A DNA stretch of 44,127 nt from Lachnospiraceae bacterium (GTDB taxonomy: Bacteria; Bacillota; Clostridia; Lachnospirales; Lachnospiraceae), in assembly GCA_024682555.1 (NCBI GenBank), contig JAIKZD010000082.1:1-44127 (forward strand), in the 5' to 3' direction. Every line of letters begins with the position of its first letter. Position 1 is the first letter of the stretch. A program made the position numbers and the translations under genes. The notes under the pieces were generated by a model, which saw only the letters and a list, made by a program, of their open reading frames with translations, was not told the DNA's origin and made no database searches. This document shows, one piece after another, positions 1-44,127 of the stretch.

Positions 1-765
1 AAAGCTTACTTCAGAATCCCCGACCTTTATAGACCGGGATGATCTTTCCTGTACGGAATCCTTTATATCCTTCTTATCTATCGCATACTTTTTGATCTCA
101 CGCCCGGTGGTGTCCTTAAAATAGACATTATCCTTACCTTCGTTCTTAAAATACGGAAGCTCATCTATTCTGTAAGACTTCTTTGTGATATCGATCTTTT
201 CTCCGGCATCTCTCATGTCCGCATCCATGTATCCGCAGTAAAATATCGCCCCGCGGTAATCTTCGGGACAGGTCAGACTGAGCGTAACGCTGTGTATCTG
301 ATCCTTTTCCACCTTCATTTCCGAGCTGTATGACACATCAAACTCCTCAGCACCGGCAGATTCCAGGCAGATTCCCGTATCCCGGTCAAAGGCACTGAAC
401 CAGGCGATAAGGCTGTACTCATCATCTATGCCTGATGTATCCACAAAAAAAGTGCCCTTTATCGTTCTGTAGCCGGGTTTTGACGCATCTCCTTCTTCTA
501 TACTGAATTCAACAGGAAAATCCACGTCTTTTACATACTCATCCGTTTCGATATCAACTACGGCCGATCTCATGACAAATGCGGTCTCCGTGCTTTCGGT
601 AAGGTCGAAATCATCAAAAAAGGATTTGTCTTCAGGTTCAAATGAAGCAGCAAGCACCCTGTTTACGGGAAACACATCCTTTACAAACGGAGTACCTGAC
701 CCTGAAACACACATTGCCAAAGCAAGCGCCAATGATATGGTTACTTTTAAGAGCCTGTTCTTCAT
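1..765 (-). CDS. Secreted protein of unknown function, 3' part beyond the window edge
   Basis: The reading frame is open from an ATG at 765 to the window edge, giving 255 codons without a stop. The start is fixed by a GGAGG-type Shine-Dalgarno just upstream (about 771-778). Residues 1-40 look like a Sec signal peptide: MKNR, then a long Leu/Ala/Val stretch, with a likely cleavage site after the VLAA segment. The mature part is acidic and beta-rich. A segment with FDRxTG, LTCPExYxG and IDExPxF closely parallels the C-terminal extracellular domain of the zinc-ribbon protein at 5888-7495, so I infer that the two are paralogous extracellular domains. It is the last visible gene of a minus-strand run of envelope proteins. 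I do not recognise a named family. Confidence 0.75.
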   Translation of the reverse strand, partial: MKNRLLKVTISLALALAMCVSGSGTPFVKDVFPVNRVLAASFEPEDKSFFDDFDLTESTETAFVMRSAVVDIETDEYVKDVDFPVEFSIEEGDASKPGYRTIKGTFFVDTSGIDDEYSLIAWFSAFDRDTGICLESAGAEEFDVSYSSEMKVEKDQIHSVTLSLTCPEDYRGAIFYCGYMDADMRDAGEKIDITKKSYRIDELPYFKNEGKDNVYFKDTTGREIKKYAIDKKDIKDSVQERSSRSIKVGDSEVSF

Positions 766-840
766 TGCTTCCTTCCTCCCTTTCCGCATTATCTGTAACA
801 TTATCCGTCATGCTTCTTGCTGTCCCGGATGAATGCCGTA

Positions 841-1827
841 TCACCCCGCAAGTTTCTGCATAGCCAGAGCCCTTATTATCTTCATGATGAGCTCAACGAT
901 CCTGTCAATGTATTCATCGGAAAGCGTAAGACCCAGATCCTTAAGCGCCTGTCTTACGATCTCCTCGATCTCGGCTTTCGAGCCCGGATTCTTTGTGATG
1001 ATCTCTTTCTTGATTAAAGCTATGAGCTTTGCGGCATCATCTTTTGAGTTTAGCTTGTCAGCTATGTCTCCTGTGGTTATCAGCTCATCCACCGCCGCAT
1101 CCACAACATCATCCGATATCTGTACCCCGGATACTCTCTCATAGGCCTTGACTGCGCCTATAAGCGCTGCCGTTCCCGAGATATCAAAAGGCCCTGCTAC
1201 TATTATTTCCGCATCGTTTACCCCTGCCGTCATAAAAGCATTCTTATACATTTCAGGTGTACAGTAATTAATGTTCTTTGTGGTAACATCAACACCGTGT
1301 CCTTTTTCGGCCGGCTTCACAAGCACGGAAGACAGGGCGTTCTTACCGATCTTTGCGGGATCGATATAACTGTCCAAAAAGGCATGTTCCTCTTCATTGG
1401 TCACATACACCACATCGCTCTCTTCAAGATCCTCCCCGGATATCTCCATTAACGAAAGCACCGTGGCAAGCTGTTCATCTGTAAGATTTTTACCAAGGGC
1501 CACATAATTCTTTGAAGATCCGGGCATTTCAGGCGTTTTAACTGATTCTGTGCTGTCCGGTTCTTTTTCGTTTTCCGGCTTCCCGTCATCTGATTTCCCG
1601 GCCCATTTTCCGGTTCCGGCCTTTCCCGATTTGCGGGAGCCTCCGGACTTGTCGTTTTCCTCTTCAGGCTGTTCCGCGTCATTTTCGGACAGTTCCTCTG
1701 CCGCCTGATCCTTATATTCCCGGGGATCCGTGTTTACATCATACAGATCTGCCCGGTCACCGCAGGCCGAAAGAAGAGCCGCCAGCAATACAGAGAGCAG
1801 CAGTACAGCATTTTTTTTCACATTCAT
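841..1827 (-). CDS. DUF1002-family lipoprotein
   Basis: Predicted lipoprotein of 328 residues. I chose the ATG at 1827 because a GGAAGG motif sits about 8 nt upstream; the ATG at 1833 would leave almost no spacing, although the frame stays open to 1872. Residues 1-22 form a signal peptide with lipobox L19-S20-A21-C22. Residues about 25-105 are a disordered, Asp/Glu/Lys/Gly-rich linker. The rest begins with YVALGKNLTDEQLATVLSLM and continues with TPEMYKNAFMTAGV and AEIIVAGPFDISGTAAL, which is the hallmark sequence of the DUF1002 family (PF06207, relatives of Bacillus YpuA). The function of that family is not established. The gene sits between two other exported proteins and is probably a cell-surface protein. 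Confidence 0.85.
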   Translation of the reverse strand: MNVKKNAVLLLSVLLAALLSACGDRADLYDVNTDPREYKDQAAEELSENDAEQPEEENDKSGGSRKSGKAGTGKWAGKSDDGKPENEKEPDSTESVKTPEMPGSSKNYVALGKNLTDEQLATVLSLMEISGEDLEESDVVYVTNEEEHAFLDSYIDPAKIGKNALSSVLVKPAEKGHGVDVTTKNINYCTPEMYKNAFMTAGVNDAEIIVAGPFDISGTAALIGAVKAYERVSGVQISDDVVDAAVDELITTGDIADKLNSKDDAAKLIALIKKEIITKNPGSKAEIEEIVRQALKDLGLTLSDEYIDRIVELIMKIIRALAMQKLAG

Positions 1828-1893
1828 AAGCATATCCTTCCCGGAAACCCGCGGTTTCCCCGGCAAATACACAGGGAAAGCAAACGGGCTGTC

Positions 1894-3636
1894 CTATCCC
1901 ACATAGAAAAGTACTTCAAAGAGTTCATCCGCGGGAACCCCGTCCACACTGCACGGATATTCGGTTGAGGTGATATTGAGCCTTACGATGGTGTCATCCG
2001 AAATGACCGCATCAACATAGGTTTCACCATCGGTGGCATAGAGGACAAATTCCTCGCCTGCCTTTATGGTCTCTTTTTCGCTTATCACATTTCCGTCCCT
2101 GTCGACAATGTCACAGGTGATGTCTTCTTTTGAGGTAAGATTATCATCAAAATCCAGGTTCTTTATCATGAATCTGTCATCGGATACCGGCATTCCGTCT
2201 TCACCGGGATGATAGGTCCTCACACCATAGAAGGTCGCAAGGATATAGAATATTTCATCCAGTTCCATATTTTCCGGATCGGTGATGGTGTTTCGCTCAA
2301 AGTATTCCGTATTATCATCATCAAAATAAATATAATCAAGATATGCCCTGTCCGAAGCCTTCGGAACTCCCGAATTCAGATCAAAAACAAAGAACTCCCT
2401 GTGATCGTCATATACAAAGCCCTCGGTATATAAATACTGTCTTCCGTCCTTAAGCCTTATATAATGGCTCTTATACAGTCCGGGTTCTATCCACAGATCG
2501 TCTCCGATGGTATCGCAGTCTCCGTTAACATATACACTTACGGCATTTATATAATCCTCGGAGTATTCAAAATCAGCCCTGAGCTGGTCATTTTCCCCGT
2601 CGCCGTCTATATCAAAGATATCGGTCATGCCGGTAAAATCAAATATAAAACTCTTCTCTTCATCACCAGGCAGATAGTCGGGATTGAAAACCTTCGGGTA
2701 TTCATCGTATCCGATCACAACCTGCTGTGAGCCGTAGGCATAAGCCGCCAGTTCATAAGGGCCGAAATAGAACTGTATACCGTCCGGTATAAGTGTCCAA
2801 TTATATGGACATATATAATCTTCGTAATTTTCTTCGTCACCACTGTCATATTCGTTCGCATCCGAAACATAGTGTGACAATGATTCTCCAAGGTCAAAGA
2901 ATGTCTCTTCGTCATATTTTTCCAGAAGCTTTTCACTCAACGCATCCTTAAGCCCGCTGTCATCCGGGATAATATCGGAAAGCATCAGCTCTTTTCCCGT
3001 ACTGACATCAAAGGTATGGCCGGTTTCCGAATAGAGCCCGTGTGCGCCGCCGGTATAGGAATCCCAGCCCTGCGCATAACTGAAGACCTTTTCATCGATC
3101 CTTCTTATAAGTACGACGGAATCGTTATTATATGAACCATAGTCAAAAAAATCCGGTGAGTCGTTATAGTGTTCCTTTGCAGCCTCCACCAGTTCCTTAT
3201 TGTGTTCCTTAACGGACTCTATGTACTCATCGGCAAGGGTATCAAGAGTCTTTTTAAGCTCCGGGAAAAGATCCCCGCTTTCAGGTGCTAGGACCGGGAT
3301 CTCGCAGCTGCTTCTGAATATCATCTTCTCATGATCATCCGAATAACCGTAATCAACCACGGAGCGGACGTTTATCTTCGGGATCCTGCTTGTTTCCGGA
3401 TCCGATATACTTTCATCCTCATCATCGGAAGTGTCCGATGTATCCTGATCCTTGACTTCGGACGGATCAGTATCACCATTCTCGTAGGCGTCAATAAGGG
3501 CCGATTTTTCCTCATCGGAAAGATCCTCGAATTCTTCCATTACGCTCATGATCTCGGACTGATCCGAGCAGGCCGTCAGCGAAAACACAAGTGTTCCCGC
3601 AATCAGCACACCAATAACTCTCTTTAAGGATTTCAT
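1894..3636 (-). CDS. Large lipoprotein with DUF4163/DUF3298-like (RsiV/PdaC-type) domain
   Basis: 580-residue lipoprotein. It has a signal peptide with lipobox L20-T21-A22-C23, then an acidic linker rich in Asp, Ser and Thr up to about residue 85. From about 95 to 340 the pattern YAQGWDSYTGGAHG, TFDVSTGKELMLSDII, LIPDGIQFYFGPYELAAYA and QQVVIGYDEY matches the DUF4163 plus DUF3298 pair found in RsiV and PdaC. Residues about 345-580 form a further beta-rich region that begins with an EF-hand-like IDGDGENDQ loop. A GGGAGG ribosome site precedes the ATG. In known relatives this domain pair can bind lysozyme or peptidoglycan, but that function cannot be read from this sequence. Its neighbours suggest an envelope role. 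Confidence 0.78.
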   Translation of the reverse strand: MKSLKRVIGVLIAGTLVFSLTACSDQSEIMSVMEEFEDLSDEEKSALIDAYENGDTDPSEVKDQDTSDTSDDEDESISDPETSRIPKINVRSVVDYGYSDDHEKMIFRSSCEIPVLAPESGDLFPELKKTLDTLADEYIESVKEHNKELVEAAKEHYNDSPDFFDYGSYNNDSVVLIRRIDEKVFSYAQGWDSYTGGAHGLYSETGHTFDVSTGKELMLSDIIPDDSGLKDALSEKLLEKYDEETFFDLGESLSHYVSDANEYDSGDEENYEDYICPYNWTLIPDGIQFYFGPYELAAYAYGSQQVVIGYDEYPKVFNPDYLPGDEEKSFIFDFTGMTDIFDIDGDGENDQLRADFEYSEDYINAVSVYVNGDCDTIGDDLWIEPGLYKSHYIRLKDGRQYLYTEGFVYDDHREFFVFDLNSGVPKASDRAYLDYIYFDDDNTEYFERNTITDPENMELDEIFYILATFYGVRTYHPGEDGMPVSDDRFMIKNLDFDDNLTSKEDITCDIVDRDGNVISEKETIKAGEEFVLYATDGETYVDAVISDDTIVRLNITSTEYPCSVDGVPADELFEVLFYVG

Positions 3637-3744
3637 CTTCTTTTTCCTCCCTTTGTGTAAAAATCCCCGGAATCTTTCCCTTTTAATCCTCGATCATTTA
3701 ATCCTCGGTCAGATTCTGAGTTTCCGGGAATTCTTATATATTAT

Positions 3745-3769
3745 CAGCCCGGACAGATGATCCGGGCTG
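3745..3769. repeat. Perfect stem-loop, 8-bp arms
   Basis: The inverted repeat CAGCCCGG / CCGGGCTG has a 9-nt loop and lies 13 nt 5' of the lipoprotein-side intergenic region, just beyond the stop of the membrane protein gene at 3782. It lacks a U-tract on either strand, so it is at best a weak terminator or an mRNA 3'-end stabiliser. Confidence 0.5.
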
Positions 3770-3781
3770 TATATGCATGAT

Positions 3782-4390
3782 TCATTTTATTTCTGCATTA
3801 ATGCAATGCGATCTGACGAACTGCTCCACAAAATCAAAATCAGCATCGTCGACATAGATCTGGTTATGGGACATGGGTTGGTTTACATAAATCGTGTTCT
3901 TGTTTCTGTTTACCCTGACCTTTGTAACATCTTTCCAGGTCGATATGGAAGACTGTTTTGAAGCGGCCAGAAGTCCCTGCCCCGCACCGGTTATGTTTCC
4001 CGTAAGGACGCCGGCAAATGTTGCGATCCATGCAAGACCCTGTGCCCTGTCAAACTGCCTTGGCATCTGGCAGTGAACCACCTTTTCATCATCCATTTCA
4101 AACAGCACAATGTATTTCCATCCGTAAACTGCTGCCAGAATGAAATAGGCAATAACCCCGATCAAAAGAAACGCTAGGATTATGATCGCAAACACACCGG
4201 TGGTCTTAAGGAAATCGTCAAAGCCGTTCCCGTCAAAAAGTGCGAGGCCTCCGATGAAGAGATATACGATCCCGAATGAGATAAGCAACACTTTATAAAC
4301 CGCAAATAGCAGCACGGGGTTTTTTAACATCGGAAACTCATACATCCAGTGGTATACACCATCATCGCTTCGCACCATGTTTTCGGTCAC
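3782..4390 (-). CDS. Small membrane protein of unknown function
   Basis: About 202 residues from the GTG at 4390, which has AAGGAG 9 nt upstream (4400-4405). The frame also has an ATG at 4429, but no ribosome site precedes that one. Two hydrophobic segments follow each other: the first is LLFAVYKVLLISFGIVYLFI and the second FAIIILAFLLIGVIAYFIL. After them comes a cytoplasmic, mixed alpha/beta tail containing a Gly/Ala-rich stretch and WKDVTKVRVNRNKNTIYV, which resembles a PH-like strand pattern. It starts just after the zinc-ribbon gene at 4436 and is probably cotranscribed with it. I do not recognise the family; a partner for the zinc-ribbon membrane protein is a guess from position. Confidence 0.72.
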   Translation of the reverse strand: MTENMVRSDDGVYHWMYEFPMLKNPVLLFAVYKVLLISFGIVYLFIGGLALFDGNGFDDFLKTTGVFAIIILAFLLIGVIAYFILAAVYGWKYIVLFEMDDEKVVHCQMPRQFDRAQGLAWIATFAGVLTGNITGAGQGLLAASKQSSISTWKDVTKVRVNRNKNTIYVNQPMSHNQIYVDDADFDFVEQFVRSHCINAEIK

Positions 4391-4435
4391 AGGCTCACTC
4401 TCCTTCCGCATCTTTTGATGCTTTTTCATTTATCT

Positions 4436-5785
4436 TTAGTGCTTGTTCATTTCCCTCTTTATCTTCATCGCCTTGAAGCCGCCGATATGCTGCTCTTCCT
4501 CTATGGTCAGTTTCAACGGATTGGTTATATAGCCTGAGGCCATCGAAGCTTTGGATACGGACTTCATGCTGCTGTACATCACAAATCCGGTAATGAAGGT
4601 AATCACTAATCCGGCAATAACGGAAGACGAAAGATCGGTCCCGAAAAGACCCGTCATGGCAAACATAATGACTAGAAACAGCGGAATACATACCGACAGA
4701 AGCTTCCCCGCACTTACCGGAAGATCACCTATCATCTTGCCGGTCTGGCCGTTCATGGCAAATTTATAGGTCTTGTCCTTCCATTTCGTAACCAAAAGCC
4801 ACACAGGTAAAAGAGCATATTTTGTGCTCTCACCCTCAAACCGGGTATTTACATCCGCCTTTTCTATACCGTCATGCTTAATGGATTTTCTGACCTGATC
4901 CTTGATGCTGCCTTCTGCTCTGTCGTGTGCCCTTTTCTTGCAGTCCTCCTCCGATACATCATATCTTTCCGCCATGAAACCCGGCAGATATACCATTGAG
5001 AAATCCTTGAGCTCCTCAAGCTTATAGGGCTCCACCGAATCCATCATGTTATCATCCATACGCTTGGATGCATCGGCAGGCACGTTCTTATAATCCAGAT
5101 ATCCCTGTCTCCTGACCTGATATCTGTCGGTTATATGCTTGTTTCCCTTGCTGTCCTCTTCCTCATCATATGCGACATAATTGCCGTCAAGATGAACTCT
5201 CCCGGAAAACATCCAGAAGGGTACATATACTCCCTGGATCTCCTCCACATGGTTATCCGTCTTAAAGGATTTGGGAAGCAGGAATCTCTTATAATAAAAT
5301 GATTTATACTTTTCCTCTGCCTGATCCTTGGTATGAGCAAAAGGAATGATATAATCGGGCTTTATGGAACCGGAGAACTGTGCCTCCACTATGGTCTGGT
5401 TGCCGCAGTAGGGACATCTCATTACCGCAGTTGTCTGATCTGCCAGAAGCTCCGCTCCGCAGGTTGAACAACTGTAGGATTTCATTTCCCCGTCATTAAA
5501 CTCTACCGGTGCATATTCCCTGGTAACGGCCTTATTTGCATTTCCCGCAGCACCGGCTCCGGTGATTCCGCTTGTCCCGGTGGCTCCGTTCTGCGCGTTT
5601 GCAGAGGCTTCGGGCTTTTTACCTGTCTTTTTTGCCCATTCTGCCTCAACCTCCTCGGGGGTATACAGCATATCGCAATACTGACACTTAAGCTTTCCTT
5701 CTTTCGGATCAAACAAAAGCTCTCCGCCACAGGCCGGGCAGGTTGATGCCGTTGTCTTATCCTTCTTCCATTCGTTGTTCTGCAT
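4436..5785 (-). CDS. TFIIB-type zinc-ribbon membrane protein
   Basis: 449 residues. A first zinc ribbon lies near residues 16-40 (CPACGG...CQYC), followed by a low-complexity Ala/Gly linker. A second ribbon lies near 105-130 (CSTCGAELL...CPYCGNQT). The central part (IIPFAHTKDQAEEKYKSFY, VYVPFWMFSG, YLPGFMAERYDV) belongs to a family common in clostridia and annotated only as TFIIB-type zinc-ribbon protein. Near the C-terminus two hydrophobic stretches (LLSVCIPLFLVIMFAMTGLF and SSVIAGLVITFITGFVMY) indicate membrane insertion. A ribosome site AAGGAG is present 11 nt upstream of the ATG. It lies directly downstream of another zinc-ribbon protein gene, suggesting a shared process. Function unknown; DNA binding should not be assumed. 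Confidence 0.82.
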   Translation of the reverse strand: MQNNEWKKDKTTASTCPACGGELLFDPKEGKLKCQYCDMLYTPEEVEAEWAKKTGKKPEASANAQNGATGTSGITGAGAAGNANKAVTREYAPVEFNDGEMKSYSCSTCGAELLADQTTAVMRCPYCGNQTIVEAQFSGSIKPDYIIPFAHTKDQAEEKYKSFYYKRFLLPKSFKTDNHVEEIQGVYVPFWMFSGRVHLDGNYVAYDEEEDSKGNKHITDRYQVRRQGYLDYKNVPADASKRMDDNMMDSVEPYKLEELKDFSMVYLPGFMAERYDVSEEDCKKRAHDRAEGSIKDQVRKSIKHDGIEKADVNTRFEGESTKYALLPVWLLVTKWKDKTYKFAMNGQTGKMIGDLPVSAGKLLSVCIPLFLVIMFAMTGLFGTDLSSSVIAGLVITFITGFVMYSSMKSVSKASMASGYITNPLKLTIEEEQHIGGFKAMKIKREMNKH

Positions 5786-5887
5786 GATGTTTTACTCTCC
5801 TTATAATCTCCCTATATTTTTTTAATTTTTCGGTTTTCCTGATTTTATTTGTCTGCGGGCCTTGTAAAATCCCGCATCTTCTGTTTT

Positions 5888-7495
5888 TTATTTGTCGCTT
5901 TCGGTGAAATACAGATACTCATGTCCGTTTGTATCAAAGCAGGGCTGTTCATCGATCCTGAGGAGTCTTCCCCGGGACTTAGTATCTGCGATCTCCTTAT
6001 CCAACTCCACACTATTATATCCTATCTGGAATACCGTCCCGTCATACCACTCCGGACAGGTAACTATAGTTGTAGTGTAGCCGTAGCGGTCATCGGAATC
6101 GCTTTCAAATTCTGTTTTTACGTCAAAGTCTTTACCGGCTCCACCGCCTGATATGTGTACGAATCCTTCATCATCCGTATCCACACTATCATCAAATTCA
6201 AGCCAGGTCCCTGTATATCTGTCAAAAACGGTATACCAGAAATACGGATTTGCGCTTTCATCAAACACGTCCAGATCAAAGCGGCATTCAAAGATAACCT
6301 CCTTGAATCCATCCTTTACGCCATCGCGGTTCTCTCTGGTCTCTATATTGGCCTTCAGACTGATCTCTTCCGTATCTTCATCCATTGAAACAAGCATTGT
6401 CTTAAAGGTAAAATCACCCTGAGGGGTTACCTTAAGACCTGCAGATGAGAAATAGTCGGACCGTTTCTTAGCCCAGGGATCATCGGCCTTATCTGTGTCA
6501 TTCGTATCGGTGTCCGTCTTTGCATCAGCATTGGTATCAGGGTCAGCATCAGCATTGACATCGGCATCAGCTTCCGTATCTATATCATCTTTAATTCCGT
6601 CAAGGATATACTGGTCGGGGTTTTCCGCTGTCTCTCCCGTCTTGCCCGTTTCATCGGTCTTTCCGGTTCCCTCGGTCTTTCCGGATCCTTCCGTCTTTCC
6701 GGTTTCGTCCTTAATATCGGTTTCCGTTACCGCCTGGTCAGTAACATCAGCATCGGTATCTTTATCATGTTTGAGAAATCCCGGCTTTACAAAGCCGAGT
6801 ATAAGAAACAGTATAAGAAGAACAGCAACTGCAAAAATGATAAGACCCTTTCCGCCTTTCTTTCCTCCCTCGCTTTCCCTTATACGCTTTTCATTGGCGA
6901 TCTGCATTGCCATCTGTGAGGTGGCATTGCCCGGACGGTTCTGGGAAGGACCGGTAAAACTGTCTACCCTCTGTCTCCTGGCATTCGGCTGCTGCATATT
7001 CGGCTGTGCCCCGGTCTGCTGCCCGTACTGAGGCGAGCCCGCCTGCCTGTTATTCCCGAAGGCCCCGGTCTGCTGGCCATGCTGAGCTGCGCCCGCCGGC
7101 GGTGCATGGCGGACACTCATGGTCTTATTAAGGGGATCATCATCAAATGTTGGGGTAAGAGGTATCACATTTCCGGCCTGAGATCCCGCATTTGCATTTC
7201 CCGAAGAAGCCGCAGGCTTAGCATGGCGGACACTCATTGTCTTATCAAGCTGGTCTGCATCGGGAAGACTACGCAACGGATCTGATGCCGCACCGGCCCC
7301 CATTCCCATAGCTGCACCGACTCCTGTGGAAACTCCAATCCCTGCATTTCCGCCCACATCTGCATTATTCACGGGACCATCAATGGCCGGCCCGGGCGCA
7401 GGGGGAACATCCGCCTGACAAGCCGGGCATACAGTCACTCCCGGAGGTACTATCGTTCCGCAGTATTCACATATTCTCTGACCATTTACAGACAT
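5888..7495 (-). CDS. Zinc-ribbon single-pass membrane protein with two KTMSVRH motifs, candidate kinase substrate
   Basis: 535 residues. Residues 9-26 hold a zinc ribbon (CEYC...CPAC). Residues 30-215 are disordered and rich in Gly, Ala, Gln and Asn, with two near-identical motifs, LDKTMSVRHA (residues 83-92) and LNKTMSVRHA (122-131), each preceded by acidic residues. Residues about 217-236 form one transmembrane helix. Then come an Asp/Thr-rich spacer (about 240-345) and a C-terminal extracellular domain with FDRYTGTWLEF, TCPEWYDG and IDEQPCF, which is shared with the secreted protein at 1-765. The topology would put the Thr motifs in the cytosol next to the kinase encoded immediately upstream, and the sensory or binding domain outside. 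That makes it a good candidate phospho-substrate or receptor; this role is inferred, not shown. Confidence 0.82.
   Translation of the reverse strand: MSVNGQRICEYCGTIVPPGVTVCPACQADVPPAPGPAIDGPVNNADVGGNAGIGVSTGVGAAMGMGAGAASDPLRSLPDADQLDKTMSVRHAKPAASSGNANAGSQAGNVIPLTPTFDDDPLNKTMSVRHAPPAGAAQHGQQTGAFGNNRQAGSPQYGQQTGAQPNMQQPNARRQRVDSFTGPSQNRPGNATSQMAMQIANEKRIRESEGGKKGGKGLIIFAVAVLLILFLILGFVKPGFLKHDKDTDADVTDQAVTETDIKDETGKTEGSGKTEGTGKTDETGKTGETAENPDQYILDGIKDDIDTEADADVNADADPDTNADAKTDTDTNDTDKADDPWAKKRSDYFSSAGLKVTPQGDFTFKTMLVSMDEDTEEISLKANIETRENRDGVKDGFKEVIFECRFDLDVFDESANPYFWYTVFDRYTGTWLEFDDSVDTDDEGFVHISGGGAGKDFDVKTEFESDSDDRYGYTTTIVTCPEWYDGTVFQIGYNSVELDKEIADTKSRGRLLRIDEQPCFDTNGHEYLYFTESDK
7103..7249. repeat. 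Two near-identical 29-bp direct repeats inside the 5888-7495 gene
   Basis: Copies at 7103-7131 and 7221-7249 share GCATGGCGGACACTCAT and then differ at only two positions. They encode the duplicated KTMSVRHA motif. The flanking codons differ, so the conservation is confined to the motif. Confidence 0.85.
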
Positions 7496-7807
7496 ATTCC
7501 TGATCCTTCCATAAAATTATTACCGGCTTCCCGGCAGCAACCCATTTCGCTGCCCGCCTTTTTTCCACTTGCCTTAACGTTACATATTCTCACACTCATT
7601 CACTCCGCGATGCTTACTTCAGTGCCGGATATCTCGACGTTTCATCATTGTCTGCGCTCAATCCCATACCATTTCCGATGATCACAAGTCTGAAATTTTG
7701 TGGAAAATGGTACTAATCCCGAAGCTTTATGAATTTAGTATGACTTTGACTAAGAAATCCGGGTTTGAACAATTGCAGGGCGATATACTGCCCTAAGCAT
7801 TTTTCTA
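7496..7807. other. 312-bp non-coding gap between the kinase and zinc-ribbon genes
   Basis: No convincing gene was found. The gap holds a stem-loop at 7533-7554 (GGCAGC/GCTGCC arms) in the leader of the 5888-7495 gene. It also holds an imperfect inverted repeat at 7667-7712 (TACCATTTCC / GGAAAATGGTA) and a hairpin at 7774-7793 (GCAGGGC / GCCCT) just beyond the kinase stop, which is a weak terminator candidate. A short protein-like frame on the minus strand (7614-7685) has no ribosome site. A separate promoter for the 5888-7495 gene is likely here, but no strong -35/-10 pair could be picked. Confidence 0.6.
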
Positions 7808-9094
7808 TCACAAAAATCTTATAAGCAGATAGATCACGGCACAAAGGACGGCAGCGGCAGATCCGATGATTATCATACGTCCCTTATTCCGAACGCCGGC
7901 ATTCTCCGTCCCCATCTCCGCCATCATGTTCCTCTTCTCTGTCTTTTCTTTATTCTGCTCGGCCAGTCTCCTCTTTATCCTGTCGGCCGCATCGGAGTTT
8001 CCGGCAGGGACGAGATTATCCCTGTTTACCGTAAATTCCGGACTGTTTTCCGAAAAAGAACCCGTAAAAGATCCTGTGAAAGACCCTGTAAAGGTTCCGG
8101 TAAGTCCCGGGGATACAGGAGCGCCATCGCCGTTACCCGGCATACTCTCCTTCTTATCCTCCATTCCATATGTCCCGTTTAATACCCTCTTAAGATCTTC
8201 GTTTAATTCCTTTGCACTCTGATATCTGCGGGCCGGATCATAGGCACAGGCCTTCAGGATTATGGCAGCCATGTTTTCGGACGCGTTGCAGGGTGCGGGA
8301 AGGGGTTCTCCCGACAGTCTTCTTTTCAGAGCCTCAACCCTTGCGTTCGGACTTGCGTTGGTCTCCGGAGTAAGAAAAGGAAGCATCCTGTTATTTAAGA
8401 ACCTGTACAGCACAAGTCCCAGTGAATATATATCCACCGTGGCATTATACTCATCACCCTTATCTATCTCCGGGGCCATATAATTGTAGGTGCCCTTCTG
8501 GGACATGGCCCCTGCCAGATTCTCCAGTTTTTTTGCGATCCCGAAATCTCCGAGCTTATAATCACCGAACTCGTTTACGAAGATGTTCTCAGGCTTTATG
8601 TCCCTGTGTATGACCTTTTTAAGCGCACATATCTCCAGAGCCTTTGAAATATCAAGTCCCAGCTGTATGACTTCTTCTTCCGGCATGTCTCTGTCACCCA
8701 GCCAGTTATTCAAAGGCGCAAGCAGCTCCATACGGATAAAGATGGTGTATCCGGGCTTTTCCGTATGCTCAACCACCTGATAATCCTCTACGCTGACTAT
8801 ATTCTGGACACCCTTAAAGGATTCCATCAGCCTGATCTCATTTACAAAATCCATGACTATGCCGTTTAAATAGGATTTTGTATCCGAAAGAGTCATCCCG
8901 TCTGCTATAAGGGAATCGATCTCGGTATCATTTTCGGGGATCCTGATAACCTTGATGGCGCTCTTGGATTCCATGGTATAGTCCGAACGGACGGCTTCAT
9001 ACACGGCGCCGTAGGCACCCTTTCCAAGCAGCTTTATAAGACTCCATTCGGGCCAGAAGTCATACATGAGTTCCTCAGTTGTTTTTTCGGCCAT
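7808..9094 (-). CDS. Ser/Thr protein kinase, tail-anchored, with FTGS repeats
   Basis: 428 residues. The Hanks-type kinase domain spans about residues 15-308, with a glycine-rich loop GKGAYGAVYEAV (24-35), ATP-binding Lys48, catalytic loop HRDIKPEN (Asp165, Asn170), DFG (Asp183) and an activation segment ending GTYNYMAPE. After it comes a linker with a tandem TGTFTGSFTGSFTGSFSE repeat (about 332-349), a charged helix (371-392), and a single C-terminal transmembrane helix (406-427) that ends the protein. There are no PASTA or other outside domains, so it cannot sense outside ligands by itself. Its ATG follows 15 nt after the preceding gene in an operon with a PP2C phosphatase and an FHA transporter. 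All catalytic residues are present, so it should be active. Confidence 0.93.
   Translation of the reverse strand: MAEKTTEELMYDFWPEWSLIKLLGKGAYGAVYEAVRSDYTMESKSAIKVIRIPENDTEIDSLIADGMTLSDTKSYLNGIVMDFVNEIRLMESFKGVQNIVSVEDYQVVEHTEKPGYTIFIRMELLAPLNNWLGDRDMPEEEVIQLGLDISKALEICALKKVIHRDIKPENIFVNEFGDYKLGDFGIAKKLENLAGAMSQKGTYNYMAPEIDKGDEYNATVDIYSLGLVLYRFLNNRMLPFLTPETNASPNARVEALKRRLSGEPLPAPCNASENMAAIILKACAYDPARRYQSAKELNEDLKRVLNGTYGMEDKKESMPGNGDGAPVSPGLTGTFTGSFTGSFTGSFSENSPEFTVNRDNLVPAGNSDAADRIKRRLAEQNKEKTEKRNMMAEMGTENAGVRNKGRMIIIGSAAAVLCAVIYLLIRFL
8042..8102. repeat. 12-nt tandem repeats encoding FTGS units in the kinase linker
   Basis: On the plus strand the run reads as variants of GTAAAAGATCCT, GTGAAAGACCCT and GTAAAGGTTCCG in phase with codons. 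It encodes three to four (F/T)TGS units. Such arrays can change length by slippage. Confidence 0.65.
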
Positions 9095-9109
9095 AACATC
9101 AATCCTTTC

Positions 9110-10759
9110 CTACCATGTCATCGGCTTGTTCCATTGCCAGTCAACTATATCCTTCTCTGTCCATTCATATTCAAGGACATTGAACATCCTGCATTCCTTA
9201 GTTACAGCATCCATAACGCCGTATACCAGATAAAGCTTTTCTCCGTCCTTTGTTCCAGACGGGAATTTGCCCTCGGCTTTTGCAGAGGCAAGATTTAAAT
9301 GCTTATTGAAATCATCCTCATTTTCTCCAAAGGTATCAACAGACCCTTTCCCGGTAACGGAGGTAAGAAAACTCTTTGGTGTCACCGTGATGCCACCGTG
9401 CTTTGCAGAGCCTTTTTCAAGATCCACATCTGCTATGGCAAGACTGCAGATTACTCCTGCGGGAAGCCCGTCAGTTTCAGATTCTCTGAATATCCTCAAT
9501 TCTTCATAATAGGATTCGCCGCCATAATAGCTTGTCTTAAATCCCGGATCCGGTATCAGAAACTGCAGAGTCTCTTCTTTTCCCGTGGGGCTATTATCTT
9601 TTGAGACGGTAAAGGTATAGACCATATCCTGCCCGTCCGAACCTCTTCTGCTTTCCCGTATCCTGACGCCGTCTTTTTCATCCTCTGTCTTTTCGGAATT
9701 GATATATCTCACATCCTTAAGATTCCATATGCCGGGATACTCATGCCTGATCCACTCGGGATCGTTTTCCTCATGGGTCTCCTCCGCGGCTTCTGTCTCT
9801 TTTCGGGGCGCATCGGCTTTGTCAAACACCCATGAATATTCCCAGACCTTTCTCATCCTTATATCCTCAGATTCTCCGGCAATTATATCAAACACGAGCC
9901 AGATCTTTGCGCCCTCGGAAACCTTCTGCGGCATCTGCGCATAAGGCCTGTAATAGCAGCTCTCAAGGCCGTTATCATCGGTATCGCCTCCGTCTCTTGT
10001 CCTGTTGTCGATACCGATGTGTCTGGCTTCTGACCTTGGATATATACTCTCGTTAACGGACTTCTTCAGATATGTATAGACGGCGATATCCTGCCCGAAT
10101 GGGTCTGTATTGTCGGCATCATCCTTTTTTATATCTGCAAGATACAGGGCTCCGTGAACGTCACCTATACGCTTTTTTGTCCCTTTATTTATATAGCTTA
10201 TCTTTATATCCGGCTGTATGTCTTCACCCGGGGCATATCTGTCCGATAATCCCTGACATCTGATCAAATAATCCGTGTGCTTTTTACCTTGTTCAAAGGT
10301 GACCGATACTTCCTTTTCGTCTTTTCCACCGGTGTTTATATTAACATTGGTACCCTTTCCTCCCGCGTTCAGGGTAAAGGAGATGTCCTTCCCCTCCGTG
10401 TTTACGGTGACAGGATCCCCGGGCTTCTGATCCTTATCCCCGATGAGCACGGGCTCAAACATGATCTCGTCCGTTTTCTCCCAATGACCGGGATTTAATG
10501 CATTTAAGGATAACACTTTGTTTTTGTCATCATATGTGGCTCCCGGTTCCTTTTCGTTTATCTCGGACGGAGCTTCAGTTCCACCCGTGACCTGATATAT
10601 CTTTGAGCTGTCCGCCCTTCCCGCAGAGGATCGGGATCTGCCTGACAGATTATCAATAACTCCGTAGATAAAATCAAAACCGCAGAAGAAACAGAATACA
10701 GAAACAATAACAAGGAGCAGCATCAATTTTTTTCCGTGTGTAATCCTTCTTTGCATCAT
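9110..10759 (-). CDS. Membrane-anchored protein with duplicated extracellular region
   Basis: 549 residues. The N-terminus is basic (MMQRRITHGKK) and is followed by one hydrophobic segment (LMLLLVIVSVFCFFCGFDFIY as a signal anchor, residues about 13-33). The rest is predicted outside the cell. Two segments end in the same pattern: AKIWLVFDIIAGESEDIRM...WEYSW near the middle, and EKLYLVYGVMDAVTKECRM...LEYEW near the C-terminus. I read this as an internal duplication of a beta-rich domain. The gene starts 2 nt after the FHA-ABC stop and ends 15 nt before the kinase start, so it is firmly inside the phospho-signalling operon. It may be an extracellular partner or sensor for the transporter. No named family is recognised. 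Confidence 0.8.
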   Translation of the reverse strand: MMQRRITHGKKLMLLLVIVSVFCFFCGFDFIYGVIDNLSGRSRSSAGRADSSKIYQVTGGTEAPSEINEKEPGATYDDKNKVLSLNALNPGHWEKTDEIMFEPVLIGDKDQKPGDPVTVNTEGKDISFTLNAGGKGTNVNINTGGKDEKEVSVTFEQGKKHTDYLIRCQGLSDRYAPGEDIQPDIKISYINKGTKKRIGDVHGALYLADIKKDDADNTDPFGQDIAVYTYLKKSVNESIYPRSEARHIGIDNRTRDGGDTDDNGLESCYYRPYAQMPQKVSEGAKIWLVFDIIAGESEDIRMRKVWEYSWVFDKADAPRKETEAAEETHEENDPEWIRHEYPGIWNLKDVRYINSEKTEDEKDGVRIRESRRGSDGQDMVYTFTVSKDNSPTGKEETLQFLIPDPGFKTSYYGGESYYEELRIFRESETDGLPAGVICSLAIADVDLEKGSAKHGGITVTPKSFLTSVTGKGSVDTFGENEDDFNKHLNLASAKAEGKFPSGTKDGEKLYLVYGVMDAVTKECRMFNVLEYEWTEKDIVDWQWNKPMTW

Positions 10760-10761
10760 CT

Positions 10762-13167
10762 TTATCCGTTTTCCTTTCCCACGGACTGAAGCACCACTCT
10801 TGCGATCACCAGATATCCGATGACGAACAGAAGCAGTATCCCCCAGTCGGTGAAAAGATGTTTTGAAACAAATTCAAAACAGTCCTCAGGATTATGGCTT
10901 ACATACTGGGCTATAAACGGATCCAGCTGCTGAAGCGAAAGCTCGAGGCCGTTTAAATTGGCGGTTGTTCCGTATGCCTCCATGCTCCACCGGCAGTTTG
11001 TGATATAGGAAATGATCTCGGTGGCACCTGCAAGGGAGAACATCATTCCTGAGAAAAGTATCTGCGGCATCAGAAGGATCGGCGCCACGGTCATCGCCCT
11101 GTCCGCATTGGTGAAGAGGGATGATACAAACAGACCCATGGCCGAGGCGGATATCGCCGTAAGGAAGGTTGTCAGAAAGATCTCTACAAACGGCGAAGTG
11201 AACACCCCTCCTTTTGGAAGTCCCACGGTTAAAGAAAAGACCCCTACTATCATGGCACTCTGGATGAGACACATAAGTCCCAGGACCACAACCTTTGAGA
11301 TGATATAATTGGTCAGAGACAGGCCGGTCATATACTCACGTCTCAGGATATTTCTTTCCTTGCAGACCTCCTGTATCGCATTCAGCATTCCTACCCAGAA
11401 AGCACAGCAGGACAGGGAAAACAAGAGGCTCTTTGTCATTTCGTACTGATCGTACTGCTTGCCGTCCGCAACGAGGGATATGAGAATGGCAAGAAGAGGT
11501 GCCTGCAGCATTAACAGGATCAGCCTCTGTCTGTCGTTTACCACAAGCTTTAAATATCTCTGACATAACACGGGCAGCTGCCTTGCCTTCTTTTCCCTCT
11601 TTGTCGAAACCACTGCCGCCTGCTCCGTTCTGGTCTTTCCCTGAGGCGCAGCGGCCAGGGTCGCATCATATTTCTGCCTTATCTCCTTTGCATGATCCGT
11701 TATCATGCCGTATACATCGACGACATCCGATACTCCGAAGAAATCCAGGGCCTCGTCATGGGGTCCGAAGAAGCAGAGATTTCCGCCTTTGCCCATGAAC
11801 ACTATCTTGTCGCACATCTTAAGCTGCAGTGTGCTGTGAGTTACCAAAATTACCGTCTTTCCGCCGTCAGCCATTTCACGAAGCGAGGTCATAAGGCTTC
11901 TCTCCGTTCCCGGATCGAGTCCGGATGCGGGCTCATCGAGGAATAAAAGGTTGGGGTCGGATAAAAGTTCGACCGCTATGCTGGCTCTCTTTTTCTGCCC
12001 GCCGCTCAAAGCCTTTATAAAGCTGTTCTTTTTTTCCGTAAGTTCCACGAGCCTTATTGCCCTGTCTATGGCAGCCTCGCGCTCCTTTTGGGAGGTGTCG
12101 GGAGGAAGCCTTAGCTTCGAGGTATATAAGAGCATATCGTAAAGCGTCAGATTATCATATACGATATCCGACTGAGGCACATATCCTATCAGCTTCTTAA
12201 GGGAATCAAAGTTCTGATAAAGCTCGGCACCGTTTATATAAACATGGCCTGCCGCGGGATGAAGATATCCGCTCATGGCATTTAAGATGGTGGATTTTCC
12301 GGCGCCGGAGCCTCCGATTATGGCTATAAGCTCACCGGGCTTAATATTCAGGCTTACATTGTTGCAGGTGACAAAAGATTTCTTTCCTTTGCCCCGCCTT
12401 ATGACAACGTTCTCCGCATCCACGGAAATACCGCCGCCGTAGAAGCAGTAGGAGATCATCTGCGAGGTAAAGATAAGCTTCGTGTTGGTGATCATTATCA
12501 CGTCTTTTTCGTGCAGGACCTGCTTTCCCGTTATCCTCCGGTTATTAACGATCACACCGTTTGTGCTGTTATTGTCTTCTATGAAGTAATGGCCCCCCGC
12601 AGATACTATCCTTGCATGAAGTTTTGACACGCTTATATGGGGTAAAACAATGCTGCAGCCGGGATCTCTTCCTAAGGTGATCTGATTCTGTCCCTGCAGC
12701 ATGACCGTATTCCATCTGCTTCTGGAATCCGCTGCCGCAAATACGAAAAGAACACCCTCCGCAATGGTTTCAACACCATCATCTATCCTGATAAAATCAC
12801 CTTCACACAAAGATCTCCGGACTATGGCAGCGTTATTGTAAATGAGTCCGTTGGTACTTGGAGAGGATCCGTAAAATTCCCTGTCCTCCATCGACCACTG
12901 CCCGTTCACATAGCTGAATCGTCCGTGTTCGGAAGAAACAAGAGGAGATGTGAGAACGATATCGTTTCCCGGAGCACGGCCGAAACTGATCACGGTTTTT
13001 CCGAAATCAAAAAGCCTTATATTGACCGGAGCATTGTTTCCGTCAAAGATCGTGACTATGAGATCGGAATTTCCCGAACCGGACCCGTTCCCGTTTCCCA
13101 TGACACCCTGAAAATTCCCGGGCCTGTTTCCCGAATGCAGAATGTTCGTTGTCTGATCAATATCCAT
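10762..13167 (-). CDS. Double-FHA ABC transporter (Rv1747-like architecture)
   Basis: 801 residues. FHA domain 1 covers about residues 37-140, with SFGRAPGNDIVL, SSEH and STNG. FHA domain 2 covers about 150-235, with TLGRDPGCSIVL, SKLHAR and NSTNG. Both keep the Arg, Ser, His and Asn residues used to bind phospho-threonine. The ABC ATPase follows (about 250-480): Walker A GGSGAGKS at 285-292, signature LSGGQKKR from 387, Walker B LLFLDE at 407-412, and H-loop VTHST. The C-terminal part (about 540-795) is an ABC-2-type six-helix membrane domain. The order FHA-FHA-ATPase-permease in one chain matches mycobacterial Rv1747, whose FHA domains bind kinase PknF. Here the gene is 2 nt from a PP2C phosphatase and two genes from a kinase. 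The exported substrate is unknown. Confidence 0.93.
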   Translation of the reverse strand: MDIDQTTNILHSGNRPGNFQGVMGNGNGSGSGNSDLIVTIFDGNNAPVNIRLFDFGKTVISFGRAPGNDIVLTSPLVSSEHGRFSYVNGQWSMEDREFYGSSPSTNGLIYNNAAIVRRSLCEGDFIRIDDGVETIAEGVLFVFAAADSRSRWNTVMLQGQNQITLGRDPGCSIVLPHISVSKLHARIVSAGGHYFIEDNNSTNGVIVNNRRITGKQVLHEKDVIMITNTKLIFTSQMISYCFYGGGISVDAENVVIRRGKGKKSFVTCNNVSLNIKPGELIAIIGGSGAGKSTILNAMSGYLHPAAGHVYINGAELYQNFDSLKKLIGYVPQSDIVYDNLTLYDMLLYTSKLRLPPDTSQKEREAAIDRAIRLVELTEKKNSFIKALSGGQKKRASIAVELLSDPNLLFLDEPASGLDPGTERSLMTSLREMADGGKTVILVTHSTLQLKMCDKIVFMGKGGNLCFFGPHDEALDFFGVSDVVDVYGMITDHAKEIRQKYDATLAAAPQGKTRTEQAAVVSTKREKKARQLPVLCQRYLKLVVNDRQRLILLMLQAPLLAILISLVADGKQYDQYEMTKSLLFSLSCCAFWVGMLNAIQEVCKERNILRREYMTGLSLTNYIISKVVVLGLMCLIQSAMIVGVFSLTVGLPKGGVFTSPFVEIFLTTFLTAISASAMGLFVSSLFTNADRAMTVAPILLMPQILFSGMMFSLAGATEIISYITNCRWSMEAYGTTANLNGLELSLQQLDPFIAQYVSHNPEDCFEFVSKHLFTDWGILLLFVIGYLVIARVVLQSVGKENG

Positions 13168-13169
13168 GT

Positions 13170-13961
13170 CTACCTCCTCTGTCTTCCGAAAAGATCAAAA
13201 AATCCGGATCTTTTCTTTTTAACCCTGCAAAGGATTATCGTTATATTGTCCTTTCCTCCGTTTTCGATGGCTTCCCTCAAAAGCTTCGGGACAGCATCCC
13301 AAATGGAATATGCCGACAATACCCTTGCTATCTCATCTTCCTGAACCATATCCGTCAATCCGTCCGAACAGATCAGATACACATCTCCGTCCCAGTATTC
13401 GCCTGTTGCCACATAGGGATCTATCTGCATCTCCTCCGGCGGTATCCCCAGATTCTGTGAAAGCGGCGGCTTCCCGCCGATCTTATAGGGTGCCACGTGA
13501 TCTATTGAGATCTGTTTAAGCTCCCCCGAAACAAACCTGAATATCCTGCTGTCTCCGATGTTGCAAAGAGATATGCCGTCCTTCGAGAAATATAGCATTG
13601 CTCCCGTGGTACCCATGGATTCTATGTTATTGTCCGCGGCATACCTGTATATCCTCTCATTTGCACGGGTACACAGATCAAGCAGCAGGTCAACGGGAGC
13701 CGTCCCATCTGCCCTTACAGTCCGTGCGGCGCATTCGGATGCAATAAGCGAAGCCATCTCGCCGCATTCCTCACCGCCCATTCCGTCAAAGACACCAAGG
13801 AGCAGATCTTTGCCTGCGTCAGATTCACCCCTGAGCGGCTCTCCCATGCTGCTCTCATGGTTTTTCAGGTAAACCCCGTCCGCTATGAAATTGTCCTGGT
13901 TGATCTTTCTGATCTTTCCTATATCACAGATCAGACAGTACGACACCTCATACCGTGCCAT
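13170..13961 (-). CDS. PP2C-family Ser/Thr phosphatase
   Basis: 263 residues, a single soluble PP2C domain of normal bacterial length. The family motifs are complete: KINQDN (residues 19-24), VFDGMGG (57-63, metal-binding Asp59), NIGDSRIF, CSDGLTDM and KDNITII. It should reverse Ser/Thr phosphorylation with Mn/Mg as cofactor. It is the first gene of a four-gene operon with the FHA transporter 2 nt downstream and the kinase at the end, the usual pairing of antagonistic enzymes. The start ATG has GAGGAT upstream and a good promoter lies about 40 nt further 5'. The C-terminus is basic (KKKRSGFFDLFGRQRR), which may hold it at the membrane or at a partner. Confidence 0.93.
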   Translation of the reverse strand: MARYEVSYCLICDIGKIRKINQDNFIADGVYLKNHESSMGEPLRGESDAGKDLLLGVFDGMGGEECGEMASLIASECAARTVRADGTAPVDLLLDLCTRANERIYRYAADNNIESMGTTGAMLYFSKDGISLCNIGDSRIFRFVSGELKQISIDHVAPYKIGGKPPLSQNLGIPPEEMQIDPYVATGEYWDGDVYLICSDGLTDMVQEDEIARVLSAYSIWDAVPKLLREAIENGGKDNITIILCRVKKKRSGFFDLFGRQRR

Positions 13962-14000
13962 ATGATTATCCTCTTATATAAAATTAATACAGTCGGTAAC

Positions 14001-14029
14001 ATTGTAACATAAAAGAGATATACCGTCAT
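14001..14029 (-). promoter_or_regulatory. Extended -10 promoter of the phosphatase/transporter/kinase operon
   Basis: On the minus strand ATGACG (14024-14029), a 17-nt spacer, and TACAAT (14001-14006) preceded by TGT, an extended -10. Transcription would start near 13994, about 33 nt before the PP2C ATG. Confidence 0.7.
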
Positions 14030-14064
14030 TCCTTTTTACAGGAACAGTGGCAGGCTCATTGCAA

Positions 14065-14109
14065 TAAAAAAAGGACCCGGAGCAAATGACAGCCCTCAGG
14101 TCTTTTTTT
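14065..14109. terminator. Bidirectional intrinsic terminator after rplT
   Basis: On the minus strand a GC-rich stem (GACCTGAGGGCT pairing imperfectly with GCTCCGGGTCC) is followed by eight T residues. The plus strand also ends in a T-run. It closes the infC-rpmI-rplT operon, 17 nt past the rplT stop. Confidence 0.85.
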
Positions 14110-14125
14110 ATATAATGCACATATA

Positions 14126-14482
14126 TTATGCGATCTTTTCCTTTGCAAGTTCCGCAAGTGTTGCAAATCCGTCCGGATCGTTTACTGCCATCTCGGCAAG
14201 CATCTTTCTGTTGATGTCAACCTCAGCAAGCTTTAAGCCATACATGAACTTTGAATAGGAAAGTCCGTTCATTCTTGCTGCTGCATTAATTCTTGCGATC
14301 CATAAACGTCTGAACTGACGCTTTCTCTCTTTTCTGCCGGCGTAAGCGGATGTCAGAGCTCTCATGACAGACTGCTTTGCGATCCTGTACTGCTTTGAAC
14401 GCGCTCCTCTGTATCCCTTCGCTAACTTAAGTACCTTATTATGTCTTCTTCTGGCTTTCATTCCGCCTTTAATTCTTGCCAT
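14126..14482 (-). CDS. rplT: 50S ribosomal protein L20
   Basis: 118 residues, full family length. The N-terminal basic arm [20 protein letters not shown] and the motif [21 protein letters not shown] are diagnostic of L20, which binds 23S rRNA early in large-subunit assembly. It is the last gene of the conserved infC-rpmI-rplT operon, 25 nt after rpmI. In many Firmicutes L20 also represses its own operon by binding the leader mRNA; a leader with an attenuator is present upstream of infC here. Confidence 0.98.
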
Positions 14483-14507
14483 TTCTGTTTCCTCCTGATC
14501 CGGTTAT

Positions 14508-14705
14508 TTATAAGTAAGGGCAAATCTTCTTCATGTTAGCTACATTAGTCTCATCTGTCATTACTGCTTTTCTCAAGTTTCTCTTATTCTTTGTAGTCTT
14601 CTTTGTCAGGATATGACGTCTGTAGGCTTTATTCCTTTTCAGTTTTCCGGTACCGGTAACCTTAAAGCGCTTAGCCGCCGATCTGTTGGTCTTCATCTTT
14701 GCCAT
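14508..14705 (-). CDS. rpmI: 50S ribosomal protein L35
   Basis: 65 residues, the usual L35 length. [20 protein letters not shown] at the start and the basic [19 protein letters not shown] segment identify it. It is a small rRNA-binding protein of the large subunit. It lies between infC and rplT with a strong AGGAGGAAA ribosome site. The 117-nt infC-rpmI gap contains complementary GCGGAT and ATCCGC arms that could form a long-range stem, possibly a second regulatory site; that is only a suggestion. Confidence 0.98.
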
Positions 14706-14822
14706 GGTTATTTCCTCCTAAGTATTTTTTTTGCCCGCGGATCACTTAACCCGTGTGCTTTGTACCTGTAAAACATTCATCCGCCCCTTGAAGGCCTGCG
14801 TGACAGACGAATATGTTTTTCA

Positions 14823-15332
14823 TCATCCTCTCTTTTCCGTCAGGAACATGGTCATGTTCCTTCCCTCGGCCTTGGGCGGTTTCTCAACAACGGCCACATC
14901 CGACAGACTTGCCGCAAAATCTTCAAGTATGTACTTGCTGTCATTCATGTGGGCCATCTCTCTGCCCCTGAAACGAAGCGTAACCTTGACTCTGTCTCCC
15001 TTTGACAAAAACTTTCTGGCCGCGCTTATCTTCGTGTTAAGGTCATTTTTGTCAATATTCGGTGACATACGTATCTCTTTGATCTCAATGATCTTCTGCT
15101 TCTTTTTGGCTTCTTTTTCCTTGCGTGCCTGTTCGTATTTGAACTTGCCGTAATCAACGATCCTGCATACCGGCGGCTTTGCCCCGGGTGCTATCTTAAC
15201 AAGATCGACTCCGGCTTCCTCCGCAAGGGCAAGAGCTTCTTTGACAGACATAACGCCAAGCTGTTCTCCGTCCTCACCGATAACACGCACTTCCTTATCC
15301 CTTATCTGTTCATTGATCATTAAATCGCTAAT
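14823..15332 (-). CDS. infC: Translation initiation factor IF-3 with an AUU start codon
   Basis: 169 residues counted from an ATT codon at 15332-15330. GGAGG lies at 15342-15346, exactly 9 nt upstream of this ATT, and 21 nt upstream of the first in-frame ATG (15320). The AUU is therefore the likely start, giving M-S-D-L-M-I-N-E-Q-I-R-D-K. Family landmarks are INEQIRDKEVRVIG, KIAPGAKPPVCRIVDYGKF, the lysine-rich linker helix (KEKEAKKKQK) and VTLRFRGREMAH. IF-3 keeps the 30S subunit free and rejects non-canonical start codons, so an AUU start makes its synthesis self-limiting, as known in E. coli. A longer ATG-initiated frame reaching 15560 would run through the leader terminator and is rejected. 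Confidence 0.94.
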   Translation of the reverse strand: MSDLMINEQIRDKEVRVIGEDGEQLGVMSVKEALALAEEAGVDLVKIAPGAKPPVCRIVDYGKFKYEQARKEKEAKKKQKIIEIKEIRMSPNIDKNDLNTKISAARKFLSKGDRVKVTLRFRGREMAHMNDSKYILEDFAASLSDVAVVEKPPKAEGRNMTMFLTEKRG

Positions 15333-15533
15333 AGCCTTATACCTCCGTTTTGCCGCAAACAATAAAAAAGTGGATGACCGCACGGACATCCACTTTATCG
15401 CATAATTACCACCATCATCGGACTGTTCATCATTATGACGGTGGAGATATGGACACCCGGTAACATCTTTCAGTCCCGGGGTGAGAGTGGACTGTTCCGT
15501 ACTCTGCTTGTTGTCTCCAACATACTTCGTTAA
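15333..15533 (-). ncRNA. infC leader RNA, probably L20-responsive
   Basis: About 200 nt of untranslated leader between the internal promoter and infC. It contains a hairpin with CCACCGTCAT / ATGATGGTGG arms (about 15406-15447) just before the terminator at 15364-15396. The position and design (stem-loops, then an intrinsic terminator ahead of infC-rpmI-rplT) match the L20 leader class of Firmicutes. I did not align it to the covariance model, so the L20 ligand is inferred. Confidence 0.65.
15364..15396 (-). terminator. Attenuator hairpin in the infC-rpmI-rplT leader
   Basis: On the minus strand GTGGATG-T-CCG, a two-base loop, CGG-T-CATCCAC form an 11-bp stem with one T.T mismatch, followed by TTTTTT. 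It lies about 32 nt upstream of the infC start, inside the transcribed leader, so it acts as an attenuator. Confidence 0.85.
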
Positions 15534-15560
15534 ATTATCACAGATAAAAATCGTTGTCAA
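15534..15560 (-). promoter_or_regulatory. Promoter of infC-rpmI-rplT
   Basis: On the minus strand TTGACA (15555-15560) is a perfect -35. GATAAT (15534-15539), preceded by TGT, is an extended -10 at 15-nt spacing; TAATTT at 17 nt is the alternative. It lies between thrS and infC. Confidence 0.65.
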
Positions 15561-15570
15561 GAAATTTTTA

Positions 15571-17502
15571 TCACTCGCCCTCCTCGACTTCGACCTTTCT
15601 GTTCTCCCTGTTTCTTATCTCTTCGGTAACATCCTTTATGAAACCGGCAAGTTCGCGCTGTCCTTCATCACCTTTGAAGCGGCTTCTTACGGAGATAAGG
15701 CCCGTCTCTTCCTCTTTCTGCCCGAGGATGAGCATGTAGGGTACTCTCTCAAGTCTTGCTTCCCTGATCTTGTATCCGATCTTCTCGGACCTGTCATCAA
15801 GCTCCGCTCTTATGCCGGCAGCCCTCAGTTCATCAAGCACCTTTTTCGAGTAATCCATGAACTTGTCCGAAATAGGAAGCACCTTTACCTGAACCGGTGA
15901 AAGCCAGGTAGGGAATTTTCCGGCACAGTTTTCGGTAAGCACACCGATAAATCTCTCAACGGATCCGAACACAACCCTGTGGATCATGACGGGCATATGT
16001 TCCGCACCGTCGGAGCCCACATATTTAAGGTCAAAGTTCTGGGGCAGCTGGAAATCAAGCTGTATCGTACCGCACTGCCAGGTCCTTCCGATGCAGTCCT
16101 CAAGATGGAAGTCTATCTTGGGGCCGTAGAAGGCACCGTCGCCTTCGTTTATCTCATACTCGAGTCCCATGTGCTCGAGAGCATTCTTTAAGCCGTTTGT
16201 TGCTTTTTCCCAGTCCTCATCGGATCCCATATGATCATCCGGCATGGTCGAAAGCTCGATATGATATTTAAACTCAAGCTTCTCATAAACCTCGTTGATG
16301 AGCCTTACGATATGTTCAACCTCGGAATCGATCTGCTCCATGGTAATATACTCGTGAGCATCATCCTGATGGAAGGCCCTTACTCTCATAAGACCGTGAA
16401 GTGCACCTGATTTCTCATGTCTGTGCACAAGTCCGACCTCCGCATACCTGAGGGGCAGATCCCTGTAGGATCTCGGTTCGTTCTTGTATACCAGAATGGA
16501 ACCGGGGCAGTTCATGGGCTTTATACAGAACAGCTCATCATCGATCATCGAAGTGTACATATTCTCCTGATAATGATCCCAGTGTCCCGAGGTTACCCAT
16601 AGCTTCTGGTCAAGCATCACAGGGGTCTCGATCTCCTGATAGCCGTTCTTATAGTGTATCTCTCTCCAGTATTTCATGAGCTCGTTTCTTAAGATCATGC
16701 CGTTCGGAAGAAAGAAGGGGAAGCCCGGTCCTTCATCGGCAAACATGAAGAGTTTCATTTCCTTACCTATACGGCGGTGATCCCTCTTCTGCGCCTCCTC
16801 AAGCCTTCTGATATACTCCTCAAGGTCTGAAGCCCTGGTATAGGAAGTTCCGTAGATCCTTGTAAGCATCTTGTTATCGGAGTTTCCTCTCCAGTAGGCA
16901 CCTGCGATCTTCATAAGCCTGAAAGCCTTTACGGGCTTGGTGCTCATAAGATGGGGGCCTGCGCAGAGATCCGTAAACTCACCCTGTTTGTAAAAGCTGA
17001 GCTCTGCATCTTCGGGCAGATCCTGAATGAGTTCCACCTTGTAAGGTTCATTCTGCTTTTTAAAGAATTCAATGGCCTCTTTTCTTTCCATTACGAATCT
17101 CTCGATGGGAAGGTCTTCCTTTACGATCTTCTTCATCTCGGCTTCGATCTTTTCAAAATCAGCCTCCGAAACAGACTCCTCGAACTCGATGTCATAATAG
17201 AAACCATCGTCTATGGAAGGTCCGATGGAAAGCTTTGCCGAAGGAAAGATCCTCTTTATAGCCTGTGCCATTATATGCGCTGTGGTGTGGCGGAAAGCAT
17301 CCCGGCCGCCTTTATCATCAAAGGTCAGAATGCTTAAGCTGCAATCCTTGTCGATCGTAGTTCGAAGATCCACTCTTTCGCCGTCAATTTCGCCTGCGCA
17401 GGCAGCTCTTGCGAGGCCTTCGCTCAGGTCTTTTGCAATGTCGATGACCGTCATTGCACCTGCGTATTCCTTTACGGAACCGTCTTTGAGTGTGATTCTC
17501 AT
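15571..17502 (-). CDS. thrS: Threonyl-tRNA synthetase
   Basis: 643 residues. I placed the start at the ATG at 17502, which has GGAGG 8 nt upstream; a TTG/ATG extension to 17535 has no such site. Domains in order: TGS domain (MRITLKDGSVKEY), editing domain with HTTAHIMAQA, class II catalytic core (IRNELMKYWREIHYKNGYQEI, KPMNCPGSILVY, RVRAFHQDDAH, GRTWQCGTIQLDFQ) and C-terminal anticodon-binding domain. It charges tRNA-Thr. No T-box leader could fit, because a SEC-C protein gene ends only 39 nt upstream. It precedes infC, an arrangement also found in other bacteria. Confidence 0.97.
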   Translation of the reverse strand: MRITLKDGSVKEYAGAMTVIDIAKDLSEGLARAACAGEIDGERVDLRTTIDKDCSLSILTFDDKGGRDAFRHTTAHIMAQAIKRIFPSAKLSIGPSIDDGFYYDIEFEESVSEADFEKIEAEMKKIVKEDLPIERFVMERKEAIEFFKKQNEPYKVELIQDLPEDAELSFYKQGEFTDLCAGPHLMSTKPVKAFRLMKIAGAYWRGNSDNKMLTRIYGTSYTRASDLEEYIRRLEEAQKRDHRRIGKEMKLFMFADEGPGFPFFLPNGMILRNELMKYWREIHYKNGYQEIETPVMLDQKLWVTSGHWDHYQENMYTSMIDDELFCIKPMNCPGSILVYKNEPRSYRDLPLRYAEVGLVHRHEKSGALHGLMRVRAFHQDDAHEYITMEQIDSEVEHIVRLINEVYEKLEFKYHIELSTMPDDHMGSDEDWEKATNGLKNALEHMGLEYEINEGDGAFYGPKIDFHLEDCIGRTWQCGTIQLDFQLPQNFDLKYVGSDGAEHMPVMIHRVVFGSVERFIGVLTENCAGKFPTWLSPVQVKVLPISDKFMDYSKKVLDELRAAGIRAELDDRSEKIGYKIREARLERVPYMLILGQKEEETGLISVRSRFKGDEGQRELAGFIKDVTEEIRNRENRKVEVEEGE

Positions 17503-17541
17503 AACATTCTCCTCCTTTTTATTTTTTATTAACATTGCGGG

Positions 17542-18057
17542 TTAAGCCGGTTTCCTGGCGCCGCAACAATGTTTGTATTTCTTTCCCGATCCGCAGGGGC
17601 AGGGATCGTTACGTCCGATCTTGGGTCCGTCCCTGTGAATGGTCATTGAGCTCTTCTGCTCCTTATAAAGTCTGGTTCTCGTTTCCTCGTCATAAATATC
17701 GTTCCACTCCTCGAGACCATAGAGCCAGTCAGCCTGAGCAGCTACCATGTTCTTGTAAAGAAGTTCCTTGTCAAATCCGAGATTGACCTCTGTGTCTTCC
17801 TCCATCTCCTCGATGGGGTTCTTTTCCTTCAGGCTGTCATTGATGCCGTCAAGAAAACCTGTCATGGTCATGATATCAACGCCGTATTTGTCGGCAAGTT
17901 CCTTTACGGTACCCTTTACAACGGTGTCGGGATCCTTTAAGAGACTGATGTAGATCTCTTTTTCCTGTCTGAAGTATTCCTTCCAGAGCTCTCTCAGCTT
18001 GTTCTTGTCAGCCGTTTCCGAATAGGCCATATTCTTCCATTTATCAAGTAATGCCAT
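17542..18057 (-). CDS. SEC-C metal-binding domain protein
   Basis: 171 residues from the ATG at 18057, supported by AGGAGAGAG just upstream; the frame itself extends to 18111 without a ribosome site. The C-terminus carries the zinc motif [18 protein letters not shown] found at the end of SecA and in many stand-alone proteins. The N-terminal part is helical and contains an [20 protein letters not shown] helix-turn-helix-like stretch. The role of these small SEC-C proteins is mostly unknown; ribosome association has been suggested for some. It lies between holA and thrS and probably cotranscribes with thrS. Confidence 0.88.
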
Positions 18058-18121
18058 GTTTTCTCTCTCCTGTCCAAAATTGTTTTCTTTCAGATCCTTC
18101 CGGATGAACAACTATTAGAAA

Positions 18122-18150
18122 ATATTATCACGTTCATGTCAGCGATGCAA
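18122..18150 (-). promoter_or_regulatory. Possible promoter for the SEC-C gene and thrS
   Basis: On the minus strand TTGCAT (18145-18150), a 17-nt spacer and TAATAT (18122-18127). It overlaps the 3' end of holA. Confidence 0.4.
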
Positions 18151-19108
18151 TAAGTATTTCCACACTCATCCTGTCATCCATCCGTCCCTGTTTTATAAGT
18201 GTTTCATATTCCATGCACATCGAAACTATTGACTTAAGTTCTTCCCTTGTGTAGCTTCTTGAGCTCTGAAGGGCTTTTTTGACCCCGTAAGGATTTACGG
18301 ACAGCCGGCTTGCGATCTCATCCTGCGAGAATCCATCCTTTGAATATTCCTTGGACATTAACATCAGATTGAACTGTCTGGTGATGAGGCTCAGTATCTT
18401 AACAGGCGGCTCTTTAAGGGTCAGAAGATCATAATATCTTGACAGCGCGCCCTTTCTGTCCTTTGCCGCAATGCTTGCGATCATGTCAAAGATCCTGTCC
18501 TCGATTCGGACGCTGCAGACAGCTTTTACATCCTCCGCGTCGGCCTCGCCCTTCTTTATCGTATAGGATATGAGCTTCTCCAGTTCATTATCCATTGCCT
18601 CCATATCCCTCGGGGCCTGCATCAGAAACTGTGTCAGGGCGCTTTTCCTGACCTTTACGGAAGCCTTTGTGAGCCTGGCAACGATCCATTTTTCAAGCAT
18701 CTCATCCGAAGGATGATCAAAGGTCACCACCCTGCCCGCATTCTGTATGGCCTTATACAGTTTTCCTCTTTTGTCCACCTTCTCCTGCATAAATATCATG
18801 CAGGTGCTCTCGGGCAGTTCTTTTAAAAAAGCGGCCAGTTCGTCACTGCCCTTTTCAAAAAGGTCGCTGTCTTCTATGAACAGCACCCTCTTTTCCGCCA
18901 TGAAGGGCAGTGTATTTGCAAAGTCAATGACCTCATTGACATTTATGTCCTTACCGTAATATGCTGCCACATTAAGGGTATCATCCGGCGCACACAAAGC
19001 ATTTTTCAGTCTGTTTCGCGCGTCAAGCCTTAAGTAGGCCTCCTCCCCGGTCAGCAGGTAAACCCGCGCATATTGATTTCGTTTGATATCTTCGTTAATG
19101 CTGTTCAT
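18134..19108 (-). CDS. holA: DNA polymerase III delta subunit
   Basis: 324 residues, the usual HolA length. The N-terminal RVYLLTGEEAYL is the signature of the delta subunit, followed by VNEVIDFANTLPFMAEKRVLFIED and SVRIEDRIFDMIASIAAKDRKGAL in the lid region. HolA opens the beta sliding clamp as part of the clamp loader. The start overlaps the comEC stop by 14 nt, so it is translationally linked to comEC; comEA-comEC-holA is a recurrent order in Firmicutes. A proper ribosome site is lacking, which fits coupling to comEC translation. Confidence 0.95.
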   Translation of the reverse strand: MNSINEDIKRNQYARVYLLTGEEAYLRLDARNRLKNALCAPDDTLNVAAYYGKDINVNEVIDFANTLPFMAEKRVLFIEDSDLFEKGSDELAAFLKELPESTCMIFMQEKVDKRGKLYKAIQNAGRVVTFDHPSDEMLEKWIVARLTKASVKVRKSALTQFLMQAPRDMEAMDNELEKLISYTIKKGEADAEDVKAVCSVRIEDRIFDMIASIAAKDRKGALSRYYDLLTLKEPPVKILSLITRQFNLMLMSKEYSKDGFSQDEIASRLSVNPYGVKKALQSSRSYTREELKSIVSMCMEYETLIKQGRMDDRMSVEILIASLT

Positions 19109-21545
19109 ATTTACATACTATACTAAAAAATGTACCCCGTTGCAAAGGTGAACGGGAGCTTTCAAGCTCAAACGTGATCTCCCCCGTTTTATCGGTCCTG
19201 TATACTCTTGTCCCGATGCCGTAAAGGGTCTCAAGCGTCTCTTTATGGGGATGACCGTAAGAGTTATCGATCCCGCAGGATATCATGGTCACTTCCGGCG
19301 AGATCCTTTTGATAAAATCCGCCGAAGAAGCGGTTTTGGAACCATGATGAGCACATTTGAGGTAGGTTACGGGTCCGGGAAGATCAAGTTCCCTTTCGAT
19401 CTGTGAACTGATATCTCCGGTAAAAAGAGCACTGAAGGAGCCATGGTCATATTTAAGCACAAGGGAATTGTCGTTTAGATCCCTGTCCTTCCATAAACCG
19501 CTGCCTTTTATGTCAGGGGATAAGGCTGTTATGACGGTTTCCTCTGACAGAAACCCTCCCCCGAAAGAGAGCCTCTCCCCTGCATCCATTAAATACACCG
19601 GGATGTTTCGATGCTTTGCTGCCCCGATAAGTGTATTATAGTTTTCAATGTGTTCCGATAACGGGACACATGCGGAAAGGATCATCTTTCCTATCTTTAT
19701 GACACAGTTATCATCCTCAAGCATTTCGATCACTCCGTTAACATGATCCGAATCCAGATGGGATATGAAAACCATATCTATATGTGATATGCCGTGGGCT
19801 TTCAGGCACGGAACTATCCTGTATTTACCGACATTTTTAATATCGGTGGAACCGCCGTCCATAAGGATCACCGGCGTATCCCTGCCGCATATAAGGGTAC
19901 AGTCTCCCTGACCGACGGAAATGGTATGAAGCTCCACTTCTGCCCTGCTTCTGAAGGAAAGAACGAACAGTGCCGCCGAAAGGACCAAAAGGCTTATTCC
20001 CGGGGAAATCTGTCCGGTACGGTCTCTCCGCCGTGACAGGAAGGGGATTATCAAAATGGTTAACATAATATAGTATATTCCGGCCTGCGGTATGGATGGC
20101 ATCCCGCAGACCATGATATTATGCGGGATCTTTCCCGAGATCCCTGTCAGGTGCTCATAGTATCCAAGGATAAGATGTACCAGAAAGGCCGACGCCCCGG
20201 ATATACGGTCAAAAACCGTATAAAGCAGGGATCCGCCGTTTGAAACGACCGCGGTATGACCAAAAAAAGCCAGGATAAGACCCGATGAAAGCAGCACTGT
20301 CATAAGCGGTATTACGATGAGATTTGCAAAGATCCCCGACAGGGTTATCTGGGAAAAGGAGTACATGGTGACAGGAAGGGTTGACAGCTGGATCGAAAGG
20401 GAAAAGGTCAGGGCATCGAAGAGTTTTTTTATGCGCCGTGGCCTCCCGGAACACTTTTTTAGTATCTCCTTAAATAATCTTCCCATAAAGGGATATACAT
20501 AATTTATTCCCATAACGGCAGAAAAAGACAGAAGAAAACCGGTATCGTACAGGTAATAAGGTTCCGATATAAGGATGAGGACAGCAGACAAGGACGCCGC
20601 GGAAATAAGATCATAGGTCCTTCGTAACAGTTCCGCCGCCACTCCCATCAGAAACATGATGAGAGCCCTGACGGTGGAAACCGACATACCCGTCATGATC
20701 CCGTAGCAGATCATCACCCCTGAGGCCGTAACAGACGATATAACAGGATTCAGTCCCGTTCTTTTAAGAAGCCTTAGAAGCATCAGTCCTATTGTGGCTA
20801 TATGGAGGCCCGAGAGCGAGAGTATATGAGAGATCGAGGCATTCTGATATGCCGTCTTTATCTCATCCGAAAGCTCCGTCCTGTCCCCCAGAACAAGGGC
20901 CGACAGGGTCCCGGCCTCGGTTTCGGACAGATAGTGTTCGTACACTCTCTTAGTGTTTTCCCTGAGTTCAAAGAGATACTGCCTAAGATGCGAATACCCG
21001 GCGGAAACGGCTGTGACCTCGGCGCCTGTCAGTTTTCCGTATATCCCCCTTAAGGAATTATGTCTCAGGGCATCATAGTTTCCGGTATTATAAGCAGGGT
21101 CATAGGGAACATAAGTCCCTTTGAGCTTTACGGAGGCACCCATACGCAGTGGAGACTGTTTGATCGTATCTTCCGGGTCATCCTTCAGATATATGATAAG
21201 CTTCCCGCCTTTCGGACGAGTCTTCGGATCCTTTTTTGTTTCACAGGTTATGTCAGACAGGGTAAGGACCGTATTTCCGTTTTTATATTCTATTTTTACA
21301 ATGGTTCCGGTGACCGTGAGGCCCGTATTTTTCCCGACAGCCTCCGAGAAACGCAGGACCTTTTTAACGGGATCCGTTCCGAGGGTCAGTAAGGAGAGAA
21401 AGAGCACAAACAAAAGTGAAAACAGGCATACCGGCCGCCTTATCCTGATCTTTACTCTTTTCGTCCGGATGGGGAGGGTTTTCCTGCGGACAGGGAAATT
21501 ATCGGAGCTTCCTTCCCCGGGACAGGGACCTGTCAGTTTACGCAT
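19095..21545 (-). CDS. comEC: ComEC/Rec2 DNA-uptake channel
   Basis: 816 residues. After a basic N-terminus comes a hydrophobic segment, then a DUF4131-type OB-fold region (TGTIVKIEYKNGNTVLTLSD). The competence domain is a multi-helix channel (ALVLGDRTELSDEIKTAYQN, ISHILSLSGLHIATIGLML). The C-terminal metallo-beta-lactamase domain has VGQGDCTLI, SHLDSDHVNG and KCAHHGSKTAS. It forms the inner-membrane pore for single-stranded DNA in natural transformation, with the MBL domain probably degrading the non-transported strand. Start ATG is preceded by AAAGGA and overlaps the comEA stop by 13 nt. All three domains and the metal ligands look intact. Confidence 0.95.
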   Translation of the reverse strand: MRKLTGPCPGEGSSDNFPVRRKTLPIRTKRVKIRIRRPVCLFSLLFVLFLSLLTLGTDPVKKVLRFSEAVGKNTGLTVTGTIVKIEYKNGNTVLTLSDITCETKKDPKTRPKGGKLIIYLKDDPEDTIKQSPLRMGASVKLKGTYVPYDPAYNTGNYDALRHNSLRGIYGKLTGAEVTAVSAGYSHLRQYLFELRENTKRVYEHYLSETEAGTLSALVLGDRTELSDEIKTAYQNASISHILSLSGLHIATIGLMLLRLLKRTGLNPVISSVTASGVMICYGIMTGMSVSTVRALIMFLMGVAAELLRRTYDLISAASLSAVLILISEPYYLYDTGFLLSFSAVMGINYVYPFMGRLFKEILKKCSGRPRRIKKLFDALTFSLSIQLSTLPVTMYSFSQITLSGIFANLIVIPLMTVLLSSGLILAFFGHTAVVSNGGSLLYTVFDRISGASAFLVHLILGYYEHLTGISGKIPHNIMVCGMPSIPQAGIYYIMLTILIIPFLSRRRDRTGQISPGISLLVLSAALFVLSFRSRAEVELHTISVGQGDCTLICGRDTPVILMDGGSTDIKNVGKYRIVPCLKAHGISHIDMVFISHLDSDHVNGVIEMLEDDNCVIKIGKMILSACVPLSEHIENYNTLIGAAKHRNIPVYLMDAGERLSFGGGFLSEETVITALSPDIKGSGLWKDRDLNDNSLVLKYDHGSFSALFTGDISSQIERELDLPGPVTYLKCAHHGSKTASSADFIKRISPEVTMISCGIDNSYGHPHKETLETLYGIGTRVYRTDKTGEITFELESSRSPLQRGTFFSIVCKYEQH

Positions 21546-22336
21546 ATGCTGTCCTTTATCTTATTGAACATCCCCTGCTTGATGCCTGGTATCCGCATGA
21601 TATCCTCGATGGATCCGAAGGCACCGTTTGCTTCCCTGTAAGCTATTATCTTTTCCGCCTTTGCTTCACCGATGCCCTTTATGGTCATAAGCTTAGCCTT
21701 ATCTGCCGTATTTATGTTCACCAAAGATCCGGAGCCGCCCCCCTGATCCCCGGAGATCTTTCCCGTTTCAATCTCGGACACCGAGGGGATATATATCATT
21801 GCCCCGTCGATAAGAGGCTCCGCAAGGTTTACGGCCTGTATGGCAGCCTTTCCCGTCACTCCCCCGGCGGTATTGACCGCATTCACTATGCGGCTTCCCT
21901 GTGCCAGTTCATATACACCGGGGTTTATTATCTGACCGCAGATATAGACGGTGACGGTTGCAGGGGGATCCTTCACAGCCTCCGTATCCGGACCGTTATC
22001 CCCGCCGGAACCGCTGCCATTTCCGGAACCATTATCCCTGCCCGTTTCCGAAGCTGACATATTGCCCTGTGCATCATAAACATCCCCGGTTTCCGACAGT
22101 TCGGACAATTCTATGAGTTCCCTGTCTTTTTTGCAGCCGGAGAAACACGAAAGGGAAATAAGACACAGAAATACGGTCAGGCATGATAACGGACGTAAAA
22201 ACAGCAAACCCGACCCCGAAGGCAGACAGTTTTTTGAAATTAAAATGCGTTTAAGAGAAAAAAATCTGTGTTTAAGAAAAAATAAAAAGTGTTTAAGACC
22301 CGCGATCCTGCGGGAAAATATGAAATGATCATTCAT
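21533..22336 (-). CDS. comEA: ComEA-like DNA receptor
   Basis: 267 residues from the ATG at 22336, which has AAAGGAG 8 nt upstream; frames up to 22378 lack one. A long basic N-terminus precedes a hydrophobic stretch ending in LSCFSGC, so it is membrane-bound, possibly as a lipoprotein. Then come an acidic, Gly/Ser/Asn-rich linker, an SLBB domain (VTVYICGQIINPGVYELAQG) and a helix-hairpin-helix DNA-binding domain (LVNINTADKAKLMTIKGIG...FGSIEDIMRIPGI). ComEA binds double-stranded DNA outside and passes it to ComEC, encoded next. The N-terminal 60 residues are longer and more basic than usual, so the true start could be further in. Confidence 0.92.
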   Translation of the reverse strand: MNDHFIFSRRIAGLKHFLFFLKHRFFSLKRILISKNCLPSGSGLLFLRPLSCLTVFLCLISLSCFSGCKKDRELIELSELSETGDVYDAQGNMSASETGRDNGSGNGSGSGGDNGPDTEAVKDPPATVTVYICGQIINPGVYELAQGSRIVNAVNTAGGVTGKAAIQAVNLAEPLIDGAMIYIPSVSEIETGKISGDQGGGSGSLVNINTADKAKLMTIKGIGEAKAEKIIAYREANGAFGSIEDIMRIPGIKQGMFNKIKDSICVN

Positions 22337-22430
22337 TACACAGTCTCCTTTCATGACCCGCTCTGAAAGTATGACCATGTTTATTCATTCGAAGAGATTA
22401 TAACACAATCCGTTATCTATTGATATGCAT

Positions 22431-22775
22431 TTATCTGAATCTGATCGCGTAATATACCACCAGCAGGATCATGGCCGCAATAAAGATCCGTGCGATCCAT
22501 CTGGTTATGATATCGAGTCTTTCTCTGAGACGTGTGATGGGATTATCCGTTTCCGGGCCGGGATCCAGCCTTACATATCCCTGCCTGCCGTCGATATTAT
22601 TAAGGGCCTCCATTGCCTCACGGAAGGAAGCATCATCCACAACCAGAACATAGGGACCGTATCTTCTTCCGCTCTTCCATTCGGGCATTATGGAAGCATC
22701 TATCCCCTCATTTACAAGATACTGTCTGAGGGGTTCCAGAACATATATATTTTTGTTTCTCTCAAGAACTTTCAT
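22431..22775 (-). CDS. Small protein with C-terminal membrane helix
   Basis: 114 residues. The N-terminal half (VLEPLRQYLVNEGIDASIMPEW...GPYVLVVDDASFREAMEAL) has the beta-alpha-beta pattern of short DUF2007-like 'putative signal transducing' domains, though I would not assign it firmly. Residues about 91-112 (IARIFIAAMILLVVYYAIRF) form a transmembrane helix. Its start overlaps the livF stop by one nucleotide, so it is the last gene of the liv operon. A role in transporter regulation is possible from position only. Confidence 0.75.
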   Translation of the reverse strand: MKVLERNKNIYVLEPLRQYLVNEGIDASIMPEWKSGRRYGPYVLVVDDASFREAMEALNNIDGRQGYVRLDPGPETDNPITRLRERLDIITRWIARIFIAAMILLVVYYAIRFR

Positions 22776-23497
22776 TAACTGCCGGATGTACTGCCCAGAT
22801 AAGCAGCACGGACCTTCTCATCCTCCAGAAGATCCTTTCCCGTTCCTTCCATCGTTATCAGGCCGTTCTCAATAACATAAGCCCTGTCAGCCACATGAAG
22901 AGCCATATTTGCATTCTGCTCGATCAGAAGGACGGTTGTCCCCGCTTCATTGATCTGGCGTATGATCTTAAAGATCTCCTGGACAACGATGGGAGCAAGT
23001 CCCAGTGAGGGTTCATCCATCATAAGGAGCTTCGGGCGTCCCATGAGAGCACGTCCGACCGCAAGCATCTGCTGTTCCCCTCCGGAAAGCGTGCCGCCTT
23101 CCTGCCAGGAACGTTCCTTAAGCCTGGGAAAATATCCGTATACCCTTTCTATATCCTCGGAAAGATCATCCTTACGTAGATAGGCACCGATCCTTAAGTT
23201 TTCAAGCACAGTGAGATTGGGGAATATCCTTCGTCCCTCAGGAACCATCATAAGCCCCTTCTGCACTATCTGGGTGGGATCTTTTCCCGTTATATCCTCT
23301 CCGTCAAAGATAACTTTTCCGTCTGCGGGCTTTACGAGTCCCGAAACGGTACGGAGGGTCGAACTCTTCCCTGCACCGTTTGCGCCGATCAGGGTGACGG
23401 TCTCACCTTCCTTAACCGAAAAACTGATCCCGCGGACCGCTTCTATTCCGCCGTATCTTACCTTGAGATCCTCAATCCTTAAAAGCTCTTCGCTCAT
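22775..23497 (-). CDS. livF: Branched-chain amino-acid ABC transporter ATPase
   Basis: 240 residues. Walker A GANGAGKSS, signature LSGGEQQML and Walker B LLMMDEPSLGLAP are intact, and MVPEGRRIFPNLTVLENL is typical of LivF. It energises uptake of leucine, isoleucine and valine or related amino acids together with LivG. Its ATG overlaps the livG stop by 4 nt (ATGA). Confidence 0.95.
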   Translation of the reverse strand: MSEELLRIEDLKVRYGGIEAVRGISFSVKEGETVTLIGANGAGKSSTLRTVSGLVKPADGKVIFDGEDITGKDPTQIVQKGLMMVPEGRRIFPNLTVLENLRIGAYLRKDDLSEDIERVYGYFPRLKERSWQEGGTLSGGEQQMLAVGRALMGRPKLLMMDEPSLGLAPIVVQEIFKIIRQINEAGTTVLLIEQNANMALHVADRAYVIENGLITMEGTGKDLLEDEKVRAAYLGSTSGS

Positions 23498-24345
23498 TCC
23501 TTTTCCTCATCTGAAACGCCGAGATAGGCTTCTATCACACGGCGGTTATTCTGTACCTCTTTGGGTATGCCTCTTGCTATCTCACTTCCGAAATCTATTA
23601 CATAGATGTAATCCGAAACATTCATTACCAGATCCATGTGGTGCTCTATGAGAAATACCGTAAGATCATATTTGTCCCTGATCTGGCGGACAAATTCCGA
23701 CAGCTCCCTTGTCTCCTGGGGATTCATTCCGGCCGCAGGTTCATCGAGAAGCAAAAGAGTCGGATTTGTGGCAAGGGCCCTTGCTATCTCCAGCCGTCTC
23801 TGGAGCCCGTAGGGAAGACTGACAGCCAGCTCGTCCTTGTAGGTATCAAGTCCCTGCTCCTCAAGAAGGGCCATGGTCTCCTCTCTCATCCGCTTTTCTT
23901 CATGCATGTTCCTTCTGAAGGTTGCGGAAAAAACATTCTGCTTTGCGTGCTGATGCTTGGCTATGAGCACGTTGTCAAAAACGGTCATGCTCTTCCACAG
24001 GCGGATATTCTGGAATGTACGCGCTATCCCCAGGCCCGTGATCTGATCCGGCGTCGGACAGAGGACCGGATCCTTTGCAAACTTTTCCGCATCGGAACCT
24101 TTATATGTTTTCAGAACCTTTCCCGTGGGATGATTCCTTACCATGGGCTTTCCCATGAACTCTATCAGTCCGTTTGTCGGCTGATATACTCCGGTGATAC
24201 AGTTAAAGGCTGTGGTCTTTCCCGCACCGTTTGGTCCGATGAGCGCTATTATCTTATGCTCGGGAACATCTATTGTAAGATCGTTCACCGAAACGACTCC
24301 GCCAAACTGCATCGTCACGTTTTCAAGATGTAATGCGTTTCCCAT
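23494..24345 (-). CDS. livG: Branched-chain amino-acid ABC transporter ATPase
   Basis: 283 residues. Walker A GPNGAGKTT, signature LPYGLQRRLEIARAL (the LivG form of the ABC signature), Walker B LLLLDEPAAGMNP and H-loop IEHHMD. GLGIARTFQNIRLWKSMTVFDNVL is diagnostic of LivG. The chain has an insertion after the Q-loop region (KVLKTYKGSDAEKFAKDPVL) that makes it about 25 residues longer than E. coli LivG. It starts 3 nt after livM. Confidence 0.95.
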   Translation of the reverse strand: MGNALHLENVTMQFGGVVSVNDLTIDVPEHKIIALIGPNGAGKTTAFNCITGVYQPTNGLIEFMGKPMVRNHPTGKVLKTYKGSDAEKFAKDPVLCPTPDQITGLGIARTFQNIRLWKSMTVFDNVLIAKHQHAKQNVFSATFRRNMHEEKRMREETMALLEEQGLDTYKDELAVSLPYGLQRRLEIARALATNPTLLLLDEPAAGMNPQETRELSEFVRQIRDKYDLTVFLIEHHMDLVMNVSDYIYVIDFGSEIARGIPKEVQNNRRVIEAYLGVSDEEKE

Positions 24346-24348
24346 AAC

Positions 24349-25545
24349 CTATTTTTTCCTTTCCGGACGTTTTCCGATCTTTTTTAACAAAGCGCCCAGG
24401 TTTAACTCGTTATTACCCATGATGCCCTGTGAGAAGAACAGAACGATCACCATGATAACAACTGAAAAAACAACCATTCTGAAACCGTTTCTAAGAAGCG
24501 GAACCTTAATGCTGCCTATATACTGCTCACTGTCAAGGAATCGAAGCCACCATTCCGAACATGCGACATACAGAAATGATGCTAATACACTGCCGCTTAC
24601 GGATCCTATTCCTCCGATAACAACTATCAGAAGGATCTCATAGGTCATTACCGAGGTAAATGCCTTGGCCTGTGCATTTGCAACATACATTGCAAAGAGC
24701 GCGCCGCCGACACCCGCAAAAAAACTGGATATCACAAAAGACATCATCTTATGCCTGAAAAGGCTTATACCCATGGCTTCGGCCGCGATCTCATCATCCC
24801 GGATTGACTTGAAAGCACGTCCGTATGAAGAATTGATCAGAAGGATGATCACAAGTATGCACAGCGTGGAGATAAGGAAGGGAACAAAGGTTGAGAGCCT
24901 TAATACCGTACCTCCGGATGCATCCGTGATGTTAAAGCTTGAAAACGTGGGAAAACCTTTTATCATGTTGGCGCCGTTGGTGACCTTCCCAAGCTTCTGC
25001 CACTGGAAGATCGCACGAAGTATCTCGGCAAATCCGAGGGTTGCTATGGCAAGATAGTCACTCTTCAGCCTGAGAACCGGTATGCCGATGAGGAAGGAGA
25101 AAAATCCCGCAACACATCCCGCGAGTATGAGGGCTATAAGGCAGGCAAGGATCATGCTTACGGCCGCTCCCGCGCCTTTAGTACAAAAGATGCTCTCAAA
25201 CATGTCCGGAAGCGAAAAATCAAACGCACATCCCCCGAAGAGATAATAAACCTGCTCCTTCTGGGCTGCGGGAACCATCAAAATGGCATATGTATAGGCA
25301 CCAAGCAGCATGAATCCTGCCTGACCCAGGGAAAACAGACCGGTAAAACCGTTAAGAAGGTTCATCGATACCGCTACGAGAGAATATACAGCCGCTTTCT
25401 TGAGCACGGTAAAAAGCGGGCTTGTAGGCATGAACACCTGAGGCAGGTTCGGAATGAACGCACTCAGATTTTCAAGCAGTATGACAAAAAGCAATAAAAT
25501 CACTATTGCGATAAATGTGCGAAATGATCTTTTGTTCTGTTTCAT
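24349..25545 (-). CDS. livM: Branched-chain amino-acid ABC permease
   Basis: 398 residues with eight or more hydrophobic helices. NLLNGFTGLFSLGQAGFMLLGAY and RLKSDYLAIATLGFAEILRAI are family signatures, and the EAA-like loop AFKSIRDDEIAAEAMGI contacts the ATPases. An extra extracytoplasmic loop (about residues 90-125) is longer than in E. coli. It follows livH by 3 nt. Confidence 0.95.
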   Translation of the reverse strand: MKQNKRSFRTFIAIVILLLFVILLENLSAFIPNLPQVFMPTSPLFTVLKKAAVYSLVAVSMNLLNGFTGLFSLGQAGFMLLGAYTYAILMVPAAQKEQVYYLFGGCAFDFSLPDMFESIFCTKGAGAAVSMILACLIALILAGCVAGFFSFLIGIPVLRLKSDYLAIATLGFAEILRAIFQWQKLGKVTNGANMIKGFPTFSSFNITDASGGTVLRLSTFVPFLISTLCILVIILLINSSYGRAFKSIRDDEIAAEAMGISLFRHKMMSFVISSFFAGVGGALFAMYVANAQAKAFTSVMTYEILLIVVIGGIGSVSGSVLASFLYVACSEWWLRFLDSEQYIGSIKVPLLRNGFRMVVFSVVIMVIVLFFSQGIMGNNELNLGALLKKIGKRPERKK

Positions 25546-25548
25546 GAC

Positions 25549-26436
25549 TTACACCTTGTCCGTTGCAGCTTCTCCGAAGAGTCCCTGCGGTTTGAATATG
25601 AGAATGATAATCAGAAGCGCGAAAGTAAACGCATCCGAGAATACCGAAACATCCCAGGCAGAGGGAAGACCCTTGATTATGGTCTCGCAAATGCCGATAA
25701 GAAATGCTCCGATAACTGCCCCGGGTATGGATCCGATCCCGCCGAACACGGCGGCCACGAAAGCCTTTAACCCCGGCATGGCTCCGGCTGTGGGTGTGAT
25801 GGCCGGATAATTGGTAAAGAAAAGGACCGATCCCACTGCTGCCAGAGCGGACCCGATAACGAAGGTCACCGAGATCACCCAGTTGATCCTTATCCCCATC
25901 AGACGGCTCGTCTCAAAATCCTTGGATACCGCACGCATGGCCATTCCGACCTTGGTACGGTTGATAAGAAGACTCAGGGCGAACATTAAGATGAATACAA
26001 GAAAAGGAGTTATGATGACAACCCACTTTGTCTGCGTTCCCGCCACACCTATGGTGCTTGAAAGGAAGGGAATGGAAGGATAGGTCATGGGCTGTCCGCC
26101 GGTAATATAGGTTGCGGTATTCTGCAAAAGATAGCTGACACCGATCGCAGAGATCATGACAGACATCCTGGGTGCGCTCCGAAGCGGTCTGTAAGCCATG
26201 CGTTCGATCATAAATCCCAGAACAACGGTCAGTATGATGACAAGCGGTACCGATACGGAAACAGGCAGTGTCGCGGTAAAATAGATCCCCATAAGTCCCG
26301 CTACCATGAACACATCGCCATGGGCAAAGTTTATCAGGCGCAGTATTCCGTAAACCAGTGTATATCCTATCGCTATCAGTGCATATTGTCCGCCCACCGA
26401 TATGCCGGAGAGCAGTACCGAAATGACGTATTCCAT
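25549..26436 (-). CDS. livH: Branched-chain amino-acid ABC permease
   Basis: 295 residues, all-helical. GQYALIAIGYTLVYGILRLINFAHGD is the LivH signature at the N-terminus, and MGIRINWVISVTFVIGSALAAVG is the conserved coupling region. It pairs with LivM as the membrane channel. It lies 98 nt after the binding-protein gene, separated from it by a strong stem-loop. Confidence 0.95.
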   Translation of the reverse strand: MEYVISVLLSGISVGGQYALIAIGYTLVYGILRLINFAHGDVFMVAGLMGIYFTATLPVSVSVPLVIILTVVLGFMIERMAYRPLRSAPRMSVMISAIGVSYLLQNTATYITGGQPMTYPSIPFLSSTIGVAGTQTKWVVIITPFLVFILMFALSLLINRTKVGMAMRAVSKDFETSRLMGIRINWVISVTFVIGSALAAVGSVLFFTNYPAITPTAGAMPGLKAFVAAVFGGIGSIPGAVIGAFLIGICETIIKGLPSAWDVSVFSDAFTFALLIIILIFKPQGLFGEAATDKV

Positions 26437-26467
26437 AAAAACAGTCCTTTATCAGATAAAATCATAT

Positions 26468-26504
26468 GCGGGTTTACTTAAACGGATCGTCTGAGTAAAC
26501 CCGC
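26468..26504. repeat. Stem-loop with perfect 11-bp arms between the binding-protein gene and livH
   Basis: GCGGGTTTACT and AGTAAACCCGC enclose a 15-nt loop. A T-run follows only on the plus strand, so for the minus-strand operon it is not a canonical terminator. It may stabilise the binding-protein mRNA 3' end and lower livHMGF expression. Confidence 0.7.
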
Positions 26505-26534
26505 TTTTTCTTGGTTAAATGATCTTTTTAAGAT

Positions 26535-27743
26535 TTATTTTCCGGATCCGGTCTGAACCTTTTCAAATGCCCAGGTGCCCGAAGCGGTATCTGCGGTCTT
26601 GATATAAGCCGTATCTCTTACCGCATCACCGATCTCATCAAATGCTATTGAACCGGAAACACCGTCATACTTAACGGAAGGGATAGCTGCCTTGATGGCT
26701 GCCTTGTCTCCGGAACCTGCTGCCTTGATGGCCTCAAGAGCAACATAATATGCATCATAACCCATTGCGGTAACCGCTGCTATGGTATCGTTTCCGCCGT
26801 TTGCTGCAAGCGCATCGGAATTGCCGTTGATGTAATCCTTGATACCCTTATCAAACTTCTCGGAACCGCCCTCCTGATAGAAGGTGGAAACATAAAGCTG
26901 AAGGTTGGTTCCCTTTGTTGCCTCAAGAACCATGTTGTCATCAAGCGTATCGGATCCGAGGAAAGGGATTCCGATATCAAGTGAATTTGCCTGCTCCATG
27001 ATCTGTTTTGCATAGGCAATGGAAACAGGGGTAAAGATAACGTCTGCGCCTTCACTCTTTGCCTTGTTGAGGTAAGATGTGAAGTCCGAATTGTTTGTAG
27101 GGAATGAGTCGGTAATAACCTCGCCGCCTGCTGCTTCAAATACCTGCTTGAAGAATACGCAGAGACCCTGGTCATATTCATTACCGTTCTCGCCAAGGCA
27201 GTAAGCCTTCTTGGCGTTGAATTTTTCCATTGCAAAGTTGGCTAAAACATCTGCCTGGAAATCATCAAGGAAACAGATCCTGAAATAGTAATCATTTCCT
27301 GCCGTAACATTGGGGTTTGTGCAGGTAACGCCGATAGCGGCAAGGCCTGCCTCTTCAAACTTGGGACCGCCGGCCATTGATACGCCCGAGCCATAGGAAC
27401 CGAGTATGAGTGAAACGTCTTTTCCGACAAGTTCGGATGCAGCGGAAGGAGCCTTGTCCGCACTTGATCCGTTGTCAGCCATAACAAGCTCAACATTGTA
27501 TGTCTTTCCGCCCACTTCAACGGTAGGGGTCTCGGAATTTGCAAACTGCATTCCGAGGATCTCTTTCTTTCCGCCTGATGCAGAGTCACCGGTTGAAGGC
27601 TCGAACACACCGATCTTTATGGTATCGCCTGACGAACCCGAAGATGAGGCATCAGCTGACCCTGAAGTTGCTGCGGTTCCCGCACATGCCGTAAGTCCGA
27701 ACAGCATGACACCTGTCATAAGCAAAGAAACAATCTTCTTCAT
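26535..27743 (-). CDS. livK: Branched-chain amino-acid-type substrate-binding lipoprotein
   Basis: 402 residues from the ATG at 27743, which has AAGGAGG upstream. The signal peptide has lipobox L17-T18-A19-C20, then a Ser/Gly-rich linker. The mature protein has the type I periplasmic-binding fold of LivJ/LivK: IKIGVFEPSTGDSASGGKKEILGMQFA, LILGSYGSGVSMAGGP, YYFRICFLDDFQADVLANFA and GYDAYYVALEAI. It captures amino acids outside the membrane and delivers them to LivHM. It is the first gene behind a consensus promoter, which suits the excess of binding protein needed. The exact amino acid cannot be read from sequence. Confidence 0.92.
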   Translation of the reverse strand: MKKIVSLLMTGVMLFGLTACAGTAATSGSADASSSGSSGDTIKIGVFEPSTGDSASGGKKEILGMQFANSETPTVEVGGKTYNVELVMADNGSSADKAPSAASELVGKDVSLILGSYGSGVSMAGGPKFEEAGLAAIGVTCTNPNVTAGNDYYFRICFLDDFQADVLANFAMEKFNAKKAYCLGENGNEYDQGLCVFFKQVFEAAGGEVITDSFPTNNSDFTSYLNKAKSEGADVIFTPVSIAYAKQIMEQANSLDIGIPFLGSDTLDDNMVLEATKGTNLQLYVSTFYQEGGSEKFDKGIKDYINGNSDALAANGGNDTIAAVTAMGYDAYYVALEAIKAAGSGDKAAIKAAIPSVKYDGVSGSIAFDEIGDAVRDTAYIKTADTASGTWAFEKVQTGSGK

Positions 27744-27769
27744 AATTACCCTCCTTAAAAACATTTGTT

Positions 27770-27797
27770 AGGCATGTCCTCATCACATGACATACCT
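27770..27797. promoter_or_regulatory. Dyad at the transcription start of the liv operon, operator or 5' stem-loop
   Basis: Minus strand AGGTATGTC and GACATGCCT arms (9 bp with one G.U pair in RNA) around a 10-nt spacer. The first base lies about 6 nt after the -10, so the dyad starts at +1. Confidence 0.55.
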
Positions 27798-27802
27798 ATG
27801 GA

Positions 27803-27831
27803 ATTATAATTGTTTTTTTATATAATGTCAA
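27803..27831 (-). promoter_or_regulatory. Consensus promoter of the liv operon
   Basis: Minus strand TTGACA (27826-27831), 17-nt spacer, TATAAT (27803-27808): both hexamers match the sigma-A consensus exactly at optimal spacing, in an AT-rich region. The start would be near 27796. Confidence 0.9.
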
Positions 27832-27855
27832 AAAGAACGGCCCAAAAAAAGAAGT

Positions 27856-27886
27856 AAAAAAGAGGATGCCCGTAAGGACATCCCCT
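27856..27886 (-). terminator. Intrinsic terminator after the HtrA gene
   Basis: Minus strand GGGGATGTCC, four-base loop, GGGCATCCTC, then TTTTTT. It lies about 40 nt past the stop codon and just before the liv promoter region. Confidence 0.9.
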
Positions 27887-27927
27887 TTATCTCAAACGAT
27901 CCTTTTATTTTTTTGACAGATCCCGGA

Positions 27928-29508
27928 TCAATGGTCAAATCCCCATGAACCGAAACCGTTTCCGCCGTTTCCGAAGTTAAAATAGAATCCCTTTGAATTA
28001 CCGTCGTTAAACCAGTCCGATATATCATCCATATCGTTTTCTTCTTCGGGCTCCTTCACTTCACCGGATTCTTTTTTATCCTCCGTATCCTTCTTATCCT
28101 CTTCGCTCTGCTTCTGCTTAGCCGGATCAAGCTCGGTACCCTTTCTGCTTCCCAGGGTGATGTTCACGGTCTGCTCTTCGTATTCGCCGTCCTTTGATCT
28201 TAATATGATCATTTCCACTTCTTCTCCGGCCTTGTAATACTTAAGCTGGTTTTTAAGATCGGACATTGAGGTTACCGTAAGTCCGTCAAATTTCTTGATG
28301 ACATCACTCTTTTTGATACCGGCCTTGTCGGCAGGTGATCCCTCGGTTACGGCCGTTACATATACACCTTCGGGGATTCCCAGAGCGGTCGCATACTCTT
28401 CGGGTACATCTATGTTGCTTGCTATTCCGAGATATCCTATATCCTCCTCGGATACGACTTCCCTGCTCGATCTGTTCATCAGCTCGTTAAAGATGGGCAT
28501 TGCCTTTGATACCGGGATCGCATATCCGATTCCCTCAACCCTTGAGGATGCAAGCTTTGCGGAGTTGATGCCTATTACCTGGCCGTCCATGTTCAAAAGC
28601 GCTCCGCCCGAGTTACCGGGGTTAATGGCCGCATCTGTCTGAATAAGGCTCGAATAGGTGGTATTTTCTATATTAAGGTCACGGTTTAAAGCGGATACGA
28701 TACCCGAGGTTACCGACTGACCGTATCCCATTGCATTACCTATTGCAATAACGGGCTCACCGATCACAAGTGAATCCGAATCACCTATTTCCGCAAGAGC
28801 GATAACACTCTTTGTTTCCTCCGGAACATCCTCCTTCTTAACCGCTATTACCGCAAGGTCATCACCGGGATCGTTTCCCTTTATCTCTGCCGATACCACC
28901 GCATCATCCACAAATCCAACCGTCAGGTCATTTGCGCCTTCAACAACGTGGTTGTTCGTGATTATCAGGTATTCGTCCTCATTCTCGCCTATGATGATTC
29001 CCGAGCCTGCGCTTTCGCTCTCAAACTGCTGCACACCATAACCGAACATCATCCTTACTTCCTGTATGCTCTTGTTCGTTATGGAAACGACGGTGGGCAT
29101 AACCTTTTCAGCTACCTCGGAAACATCATACACCGTTGAGATCGTTCCGGTCTTTGAGGTGGTCGTTGCCGGTGCGGTAACTACCTTGTTCTCTGCCTTC
29201 TGTGTCGAAGCATCTTTCTGTGCGGCCTCAGACTCGTCCGTTACCGTTTTTGGGAAAAATCTTGCCTGGATCCTGTCGGTTGCGATATCCACAAGCTTAA
29301 AGGATACTGCAGCTAAGATCCCGAAGGCGATACCGCAGCCTGCCGCTATAAAGAATTTCTTTCCTGAAGCCTTTCCTGCTGCCTTCTTTGCTCTCTTCTG
29401 TTCTTCACTTATCCTTTTTGCATCATTATATCCGGATGATGCCAAAGGAGCCGTACCGTTTACATTTTCTTTCACATCATGTTTGTCATAATCATAAGAT
29501 TCATACAT
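27928..29508 (-). CDS. htrA: HtrA/DegP-family membrane-anchored serine protease
   Basis: 526 residues from the ATG at 29508, chosen because GAGGAG lies about 7 nt upstream. The chain has a charged cytoplasmic N-terminus, one transmembrane helix (about 51-70), a linker, then a trypsin-like domain with His187 (IITNNHVV), Asp217 (GDDLAV) and Ser300 (NPGNSGGAL). One PDZ domain follows (YLGIASNIDVPEEYATALGI...GSPADKAGIKKSDVIKKFDG). The protease degrades or refolds damaged proteins outside the membrane. The C-terminus is unusual: an acidic Lys/Glu linker, then a Gly/Asn/Phe-rich tail (GFYFNFGNGGNGFGSWGF) not normally present. It is a single-gene unit ended by a strong terminator. Confidence 0.94.
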   Translation of the reverse strand: MYESYDYDKHDVKENVNGTAPLASSGYNDAKRISEEQKRAKKAAGKASGKKFFIAAGCGIAFGILAAVSFKLVDIATDRIQARFFPKTVTDESEAAQKDASTQKAENKVVTAPATTTSKTGTISTVYDVSEVAEKVMPTVVSITNKSIQEVRMMFGYGVQQFESESAGSGIIIGENEDEYLIITNNHVVEGANDLTVGFVDDAVVSAEIKGNDPGDDLAVIAVKKEDVPEETKSVIALAEIGDSDSLVIGEPVIAIGNAMGYGQSVTSGIVSALNRDLNIENTTYSSLIQTDAAINPGNSGGALLNMDGQVIGINSAKLASSRVEGIGYAIPVSKAMPIFNELMNRSSREVVSEEDIGYLGIASNIDVPEEYATALGIPEGVYVTAVTEGSPADKAGIKKSDVIKKFDGLTVTSMSDLKNQLKYYKAGEEVEMIILRSKDGEYEEQTVNITLGSRKGTELDPAKQKQSEEDKKDTEDKKESGEVKEPEEENDMDDISDWFNDGNSKGFYFNFGNGGNGFGSWGFDH

Positions 29509-29651
29509 AGCATTCTCCTCACTTTCCACAGGTCTGCCGCTCTCTTCTTTCCGCCTGCATTTTGAATTCTATGCCTGAATTGTGATCTGAATGTAGTAAA
29601 AATGTGTTTTTTCTGTGAACTGATCTTCAAGCCGGATGGATCCGTTCTTTC

Positions 29652-31280
29652 CTACATTCCTACGGTAATGGCCTCCTGGACGGGGGTATGGTAATCAAGC
29701 TCATCGATCTGGCTGCCTATGGTGTCGGCAAGCTCCTTCAGAGTCGCATCGGGATCGGCCCCGTTCCAAACCTTTGTGAAGGCGATCTCAAGCTGCACCC
29801 AGAAATCGCTGGCTTCCACCATTTTGGGCAGGGGAACCGACTTCTCGTATTCCGCGGCAATGTTTGAGATCTCCGGATTGTCAAAAGAAATGTATTTTCT
29901 GCAGGGGATCTTCCCTGATTTTCTGTAAAGGTTGTCTGCCTTGGTATAGGCAATATAATGGGCAAAGGTCATGGCTATGTCTGCCTTGTCGGAATATCCG
30001 TTTACCACAACGGAATTGGTGACCGACATGCCTCTTGCCTTAAGGGTCGTGCTGATATCGGGAAGAACGGCAACCCCGTATTCAAATTCAAAGCTTCCCT
30101 CAGCCTTTGCCTGTTCTATTCTTGCTATGGCATCCGTGGTGGCTACGGTAAATACCAGTTTTCCGTCTATGAAGTCCTGAAGGATCGAATCATAGCTTAC
30201 ATCCTTGGTATCAATGGAAAAATACTGGTTCATGTCCTGATATACGGACAGACAGTCAACCGCCTGCTGGTTGTAGATATTGAAAATGGTATTGTCATCT
30301 CCGTGCTCGCCGCCTACCGACATGTAGTTGCCCACAAAGAAATAATTATAGAAAACATCGGTGACGTCCCATTTGAAAACGGCCTCCACCGTATCGGGAG
30401 CATCATAGTTATTCGCAAAGGTGGTGATATCCGTTATGGTGGCGGGTATCATGGTGGCAAGCCTTTCAAGGACCTGGGGATCGCTTGTCTGATCCTCATC
30501 GCCCATGGGATCGGACTCCTCCTCAAGTGCGGCCACAGCCTCTTCCACCTCTTCATCGCTCACTTCGATGGTCTCTGCCACTTCCTTTTCCCCATCCGGC
30601 ATTTCATCGGGTTCCGGAATGCTCTCATCCTCTATCTTCTGTTTGGCTATATTGGCCATGTAGGTCTTGTTGTATAAAAGATAATTGGTCTCGTAATAGA
30701 ACGGATATCCCACAACCTTATCACTGCAGGTCACGGCATTGATGGCTGTCTGGGGATAATTCGAAGGAACCACCACAACCTCCGCATCGGTAACGGGAAC
30801 CGCAAGTCCCGCGTAGTATGCCTTTAAAAGATTGTCATGGGGAGTGATGTAAATATCCGGAGGAGCGGTTTTTTCCTCACCCTCCTTGGCAGGCTCGTCC
30901 GCATACACCGAAGCTTTATTTATCTGCTCAAGGAGTTCCACACCCGAAACAAGCACCGGATCGATCTTTATCCCGTGCTCGCCCTGAAATGAAAGAGCCT
31001 CCGATTCAAGATATTCTTTCAGGCTCTCATCCGCATACCATAATGTGATCGTATCGGAAAAACGAAGGTCGGGCTGTTCTTCACTGTTTACAAGGGAGCC
31101 CGCTCCTTCGACCGCCGTCTGGAAAAAGTCCGTACTTTCCCCGTCCGATGCGGCATTTTCTTCCTTATCAGTGTCCGTTATCCTGTAAGCCCGGTCCGTT
31201 GTCGTCGTTGCCCTCAGCATTATGAAACCGAGGAAAAGAAGGATAAAGACCGCGGCAAACCACTTTTGTCCTTTGCTCAT
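29652..31280 (-). CDS. Membrane-anchored extracellular solute-binding protein
   Basis: 542 residues. The N-terminal helix (WFAAVFILLFLGFIML) has no lipobox cysteine, so the protein is probably held by an uncleaved anchor. The rest follows the family 1 (maltose-binding-type) fold: ITLWYADESLKEYLESEALSFQ, PDIYITPHDNLLKAYYAG, YPFYYETNYLLYNKTYM and IDGKLVFTVATTDAIARIEQA. An acidic insert at about 225-275, very rich in Glu and Asp, interrupts the usual fold. The ATG overlaps the argD stop by 4 nt, yet no permease or ATPase gene is near. Ligand unknown; a peptide, sugar or amino-acid derivative is possible. Confidence 0.82.
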   Translation of the reverse strand: MSKGQKWFAAVFILLFLGFIMLRATTTTDRAYRITDTDKEENAASDGESTDFFQTAVEGAGSLVNSEEQPDLRFSDTITLWYADESLKEYLESEALSFQGEHGIKIDPVLVSGVELLEQINKASVYADEPAKEGEEKTAPPDIYITPHDNLLKAYYAGLAVPVTDAEVVVVPSNYPQTAINAVTCSDKVVGYPFYYETNYLLYNKTYMANIAKQKIEDESIPEPDEMPDGEKEVAETIEVSDEEVEEAVAALEEESDPMGDEDQTSDPQVLERLATMIPATITDITTFANNYDAPDTVEAVFKWDVTDVFYNYFFVGNYMSVGGEHGDDNTIFNIYNQQAVDCLSVYQDMNQYFSIDTKDVSYDSILQDFIDGKLVFTVATTDAIARIEQAKAEGSFEFEYGVAVLPDISTTLKARGMSVTNSVVVNGYSDKADIAMTFAHYIAYTKADNLYRKSGKIPCRKYISFDNPEISNIAAEYEKSVPLPKMVEASDFWVQLEIAFTKVWNGADPDATLKELADTIGSQIDELDYHTPVQEAITVGM

Positions 31281-32470
31281 AATGACCTTTCCAGTTTATC
31301 CGTCATTTCATCTATGTCATCCTTTGTGATGATAAGAGGCGGAACAAGCCTTAAAACATTGCCCGAAGCGGAGATCACCACAAGTCCGTTTTCAAGGGCT
31401 TTTTTACAGACCTCAGAAACAGGCTTTGTATCGTCAAACTCGATACCGGCAATAAGTCCCTTTCCCCTTACGTCCTTAATAATAGGATATTTACCCTTAA
31501 GAACCTCAAGCTTCTCTTTAAGATATGCTCCGGTCTCATTTACGTTTTTCAGTATATCAAGTTCCCCGAACTGACCGATGACCGCATTTATGGCCGCAGC
31601 CGCAAAAGGATTTCCGCCGTAGGTCGTCCCGTGATCTCCCGGCTTTAACGAGTTCTGTGCGGTCTTTTCGTTCATGAGAAAAGCCCCCACGGGAATGCCG
31701 CATCCGAGACCCTTTGCAAGGGTCAGGACATCGGGTTTTATTCCGAAATACTCGTAGGCAAACATCTTTCCGCTCCTGCCCATTCCGCACTGTATCTCGT
31801 CAAGTATCATCAGTATATCGTTATCATCGCAGAGCTTTCTGATACCCTTTATGAAATCCCCGGTTCCCGGATGTATGCCGCCCTCGCCCTGTATCGTCTC
31901 TAAAATGATGGCACAGGTCTTATGGTTTATGAGGGATTTAACGCTTTCAAGATCGTTGTAGACAGCATATTTTATATTACCGATCATGGGCAGGAAGGGA
32001 TCCCTGTATGCTTTGGTCCCCGTTACGCTTAAGGCCCCCATGGTCCTTCCGTGGAAGGAATGATCCATGGCGATTATCTCGTGATCCGTGGTTCCGTCTT
32101 TTAAAAAGGCATATTTACGTGCGGTCTTAATGGCGCCCTCAACGGCCTCGGCTCCGGAATTTGTAAAGAACACCCGGTCAAGCCCGGTTATCTTCTTTAA
32201 CGCCCCTGCAGCCTTTATGGCCGGTTCATTGTAATAAAGGTTTGAGGTATGGGTGATCTTATCGATCTGGTCTTTCAGTTCATTTTTCCATGCTTCGTTC
32301 CCGTATCCGAGTGCATGAACCGCAATACCCGCACAGAAATCCAGATATTCTTTTCCATCGGTATCGTAAAGCCTTACACCCTCCCCGTGGTCAAATACCA
32401 CCGGAAACCTGTTATATGTATGCAGAAGATCACGTTCCGCAGTATTTATCATTTCAGTCATATTTCCCAT
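31277..32470 (-). CDS. argD: Acetylornithine aminotransferase
   Basis: 397 residues, full length class III PLP aminotransferase. Landmarks are LDFCAGIAVHALGYGNEAW, FFTNSGAEAVEGAIKTARKYA, FHGRTMGALSVTG, LDEIQCGMGRSGKMFAYE and the PLP lysine in LTLAKGLGCGIPVGAFL. It converts N-acetylglutamate semialdehyde and glutamate to N-acetylornithine. A GGGAGG site precedes the ATG. It follows argB by 58 nt and overlaps the next gene. Confidence 0.96.
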   Translation of the reverse strand: MGNMTEMINTAERDLLHTYNRFPVVFDHGEGVRLYDTDGKEYLDFCAGIAVHALGYGNEAWKNELKDQIDKITHTSNLYYNEPAIKAAGALKKITGLDRVFFTNSGAEAVEGAIKTARKYAFLKDGTTDHEIIAMDHSFHGRTMGALSVTGTKAYRDPFLPMIGNIKYAVYNDLESVKSLINHKTCAIILETIQGEGGIHPGTGDFIKGIRKLCDDNDILMILDEIQCGMGRSGKMFAYEYFGIKPDVLTLAKGLGCGIPVGAFLMNEKTAQNSLKPGDHGTTYGGNPFAAAAINAVIGQFGELDILKNVNETGAYLKEKLEVLKGKYPIIKDVRGKGLIAGIEFDDTKPVSEVCKKALENGLVVISASGNVLRLVPPLIITKDDIDEMTDKLERSL

Positions 32471-32528
32471 CTTTTTCCTCCCTGTCTGTCATCCCCTTCC
32501 GACCGCTCACTTTGAGCTTTCGGGCCGG

Positions 32529-33416
32529 TCAATCCTTTAAAAACATTGTTCCGATACCGTTTCTTGTAAATATCTCAAGCAACAGACAGTGCGGTCTTCG
32601 TCCGTCAAGGATATGCACCCGGTTCACGCCGTTTAATATGGCATCAACGCAGTTATTGAGCTTGGGGAGCATGCCGCCTCCGATGAACCCGTCCTCGATG
32701 AGCTTATTCGCCTCAGACACCGTAAGGGTGGATATAAAAGTATCCTTATCCTCCGGATCCTTATATACTCCCTCGATATCGGTAAGAAAAGCAAGCTTGT
32801 CCGCATTCATCGCCTTAGCTATGGCACAGGCCGCATCATCAGCATTTATATTGTAGGTCTGAAAATCCTTGTCAAGTCCTATGGGTGAAACTATGGGAAG
32901 AAAATCATCCTCTAAAAGGTCCTTTAAAATGGTCACATCCACACCGGTTATATTGCCCACAAATCCGATGTCCTTACCGTCGGAATACTTTTTTTCAACG
33001 CTTAAGAGGTTGCCGTCCTTTCCGGAAATGCTGACAGCCTTAACTCCCAGTTCGGATACCATGGACACAAGATCCTTGCCTACCTTTGAAAGGACCATCT
33101 CGGCTATCTCCATGGTCTCCGCATCGGTAACCCTGAGTCCGTTGACAAACTCGGCCTTCTTGCCGACCTTTCCTACCCACCGGCTGATCTCCTTGCCGCC
33201 GCCGTGCACCACGATTGGCTTAAAACCGACAAGCTTGAGAAGAGTGACATCCTTGATCACATTCTTCTGGATCTCGGGATCCGACATCGCGGATCCGCCG
33301 TATTTTACAACGATGACCTTTCTGTTGAACTGCTGGATATAGGGCAGGGCTTCTATCAGTACCTCAGCCTTTGTATAGATCTTTTCGATATCGCCGCGTT
33401 CATCCTTCTGACTCAT
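32529..33416 (-). CDS. argB: Acetylglutamate kinase
   Basis: 295 residues. VVKYGGSAM (ATP site), [24 protein letters not shown] and LTDIEGVY are the hallmarks of the amino-acid kinase family member ArgB. The N-terminal helix extension ([21 protein letters not shown]) is the type linked in other bacteria with hexameric, arginine-inhibited enzymes, so feedback control by arginine is likely. It phosphorylates N-acetylglutamate. Located 44 nt after argJ. Confidence 0.96.
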
Positions 33417-33459
33417 AATATTCCGTCTCCCTTTTTATGTTTTATGATGGTTTTCCCGG

Positions 33460-34683
33460 TCAGCTCCTGTAATCGGCATTGATCTTAACATAATCATATG
33501 AAAGATCACAGCCCCAGGCGGTGGCGCTCTCGGATCCCATCTTCATGTCAACCGTCACCGTAACTTCTTTATCCGACAGTATCTTTGTAGCCTCCTCCTC
33601 GGAAAAATCCGCGGGATCCCCGTCGGAGAACATTAATATCTTCCCGCTCTTACTGCCTATGAACATGTCTATGCCGTCGGGATCAAAGTCTACACCCGAA
33701 TACCCGAGAGCACAGATGATCCTGCCGAAATTGGCGTCATGCCCGAATATGGCAGCCTTCGTAAGCGATGAGGAGATCACGGATCTTGCAAGCTTTCTCG
33801 CGTTTTCTTTGGTATCCGCATTTATCACTGTGGTCTCAAAGAGTGCCGTTGCGCCCTCTCCGTCTGCCGCCATCTTTTTTGCCAGGGTCTCATTCACATA
33901 ATGAAGAGCCTTAACAAAAGTATCATAGGCCTCGCCTTCGCTGTCGATCACCTTATTTTCCGCAAGAGCGTTTGCCATTACCAGGAAGGTATCATTTGTG
34001 GAGGTGTCACCGTCAACGGAGATCATGTTAAAAGTATCCTTAACATCCTCCTTTACGGCTTTTGTGAGCATCTCCTTTGTTATTGAGACATCCGTTGCGA
34101 TATATGCAAGCATGGTGCACATGTTCGGATGGATCATCCCCGAACCTTTGCTCATGCCGCCGATATTTACTGTTTTTCCGTCTATCTCGATCTCAACCGA
34201 CACTTCCTTGGGAACCGTATCCGTGGTCATTATGGCGCGTTCCGCAAGATGTGCGGACTCCGCCGAATCGGATAAGGCAGGAACAAGCTTTTCGATCCCC
34301 GCTTTTATCCTGTCCTTAGGCAGGTTCATTCCGATAACACCCGTGGATCCTATAAGGACGGCATCCCTGGAAATGTTCAGAAGCTCCGCGCATTTATCCG
34401 CCGTTTCCTCGCAGGCCTTCATTCCTTCGCTTTTTGTACATGCGTTTGCTATGCCGGAATTGACCACAACGGCCCGAACCGGACCCGGTCCTTCAACGAT
34501 CCTCATATCCCATTTTACGGGTGCGGCCTTTACCACATTACTCGTAAAGGTTCCCGCCACCACACAGGGAGCTTCCGAATAAAGGAGGGCCATATCGGGC
34601 CTGTCCTTATACTTGATCCCTGCAGCCGTGCCCGCCGCCTTAAATCCTTTTGCCGCCGTTATGCCATGATCGGTTATCTTCAT
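33460..34683 (-). CDS. argJ: Bifunctional ornithine acetyltransferase / N-acetylglutamate synthase
   Basis: 407 residues. The self-cleavage region reads GMSKGSGMIHPNMCTMLAYI: the nucleophile Thr190 is present, with Cys189 in place of the common alanine before it. SGIANACTKSEGMKAC, ISVDGDTSTNDTFLVMANA and FGHDANFGRIICALGYSG are further ArgJ landmarks. The enzyme recycles the acetyl group from acetylornithine to glutamate, so the pathway needs no separate deacetylase. It is the second gene of the arginine unit, 31 nt after the GNAT gene. Whether it also uses acetyl-CoA cannot be told from sequence. Confidence 0.95.
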   Translation of the reverse strand: MKITDHGITAAKGFKAAGTAAGIKYKDRPDMALLYSEAPCVVAGTFTSNVVKAAPVKWDMRIVEGPGPVRAVVVNSGIANACTKSEGMKACEETADKCAELLNISRDAVLIGSTGVIGMNLPKDRIKAGIEKLVPALSDSAESAHLAERAIMTTDTVPKEVSVEIEIDGKTVNIGGMSKGSGMIHPNMCTMLAYIATDVSITKEMLTKAVKEDVKDTFNMISVDGDTSTNDTFLVMANALAENKVIDSEGEAYDTFVKALHYVNETLAKKMAADGEGATALFETTVINADTKENARKLARSVISSSLTKAAIFGHDANFGRIICALGYSGVDFDPDGIDMFIGSKSGKILMFSDGDPADFSEEEATKILSDKEVTVTVDMKMGSESATAWGCDLSYDYVKINADYRS

Positions 34684-34713
34684 GATCCCGTCCTTTCATA
34701 TATGGAAGTATCC

Positions 34714-35175
34714 TTACTCCACCGAATTGAATCTGACTATGTTCTCCGTATTAAGCGTGAAGTCATAATAATTCAGATCTTCTCTTTTTGTCCATCCTAT
34801 TTTATTCCAGAATGCATTTCCTATATCATTCTTTGTAAAGGCAATGAGGGAGACCTTATTGATCCCTTCATCCTTTAAGGCATTCATGGCCCACACCACC
34901 ATGCTCCTTCCGATCCCCTTAAGCCTGTGATCGGGGTGCACGCAGACATGGTACAGGCAGCCTCTTCTTCCGTCGTGACCGCACAGGATGCTGCCAAGCA
35001 GCTTATCACCCTCATAGGCGACCACCGAGGTGCCGGGATTTCTTTTCAGGAATTTCTCAATGCCTTCATATGAATCGTCAATACTTCTGATGGCAAAGCC
35101 GGGTATCATGTACCACAGTTCCTTTACTTTGTCATAATCTTCTGTTGTCATCTTCCGTATCTCATAATTACCCAT
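34714..35175 (-). CDS. GNAT-family N-acetyltransferase
   Basis: 153 residues from the ATG at 35175, preceded by GAGGAAGG; the frame is open to 35202 without a site. The acetyl-CoA loop is CVHPDHRLKGIGRSMVVWAM, followed by INKVSLIAFTKNDIGNAFWNKIGW. It is the first gene of the arginine operon, with argJ 31 nt downstream. It may be a short N-acetylglutamate synthase supplying the first acetylglutamate, but GNAT domains are too diverse to prove this by eye; an unrelated acetyltransferase is equally possible. Confidence 0.85.
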   Translation of the reverse strand: MGNYEIRKMTTEDYDKVKELWYMIPGFAIRSIDDSYEGIEKFLKRNPGTSVVAYEGDKLLGSILCGHDGRRGCLYHVCVHPDHRLKGIGRSMVVWAMNALKDEGINKVSLIAFTKNDIGNAFWNKIGWTKREDLNYYDFTLNTENIVRFNSVE

Positions 35176-35205
35176 GATCGCGCCTTCCTCATAATAAACC
35201 ATATT

Positions 35206-35235
35206 AGTTTATCACAGTTCGGGATTTTTTATCAA
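35206..35235 (-). promoter_or_regulatory. Likely promoter of the GNAT-argJBD operon
   Basis: Minus strand TTGATA (35230-35235), 18-nt spacer, TAAACT (35206-35211). It lies in the divergent region with argG; no clear ArgR box pair could be identified by eye. Confidence 0.5.
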
Positions 35236-35270
35236 CTTTTATATAATGCCGGGATCCCTCAGGGTTATCC

Positions 35271-35299
35271 TTGCATATTGAACGGTCATATTGTATATT
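35271..35299 (+). promoter_or_regulatory. Likely promoter of argG
   Basis: TTGCAT (35271-35276), 17-nt spacer, TATATT (35294-35299), then a 50-nt leader with CCGGAGGT before the ATG at 35357. Confidence 0.6.
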
Positions 35300-35356
35300 T
35301 TTATGGAAAAAACGGAAATACCGTAAAATTCCAAACAGAACCGGAGGTAGAATATA

Positions 35357-36580
35357 ATGAAAGAAAAGGTTATCCTTGCTTATTCGGGCGGTCTTGACAC
35401 AACAGCCATCATCCCGTGGTTAAAAGAAAACTACGACTACGAAGTAATCTGCGTATGCGTGGACTGCGGACAGGAAAGCGAGCTTGACGGACTCGAGGAA
35501 AGAGCAAAGGCAAGCGGCGCATCAAAACTGTATATCGAGGATGTGGTGGATGAGTTCTGTGATGAATATATAGTTCCCTGCGTTATGGGAACCGCGGTTT
35601 ACGAGAACAAATATCTCCTTGGAACCTCAATGGCCCGTCCGGTCATCGCAAAGAGGCTCGTTGAGATCGCAAGGAAGGAAAACGCGGTCGCCATCTGCCA
35701 TGGTGCAACGGGAAAAGGAAATGACCAGATAAGATTTGAGCTTACCATAAAGGCTCTCGCACCCGATATCAGGATCATCGCCGCATGGCGTGACGAGAAA
35801 TGGACTCTCGATTCCCGTCAGTCCGAGATAGAATACTGTAACGCCCACGGGATCAACCTTCCCTTCTCCGCGGACAACAGCTATTCCCGCGACCGTAACC
35901 TCTGGCATATAAGCCACGAAGGACTGGAGCTTGAGGATCCTTCAAAGGAGCCCAATTACGATCATCTTCTGGTGCTTTCCGTATCTCCCGAAAAAGCTCC
36001 CGACGAGGGCGAATATGTGACCATGACTTTCGAAGGCGGGATACCTAAAAGCATCAACGGGAAAGAAATGAAGGTTTCCGATATCATCCGTGAGCTCAAC
36101 AGACTTGGCGGGAAGCACGGCATCGGTATCATTGACATAGTCGAGAACCGTGTTGTCGGCATGAAGAGCCGCGGAGTATATGAGACACCGGGCGGAACCA
36201 TCCTGATGGAAGCCCACAACCAGCTTGAGGAGCTCATTCTGGACCGTGACACCTATGCGCTCAAAAAAGACATGGGTTCCAGACTTGCACAGATCGTCTA
36301 CGAAGGAAAATGGTTCACACCCCTTAGGGAAGCCGTACAGGCTTTCATAGAAAGTACGCAGAAATACGTTACCGGTGAGGTGCGCTTTAAGCTTTACAAG
36401 GGCAACATAATCAAGGCCGGAACCACATCACCCTACTCGCTTTACGATGAAGATATCGCAAGCTTTACCACGGGTGATCTCTATGATCACAAGGATGCAT
36501 CCGGATTTATCAACCTCTTCGGCCTGTCATTAAAGGTCAGGGCCATGAAGCTCATGAACGCGGCGAAAAAAGATCAATAG
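35357..36580 (+). CDS. argG: Argininosuccinate synthase
   Basis: 407 residues. ILAYSGGLDTTAIIPWL is the ATP pyrophosphatase loop, and LGTSMARPVIAKRLVEIA, CHGATGKGNDQIRFEL and the citrulline/aspartate region DNSYSRDRNLWHISHEGLELEDP are classic ArgG. It joins citrulline and aspartate. The ribosome site GGAGGT lies 8 nt upstream. It is divergent from the arg operon. argC, argF and argH are not in this window. DUF1294 and a LytTR regulator follow it closely on the same strand. Confidence 0.97.
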   Translation: MKEKVILAYSGGLDTTAIIPWLKENYDYEVICVCVDCGQESELDGLEERAKASGASKLYIEDVVDEFCDEYIVPCVMGTAVYENKYLLGTSMARPVIAKRLVEIARKENAVAICHGATGKGNDQIRFELTIKALAPDIRIIAAWRDEKWTLDSRQSEIEYCNAHGINLPFSADNSYSRDRNLWHISHEGLELEDPSKEPNYDHLLVLSVSPEKAPDEGEYVTMTFEGGIPKSINGKEMKVSDIIRELNRLGGKHGIGIIDIVENRVVGMKSRGVYETPGGTILMEAHNQLEELILDRDTYALKKDMGSRLAQIVYEGKWFTPLREAVQAFIESTQKYVTGEVRFKLYKGNIIKAGTTSPYSLYDEDIASFTTGDLYDHKDASGFINLFGLSLKVRAMKLMNAAKKDQ

Positions 36581-36585
36581 GACTT

Positions 36586-36882
36586 ATGCAGGCTCTTAAT
36601 ATTTTACTGATCTATCTGTCAATAATAAATCTGACAGCATTTATCGCTTTCGGCATAGACAAAAGGAGAGCCAGACGGGGTGCCTTCCGCATCTCGGAAG
36701 GCTCTCTTTTTACTCTTGCACTTTTCGGGGGATCTTTGGGATCGCTTCTTGGAATGTACATTTTCAGGCACAAGACCTTAAAGCCCTCCTTTACTATAGG
36801 CATGCCCGTCATATTTTTTCTGCAGCTTCTGATCATTTTAGTGATAGTCTTCATTAAACCGATCGAACTGAGCTTCATGTAG
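36586..36882 (+). CDS. DUF1294 small membrane protein
   Basis: 98 residues with three hydrophobic helices. The core FIAFGIDKRRARRGAFRISEG and FGGSLGSLLGMYIFRHKTLKPSF is the DUF1294 pattern (PF06961). It starts 5 nt after the argG stop with GGACTT upstream, so it is likely cotranscribed. Function unknown; the link with argG is probably positional. Confidence 0.85.
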   Translation: MQALNILLIYLSIINLTAFIAFGIDKRRARRGAFRISEGSLFTLALFGGSLGSLLGMYIFRHKTLKPSFTIGMPVIFFLQLLIILVIVFIKPIELSFM

Positions 36883-36920
36883 GACAGCCCTAAATATGTC
36901 TGAGATACGGGGTATTCGTT

Positions 36921-37673
36921 ATGGCTTTGTATATAGCTGTTTTAGATGATAATGCAGCGGACAGGAAGCAGCTTGAAAGGCTGCTTGACAGGGAACATAC
37001 CAAAAGACAGGCTTCAGGTCAGACCATATATATCGATTCCTTCGGTAACAGTGAAGCTCTCCTGCAGACACCGTACAGATATGACCTCTTCCTGATCGAT
37101 GTCGAAAACGATCCGGAAAAAGACTCCCTTAAAGTTGCGGATAAGATCACGGATCTTGGAATAGAAGCACTCATAGTGATCATGAACAAAACGGAGGATG
37201 AGAGCGGGTTTGCGAGCACGGATCAGGGCTTTGACCGGAATCCGGGGCAGGATAACGAACGATATATCCGCGTAAAAAAAACCCTGTACCAGAAGGACAT
37301 TTCGGCACTTACGGATGAAGCCCTGAAAAAGGCCTCCGAAAAAACCCCTTTGATAGAAATAAGGTGCAAAGACGGGACCGTCTTTACACCTTATACATGT
37401 TTCGCTTATGCACTTAACAGAGACAGACAGTATCAGACCGAGGTACATCTTTCGGACGGCCGTGTCCTTATCTGCACGGAGAACATGGCTCAGTTCTCCT
37501 CATTTCTCTTAGGTTATGACTGTATGTTTCCCTGCGGGAGAAACTTCGTAAATCTCAGCCATGTAACCTCTTTAAGTCCCGGAAAACTTACTCTTTCGGA
37601 CGGGACCGTACTCCGCTTTCCCTTAAGAGATTATCCCCGGGCCAAAAAAAGACTTCAATCCATGCTTCCCTAG
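36921..37673 (+). CDS. LytTR-family response regulator without a visible kinase partner
   Basis: 250 residues. The N-terminal receiver domain has acidic Asp9/Asp10 (AVLDDNAADRKQ) and phospho-acceptor Asp60 (YDLFLID). Its later half is diverged: VIMNKTEDE stands where a Ser/Thr-containing strand is usual, and an Asp/Gly-rich insertion follows. The C-terminal LytTR DNA-binding domain runs from about 145 (IEIRCKDGTVFTPYTCFAYA...CGRNFVNLSHVTSLSPGKLTLSDG). It presumably controls transcription from direct-repeat sites. No histidine kinase gene lies nearby. Its TAG stop shares the palindromic CTAG with the stop of the convergent gene. Confidence 0.88.
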   Translation: MALYIAVLDDNAADRKQLERLLDREHTKRQASGQTIYIDSFGNSEALLQTPYRYDLFLIDVENDPEKDSLKVADKITDLGIEALIVIMNKTEDESGFASTDQGFDRNPGQDNERYIRVKKTLYQKDISALTDEALKKASEKTPLIEIRCKDGTVFTPYTCFAYALNRDRQYQTEVHLSDGRVLICTENMAQFSSFLLGYDCMFPCGRNFVNLSHVTSLSPGKLTLSDGTVLRFPLRDYPRAKKRLQSMLP

Positions 37674-40159
37674 GGAATGACAGGTGTCCAGTAAGCCTGC
37701 TCGTAAATATCCGTAAGCTTGTAGGTGGCCCTTGTCTTTGCATCATCCCCGAGATCCATGTAACCGAGCTGTATCTCATCCCCAAGCACTATCGGATCCC
37801 CGAGAGTATAACTGTCTTCATATCTTCCGTCATAGGTATAATGATCAAAGATGAAGAGGAGCTCATCCCCTGTCTGCAGGGGCACTGTGTTCTTGGGAAC
37901 CGTATCGGTCTCTCCGTCCTTATAGACATATCTCGCACCGGCAATGTATCCTTCCGGATTCTCGTCATCGTATACGACTATGAGTTCCGCCCTCTCTCCG
38001 TTTAACATTGCGGGAATGTAGCCCGAAGTCGAGTATGAATCTCCGTTATCGGCATCATCGGTATGGTAGTAGGCAGCCAGCTTTCCGTCAACCGTCAGCC
38101 AGGTATTGTCATATTCACCGATCAGCCTGTTGTTTTTATCATATTCCATCACATTATCAAGACCCAGATCCAGATATCCGTCACCGTCATCATAGAAAAC
38201 GTTGAGATCAAGGGAATGGACCATATCCCAGTCTTTTTCGGAGAGATCCAGCTTGTACTTCCCGTCGGTGTCCTTTATCCATACAAGGTTGTCCTGATCG
38301 AGATGATTATCGAAAATATACTGAGCCTGGTCATCCACGCTCATGCTCCTGCCGGAAAGGAAGGAAAGCGCCGAGGGATCGATCCCCGTCACCTTTCCGA
38401 GATTACCGCCGAGCATCCCTCCGAGGATCTGGCCGATCATGTCGGCACTTGAATAGGAACCGCCCGTGGAACCGCCCAGAAGAGTTCCCATCAGCGAGCC
38501 TGTGGGAGAAGCGGTATAACCGCTTGATACCTGACCTCCGAGCTGCAGCGAGGCAAAATCCTGGATACATTTTGAGTATTCCGAATCAAGACCGATGGCA
38601 TCATAGGTAGACACGGCCGAGGTCACGCTTGAGGTCTTCTTATAAGGGAAATAGATGGACAGTCCGTAAGCATTGGATATGCTTGAGGAGGTCCTGTTGT
38701 ATTTTATGGCCTCAAGAAGAGTATCCGCAAGGTGATTGCTCTCGGCGGTATTCATCTTTTTTGCAAAATCTATCAGGTCGATCTGGTCGATCTTTGATGA
38801 CTGGGCAAATTCCCTCGTGCTGTATCTTGCATCCGACACAACCTTGTATTCGTTTTTGTTTATAAGCTCCGAGGTTGCCTGGGCAAATTCCTTGAAATCA
38901 TCGGGAACGGTCTTCTCAAGCTCCGCCAGATCTATCATGGAAAGAGTAGTCTTCTGTCCGGGACATTTCTGGTTGCAGACGGTAACAAAATCGTCGATTA
39001 TGTTTTTTCCGATCTCTATGGTAGGCATGGAGGTGTTTCCGGAAAGCTTTGAAAGCCAGTTGGTATAATACCAGCCCACACCGGGTTCCGTTTCCTCCGA
39101 GGCTATCAGATAATCCGCATACTGGGATACCATGAGGGCATTCTCAAGTGTGGCCATCAGACAGGTATCGAAACCGATAAAATCAAACTCCGTACCGCCG
39201 TCCTTAAGGGCTTTATTGATACCCGAAAGCTTCATGGAACCCAAAGTCCTGTTCTTTTCATCATATCCGTAACCGCTTATGGATCCGCCGCCGTGATCCC
39301 AGAATATCAGATCATATCTGTCGGCGGGATAATTCTTTTTACAGAATTTGATAAAATCCGCAAGGGTCGCGGGATCGGTCATGGCCGAAGTCCCCGCATC
39401 CTTCACAAGGCATTCAAGTCCGCCGTTTCTTACACGGTAAACCTGATTGACGGAGGAGGATATGACACTGTTCTGCCAGCGTGCCGCTCCCCCGGTATAT
39501 GCTATGAGATTAATATTGTCCGAAAGATCCGCCTTTGTCATCTCCATAAGATCGGAGGTGGCCATTCCGTTCTTAGACTCGAGATCGGCACCGCACATAT
39601 AGACCATTATGGTGATCTTGTCCTTGCCGCCGCCCTTTATCACGGTGCGCTTTGCTCTTGCTTCCCCGGCAACGTCTGTATTGAGTCTTTCGGAAGAAGT
39701 GTTGGAGCCCGTGTTTGAAGGAACAGCTCCCGAAAGGATATTTCCGTATCCCTGTGAGGCGGTATTCCCGGTGTAATAATCATTAAAGGAACCACTGCCC
39801 AAAAGAGATGCAAGACTTCCCAGGGAGGAAGCCGCACCTGTCTGGCTCTGAGCTGCCGATCCCGTATTTGACGCATTTCCGTTACCTGAAGGATCACTCT
39901 GACCGGAAGAGCCGGAACCTCCGAGAAAACTTCCAATCCCCTTTCCGCCGCCGAAAAGGATGAGAAGCACGATTATAATAAGAAACAGTTTTCCGCTGCC
40001 CGATGACCTGACCGGTCCTCCGCCGCTTACGCCTCCGGTATTAAATCCGCCGCCGGAACCCGTTCCCACTGGACCGGTTCCCAGTCCGCTTCCTTTCTTT
40101 CCTATATCTGCTTTGCCTGATATTACTTTTTTCTGATGTCCTGTCGGTCTGTCTGCCAT
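37670..40159 (-). CDS. Membrane-anchored clostripain-family (C11) cysteine peptidase
   Basis: 829 residues. A Gly/Ser-rich N-terminus precedes a transmembrane helix (about 57-70, LFLIIIVLLILFGGG), then a long Gly/Ser/Asn/Gln linker to about 165. The peptidase domain starts at KITIMVYMCGADLESKNG (181-198), with catalytic His289 (WDHGGG) and Cys333 (GFDTCLMATLENA), both intact. The C-terminal third contains Gly/Ser-rich spacers and a beta-rich region. C11 enzymes cleave after Arg or Lys. The anchor implies action at the cell surface, for instance in protein maturation or nutrient use. GAGGAGGCGG lies upstream of the ATG. Confidence 0.9.
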   Translation of the reverse strand: MADRPTGHQKKVISGKADIGKKGSGLGTGPVGTGSGGGFNTGGVSGGGPVRSSGSGKLFLIIIVLLILFGGGKGIGSFLGGSGSSGQSDPSGNGNASNTGSAAQSQTGAASSLGSLASLLGSGSFNDYYTGNTASQGYGNILSGAVPSNTGSNTSSERLNTDVAGEARAKRTVIKGGGKDKITIMVYMCGADLESKNGMATSDLMEMTKADLSDNINLIAYTGGAARWQNSVISSSVNQVYRVRNGGLECLVKDAGTSAMTDPATLADFIKFCKKNYPADRYDLIFWDHGGGSISGYGYDEKNRTLGSMKLSGINKALKDGGTEFDFIGFDTCLMATLENALMVSQYADYLIASEETEPGVGWYYTNWLSKLSGNTSMPTIEIGKNIIDDFVTVCNQKCPGQKTTLSMIDLAELEKTVPDDFKEFAQATSELINKNEYKVVSDARYSTREFAQSSKIDQIDLIDFAKKMNTAESNHLADTLLEAIKYNRTSSSISNAYGLSIYFPYKKTSSVTSAVSTYDAIGLDSEYSKCIQDFASLQLGGQVSSGYTASPTGSLMGTLLGGSTGGSYSSADMIGQILGGMLGGNLGKVTGIDPSALSFLSGRSMSVDDQAQYIFDNHLDQDNLVWIKDTDGKYKLDLSEKDWDMVHSLDLNVFYDDGDGYLDLGLDNVMEYDKNNRLIGEYDNTWLTVDGKLAAYYHTDDADNGDSYSTSGYIPAMLNGERAELIVVYDDENPEGYIAGARYVYKDGETDTVPKNTVPLQTGDELLFIFDHYTYDGRYEDSYTLGDPIVLGDEIQLGYMDLGDDAKTRATYKLTDIYEQAYWTPVIP

Positions 40160-40256
40160 CTGTTAACCGCCTCCTCGTGATCTGCGGGCATATCCGCTTT
40201 TTCCCCGGGCCGCTGTTTTCCGGTCCCCGGGTAATAACTGCCGGTCTGCCCTGTAT

Positions 40257-40262
40257 TTTATA
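40257..40262 (-). promoter_or_regulatory. Possible extended -10 for the C11 peptidase gene
   Basis: Minus strand TGTATAAA just past the ddh stop; no convincing -35 hexamer was found 17 nt upstream. Confidence 0.35.
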
Positions 40263-40279
40263 CATATATTCCGTCTGCC

Positions 40280-41266
40280 TTACAGCATATGGCTCCTCAA
40301 ATATTCGGGCGTTTCCCTGCAAAGATATGCGGGAGGCACGTCAAATACGGTCTTGCATCCGTACATCCCCTCGCTGTTCATCCTGTAAGAGGCTCTTGCA
40401 TAGGCGATGAGCACGCTTGAGGTGAATTCAGGATTTGAATCAAGCTTTAAGCTGTATTCGATGATGTGCCTGTTTTCCTTATTGATACCGGTAACGCCGC
40501 TCCTTATGACAAATCCGCCGTGGGGAATCCCTTTATGATCCCTCATGAGCTCTTCCATGCTGATAAAATGAACGGTAACATCATATTCATCAAAATAATT
40601 GGGCATGGTAACGATCTCTTTTTCTATCCTTGCCTTGTCGGCACCTTCCTCAGCCACCACGAAGCATTCTCTCGTATGCTTCTGTCTGGTTGTCAGATCC
40701 GGATTCTCGCCCTTTCTCACGGATTCAAGTGCTTCCTCAACGGGGATCGTATACTGCCTTGCGTCAAGAACCCCGTCGATCCTCCTTATGGCATCAGAAT
40801 GACCCTGGCTTACGCCCCTGCCCCAGAAGGTATAATCTTTGCCCTCAGGCAGGATGGCATTTGCGATGGCCCTGTTCATCGAAAACATCCCCGGATCCCA
40901 GCCCACGGATATCATTGCTGTCTTATTTCCCGACTTTGCCGCAGCATCCACATTTGCAAAATGCTCCGGTATCTTTGCATGGGTATCAAAGGAATCCACA
41001 ACATTAAAATCCTTCGCATACATTGGTGTCATGGTGGGAAGGTCCGTTGCGGAACCGCCGCAGATAATGAGTACATCTATCTCATCCTTATGAGCCGTTA
41101 TCTCCGACGTGTTATATACCTTCACGCCTTCAGTCAGAATGCTCACGCTGTCCGGATCTCTTCTGGTAAAAACCGCCGCAAGCTCCATGTCATCATTCTG
41201 TCTGACCGCACATTCCACACCTTTTCCGAGATTCCCGTATCCGAGTATCCCAAGTCTTATACTCAT
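40280..41266 (-). CDS. ddh: meso-Diaminopimelate dehydrogenase
   Basis: 328 residues. The NADPH-binding N-terminus LGILGYGNLGKGVECAV and the family motifs VVDSFDTHAKIPEHF, SVGWDPGMFSMNRA, WGRGVSQGHSDAIRRI and PHGGFVIRSG match the single-step DAP dehydrogenase found in Corynebacterium and many Clostridia. It makes meso-DAP from tetrahydrodipicolinate for lysine and peptidoglycan. The ATG has AGAGGAGG 8 nt upstream, and the leader can pair with this site. It is a single-gene unit with its own promoter. Confidence 0.96.
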   Translation of the reverse strand: MSIRLGILGYGNLGKGVECAVRQNDDMELAAVFTRRDPDSVSILTEGVKVYNTSEITAHKDEIDVLIICGGSATDLPTMTPMYAKDFNVVDSFDTHAKIPEHFANVDAAAKSGNKTAMISVGWDPGMFSMNRAIANAILPEGKDYTFWGRGVSQGHSDAIRRIDGVLDARQYTIPVEEALESVRKGENPDLTTRQKHTRECFVVAEEGADKARIEKEIVTMPNYFDEYDVTVHFISMEELMRDHKGIPHGGFVIRSGVTGINKENRHIIEYSLKLDSNPEFTSSVLIAYARASYRMNSEGMYGCKTVFDVPPAYLCRETPEYLRSHML

Positions 41267-41274
41267 CTGGTTTT

Positions 41275-41333
41275 CCTCCTCTGTAAAAAAGTCTGATCAT
41301 CCCCCGCCTGTAGAGGAGGGGCTGTCCGCTTCC
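41275..41333 (-). promoter_or_regulatory. ddh: ddh 5' leader with an 8-nt anti-Shine-Dalgarno element
   Basis: Leader sequence CCTCCTCT (41312-41319 on the minus strand) is the exact complement of the ribosome site AGAGGAGG (41275-41282). The same C-run can instead pair with GGCGGGG (about 41301-41307), freeing the ribosome site. A TTTTTT run follows the second option. This looks like a two-state translational switch; the signal is unknown. Confidence 0.5.
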
Positions 41334-41339
41334 CTGAAT

Positions 41340-41368
41340 ATTTTATCACACCGGCGGACCGCCCACAA
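41340..41368 (-). promoter_or_regulatory. Promoter of ddh
   Basis: Minus strand TTGTGG (41363-41368), 17-nt spacer, TAAAAT (41340-41345). The start would lie near 41333. Confidence 0.6.
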
Positions 41369-41428
41369 CCGACAATGGGGTGAGGCAAAAACAATGCAAT
41401 TCTTTTCTCATTATGTTAAAATCGGTCT

Positions 41429-41968
41429 ATGATCAGTATACAGATAAAAGATATCGGACAATTCATGACAATACTCCTTTCCGAAAGCTCGGATGCCTTT
41501 GATGATTTCCTTGTGGGCAAAGTCACTATCGTTACAGGTGTCACCTACATGATAGACGGGCACTTAAACAGGGAATTCTACACAAAAGAAGAGATCGGGC
41601 TCCTCAGAGAGACCGCAGAAAAAGAAGGACAGATCTTCTCGGAAGACATGATCAGATGGACAGAGTTAAAGCCCCGCTGTTATTCCGTGATCAAAGGAAA
41701 AAAAGCCCCCTTAAGCTTCAGATTCGAACTCTATCTTCCCCCCGAAGGCATAAACAGATTTCTGACAAAAGCAGGAATTACGGATCTTACGGCAAACGAC
41801 CTGGCAGGGCTTTCCCTCAACATAAAATACGGCAGCGAAGGCCTTAACCTTACCACTGCCGTATCCTACAAAACATTTATCATGGACAGAACAGCCGACA
41901 AAAAATGGGACGAGCATCTTATCTCGATGCTTGACAGGCTTTCCATATCCTTTACGGAAGCCCTGTAA
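41429..41968 (+). CDS. DUF5721-like protein
   Basis: 179 residues, no signal peptide or membrane segment, so cytoplasmic. It matches my memory of the Lachnospiraceae family DUF5721 (ISIQIKDIGQFMTILL, FDDFLVGKVTIVTGVTYMIDG, KPRCYSVIKGKKAPLSF), whose function is unknown. The frame is full length and free of odd features. A -10 hexamer TAAAAT (41417-41422) ends only 6 nt before the ATG and no ribosome site is visible, suggesting a leaderless mRNA. It is divergent from ddh and convergent with the hydrolase gene. Confidence 0.75.
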   Translation: MISIQIKDIGQFMTILLSESSDAFDDFLVGKVTIVTGVTYMIDGHLNREFYTKEEIGLLRETAEKEGQIFSEDMIRWTELKPRCYSVIKGKKAPLSFRFELYLPPEGINRFLTKAGITDLTANDLAGLSLNIKYGSEGLNLTTAVSYKTFIMDRTADKKWDEHLISMLDRLSISFTEAL

Positions 41969-41984
41969 GCCGCTTAGGTCATGA

Positions 41985-43283
41985 TCATAATGCAGCAAAC
42001 CCTGAGATCTGCGATTCTGCACTTTCATATATGAGCCTGATATCATTAAGGATCTCCGCAAGTTTTTCCAGCCTGTTCATGTCCCGGTACATATCCTCCT
42101 TTGTGGGATTTAAGGTTAGGGAAATTGACATCCCCGCGACAATATTGACGCTCAGATCCTTCTGTATCTCATCAAGCCTTGCCATGCCGCTTTTCATGTG
42201 ATCGTAATGATCATATAGCTTTCTCACACAGACTAAAAGCCCGTCAAGATCGGTACAGGTATCGGGAGTATTCAGGCTTACGCTTCCTTCTTCCCTGTCA
42301 GGATGGATGAATCCGTTTATGTACTTAAAGACCCCCTTTACAGCCTTTTTGATCTCACCGTCTTCATCTATGTCATTAACTTCCTTATCGGAACTCATCA
42401 CGTTGCCGACTAAAGTGGCAAGAAGTCCCGCAACGCAGGAATTTCCTCCGTCAGGCAGCAGGGTCATACCGTCCGTCAGCATTCCGGTTACCCGGTCAAG
42501 GGTTTTTGCCATCGGACCCTGTTTTATACTGTCATCCCTGATGACTCTTCCATCGGGATCGAACCGTCCGCACTCGACAAGGGAATAGCTGCCGTGTGCT
42601 CCTATCGGATCATTACGCCTGTTTGCTATGTATACGGTTTCCGCTGCGATGGAATTGAGCAGGATATTGACATAATCGTTGTGGGCACATATGGAAACTA
42701 TCTTTCCCGAAGCTTTTTCCACCCCTTCACGATGGCCGGCGATAAAATCCCTGGAAAAACCCTGTCCGTCAAATGAGACACATTTCCTGATCCTGTCGGG
42801 ATCTTTGACGGTAACATACTGTGCAAGATTTCCGCCCTTTGAGTGCCCCGAAACCGTAAGGTCTTCATATTCCATGCAGTCGCATTTCACAAAATCCTCC
42901 GCGATCTTCTGCATGTTCGTTTCATTGACATACTGTCCTTCCACGTTATCGGACCAGGCCTCGTAGCTTCCACCGGTCCCCCTGAAGATAACGGCTGCCT
43001 CACCGGTTTTTTTGACAACACACATTGCCCTGACGTTTCCTTCGTTAAGGGTCCGGGTGATCCTTAATCCCTCAAGTGAACCCCCCTTATTCATAAGCCC
43101 GGAGAGCCTGTTAAGCACATCCGCTCCTTCCCCCGCGCTCATCTCTCCGCCCACCTGTGCAGGGAGGGCGGAGGGATCGCTGAAACGCCTGATGGCTTCT
43201 TCAAAGCCTGTGCATTCCGTCAGGCAGTCCATATAAATATAATTATCAAGGAGTAAAAGCTCCTCTTCGGAAAACGCGCTCAT
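41985..43283 (-). CDS. Mbeg1-like (DUF2974) alpha/beta hydrolase, candidate type VII secretion cargo
   Basis: 432 residues. The hydrolase core has nucleophile Ser148 in VSGHSKGGNLAQYV, probable Asp203 (ICAHNDYVN) and His230 (IGAHGSYSLV), and an oxyanion-type FRGTGGS near 100-106. This is the DUF2974/Mbeg1-like lipase-like family (PF11187). The last 100 residues or so are predicted helical (LVCVRKLYDHYDHMKSGMARLDEIQKDL...LEKLAEILNDIRLIYES). There is no signal peptide. Its ATG overlaps the stop of the WXG100 gene by 1 nt (TGATG), so they are translationally coupled. A lipase following two small helical WXG100 proteins resembles type VII cargo cassettes; secretion is inferred. Confidence 0.85.
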   Translation of the reverse strand: MSAFSEEELLLLDNYIYMDCLTECTGFEEAIRRFSDPSALPAQVGGEMSAGEGADVLNRLSGLMNKGGSLEGLRITRTLNEGNVRAMCVVKKTGEAAVIFRGTGGSYEAWSDNVEGQYVNETNMQKIAEDFVKCDCMEYEDLTVSGHSKGGNLAQYVTVKDPDRIRKCVSFDGQGFSRDFIAGHREGVEKASGKIVSICAHNDYVNILLNSIAAETVYIANRRNDPIGAHGSYSLVECGRFDPDGRVIRDDSIKQGPMAKTLDRVTGMLTDGMTLLPDGGNSCVAGLLATLVGNVMSSDKEVNDIDEDGEIKKAVKGVFKYINGFIHPDREEGSVSLNTPDTCTDLDGLLVCVRKLYDHYDHMKSGMARLDEIQKDLSVNIVAGMSISLTLNPTKEDMYRDMNRLEKLAEILNDIRLIYESAESQISGFAAL

Positions 43284-43597
43284 CAGCTTACGGCTTCCGA
43301 AGCAAGAACACTGCCCGCCTCGATCCCGGCATTCTCGGCATTCTGATATTCTCTGGCCATCTCGTTAAGATCGTTCACATGTTCCTGGATTATCCTGTTG
43401 ATCTTCTCGATATCATCCTGCAGTGAATTGAACCGGGCATTATAACTGTTTGCCGCTTCACCCTGCCATACGGATTTAAGCGAATTAACTATCGATATCA
43501 TTTCCGCCGTCAGCGAGCTTATGGTCTTTCCCGTCTGACTGAATTCTCCTGAAGCCTGCAAAAGCTTCTCAGGGGTTACTTTCAACATTCCTTCCAT
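43283..43597 (-). CDS. WXG100-family protein (ESAT-6-like)
   Basis: 104 residues, typical WXG100 length. Two helices flank the turn W-Q-G (SVWQGEAANSYNARF, about residues 43-57), and the C-terminal helix ends with MAREYQNAE, the Y-x-x-x-(D/E)-like secretion signal. Such proteins form helical hairpin dimers and are secreted by, or chaperone cargo for, type VII systems. A strong AAAGGAG precedes the ATG. It lies 26 nt after another WXG100 gene and overlaps the hydrolase gene. Confidence 0.93.
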   Translation of the reverse strand: MEGMLKVTPEKLLQASGEFSQTGKTISSLTAEMISIVNSLKSVWQGEAANSYNARFNSLQDDIEKINRIIQEHVNDLNEMAREYQNAENAGIEAGSVLASEAVS

Positions 43598-43623
43598 TTT
43601 TTTGCTCCTTTCCGTAAATAATC

Positions 43624-43983
43624 TCAGTAGGTCCTGTTTGAAGCCAGGGCTACATTTCTGGCCTCAGCCTCCTCATATTTCGATGCAATGGTCAGAAGTG
43701 CATCCGTATACTGGTCGATGGTCTGTTTAAAATTATCCATCTGTCCCTTATCCCGTACAAATGCGGCATGAAAGGTGTTATTTGCCTCACCTTCCCACAT
43801 GCCCCGCAGGGCTTCTTCCGTGTTCTGCAGGGAGTCGGTCTGGGCCTTGAAATTCCCGTTCAGATTCCTTAGCTCCTCCGCCTTGTTGCGTAATTCATTT
43901 GATGTGAATTGAGAATGTCGATATTTCAGGGCAAGCCGTGGATTTTGTGGAATAACCCGTGGAATATCCGCAAAACCAAACAA
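43624..43983 (-). CDS. WXG100-family protein with an atypical, probably replaced 5' end
   Basis: Residues from FTSNELRNKAEELRNLNGNF onward are a regular WXG100 hairpin with the turn GMWEGEAN and a C-terminal YEEAEARN tail. The first 26 residues of the open frame (from a TTG at 43983) do not look like WXG100 sequence, and there is no ATG or GTG before the conserved region; such proteins normally start 4-6 residues before TSNEL. The upstream DNA has three GTGGA(A/T)T motifs and abuts a terminator. I infer that the native start was lost by insertion, deletion or recombination near 43895-43920. The TTG start may still give protein, as GAGGG lies 7 nt upstream. Confidence 0.7.
   Translation of the reverse strand: MFGFADIPRVIPQNPRLALKYRHSQFTSNELRNKAEELRNLNGNFKAQTDSLQNTEEALRGMWEGEANNTFHAAFVRDKGQMDNFKQTIDQYTDALLTIASKYEEAEARNVALASNRTY
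43938..43966. repeat. Short direct repeats GTGGA(A/T)T next to the WXG100 gene
   Basis: Copies begin at 43938 (GTGGATTTT), 43947 (GTGGAATA) and 43959 (GTGGAATA). Such repeated short motifs are seen at the ends of some insertion sequences; no transposase is in the window, so the identity is open. Confidence 0.45.
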
Positions 43984-43990
43984 AAAAGAA

Positions 43991-44035
43991 CCCTCTCAAC
44001 CGGAAACCAACAACCGGAGAGAGGGCCCTTTTCTG
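43991..44035. terminator. Bidirectional terminator-like hairpin
   Basis: CCCTCTC-AA-CCGG pairs with CCGGAGAGAGGG around a 10-nt loop. The minus strand continues TTCTTTTTTG and the plus strand CCCTTTTCTG. On the minus strand it would end transcription just before the WXG100 gene. Confidence 0.7.
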
Positions 44036-44127
44036 AAATCGGAAGGATCCCGCGCTTTATGCAATAATCAAATAAATGCTTTATTAAGGTTTTAACATTT
44101 TTTGTGCATTGTTTAGTAGCTTTAAGA

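Follow-up and report, generated by a model that had tools for sequence, protein, structure and literature searches.

The window, that is, the whole stretch of 44,127 nucleotides of a Lachnospiraceae contig analyzed here, holds a four-gene operon and a nearby membrane protein gene that probably form a self-contained switch, driven by phospho-threonine, which acts on an ABCG-type exporter and in which short threonine tags would dock to the FHA domains of the transporter. We put the probability of this reading at roughly 0.58. Its main supports are an FHA-fused transporter with intact FHA pockets, a kinase and a phosphatase that recur beside such transporters in related genomes, and a threonine tag that is shared by the nearest relatives.

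A kinase, a phosphatase and an FHA-ABC transporter in one operon

All genes of the operon lie on the reverse strand and are separated by 2, 2 and 15 nt, exactly as described in an earlier note on this DNA. Operon membership is judged here from gene spacing.

14001..14029, reverse strand: promoter-like site with a TG ahead of its second hexamer, located 40 nt upstream from the phosphatase start (consensus scan)
13170..13961, reverse strand: PP2C-type Ser/Thr phosphatase, 263 aa, putative eraser (Pfam PP2C, 3.1e-11; PP2C_2, 4.9e-11; catalytic motifs)
10762..13167, reverse strand: FHA-FHA-NBD-TMD ABCG-type half-transporter, 801 aa, putative reader and exporter (Pfam, AlphaFold2, PDB fold matches)
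9110..10759, reverse strand: 549-aa protein, near-orphan and weakly repeated (transmembrane (TM) residues 6-36, about 510 residues outside)
7808..9094, reverse strand: tail-anchored Ser/Thr kinase, 428 aa, putative writer (Pfam Pkinase, 1.1e-39; TM residues 404-428)
5888..7495, reverse strand: zinc-ribbon single-pass membrane protein, 535 aa, tag bearer and candidate sensor or anchor (TM segment, tags)

The promoter-like site is weak, because 12 such sites occur in the region against 10.8 expected. Rfam returned no match in the window.

Pfam matches and motifs bear out the proposed set of a writer, an eraser and an exporter with a built-in FHA reader. The phosphatase retains the metal-binding and catalytic motifs NQDN, DGMGG, GTT, SDGL and GGKDN, and the kinase has the G-loop, HRDIKPEN, DFG and APE of Hanks-type Ser/Thr kinases, which are the diagnostic motifs of these enzymes. 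As the note had stated, the kinase has no extracellular domain: the chain ends in its membrane anchor (residues 404-428 of 428). It therefore lacks the outside PASTA repeats of PrkC/PknB and reaches 126.8 bits against the NCBIfam PASTA-kinase model, whose cut-off is 450. In the tree it is the sister of another tail-anchored kinase, L034_13443 (support 100/96). The genome also has a kinase and PP2C pair elsewhere (C55), with PASTA repeats read by eye. We also considered anti-phage defence, since PADLOC kinase models hit the kinase and ATPase models the ABC part. This was rejected because the matches concern generic catalytic domains and no defence neighbourhood was seen.

The transporter has the chain order FHA, FHA, NBD and TMD, with six hydrophobic segments, which is the architecture of the Rv1747 kind (Pfam FHA, 3.2e-29 over two stretches; ABC_tran, 5.2e-32; ABC2_membrane, 1.5e-19). 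Walker A and LSGGQ are present.

12784..12990, reverse strand: FHA domain 1 (PF00498 profile match, 6.1e-10; GR, SxxH and STNG present)
12490..12681, reverse strand: FHA domain 2 (PF00498 profile match, 3.3e-19; GR, SxxH and STNG present)
13132..13167, reverse strand: transporter N-terminal tail with the candidate Thr tag MDIDQTTNIL (residues 1-30, pLDDT 30-35)

The nearest solved sequence to FHA domain 2 is the Rv1747 chain 6cah (9.7e-9), which we take to be FHA-2 of Rv1747. In both domains the pocket residues GR, SxxH and NG (so described in a passage of PMC1262709) are intact, and both are putative phospho-threonine readers. All 50 PDB matches listed for the AlphaFold2 model (pLDDT 81.9) are ABCG or ABCG-type (Cdr1) transporters, with a best E value of 2.2e-24; by sequence, the ATPase part is closer to ABCA chains than to ABCG2. 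Stretches with pLDDT below 50 are confined to residues 1-33, 507-525 and 799-801, and none lies between the two FHA domains. We therefore do not file the transporter as an ortholog of Rv1747, in which a disordered phospho-acceptor linker lies there. It would work like Rv1747 and is set apart from it by the missing inter-FHA linker.

The N-terminal tail is probably disordered, as judged from the model. Upstream of FHA domain 1, the pattern [DEN][KRQM]T is present in 20 of the 62 homologues, whereas 500 shuffles gave a mean of 5.6 and a maximum of 12. Compared with the tags of the kinases, the candidate tag of the window transporter is the weaker one, and neither regular expression picks it up.

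Conservation of the neighbourhood

Of 521 relatives, 80 were kept. The 59 full-length FHA-ABC loci include three transporters at 92-93% identity (L058, L061, L064). A kinase on the same strand lies within three ORFs of the FHA-ABC gene in 33 of these 59 loci. The background, formed by ORFs more than six ORFs away or in loci without FHA-ABC, holds 10 kinases in 610 ORFs. The neighbourhood is thus conserved in Lachnospiraceae and also in other Bacillota, so that the refuting condition named in the earlier note, a lack of conserved neighbourhood in related genomes, does not hold. The cognate kinase in the operon of the window (9094-7808) is likewise kept in relatives. A PP2C gene lies within three ORFs in 16 of the 59 loci, and both enzymes do so in 9 of the 13 nearest loci, the window included. 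The presence of a phosphatase is thus not special to this genome. The occurrence is scattered, with 13 positive genomes among 200 of the family, and G193, a genome of the same genus, gave no match. The host is a gut-type bacterium.

A threonine tag shared by the nearest relatives

Near relatives share the Thr tag D-x-T-x-[SA]-V-[RH], which fits the pT+3 rule of FHA domains. Of the 14 near-clade kinases, 12 have it in their tails (1000 shuffles gave a mean of 0.4 and a maximum of 4), a count to be read with the facts that the motif was read off these related loci before counting and that the near clade was defined from the tree after the tags had been seen. A first count had used a narrower regular expression. 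The 14 kinases come from 11 loci and include that of L036, added by hand since our crude ORF caller kept an antisense ORF in place of its transporter. Outside this set, removed by a motif or a strand filter, are L040 (tagged), the FHA-FHA-pseudokinase of L037 (tagged), L057 (untagged) and, on the opposite strand, two kinases of L045 that lack the core tag; no kinase was found in L041, L042 and L044. The two untagged exceptions are the window, where the tag was sought in the kinase tail and is absent, and L039. In each, the locus encodes a further TM protein that bears two tags and that in L039 is, by eye, a receptor with SH3-like repeats.

Among other kinases near FHA-ABC genes the core tag occurs in 0 of 15 and the strict form in 2 of 15. 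Kinases of genomes in which no FHA-ABC was found carry the core tag in 1 of 23 cases; these controls are one per genome, drawn from 30 loci (L167 had no usable tail), and for part of the genomes the FHA-ABC scoring covered only five candidates each. A further 66% locus, G373, carries the tag on the FHA-ABC-adjacent kinase, while two more kinases of that genome lack it, with the reservation that the tagged tail had been seen before the motif was frozen. The tag also reaches the transporter itself: in L054 nearly identical tags lie on the kinase tail (YDKTVSIYED) and on the transporter N-terminus (YEKTVSCYED), and the transporter N-terminus of L041 reads TTSVRR. The kinase is untagged in L048, a locus immediately outside the near clade. 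The SVR-type tag is absent from the nine distant FHA-ABC loci L198-L206, where other matches to the regular expression fall in unrelated proteins. When the frozen motif was tried prospectively, 391 genomes of the class and 160 further family genomes yielded no new near-clade locus except G254. G254 proved identical to the truncated contig L050, whose transporter lacks its N-terminus (58% identity over residues 191-798); its four ORFs are all untagged.

In the window the tags are carried by the zinc-ribbon protein, whose gene (7495-5888) sits 312 nt downstream of the operon and was outside the region described before.

7226..7246, reverse strand: Thr tag 1, DKTMSVR (AGY-type tag pattern match)
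7109..7129, reverse strand: Thr tag 2, NKTMSVR (AGY-type tag pattern match)

The tag region is presumably cytosolic, with sidedness assigned by the positive-inside rule; a TM segment (residues 212-243) and an outside domain (about 340-535) follow. Zinc-ribbon family matches are weak and below cut-off, and among 397 genomes, 3 others hold relatives of the outside domain. The genome-wide tag patterns capture only part of the codons and residues that the tag may have, and within this scope the AGY-type pattern has only two matches in the 3.1-Mb genome, both inside this gene. The TCN/GCN/ACN-type pattern gives no signal, as its 8 matches compare with 6 and 9 for the reversed pattern and the 3 in an ORF frame fall in other proteins, two of them histidine-kinase-like by eye. 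Given the distance of 312 nt, the gene need not be co-transcribed with the operon.

Alternative explanations

The tags could be mere kinase recognition or autophosphorylation sites that tune the kinase or serve another reader, while the FHA domains bind elsewhere, for example to the activation loop. Repeated Thr motifs of other kinds, for example GETVLLS, QETVFAG and TVGGW, do occur in kinase tails of genomes without FHA-ABC, so that tagged kinase tails appear to be general, and the genome of the window has two further FHA loci. The SVR-type tag, however, tracks the FHA-ABC clade (12/14 versus 1/23) and recurs on non-kinase proteins (window, L039) and on transporter N-termini (L041, L054), and we consider this alternative unlikely. 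A loose or chance neighbourhood, in which the genes would sit in one operon without belonging to one pathway, draws on the patchy distribution and on the same-genus genome without a match; the frequency of kinases beside FHA-ABC genes compared with background ORFs and the tags common to proteins of these loci make it very improbable.

In a further alternative, the 549-aa protein would relay signals to kinase and transporter, either as the sensor or as an accessory of export. Its gene lies within the operon, between those of the transporter (2 nt away) and the kinase (15 nt away). The protein has a single N-terminal TM segment and a large outside part, and the earlier note had proposed sensing by this protein. 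We found no support for this role: searches of the other FHA-ABC loci examined returned only the protein itself, and it has one relative among 397 family genomes. That relative lies on an 8.9-kb contig where no Hanks-type kinase or ABC ORF was seen by eye, and looks lipoprotein-like, also by eye, on what we take to be a lipobox. The nearest relative of the window, L034, has at this place a 271-aa multi-TM protein that is unrelated by eye. The protein has no Pfam or NCBIfam match. Its claimed duplicated domain is supported in part, by one 38-residue match between the halves (29% identity, E 2e-5), and the single-sequence model (pLDDT 35.6) is of too low quality to decide the matter. Kinship of its first outside half with the zinc-ribbon outside domain was rejected (E 0.39). 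A sensor role for the 549-aa protein is thus distinctly doubtful. The zinc-ribbon protein is a better candidate for a coupling partner; it bears the Thr tags known from the kinase tails of relatives.

Relation to known systems

We read the operon as a variant of the Rv1747/PknF kind, the general kind being already present in mycobacteria. The resemblance to this pair, noted before, is borne out, down to the closest solved FHA sequence. In Mycobacterium tuberculosis, as in the window, a single-chain FHA-FHA-NBD-TMD half-transporter is accompanied by an operon Ser/Thr kinase; PstP is a PP2C phosphatase. In passages of the respective papers, Rv1747 is in an operon with its Ser/Thr kinase PknF (PMC3908365) and has the FHA-FHA-NBD-TMD architecture, and condensation of its residues 1-310 is promoted by PknF phosphorylation and reversed by PstP (PMC9312465). 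The same source places a disordered linker between the FHA domains of Rv1747 (PMC9312465), whereas those of the window are close and the low-confidence stretch is the N-terminal tail. The window differs further in having a phosphatase gene in the operon and in its Thr tags, which lie on a separate membrane protein here and on the kinase tail in relatives. The Val at +3 of the tag is the same residue as in the pTRVV site of Rv2623, described in a passage as a proposed ligand of Rv1747 FHA-I (PMC5549992).

The kinase and PP2C pair resembles PrkC/PrpC of Bacillota (a PASTA kinase with a PP2C), but the operon kinase has no outside part and is accompanied by an FHA-ABC. In PknG-GarA/OdhI the FHA protein is a soluble metabolic regulator rather than a transporter, and we know of no ABC protein or repeated tag family in that system. 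PpkA-PppA-Fha1 acts in type VI secretion with a separate FHA protein, whereas the FHA domains of the window are within the transporter; no type VI families were found among the nine window proteins scanned. Passages on these systems describe a kinase, a PP2C and an FHA protein tied to secretion for PpkA-PppA-Fha1 (PMC6213207), and PknG autophosphorylation sites outside the catalytic core that recruit the FHA domain of GarA, with a substrate peptide containing ETTSVF that resembles the tag (PMC8546545). In the literature found, mostly at title and abstract level with subscription papers largely out of reach, no paper describes such a module in Bacillota. The tags and their movement between proteins look new.

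Proposed mechanism and meaning

In the switch that we favor, the kinase would phosphorylate one Thr tag on the transporter N-terminal tail and a pair of tags in the cytosolic part of the zinc-ribbon protein. The FHA domains, two per chain and four per dimer, would bind the phosphorylated tags and join transporter, tag bearer and kinase into a multivalent membrane assembly that switches or places export, possibly with sensing by the outside domain. The PP2C would strip the phosphates and dissolve the assembly. Tags on the kinase's own tail, as in most near relatives, would let the kinase dock the transporter directly; tags on another membrane protein, as in the window and L039, would make tagged receptor and kinase two chains. 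Kinase and phosphatase probably switch the exporter on and off via repeated docking tags.

More tentatively, and with odds that we place somewhat below even, the tag may be a portable phospho-address: any membrane receptor that bears it would go to the FHA-ABCG exporter and control it, evolution would exchange the sensor by moving the tag, and a stripped kinase would write on the tag in trans. Most near relatives bear the tag on the kinase tail, the window bears it on the zinc-ribbon receptor, and L039 on the receptor with SH3-like repeats.

In the papers found, FHA-fused exporters are known mainly from one mycobacterial case, and the ligands of their FHA domains are little settled. In Bacillota, the sequence itself points to a likely FHA ligand: a short, repeated tag that goes with the transporter and can change carrier. 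It gives a concrete and cheap binding test in non-pathogens, and may help to forecast the membrane proteins that are coupled to exporters of this type.

Structure and conservation of the module

The operon lies where the earlier note placed it, with four genes on the minus strand separated by 2, 2 and 15 nt. The window is the entire contig C48 of a 3.13-Mb assembly (159 contigs, completeness 95.7%, contamination 5.8%), and the ORFs upstream of the operon are presumably, by eye, the translation genes thrS, infC and rplT. A promoter-like site occurs just 5' of the PP2C gene, where the frequency of such sites is not above that in shuffles. From their domain matches and catalytic motifs, the PP2C, the kinase and the ABC protein are predicted to be active. 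The GR, SxxH and STNG motifs are kept in both FHA domains of the transporter, which are two of the four FHA domains returned by the genome search. A second phospho-signalling region lies on contig C13 of the same genome, at about 10000-35000 (L131, L132); the family search found three kinases there, whose neighbours we take by eye to be von Willebrand-like, PP2C-like and WXG-like small proteins.

The AlphaFold2 model of the transporter (pLDDT 81.9, alignment of 31 sequences) comprises FHA1, FHA2, NBD and a helical TMD, with low-confidence stretches at residues 1-33, 507-525 and 799-801. All 50 PDB matches listed in the fold search with this model were ABCG-type, ABCG2 being the top one (E 2.2e-24). 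By sequence, the ATPase part is nearer to ABCA3 (best match, 1.1e-58) than to ABCG2 (2.8e-37), and the ABCG label therefore depends on fold and domain order. The closest match of the FHA part was the Rv1747 chain 6cah (9.7e-9), with GarA and OdhI also among the 14 matches. The protein is an Rv1747-like, ABCG-type exporter with FHA readers. According to PMC9312465, a disordered linker separates the FHA domains of Rv1747, whereas the window transporter has no such linker.

With a threshold of E 1e-60, the family search found the transporter in 13 of 200 genomes, among them that of the window, and gave no match to it in the same-genus genome G193. Relatives came from a scan of named genomes, with the best 80 of 521 kept. 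The module is real and its neighbourhood conserved: a same-strand kinase lies within three ORFs of 33 of the 59 full-length FHA-ABC proteins in the loci examined, a PP2C in 16 and both in 14, compared with 10 kinases and 4 PP2Cs among 610 background ORFs. For the 13 proteins at least 60% identical (window included), the counts within three ORFs were 10, 9 and 9. A common gene order among near relatives is PP2C, kinase, transporter. The nearest locus, L034 from a goat rumen Lachnospiraceae, reads kinase, PP2C, transporter, 271-aa protein and tail-anchored kinase. In the trees, the window transporter groups with those of L034 (97/92) and L046 (100/100), and its kinase with the L034 tail-anchored kinase (100/96). 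The module would work like Rv1747/PknF, with a phosphatase as an addition that is common among the module's kin.

In four loci (L021, L043, L047, L049) FHA-ABC is part of a bigger cluster that also encodes a PP2C, a kinase fused to FHA and numerous stand-alone FHA proteins. In four others FHA-ABC is followed by a protein of some 410-430 aa that looks related from locus to locus and is not found in the window (L019 7434-8666, L038 12226-13500, L040 12272-13558, L181 5474-6697).

The 549-aa protein has one 38-residue stretch that recurs between its halves. It had no relative in the other loci examined and, among 397 genomes of the family, a single one, presumably lipoprotein-like, which is 33% identical across residues 166-549. 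On the 8.9-kb contig of this relative no Hanks-type kinase or ABC ORF was seen by eye, and one ORF is, we assume, small-molecule kinase-like. The 549-aa protein may be relevant in this strain and is not a core part of the module.

A threonine tag on kinase tails

In relatives, a repeated threonine motif (the tag) sits between the kinase domain and the TM, for example NRTTSVRKAP and DQTVSVRRAP in L019, and DRTVSVRHAP and DRTMSVRHAP in L034. Five copies occur in L037, and three in the tail of the following protein of that locus:

L037 12309-14354, directly 3' of FHA-ABC: FHA-FHA fused to a kinase-like domain (pseudokinase)

The narrow form, [DN]xT[VTMIA][STA][VI][RHKQ], occurs in 23 copies in 13 of 61 kinases near FHA-ABC (shuffle mean 0.35, maximum 2 in 20). 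There was one copy in 67 FHA-ABC proteins, one in 51 other FHA proteins, none in 33 PP2Cs and five within 3 of 176 other nearby ORFs; the 1048 remaining ORFs held four, at shuffle level (mean 1.85, maximum 4), one of which is L036's own kinase. We also scored 130-residue tails with wider forms, strict [DNE]xTxx[VI][RHKQ] and core Txx[VI][RHQK][RKHN]. Tails were tagged in 12 of 14 kinases of the near clade, the closest FHA-ABC relatives (22 copies of the strict form or 20 of the core form, with a shuffle mean of 0.4 and at most 4 in 1000 shuffles), or in 14 of 17 once same-strand kinases removed by the motif filter are added. Other kinases near FHA-ABC genes were tagged in 0 of 15 (core) or 2 of 15 (strict), and 1 of 23 was tagged in genomes where no FHA-ABC was found. 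One FHA protein of L021 carries the tag-like DDMTATVRYQ.

The transporter N-terminal motif is weaker than the kinase tags. Of 62 homologues (67 minus five with almost no segment upstream of FHA1), 20 have [DEN][KRQM]T on the N-terminal side of FHA1 (shuffle mean 5.6, maximum 12 in 500), compared with 27 of 354 control N-termini. L041 has TTSVRRA at this end, and the L054 tag is nearly the same as that on its kinase; the window's MDIDQTTNIL fits neither tag regex.

Tag bearers other than kinases

The window's and L039's kinases are the untagged ones among the 14; the third untagged of 17, L057, is of a different kinase type and five ORFs off. Since the closest relatives of the window kinase are tagged, the simplest reading is that its tag was lost. 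The window's zinc-ribbon membrane protein (7495-5888) bears two tags, LDKTMSVRHA and LNKTMSVRHA, and a 357-aa membrane protein directly before the L039 transporter also bears two (YLDKTVSVRRSYDTTVSVRRA). Across the window's genome, the AGY-type tag pattern gave two matches, both inside 7495-5888 (reversed-pattern controls, 1 and 0). The pattern for alternative Ser, Ala or Thr codons matched eight times, against 6 and 9 for its controls, and judged by context none of the eight is a tag. Counted against the tag reading, 312 nt separate this gene from the kinase gene. Two window features are associated with the zinc-ribbon protein, by position or by domain:

5785-3782, minus strand: 449-aa membrane protein with a double zinc ribbon and 215-aa membrane protein, close behind the tag bearer
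1-801, minus strand: cut-off secreted-looking protein with a domain related to the tag bearer's outside domain (24% identity, E 3e-12)

SVR-type tags are absent from five other proteins related to the outside domain, one of which has the loose match EDTDDVQ; three of the five are lipoprotein-like, as we judge by eye. Domains like that of 1-801 are further seen in lipoprotein-like proteins encoded by other genomes of the family. Near FHA-ABC, proteins of 87-93 aa with N-terminal D[KE]TVFVNY[DE]K (L023 14861-15142, L024 3521-3784, L025 16535-16804) are perhaps another kind of tag bearer.

The tag as a candidate FHA ligand

The motif was defined on the very loci counted and then frozen before further searches. 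With the frozen motif, 391 class and 160 family genomes yielded no usable new near-clade locus; the single hit, G254, is the same contig as L050, which is truncated and carries no tag in its four ORFs. In G373 (66% identity) the kinase beside FHA-ABC is tagged and two other kinases are not, a favourable case that is not prospective because its tail had been seen beforehand. On the other side, the L048 kinase, just beyond the near clade, is untagged, and the SVR-type tag is absent from nine more distant loci. Other repeated Thr motifs occur in kinase tails from genomes without the transporter, and tail tags in general are therefore no proof of FHA-ABC docking. The differing repeats of L160, L152, L153 and L164 (GETVLLS, EEKTVGM, QETVFAG, TVGGW) give the impression of a separate tag for every kinase family.

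FHA domains often choose by the residue at pT+3, which is Val or Ile in the tags. Val also occupies +3 in pTRVV, the Rv2623 site that has been put forward as a ligand of Rv1747 FHA-I (PMC5549992). PknG autophosphorylation sites recruit the GarA FHA domain (PMC8546545), and condensation of Rv1747 1-310 is promoted by PknF phosphorylation and reversed by PstP (PMC9312465). The literature searched held no description of a tag system of this sort. By analogy with these mycobacterial cases, the tag is a candidate ligand for FHA domains.
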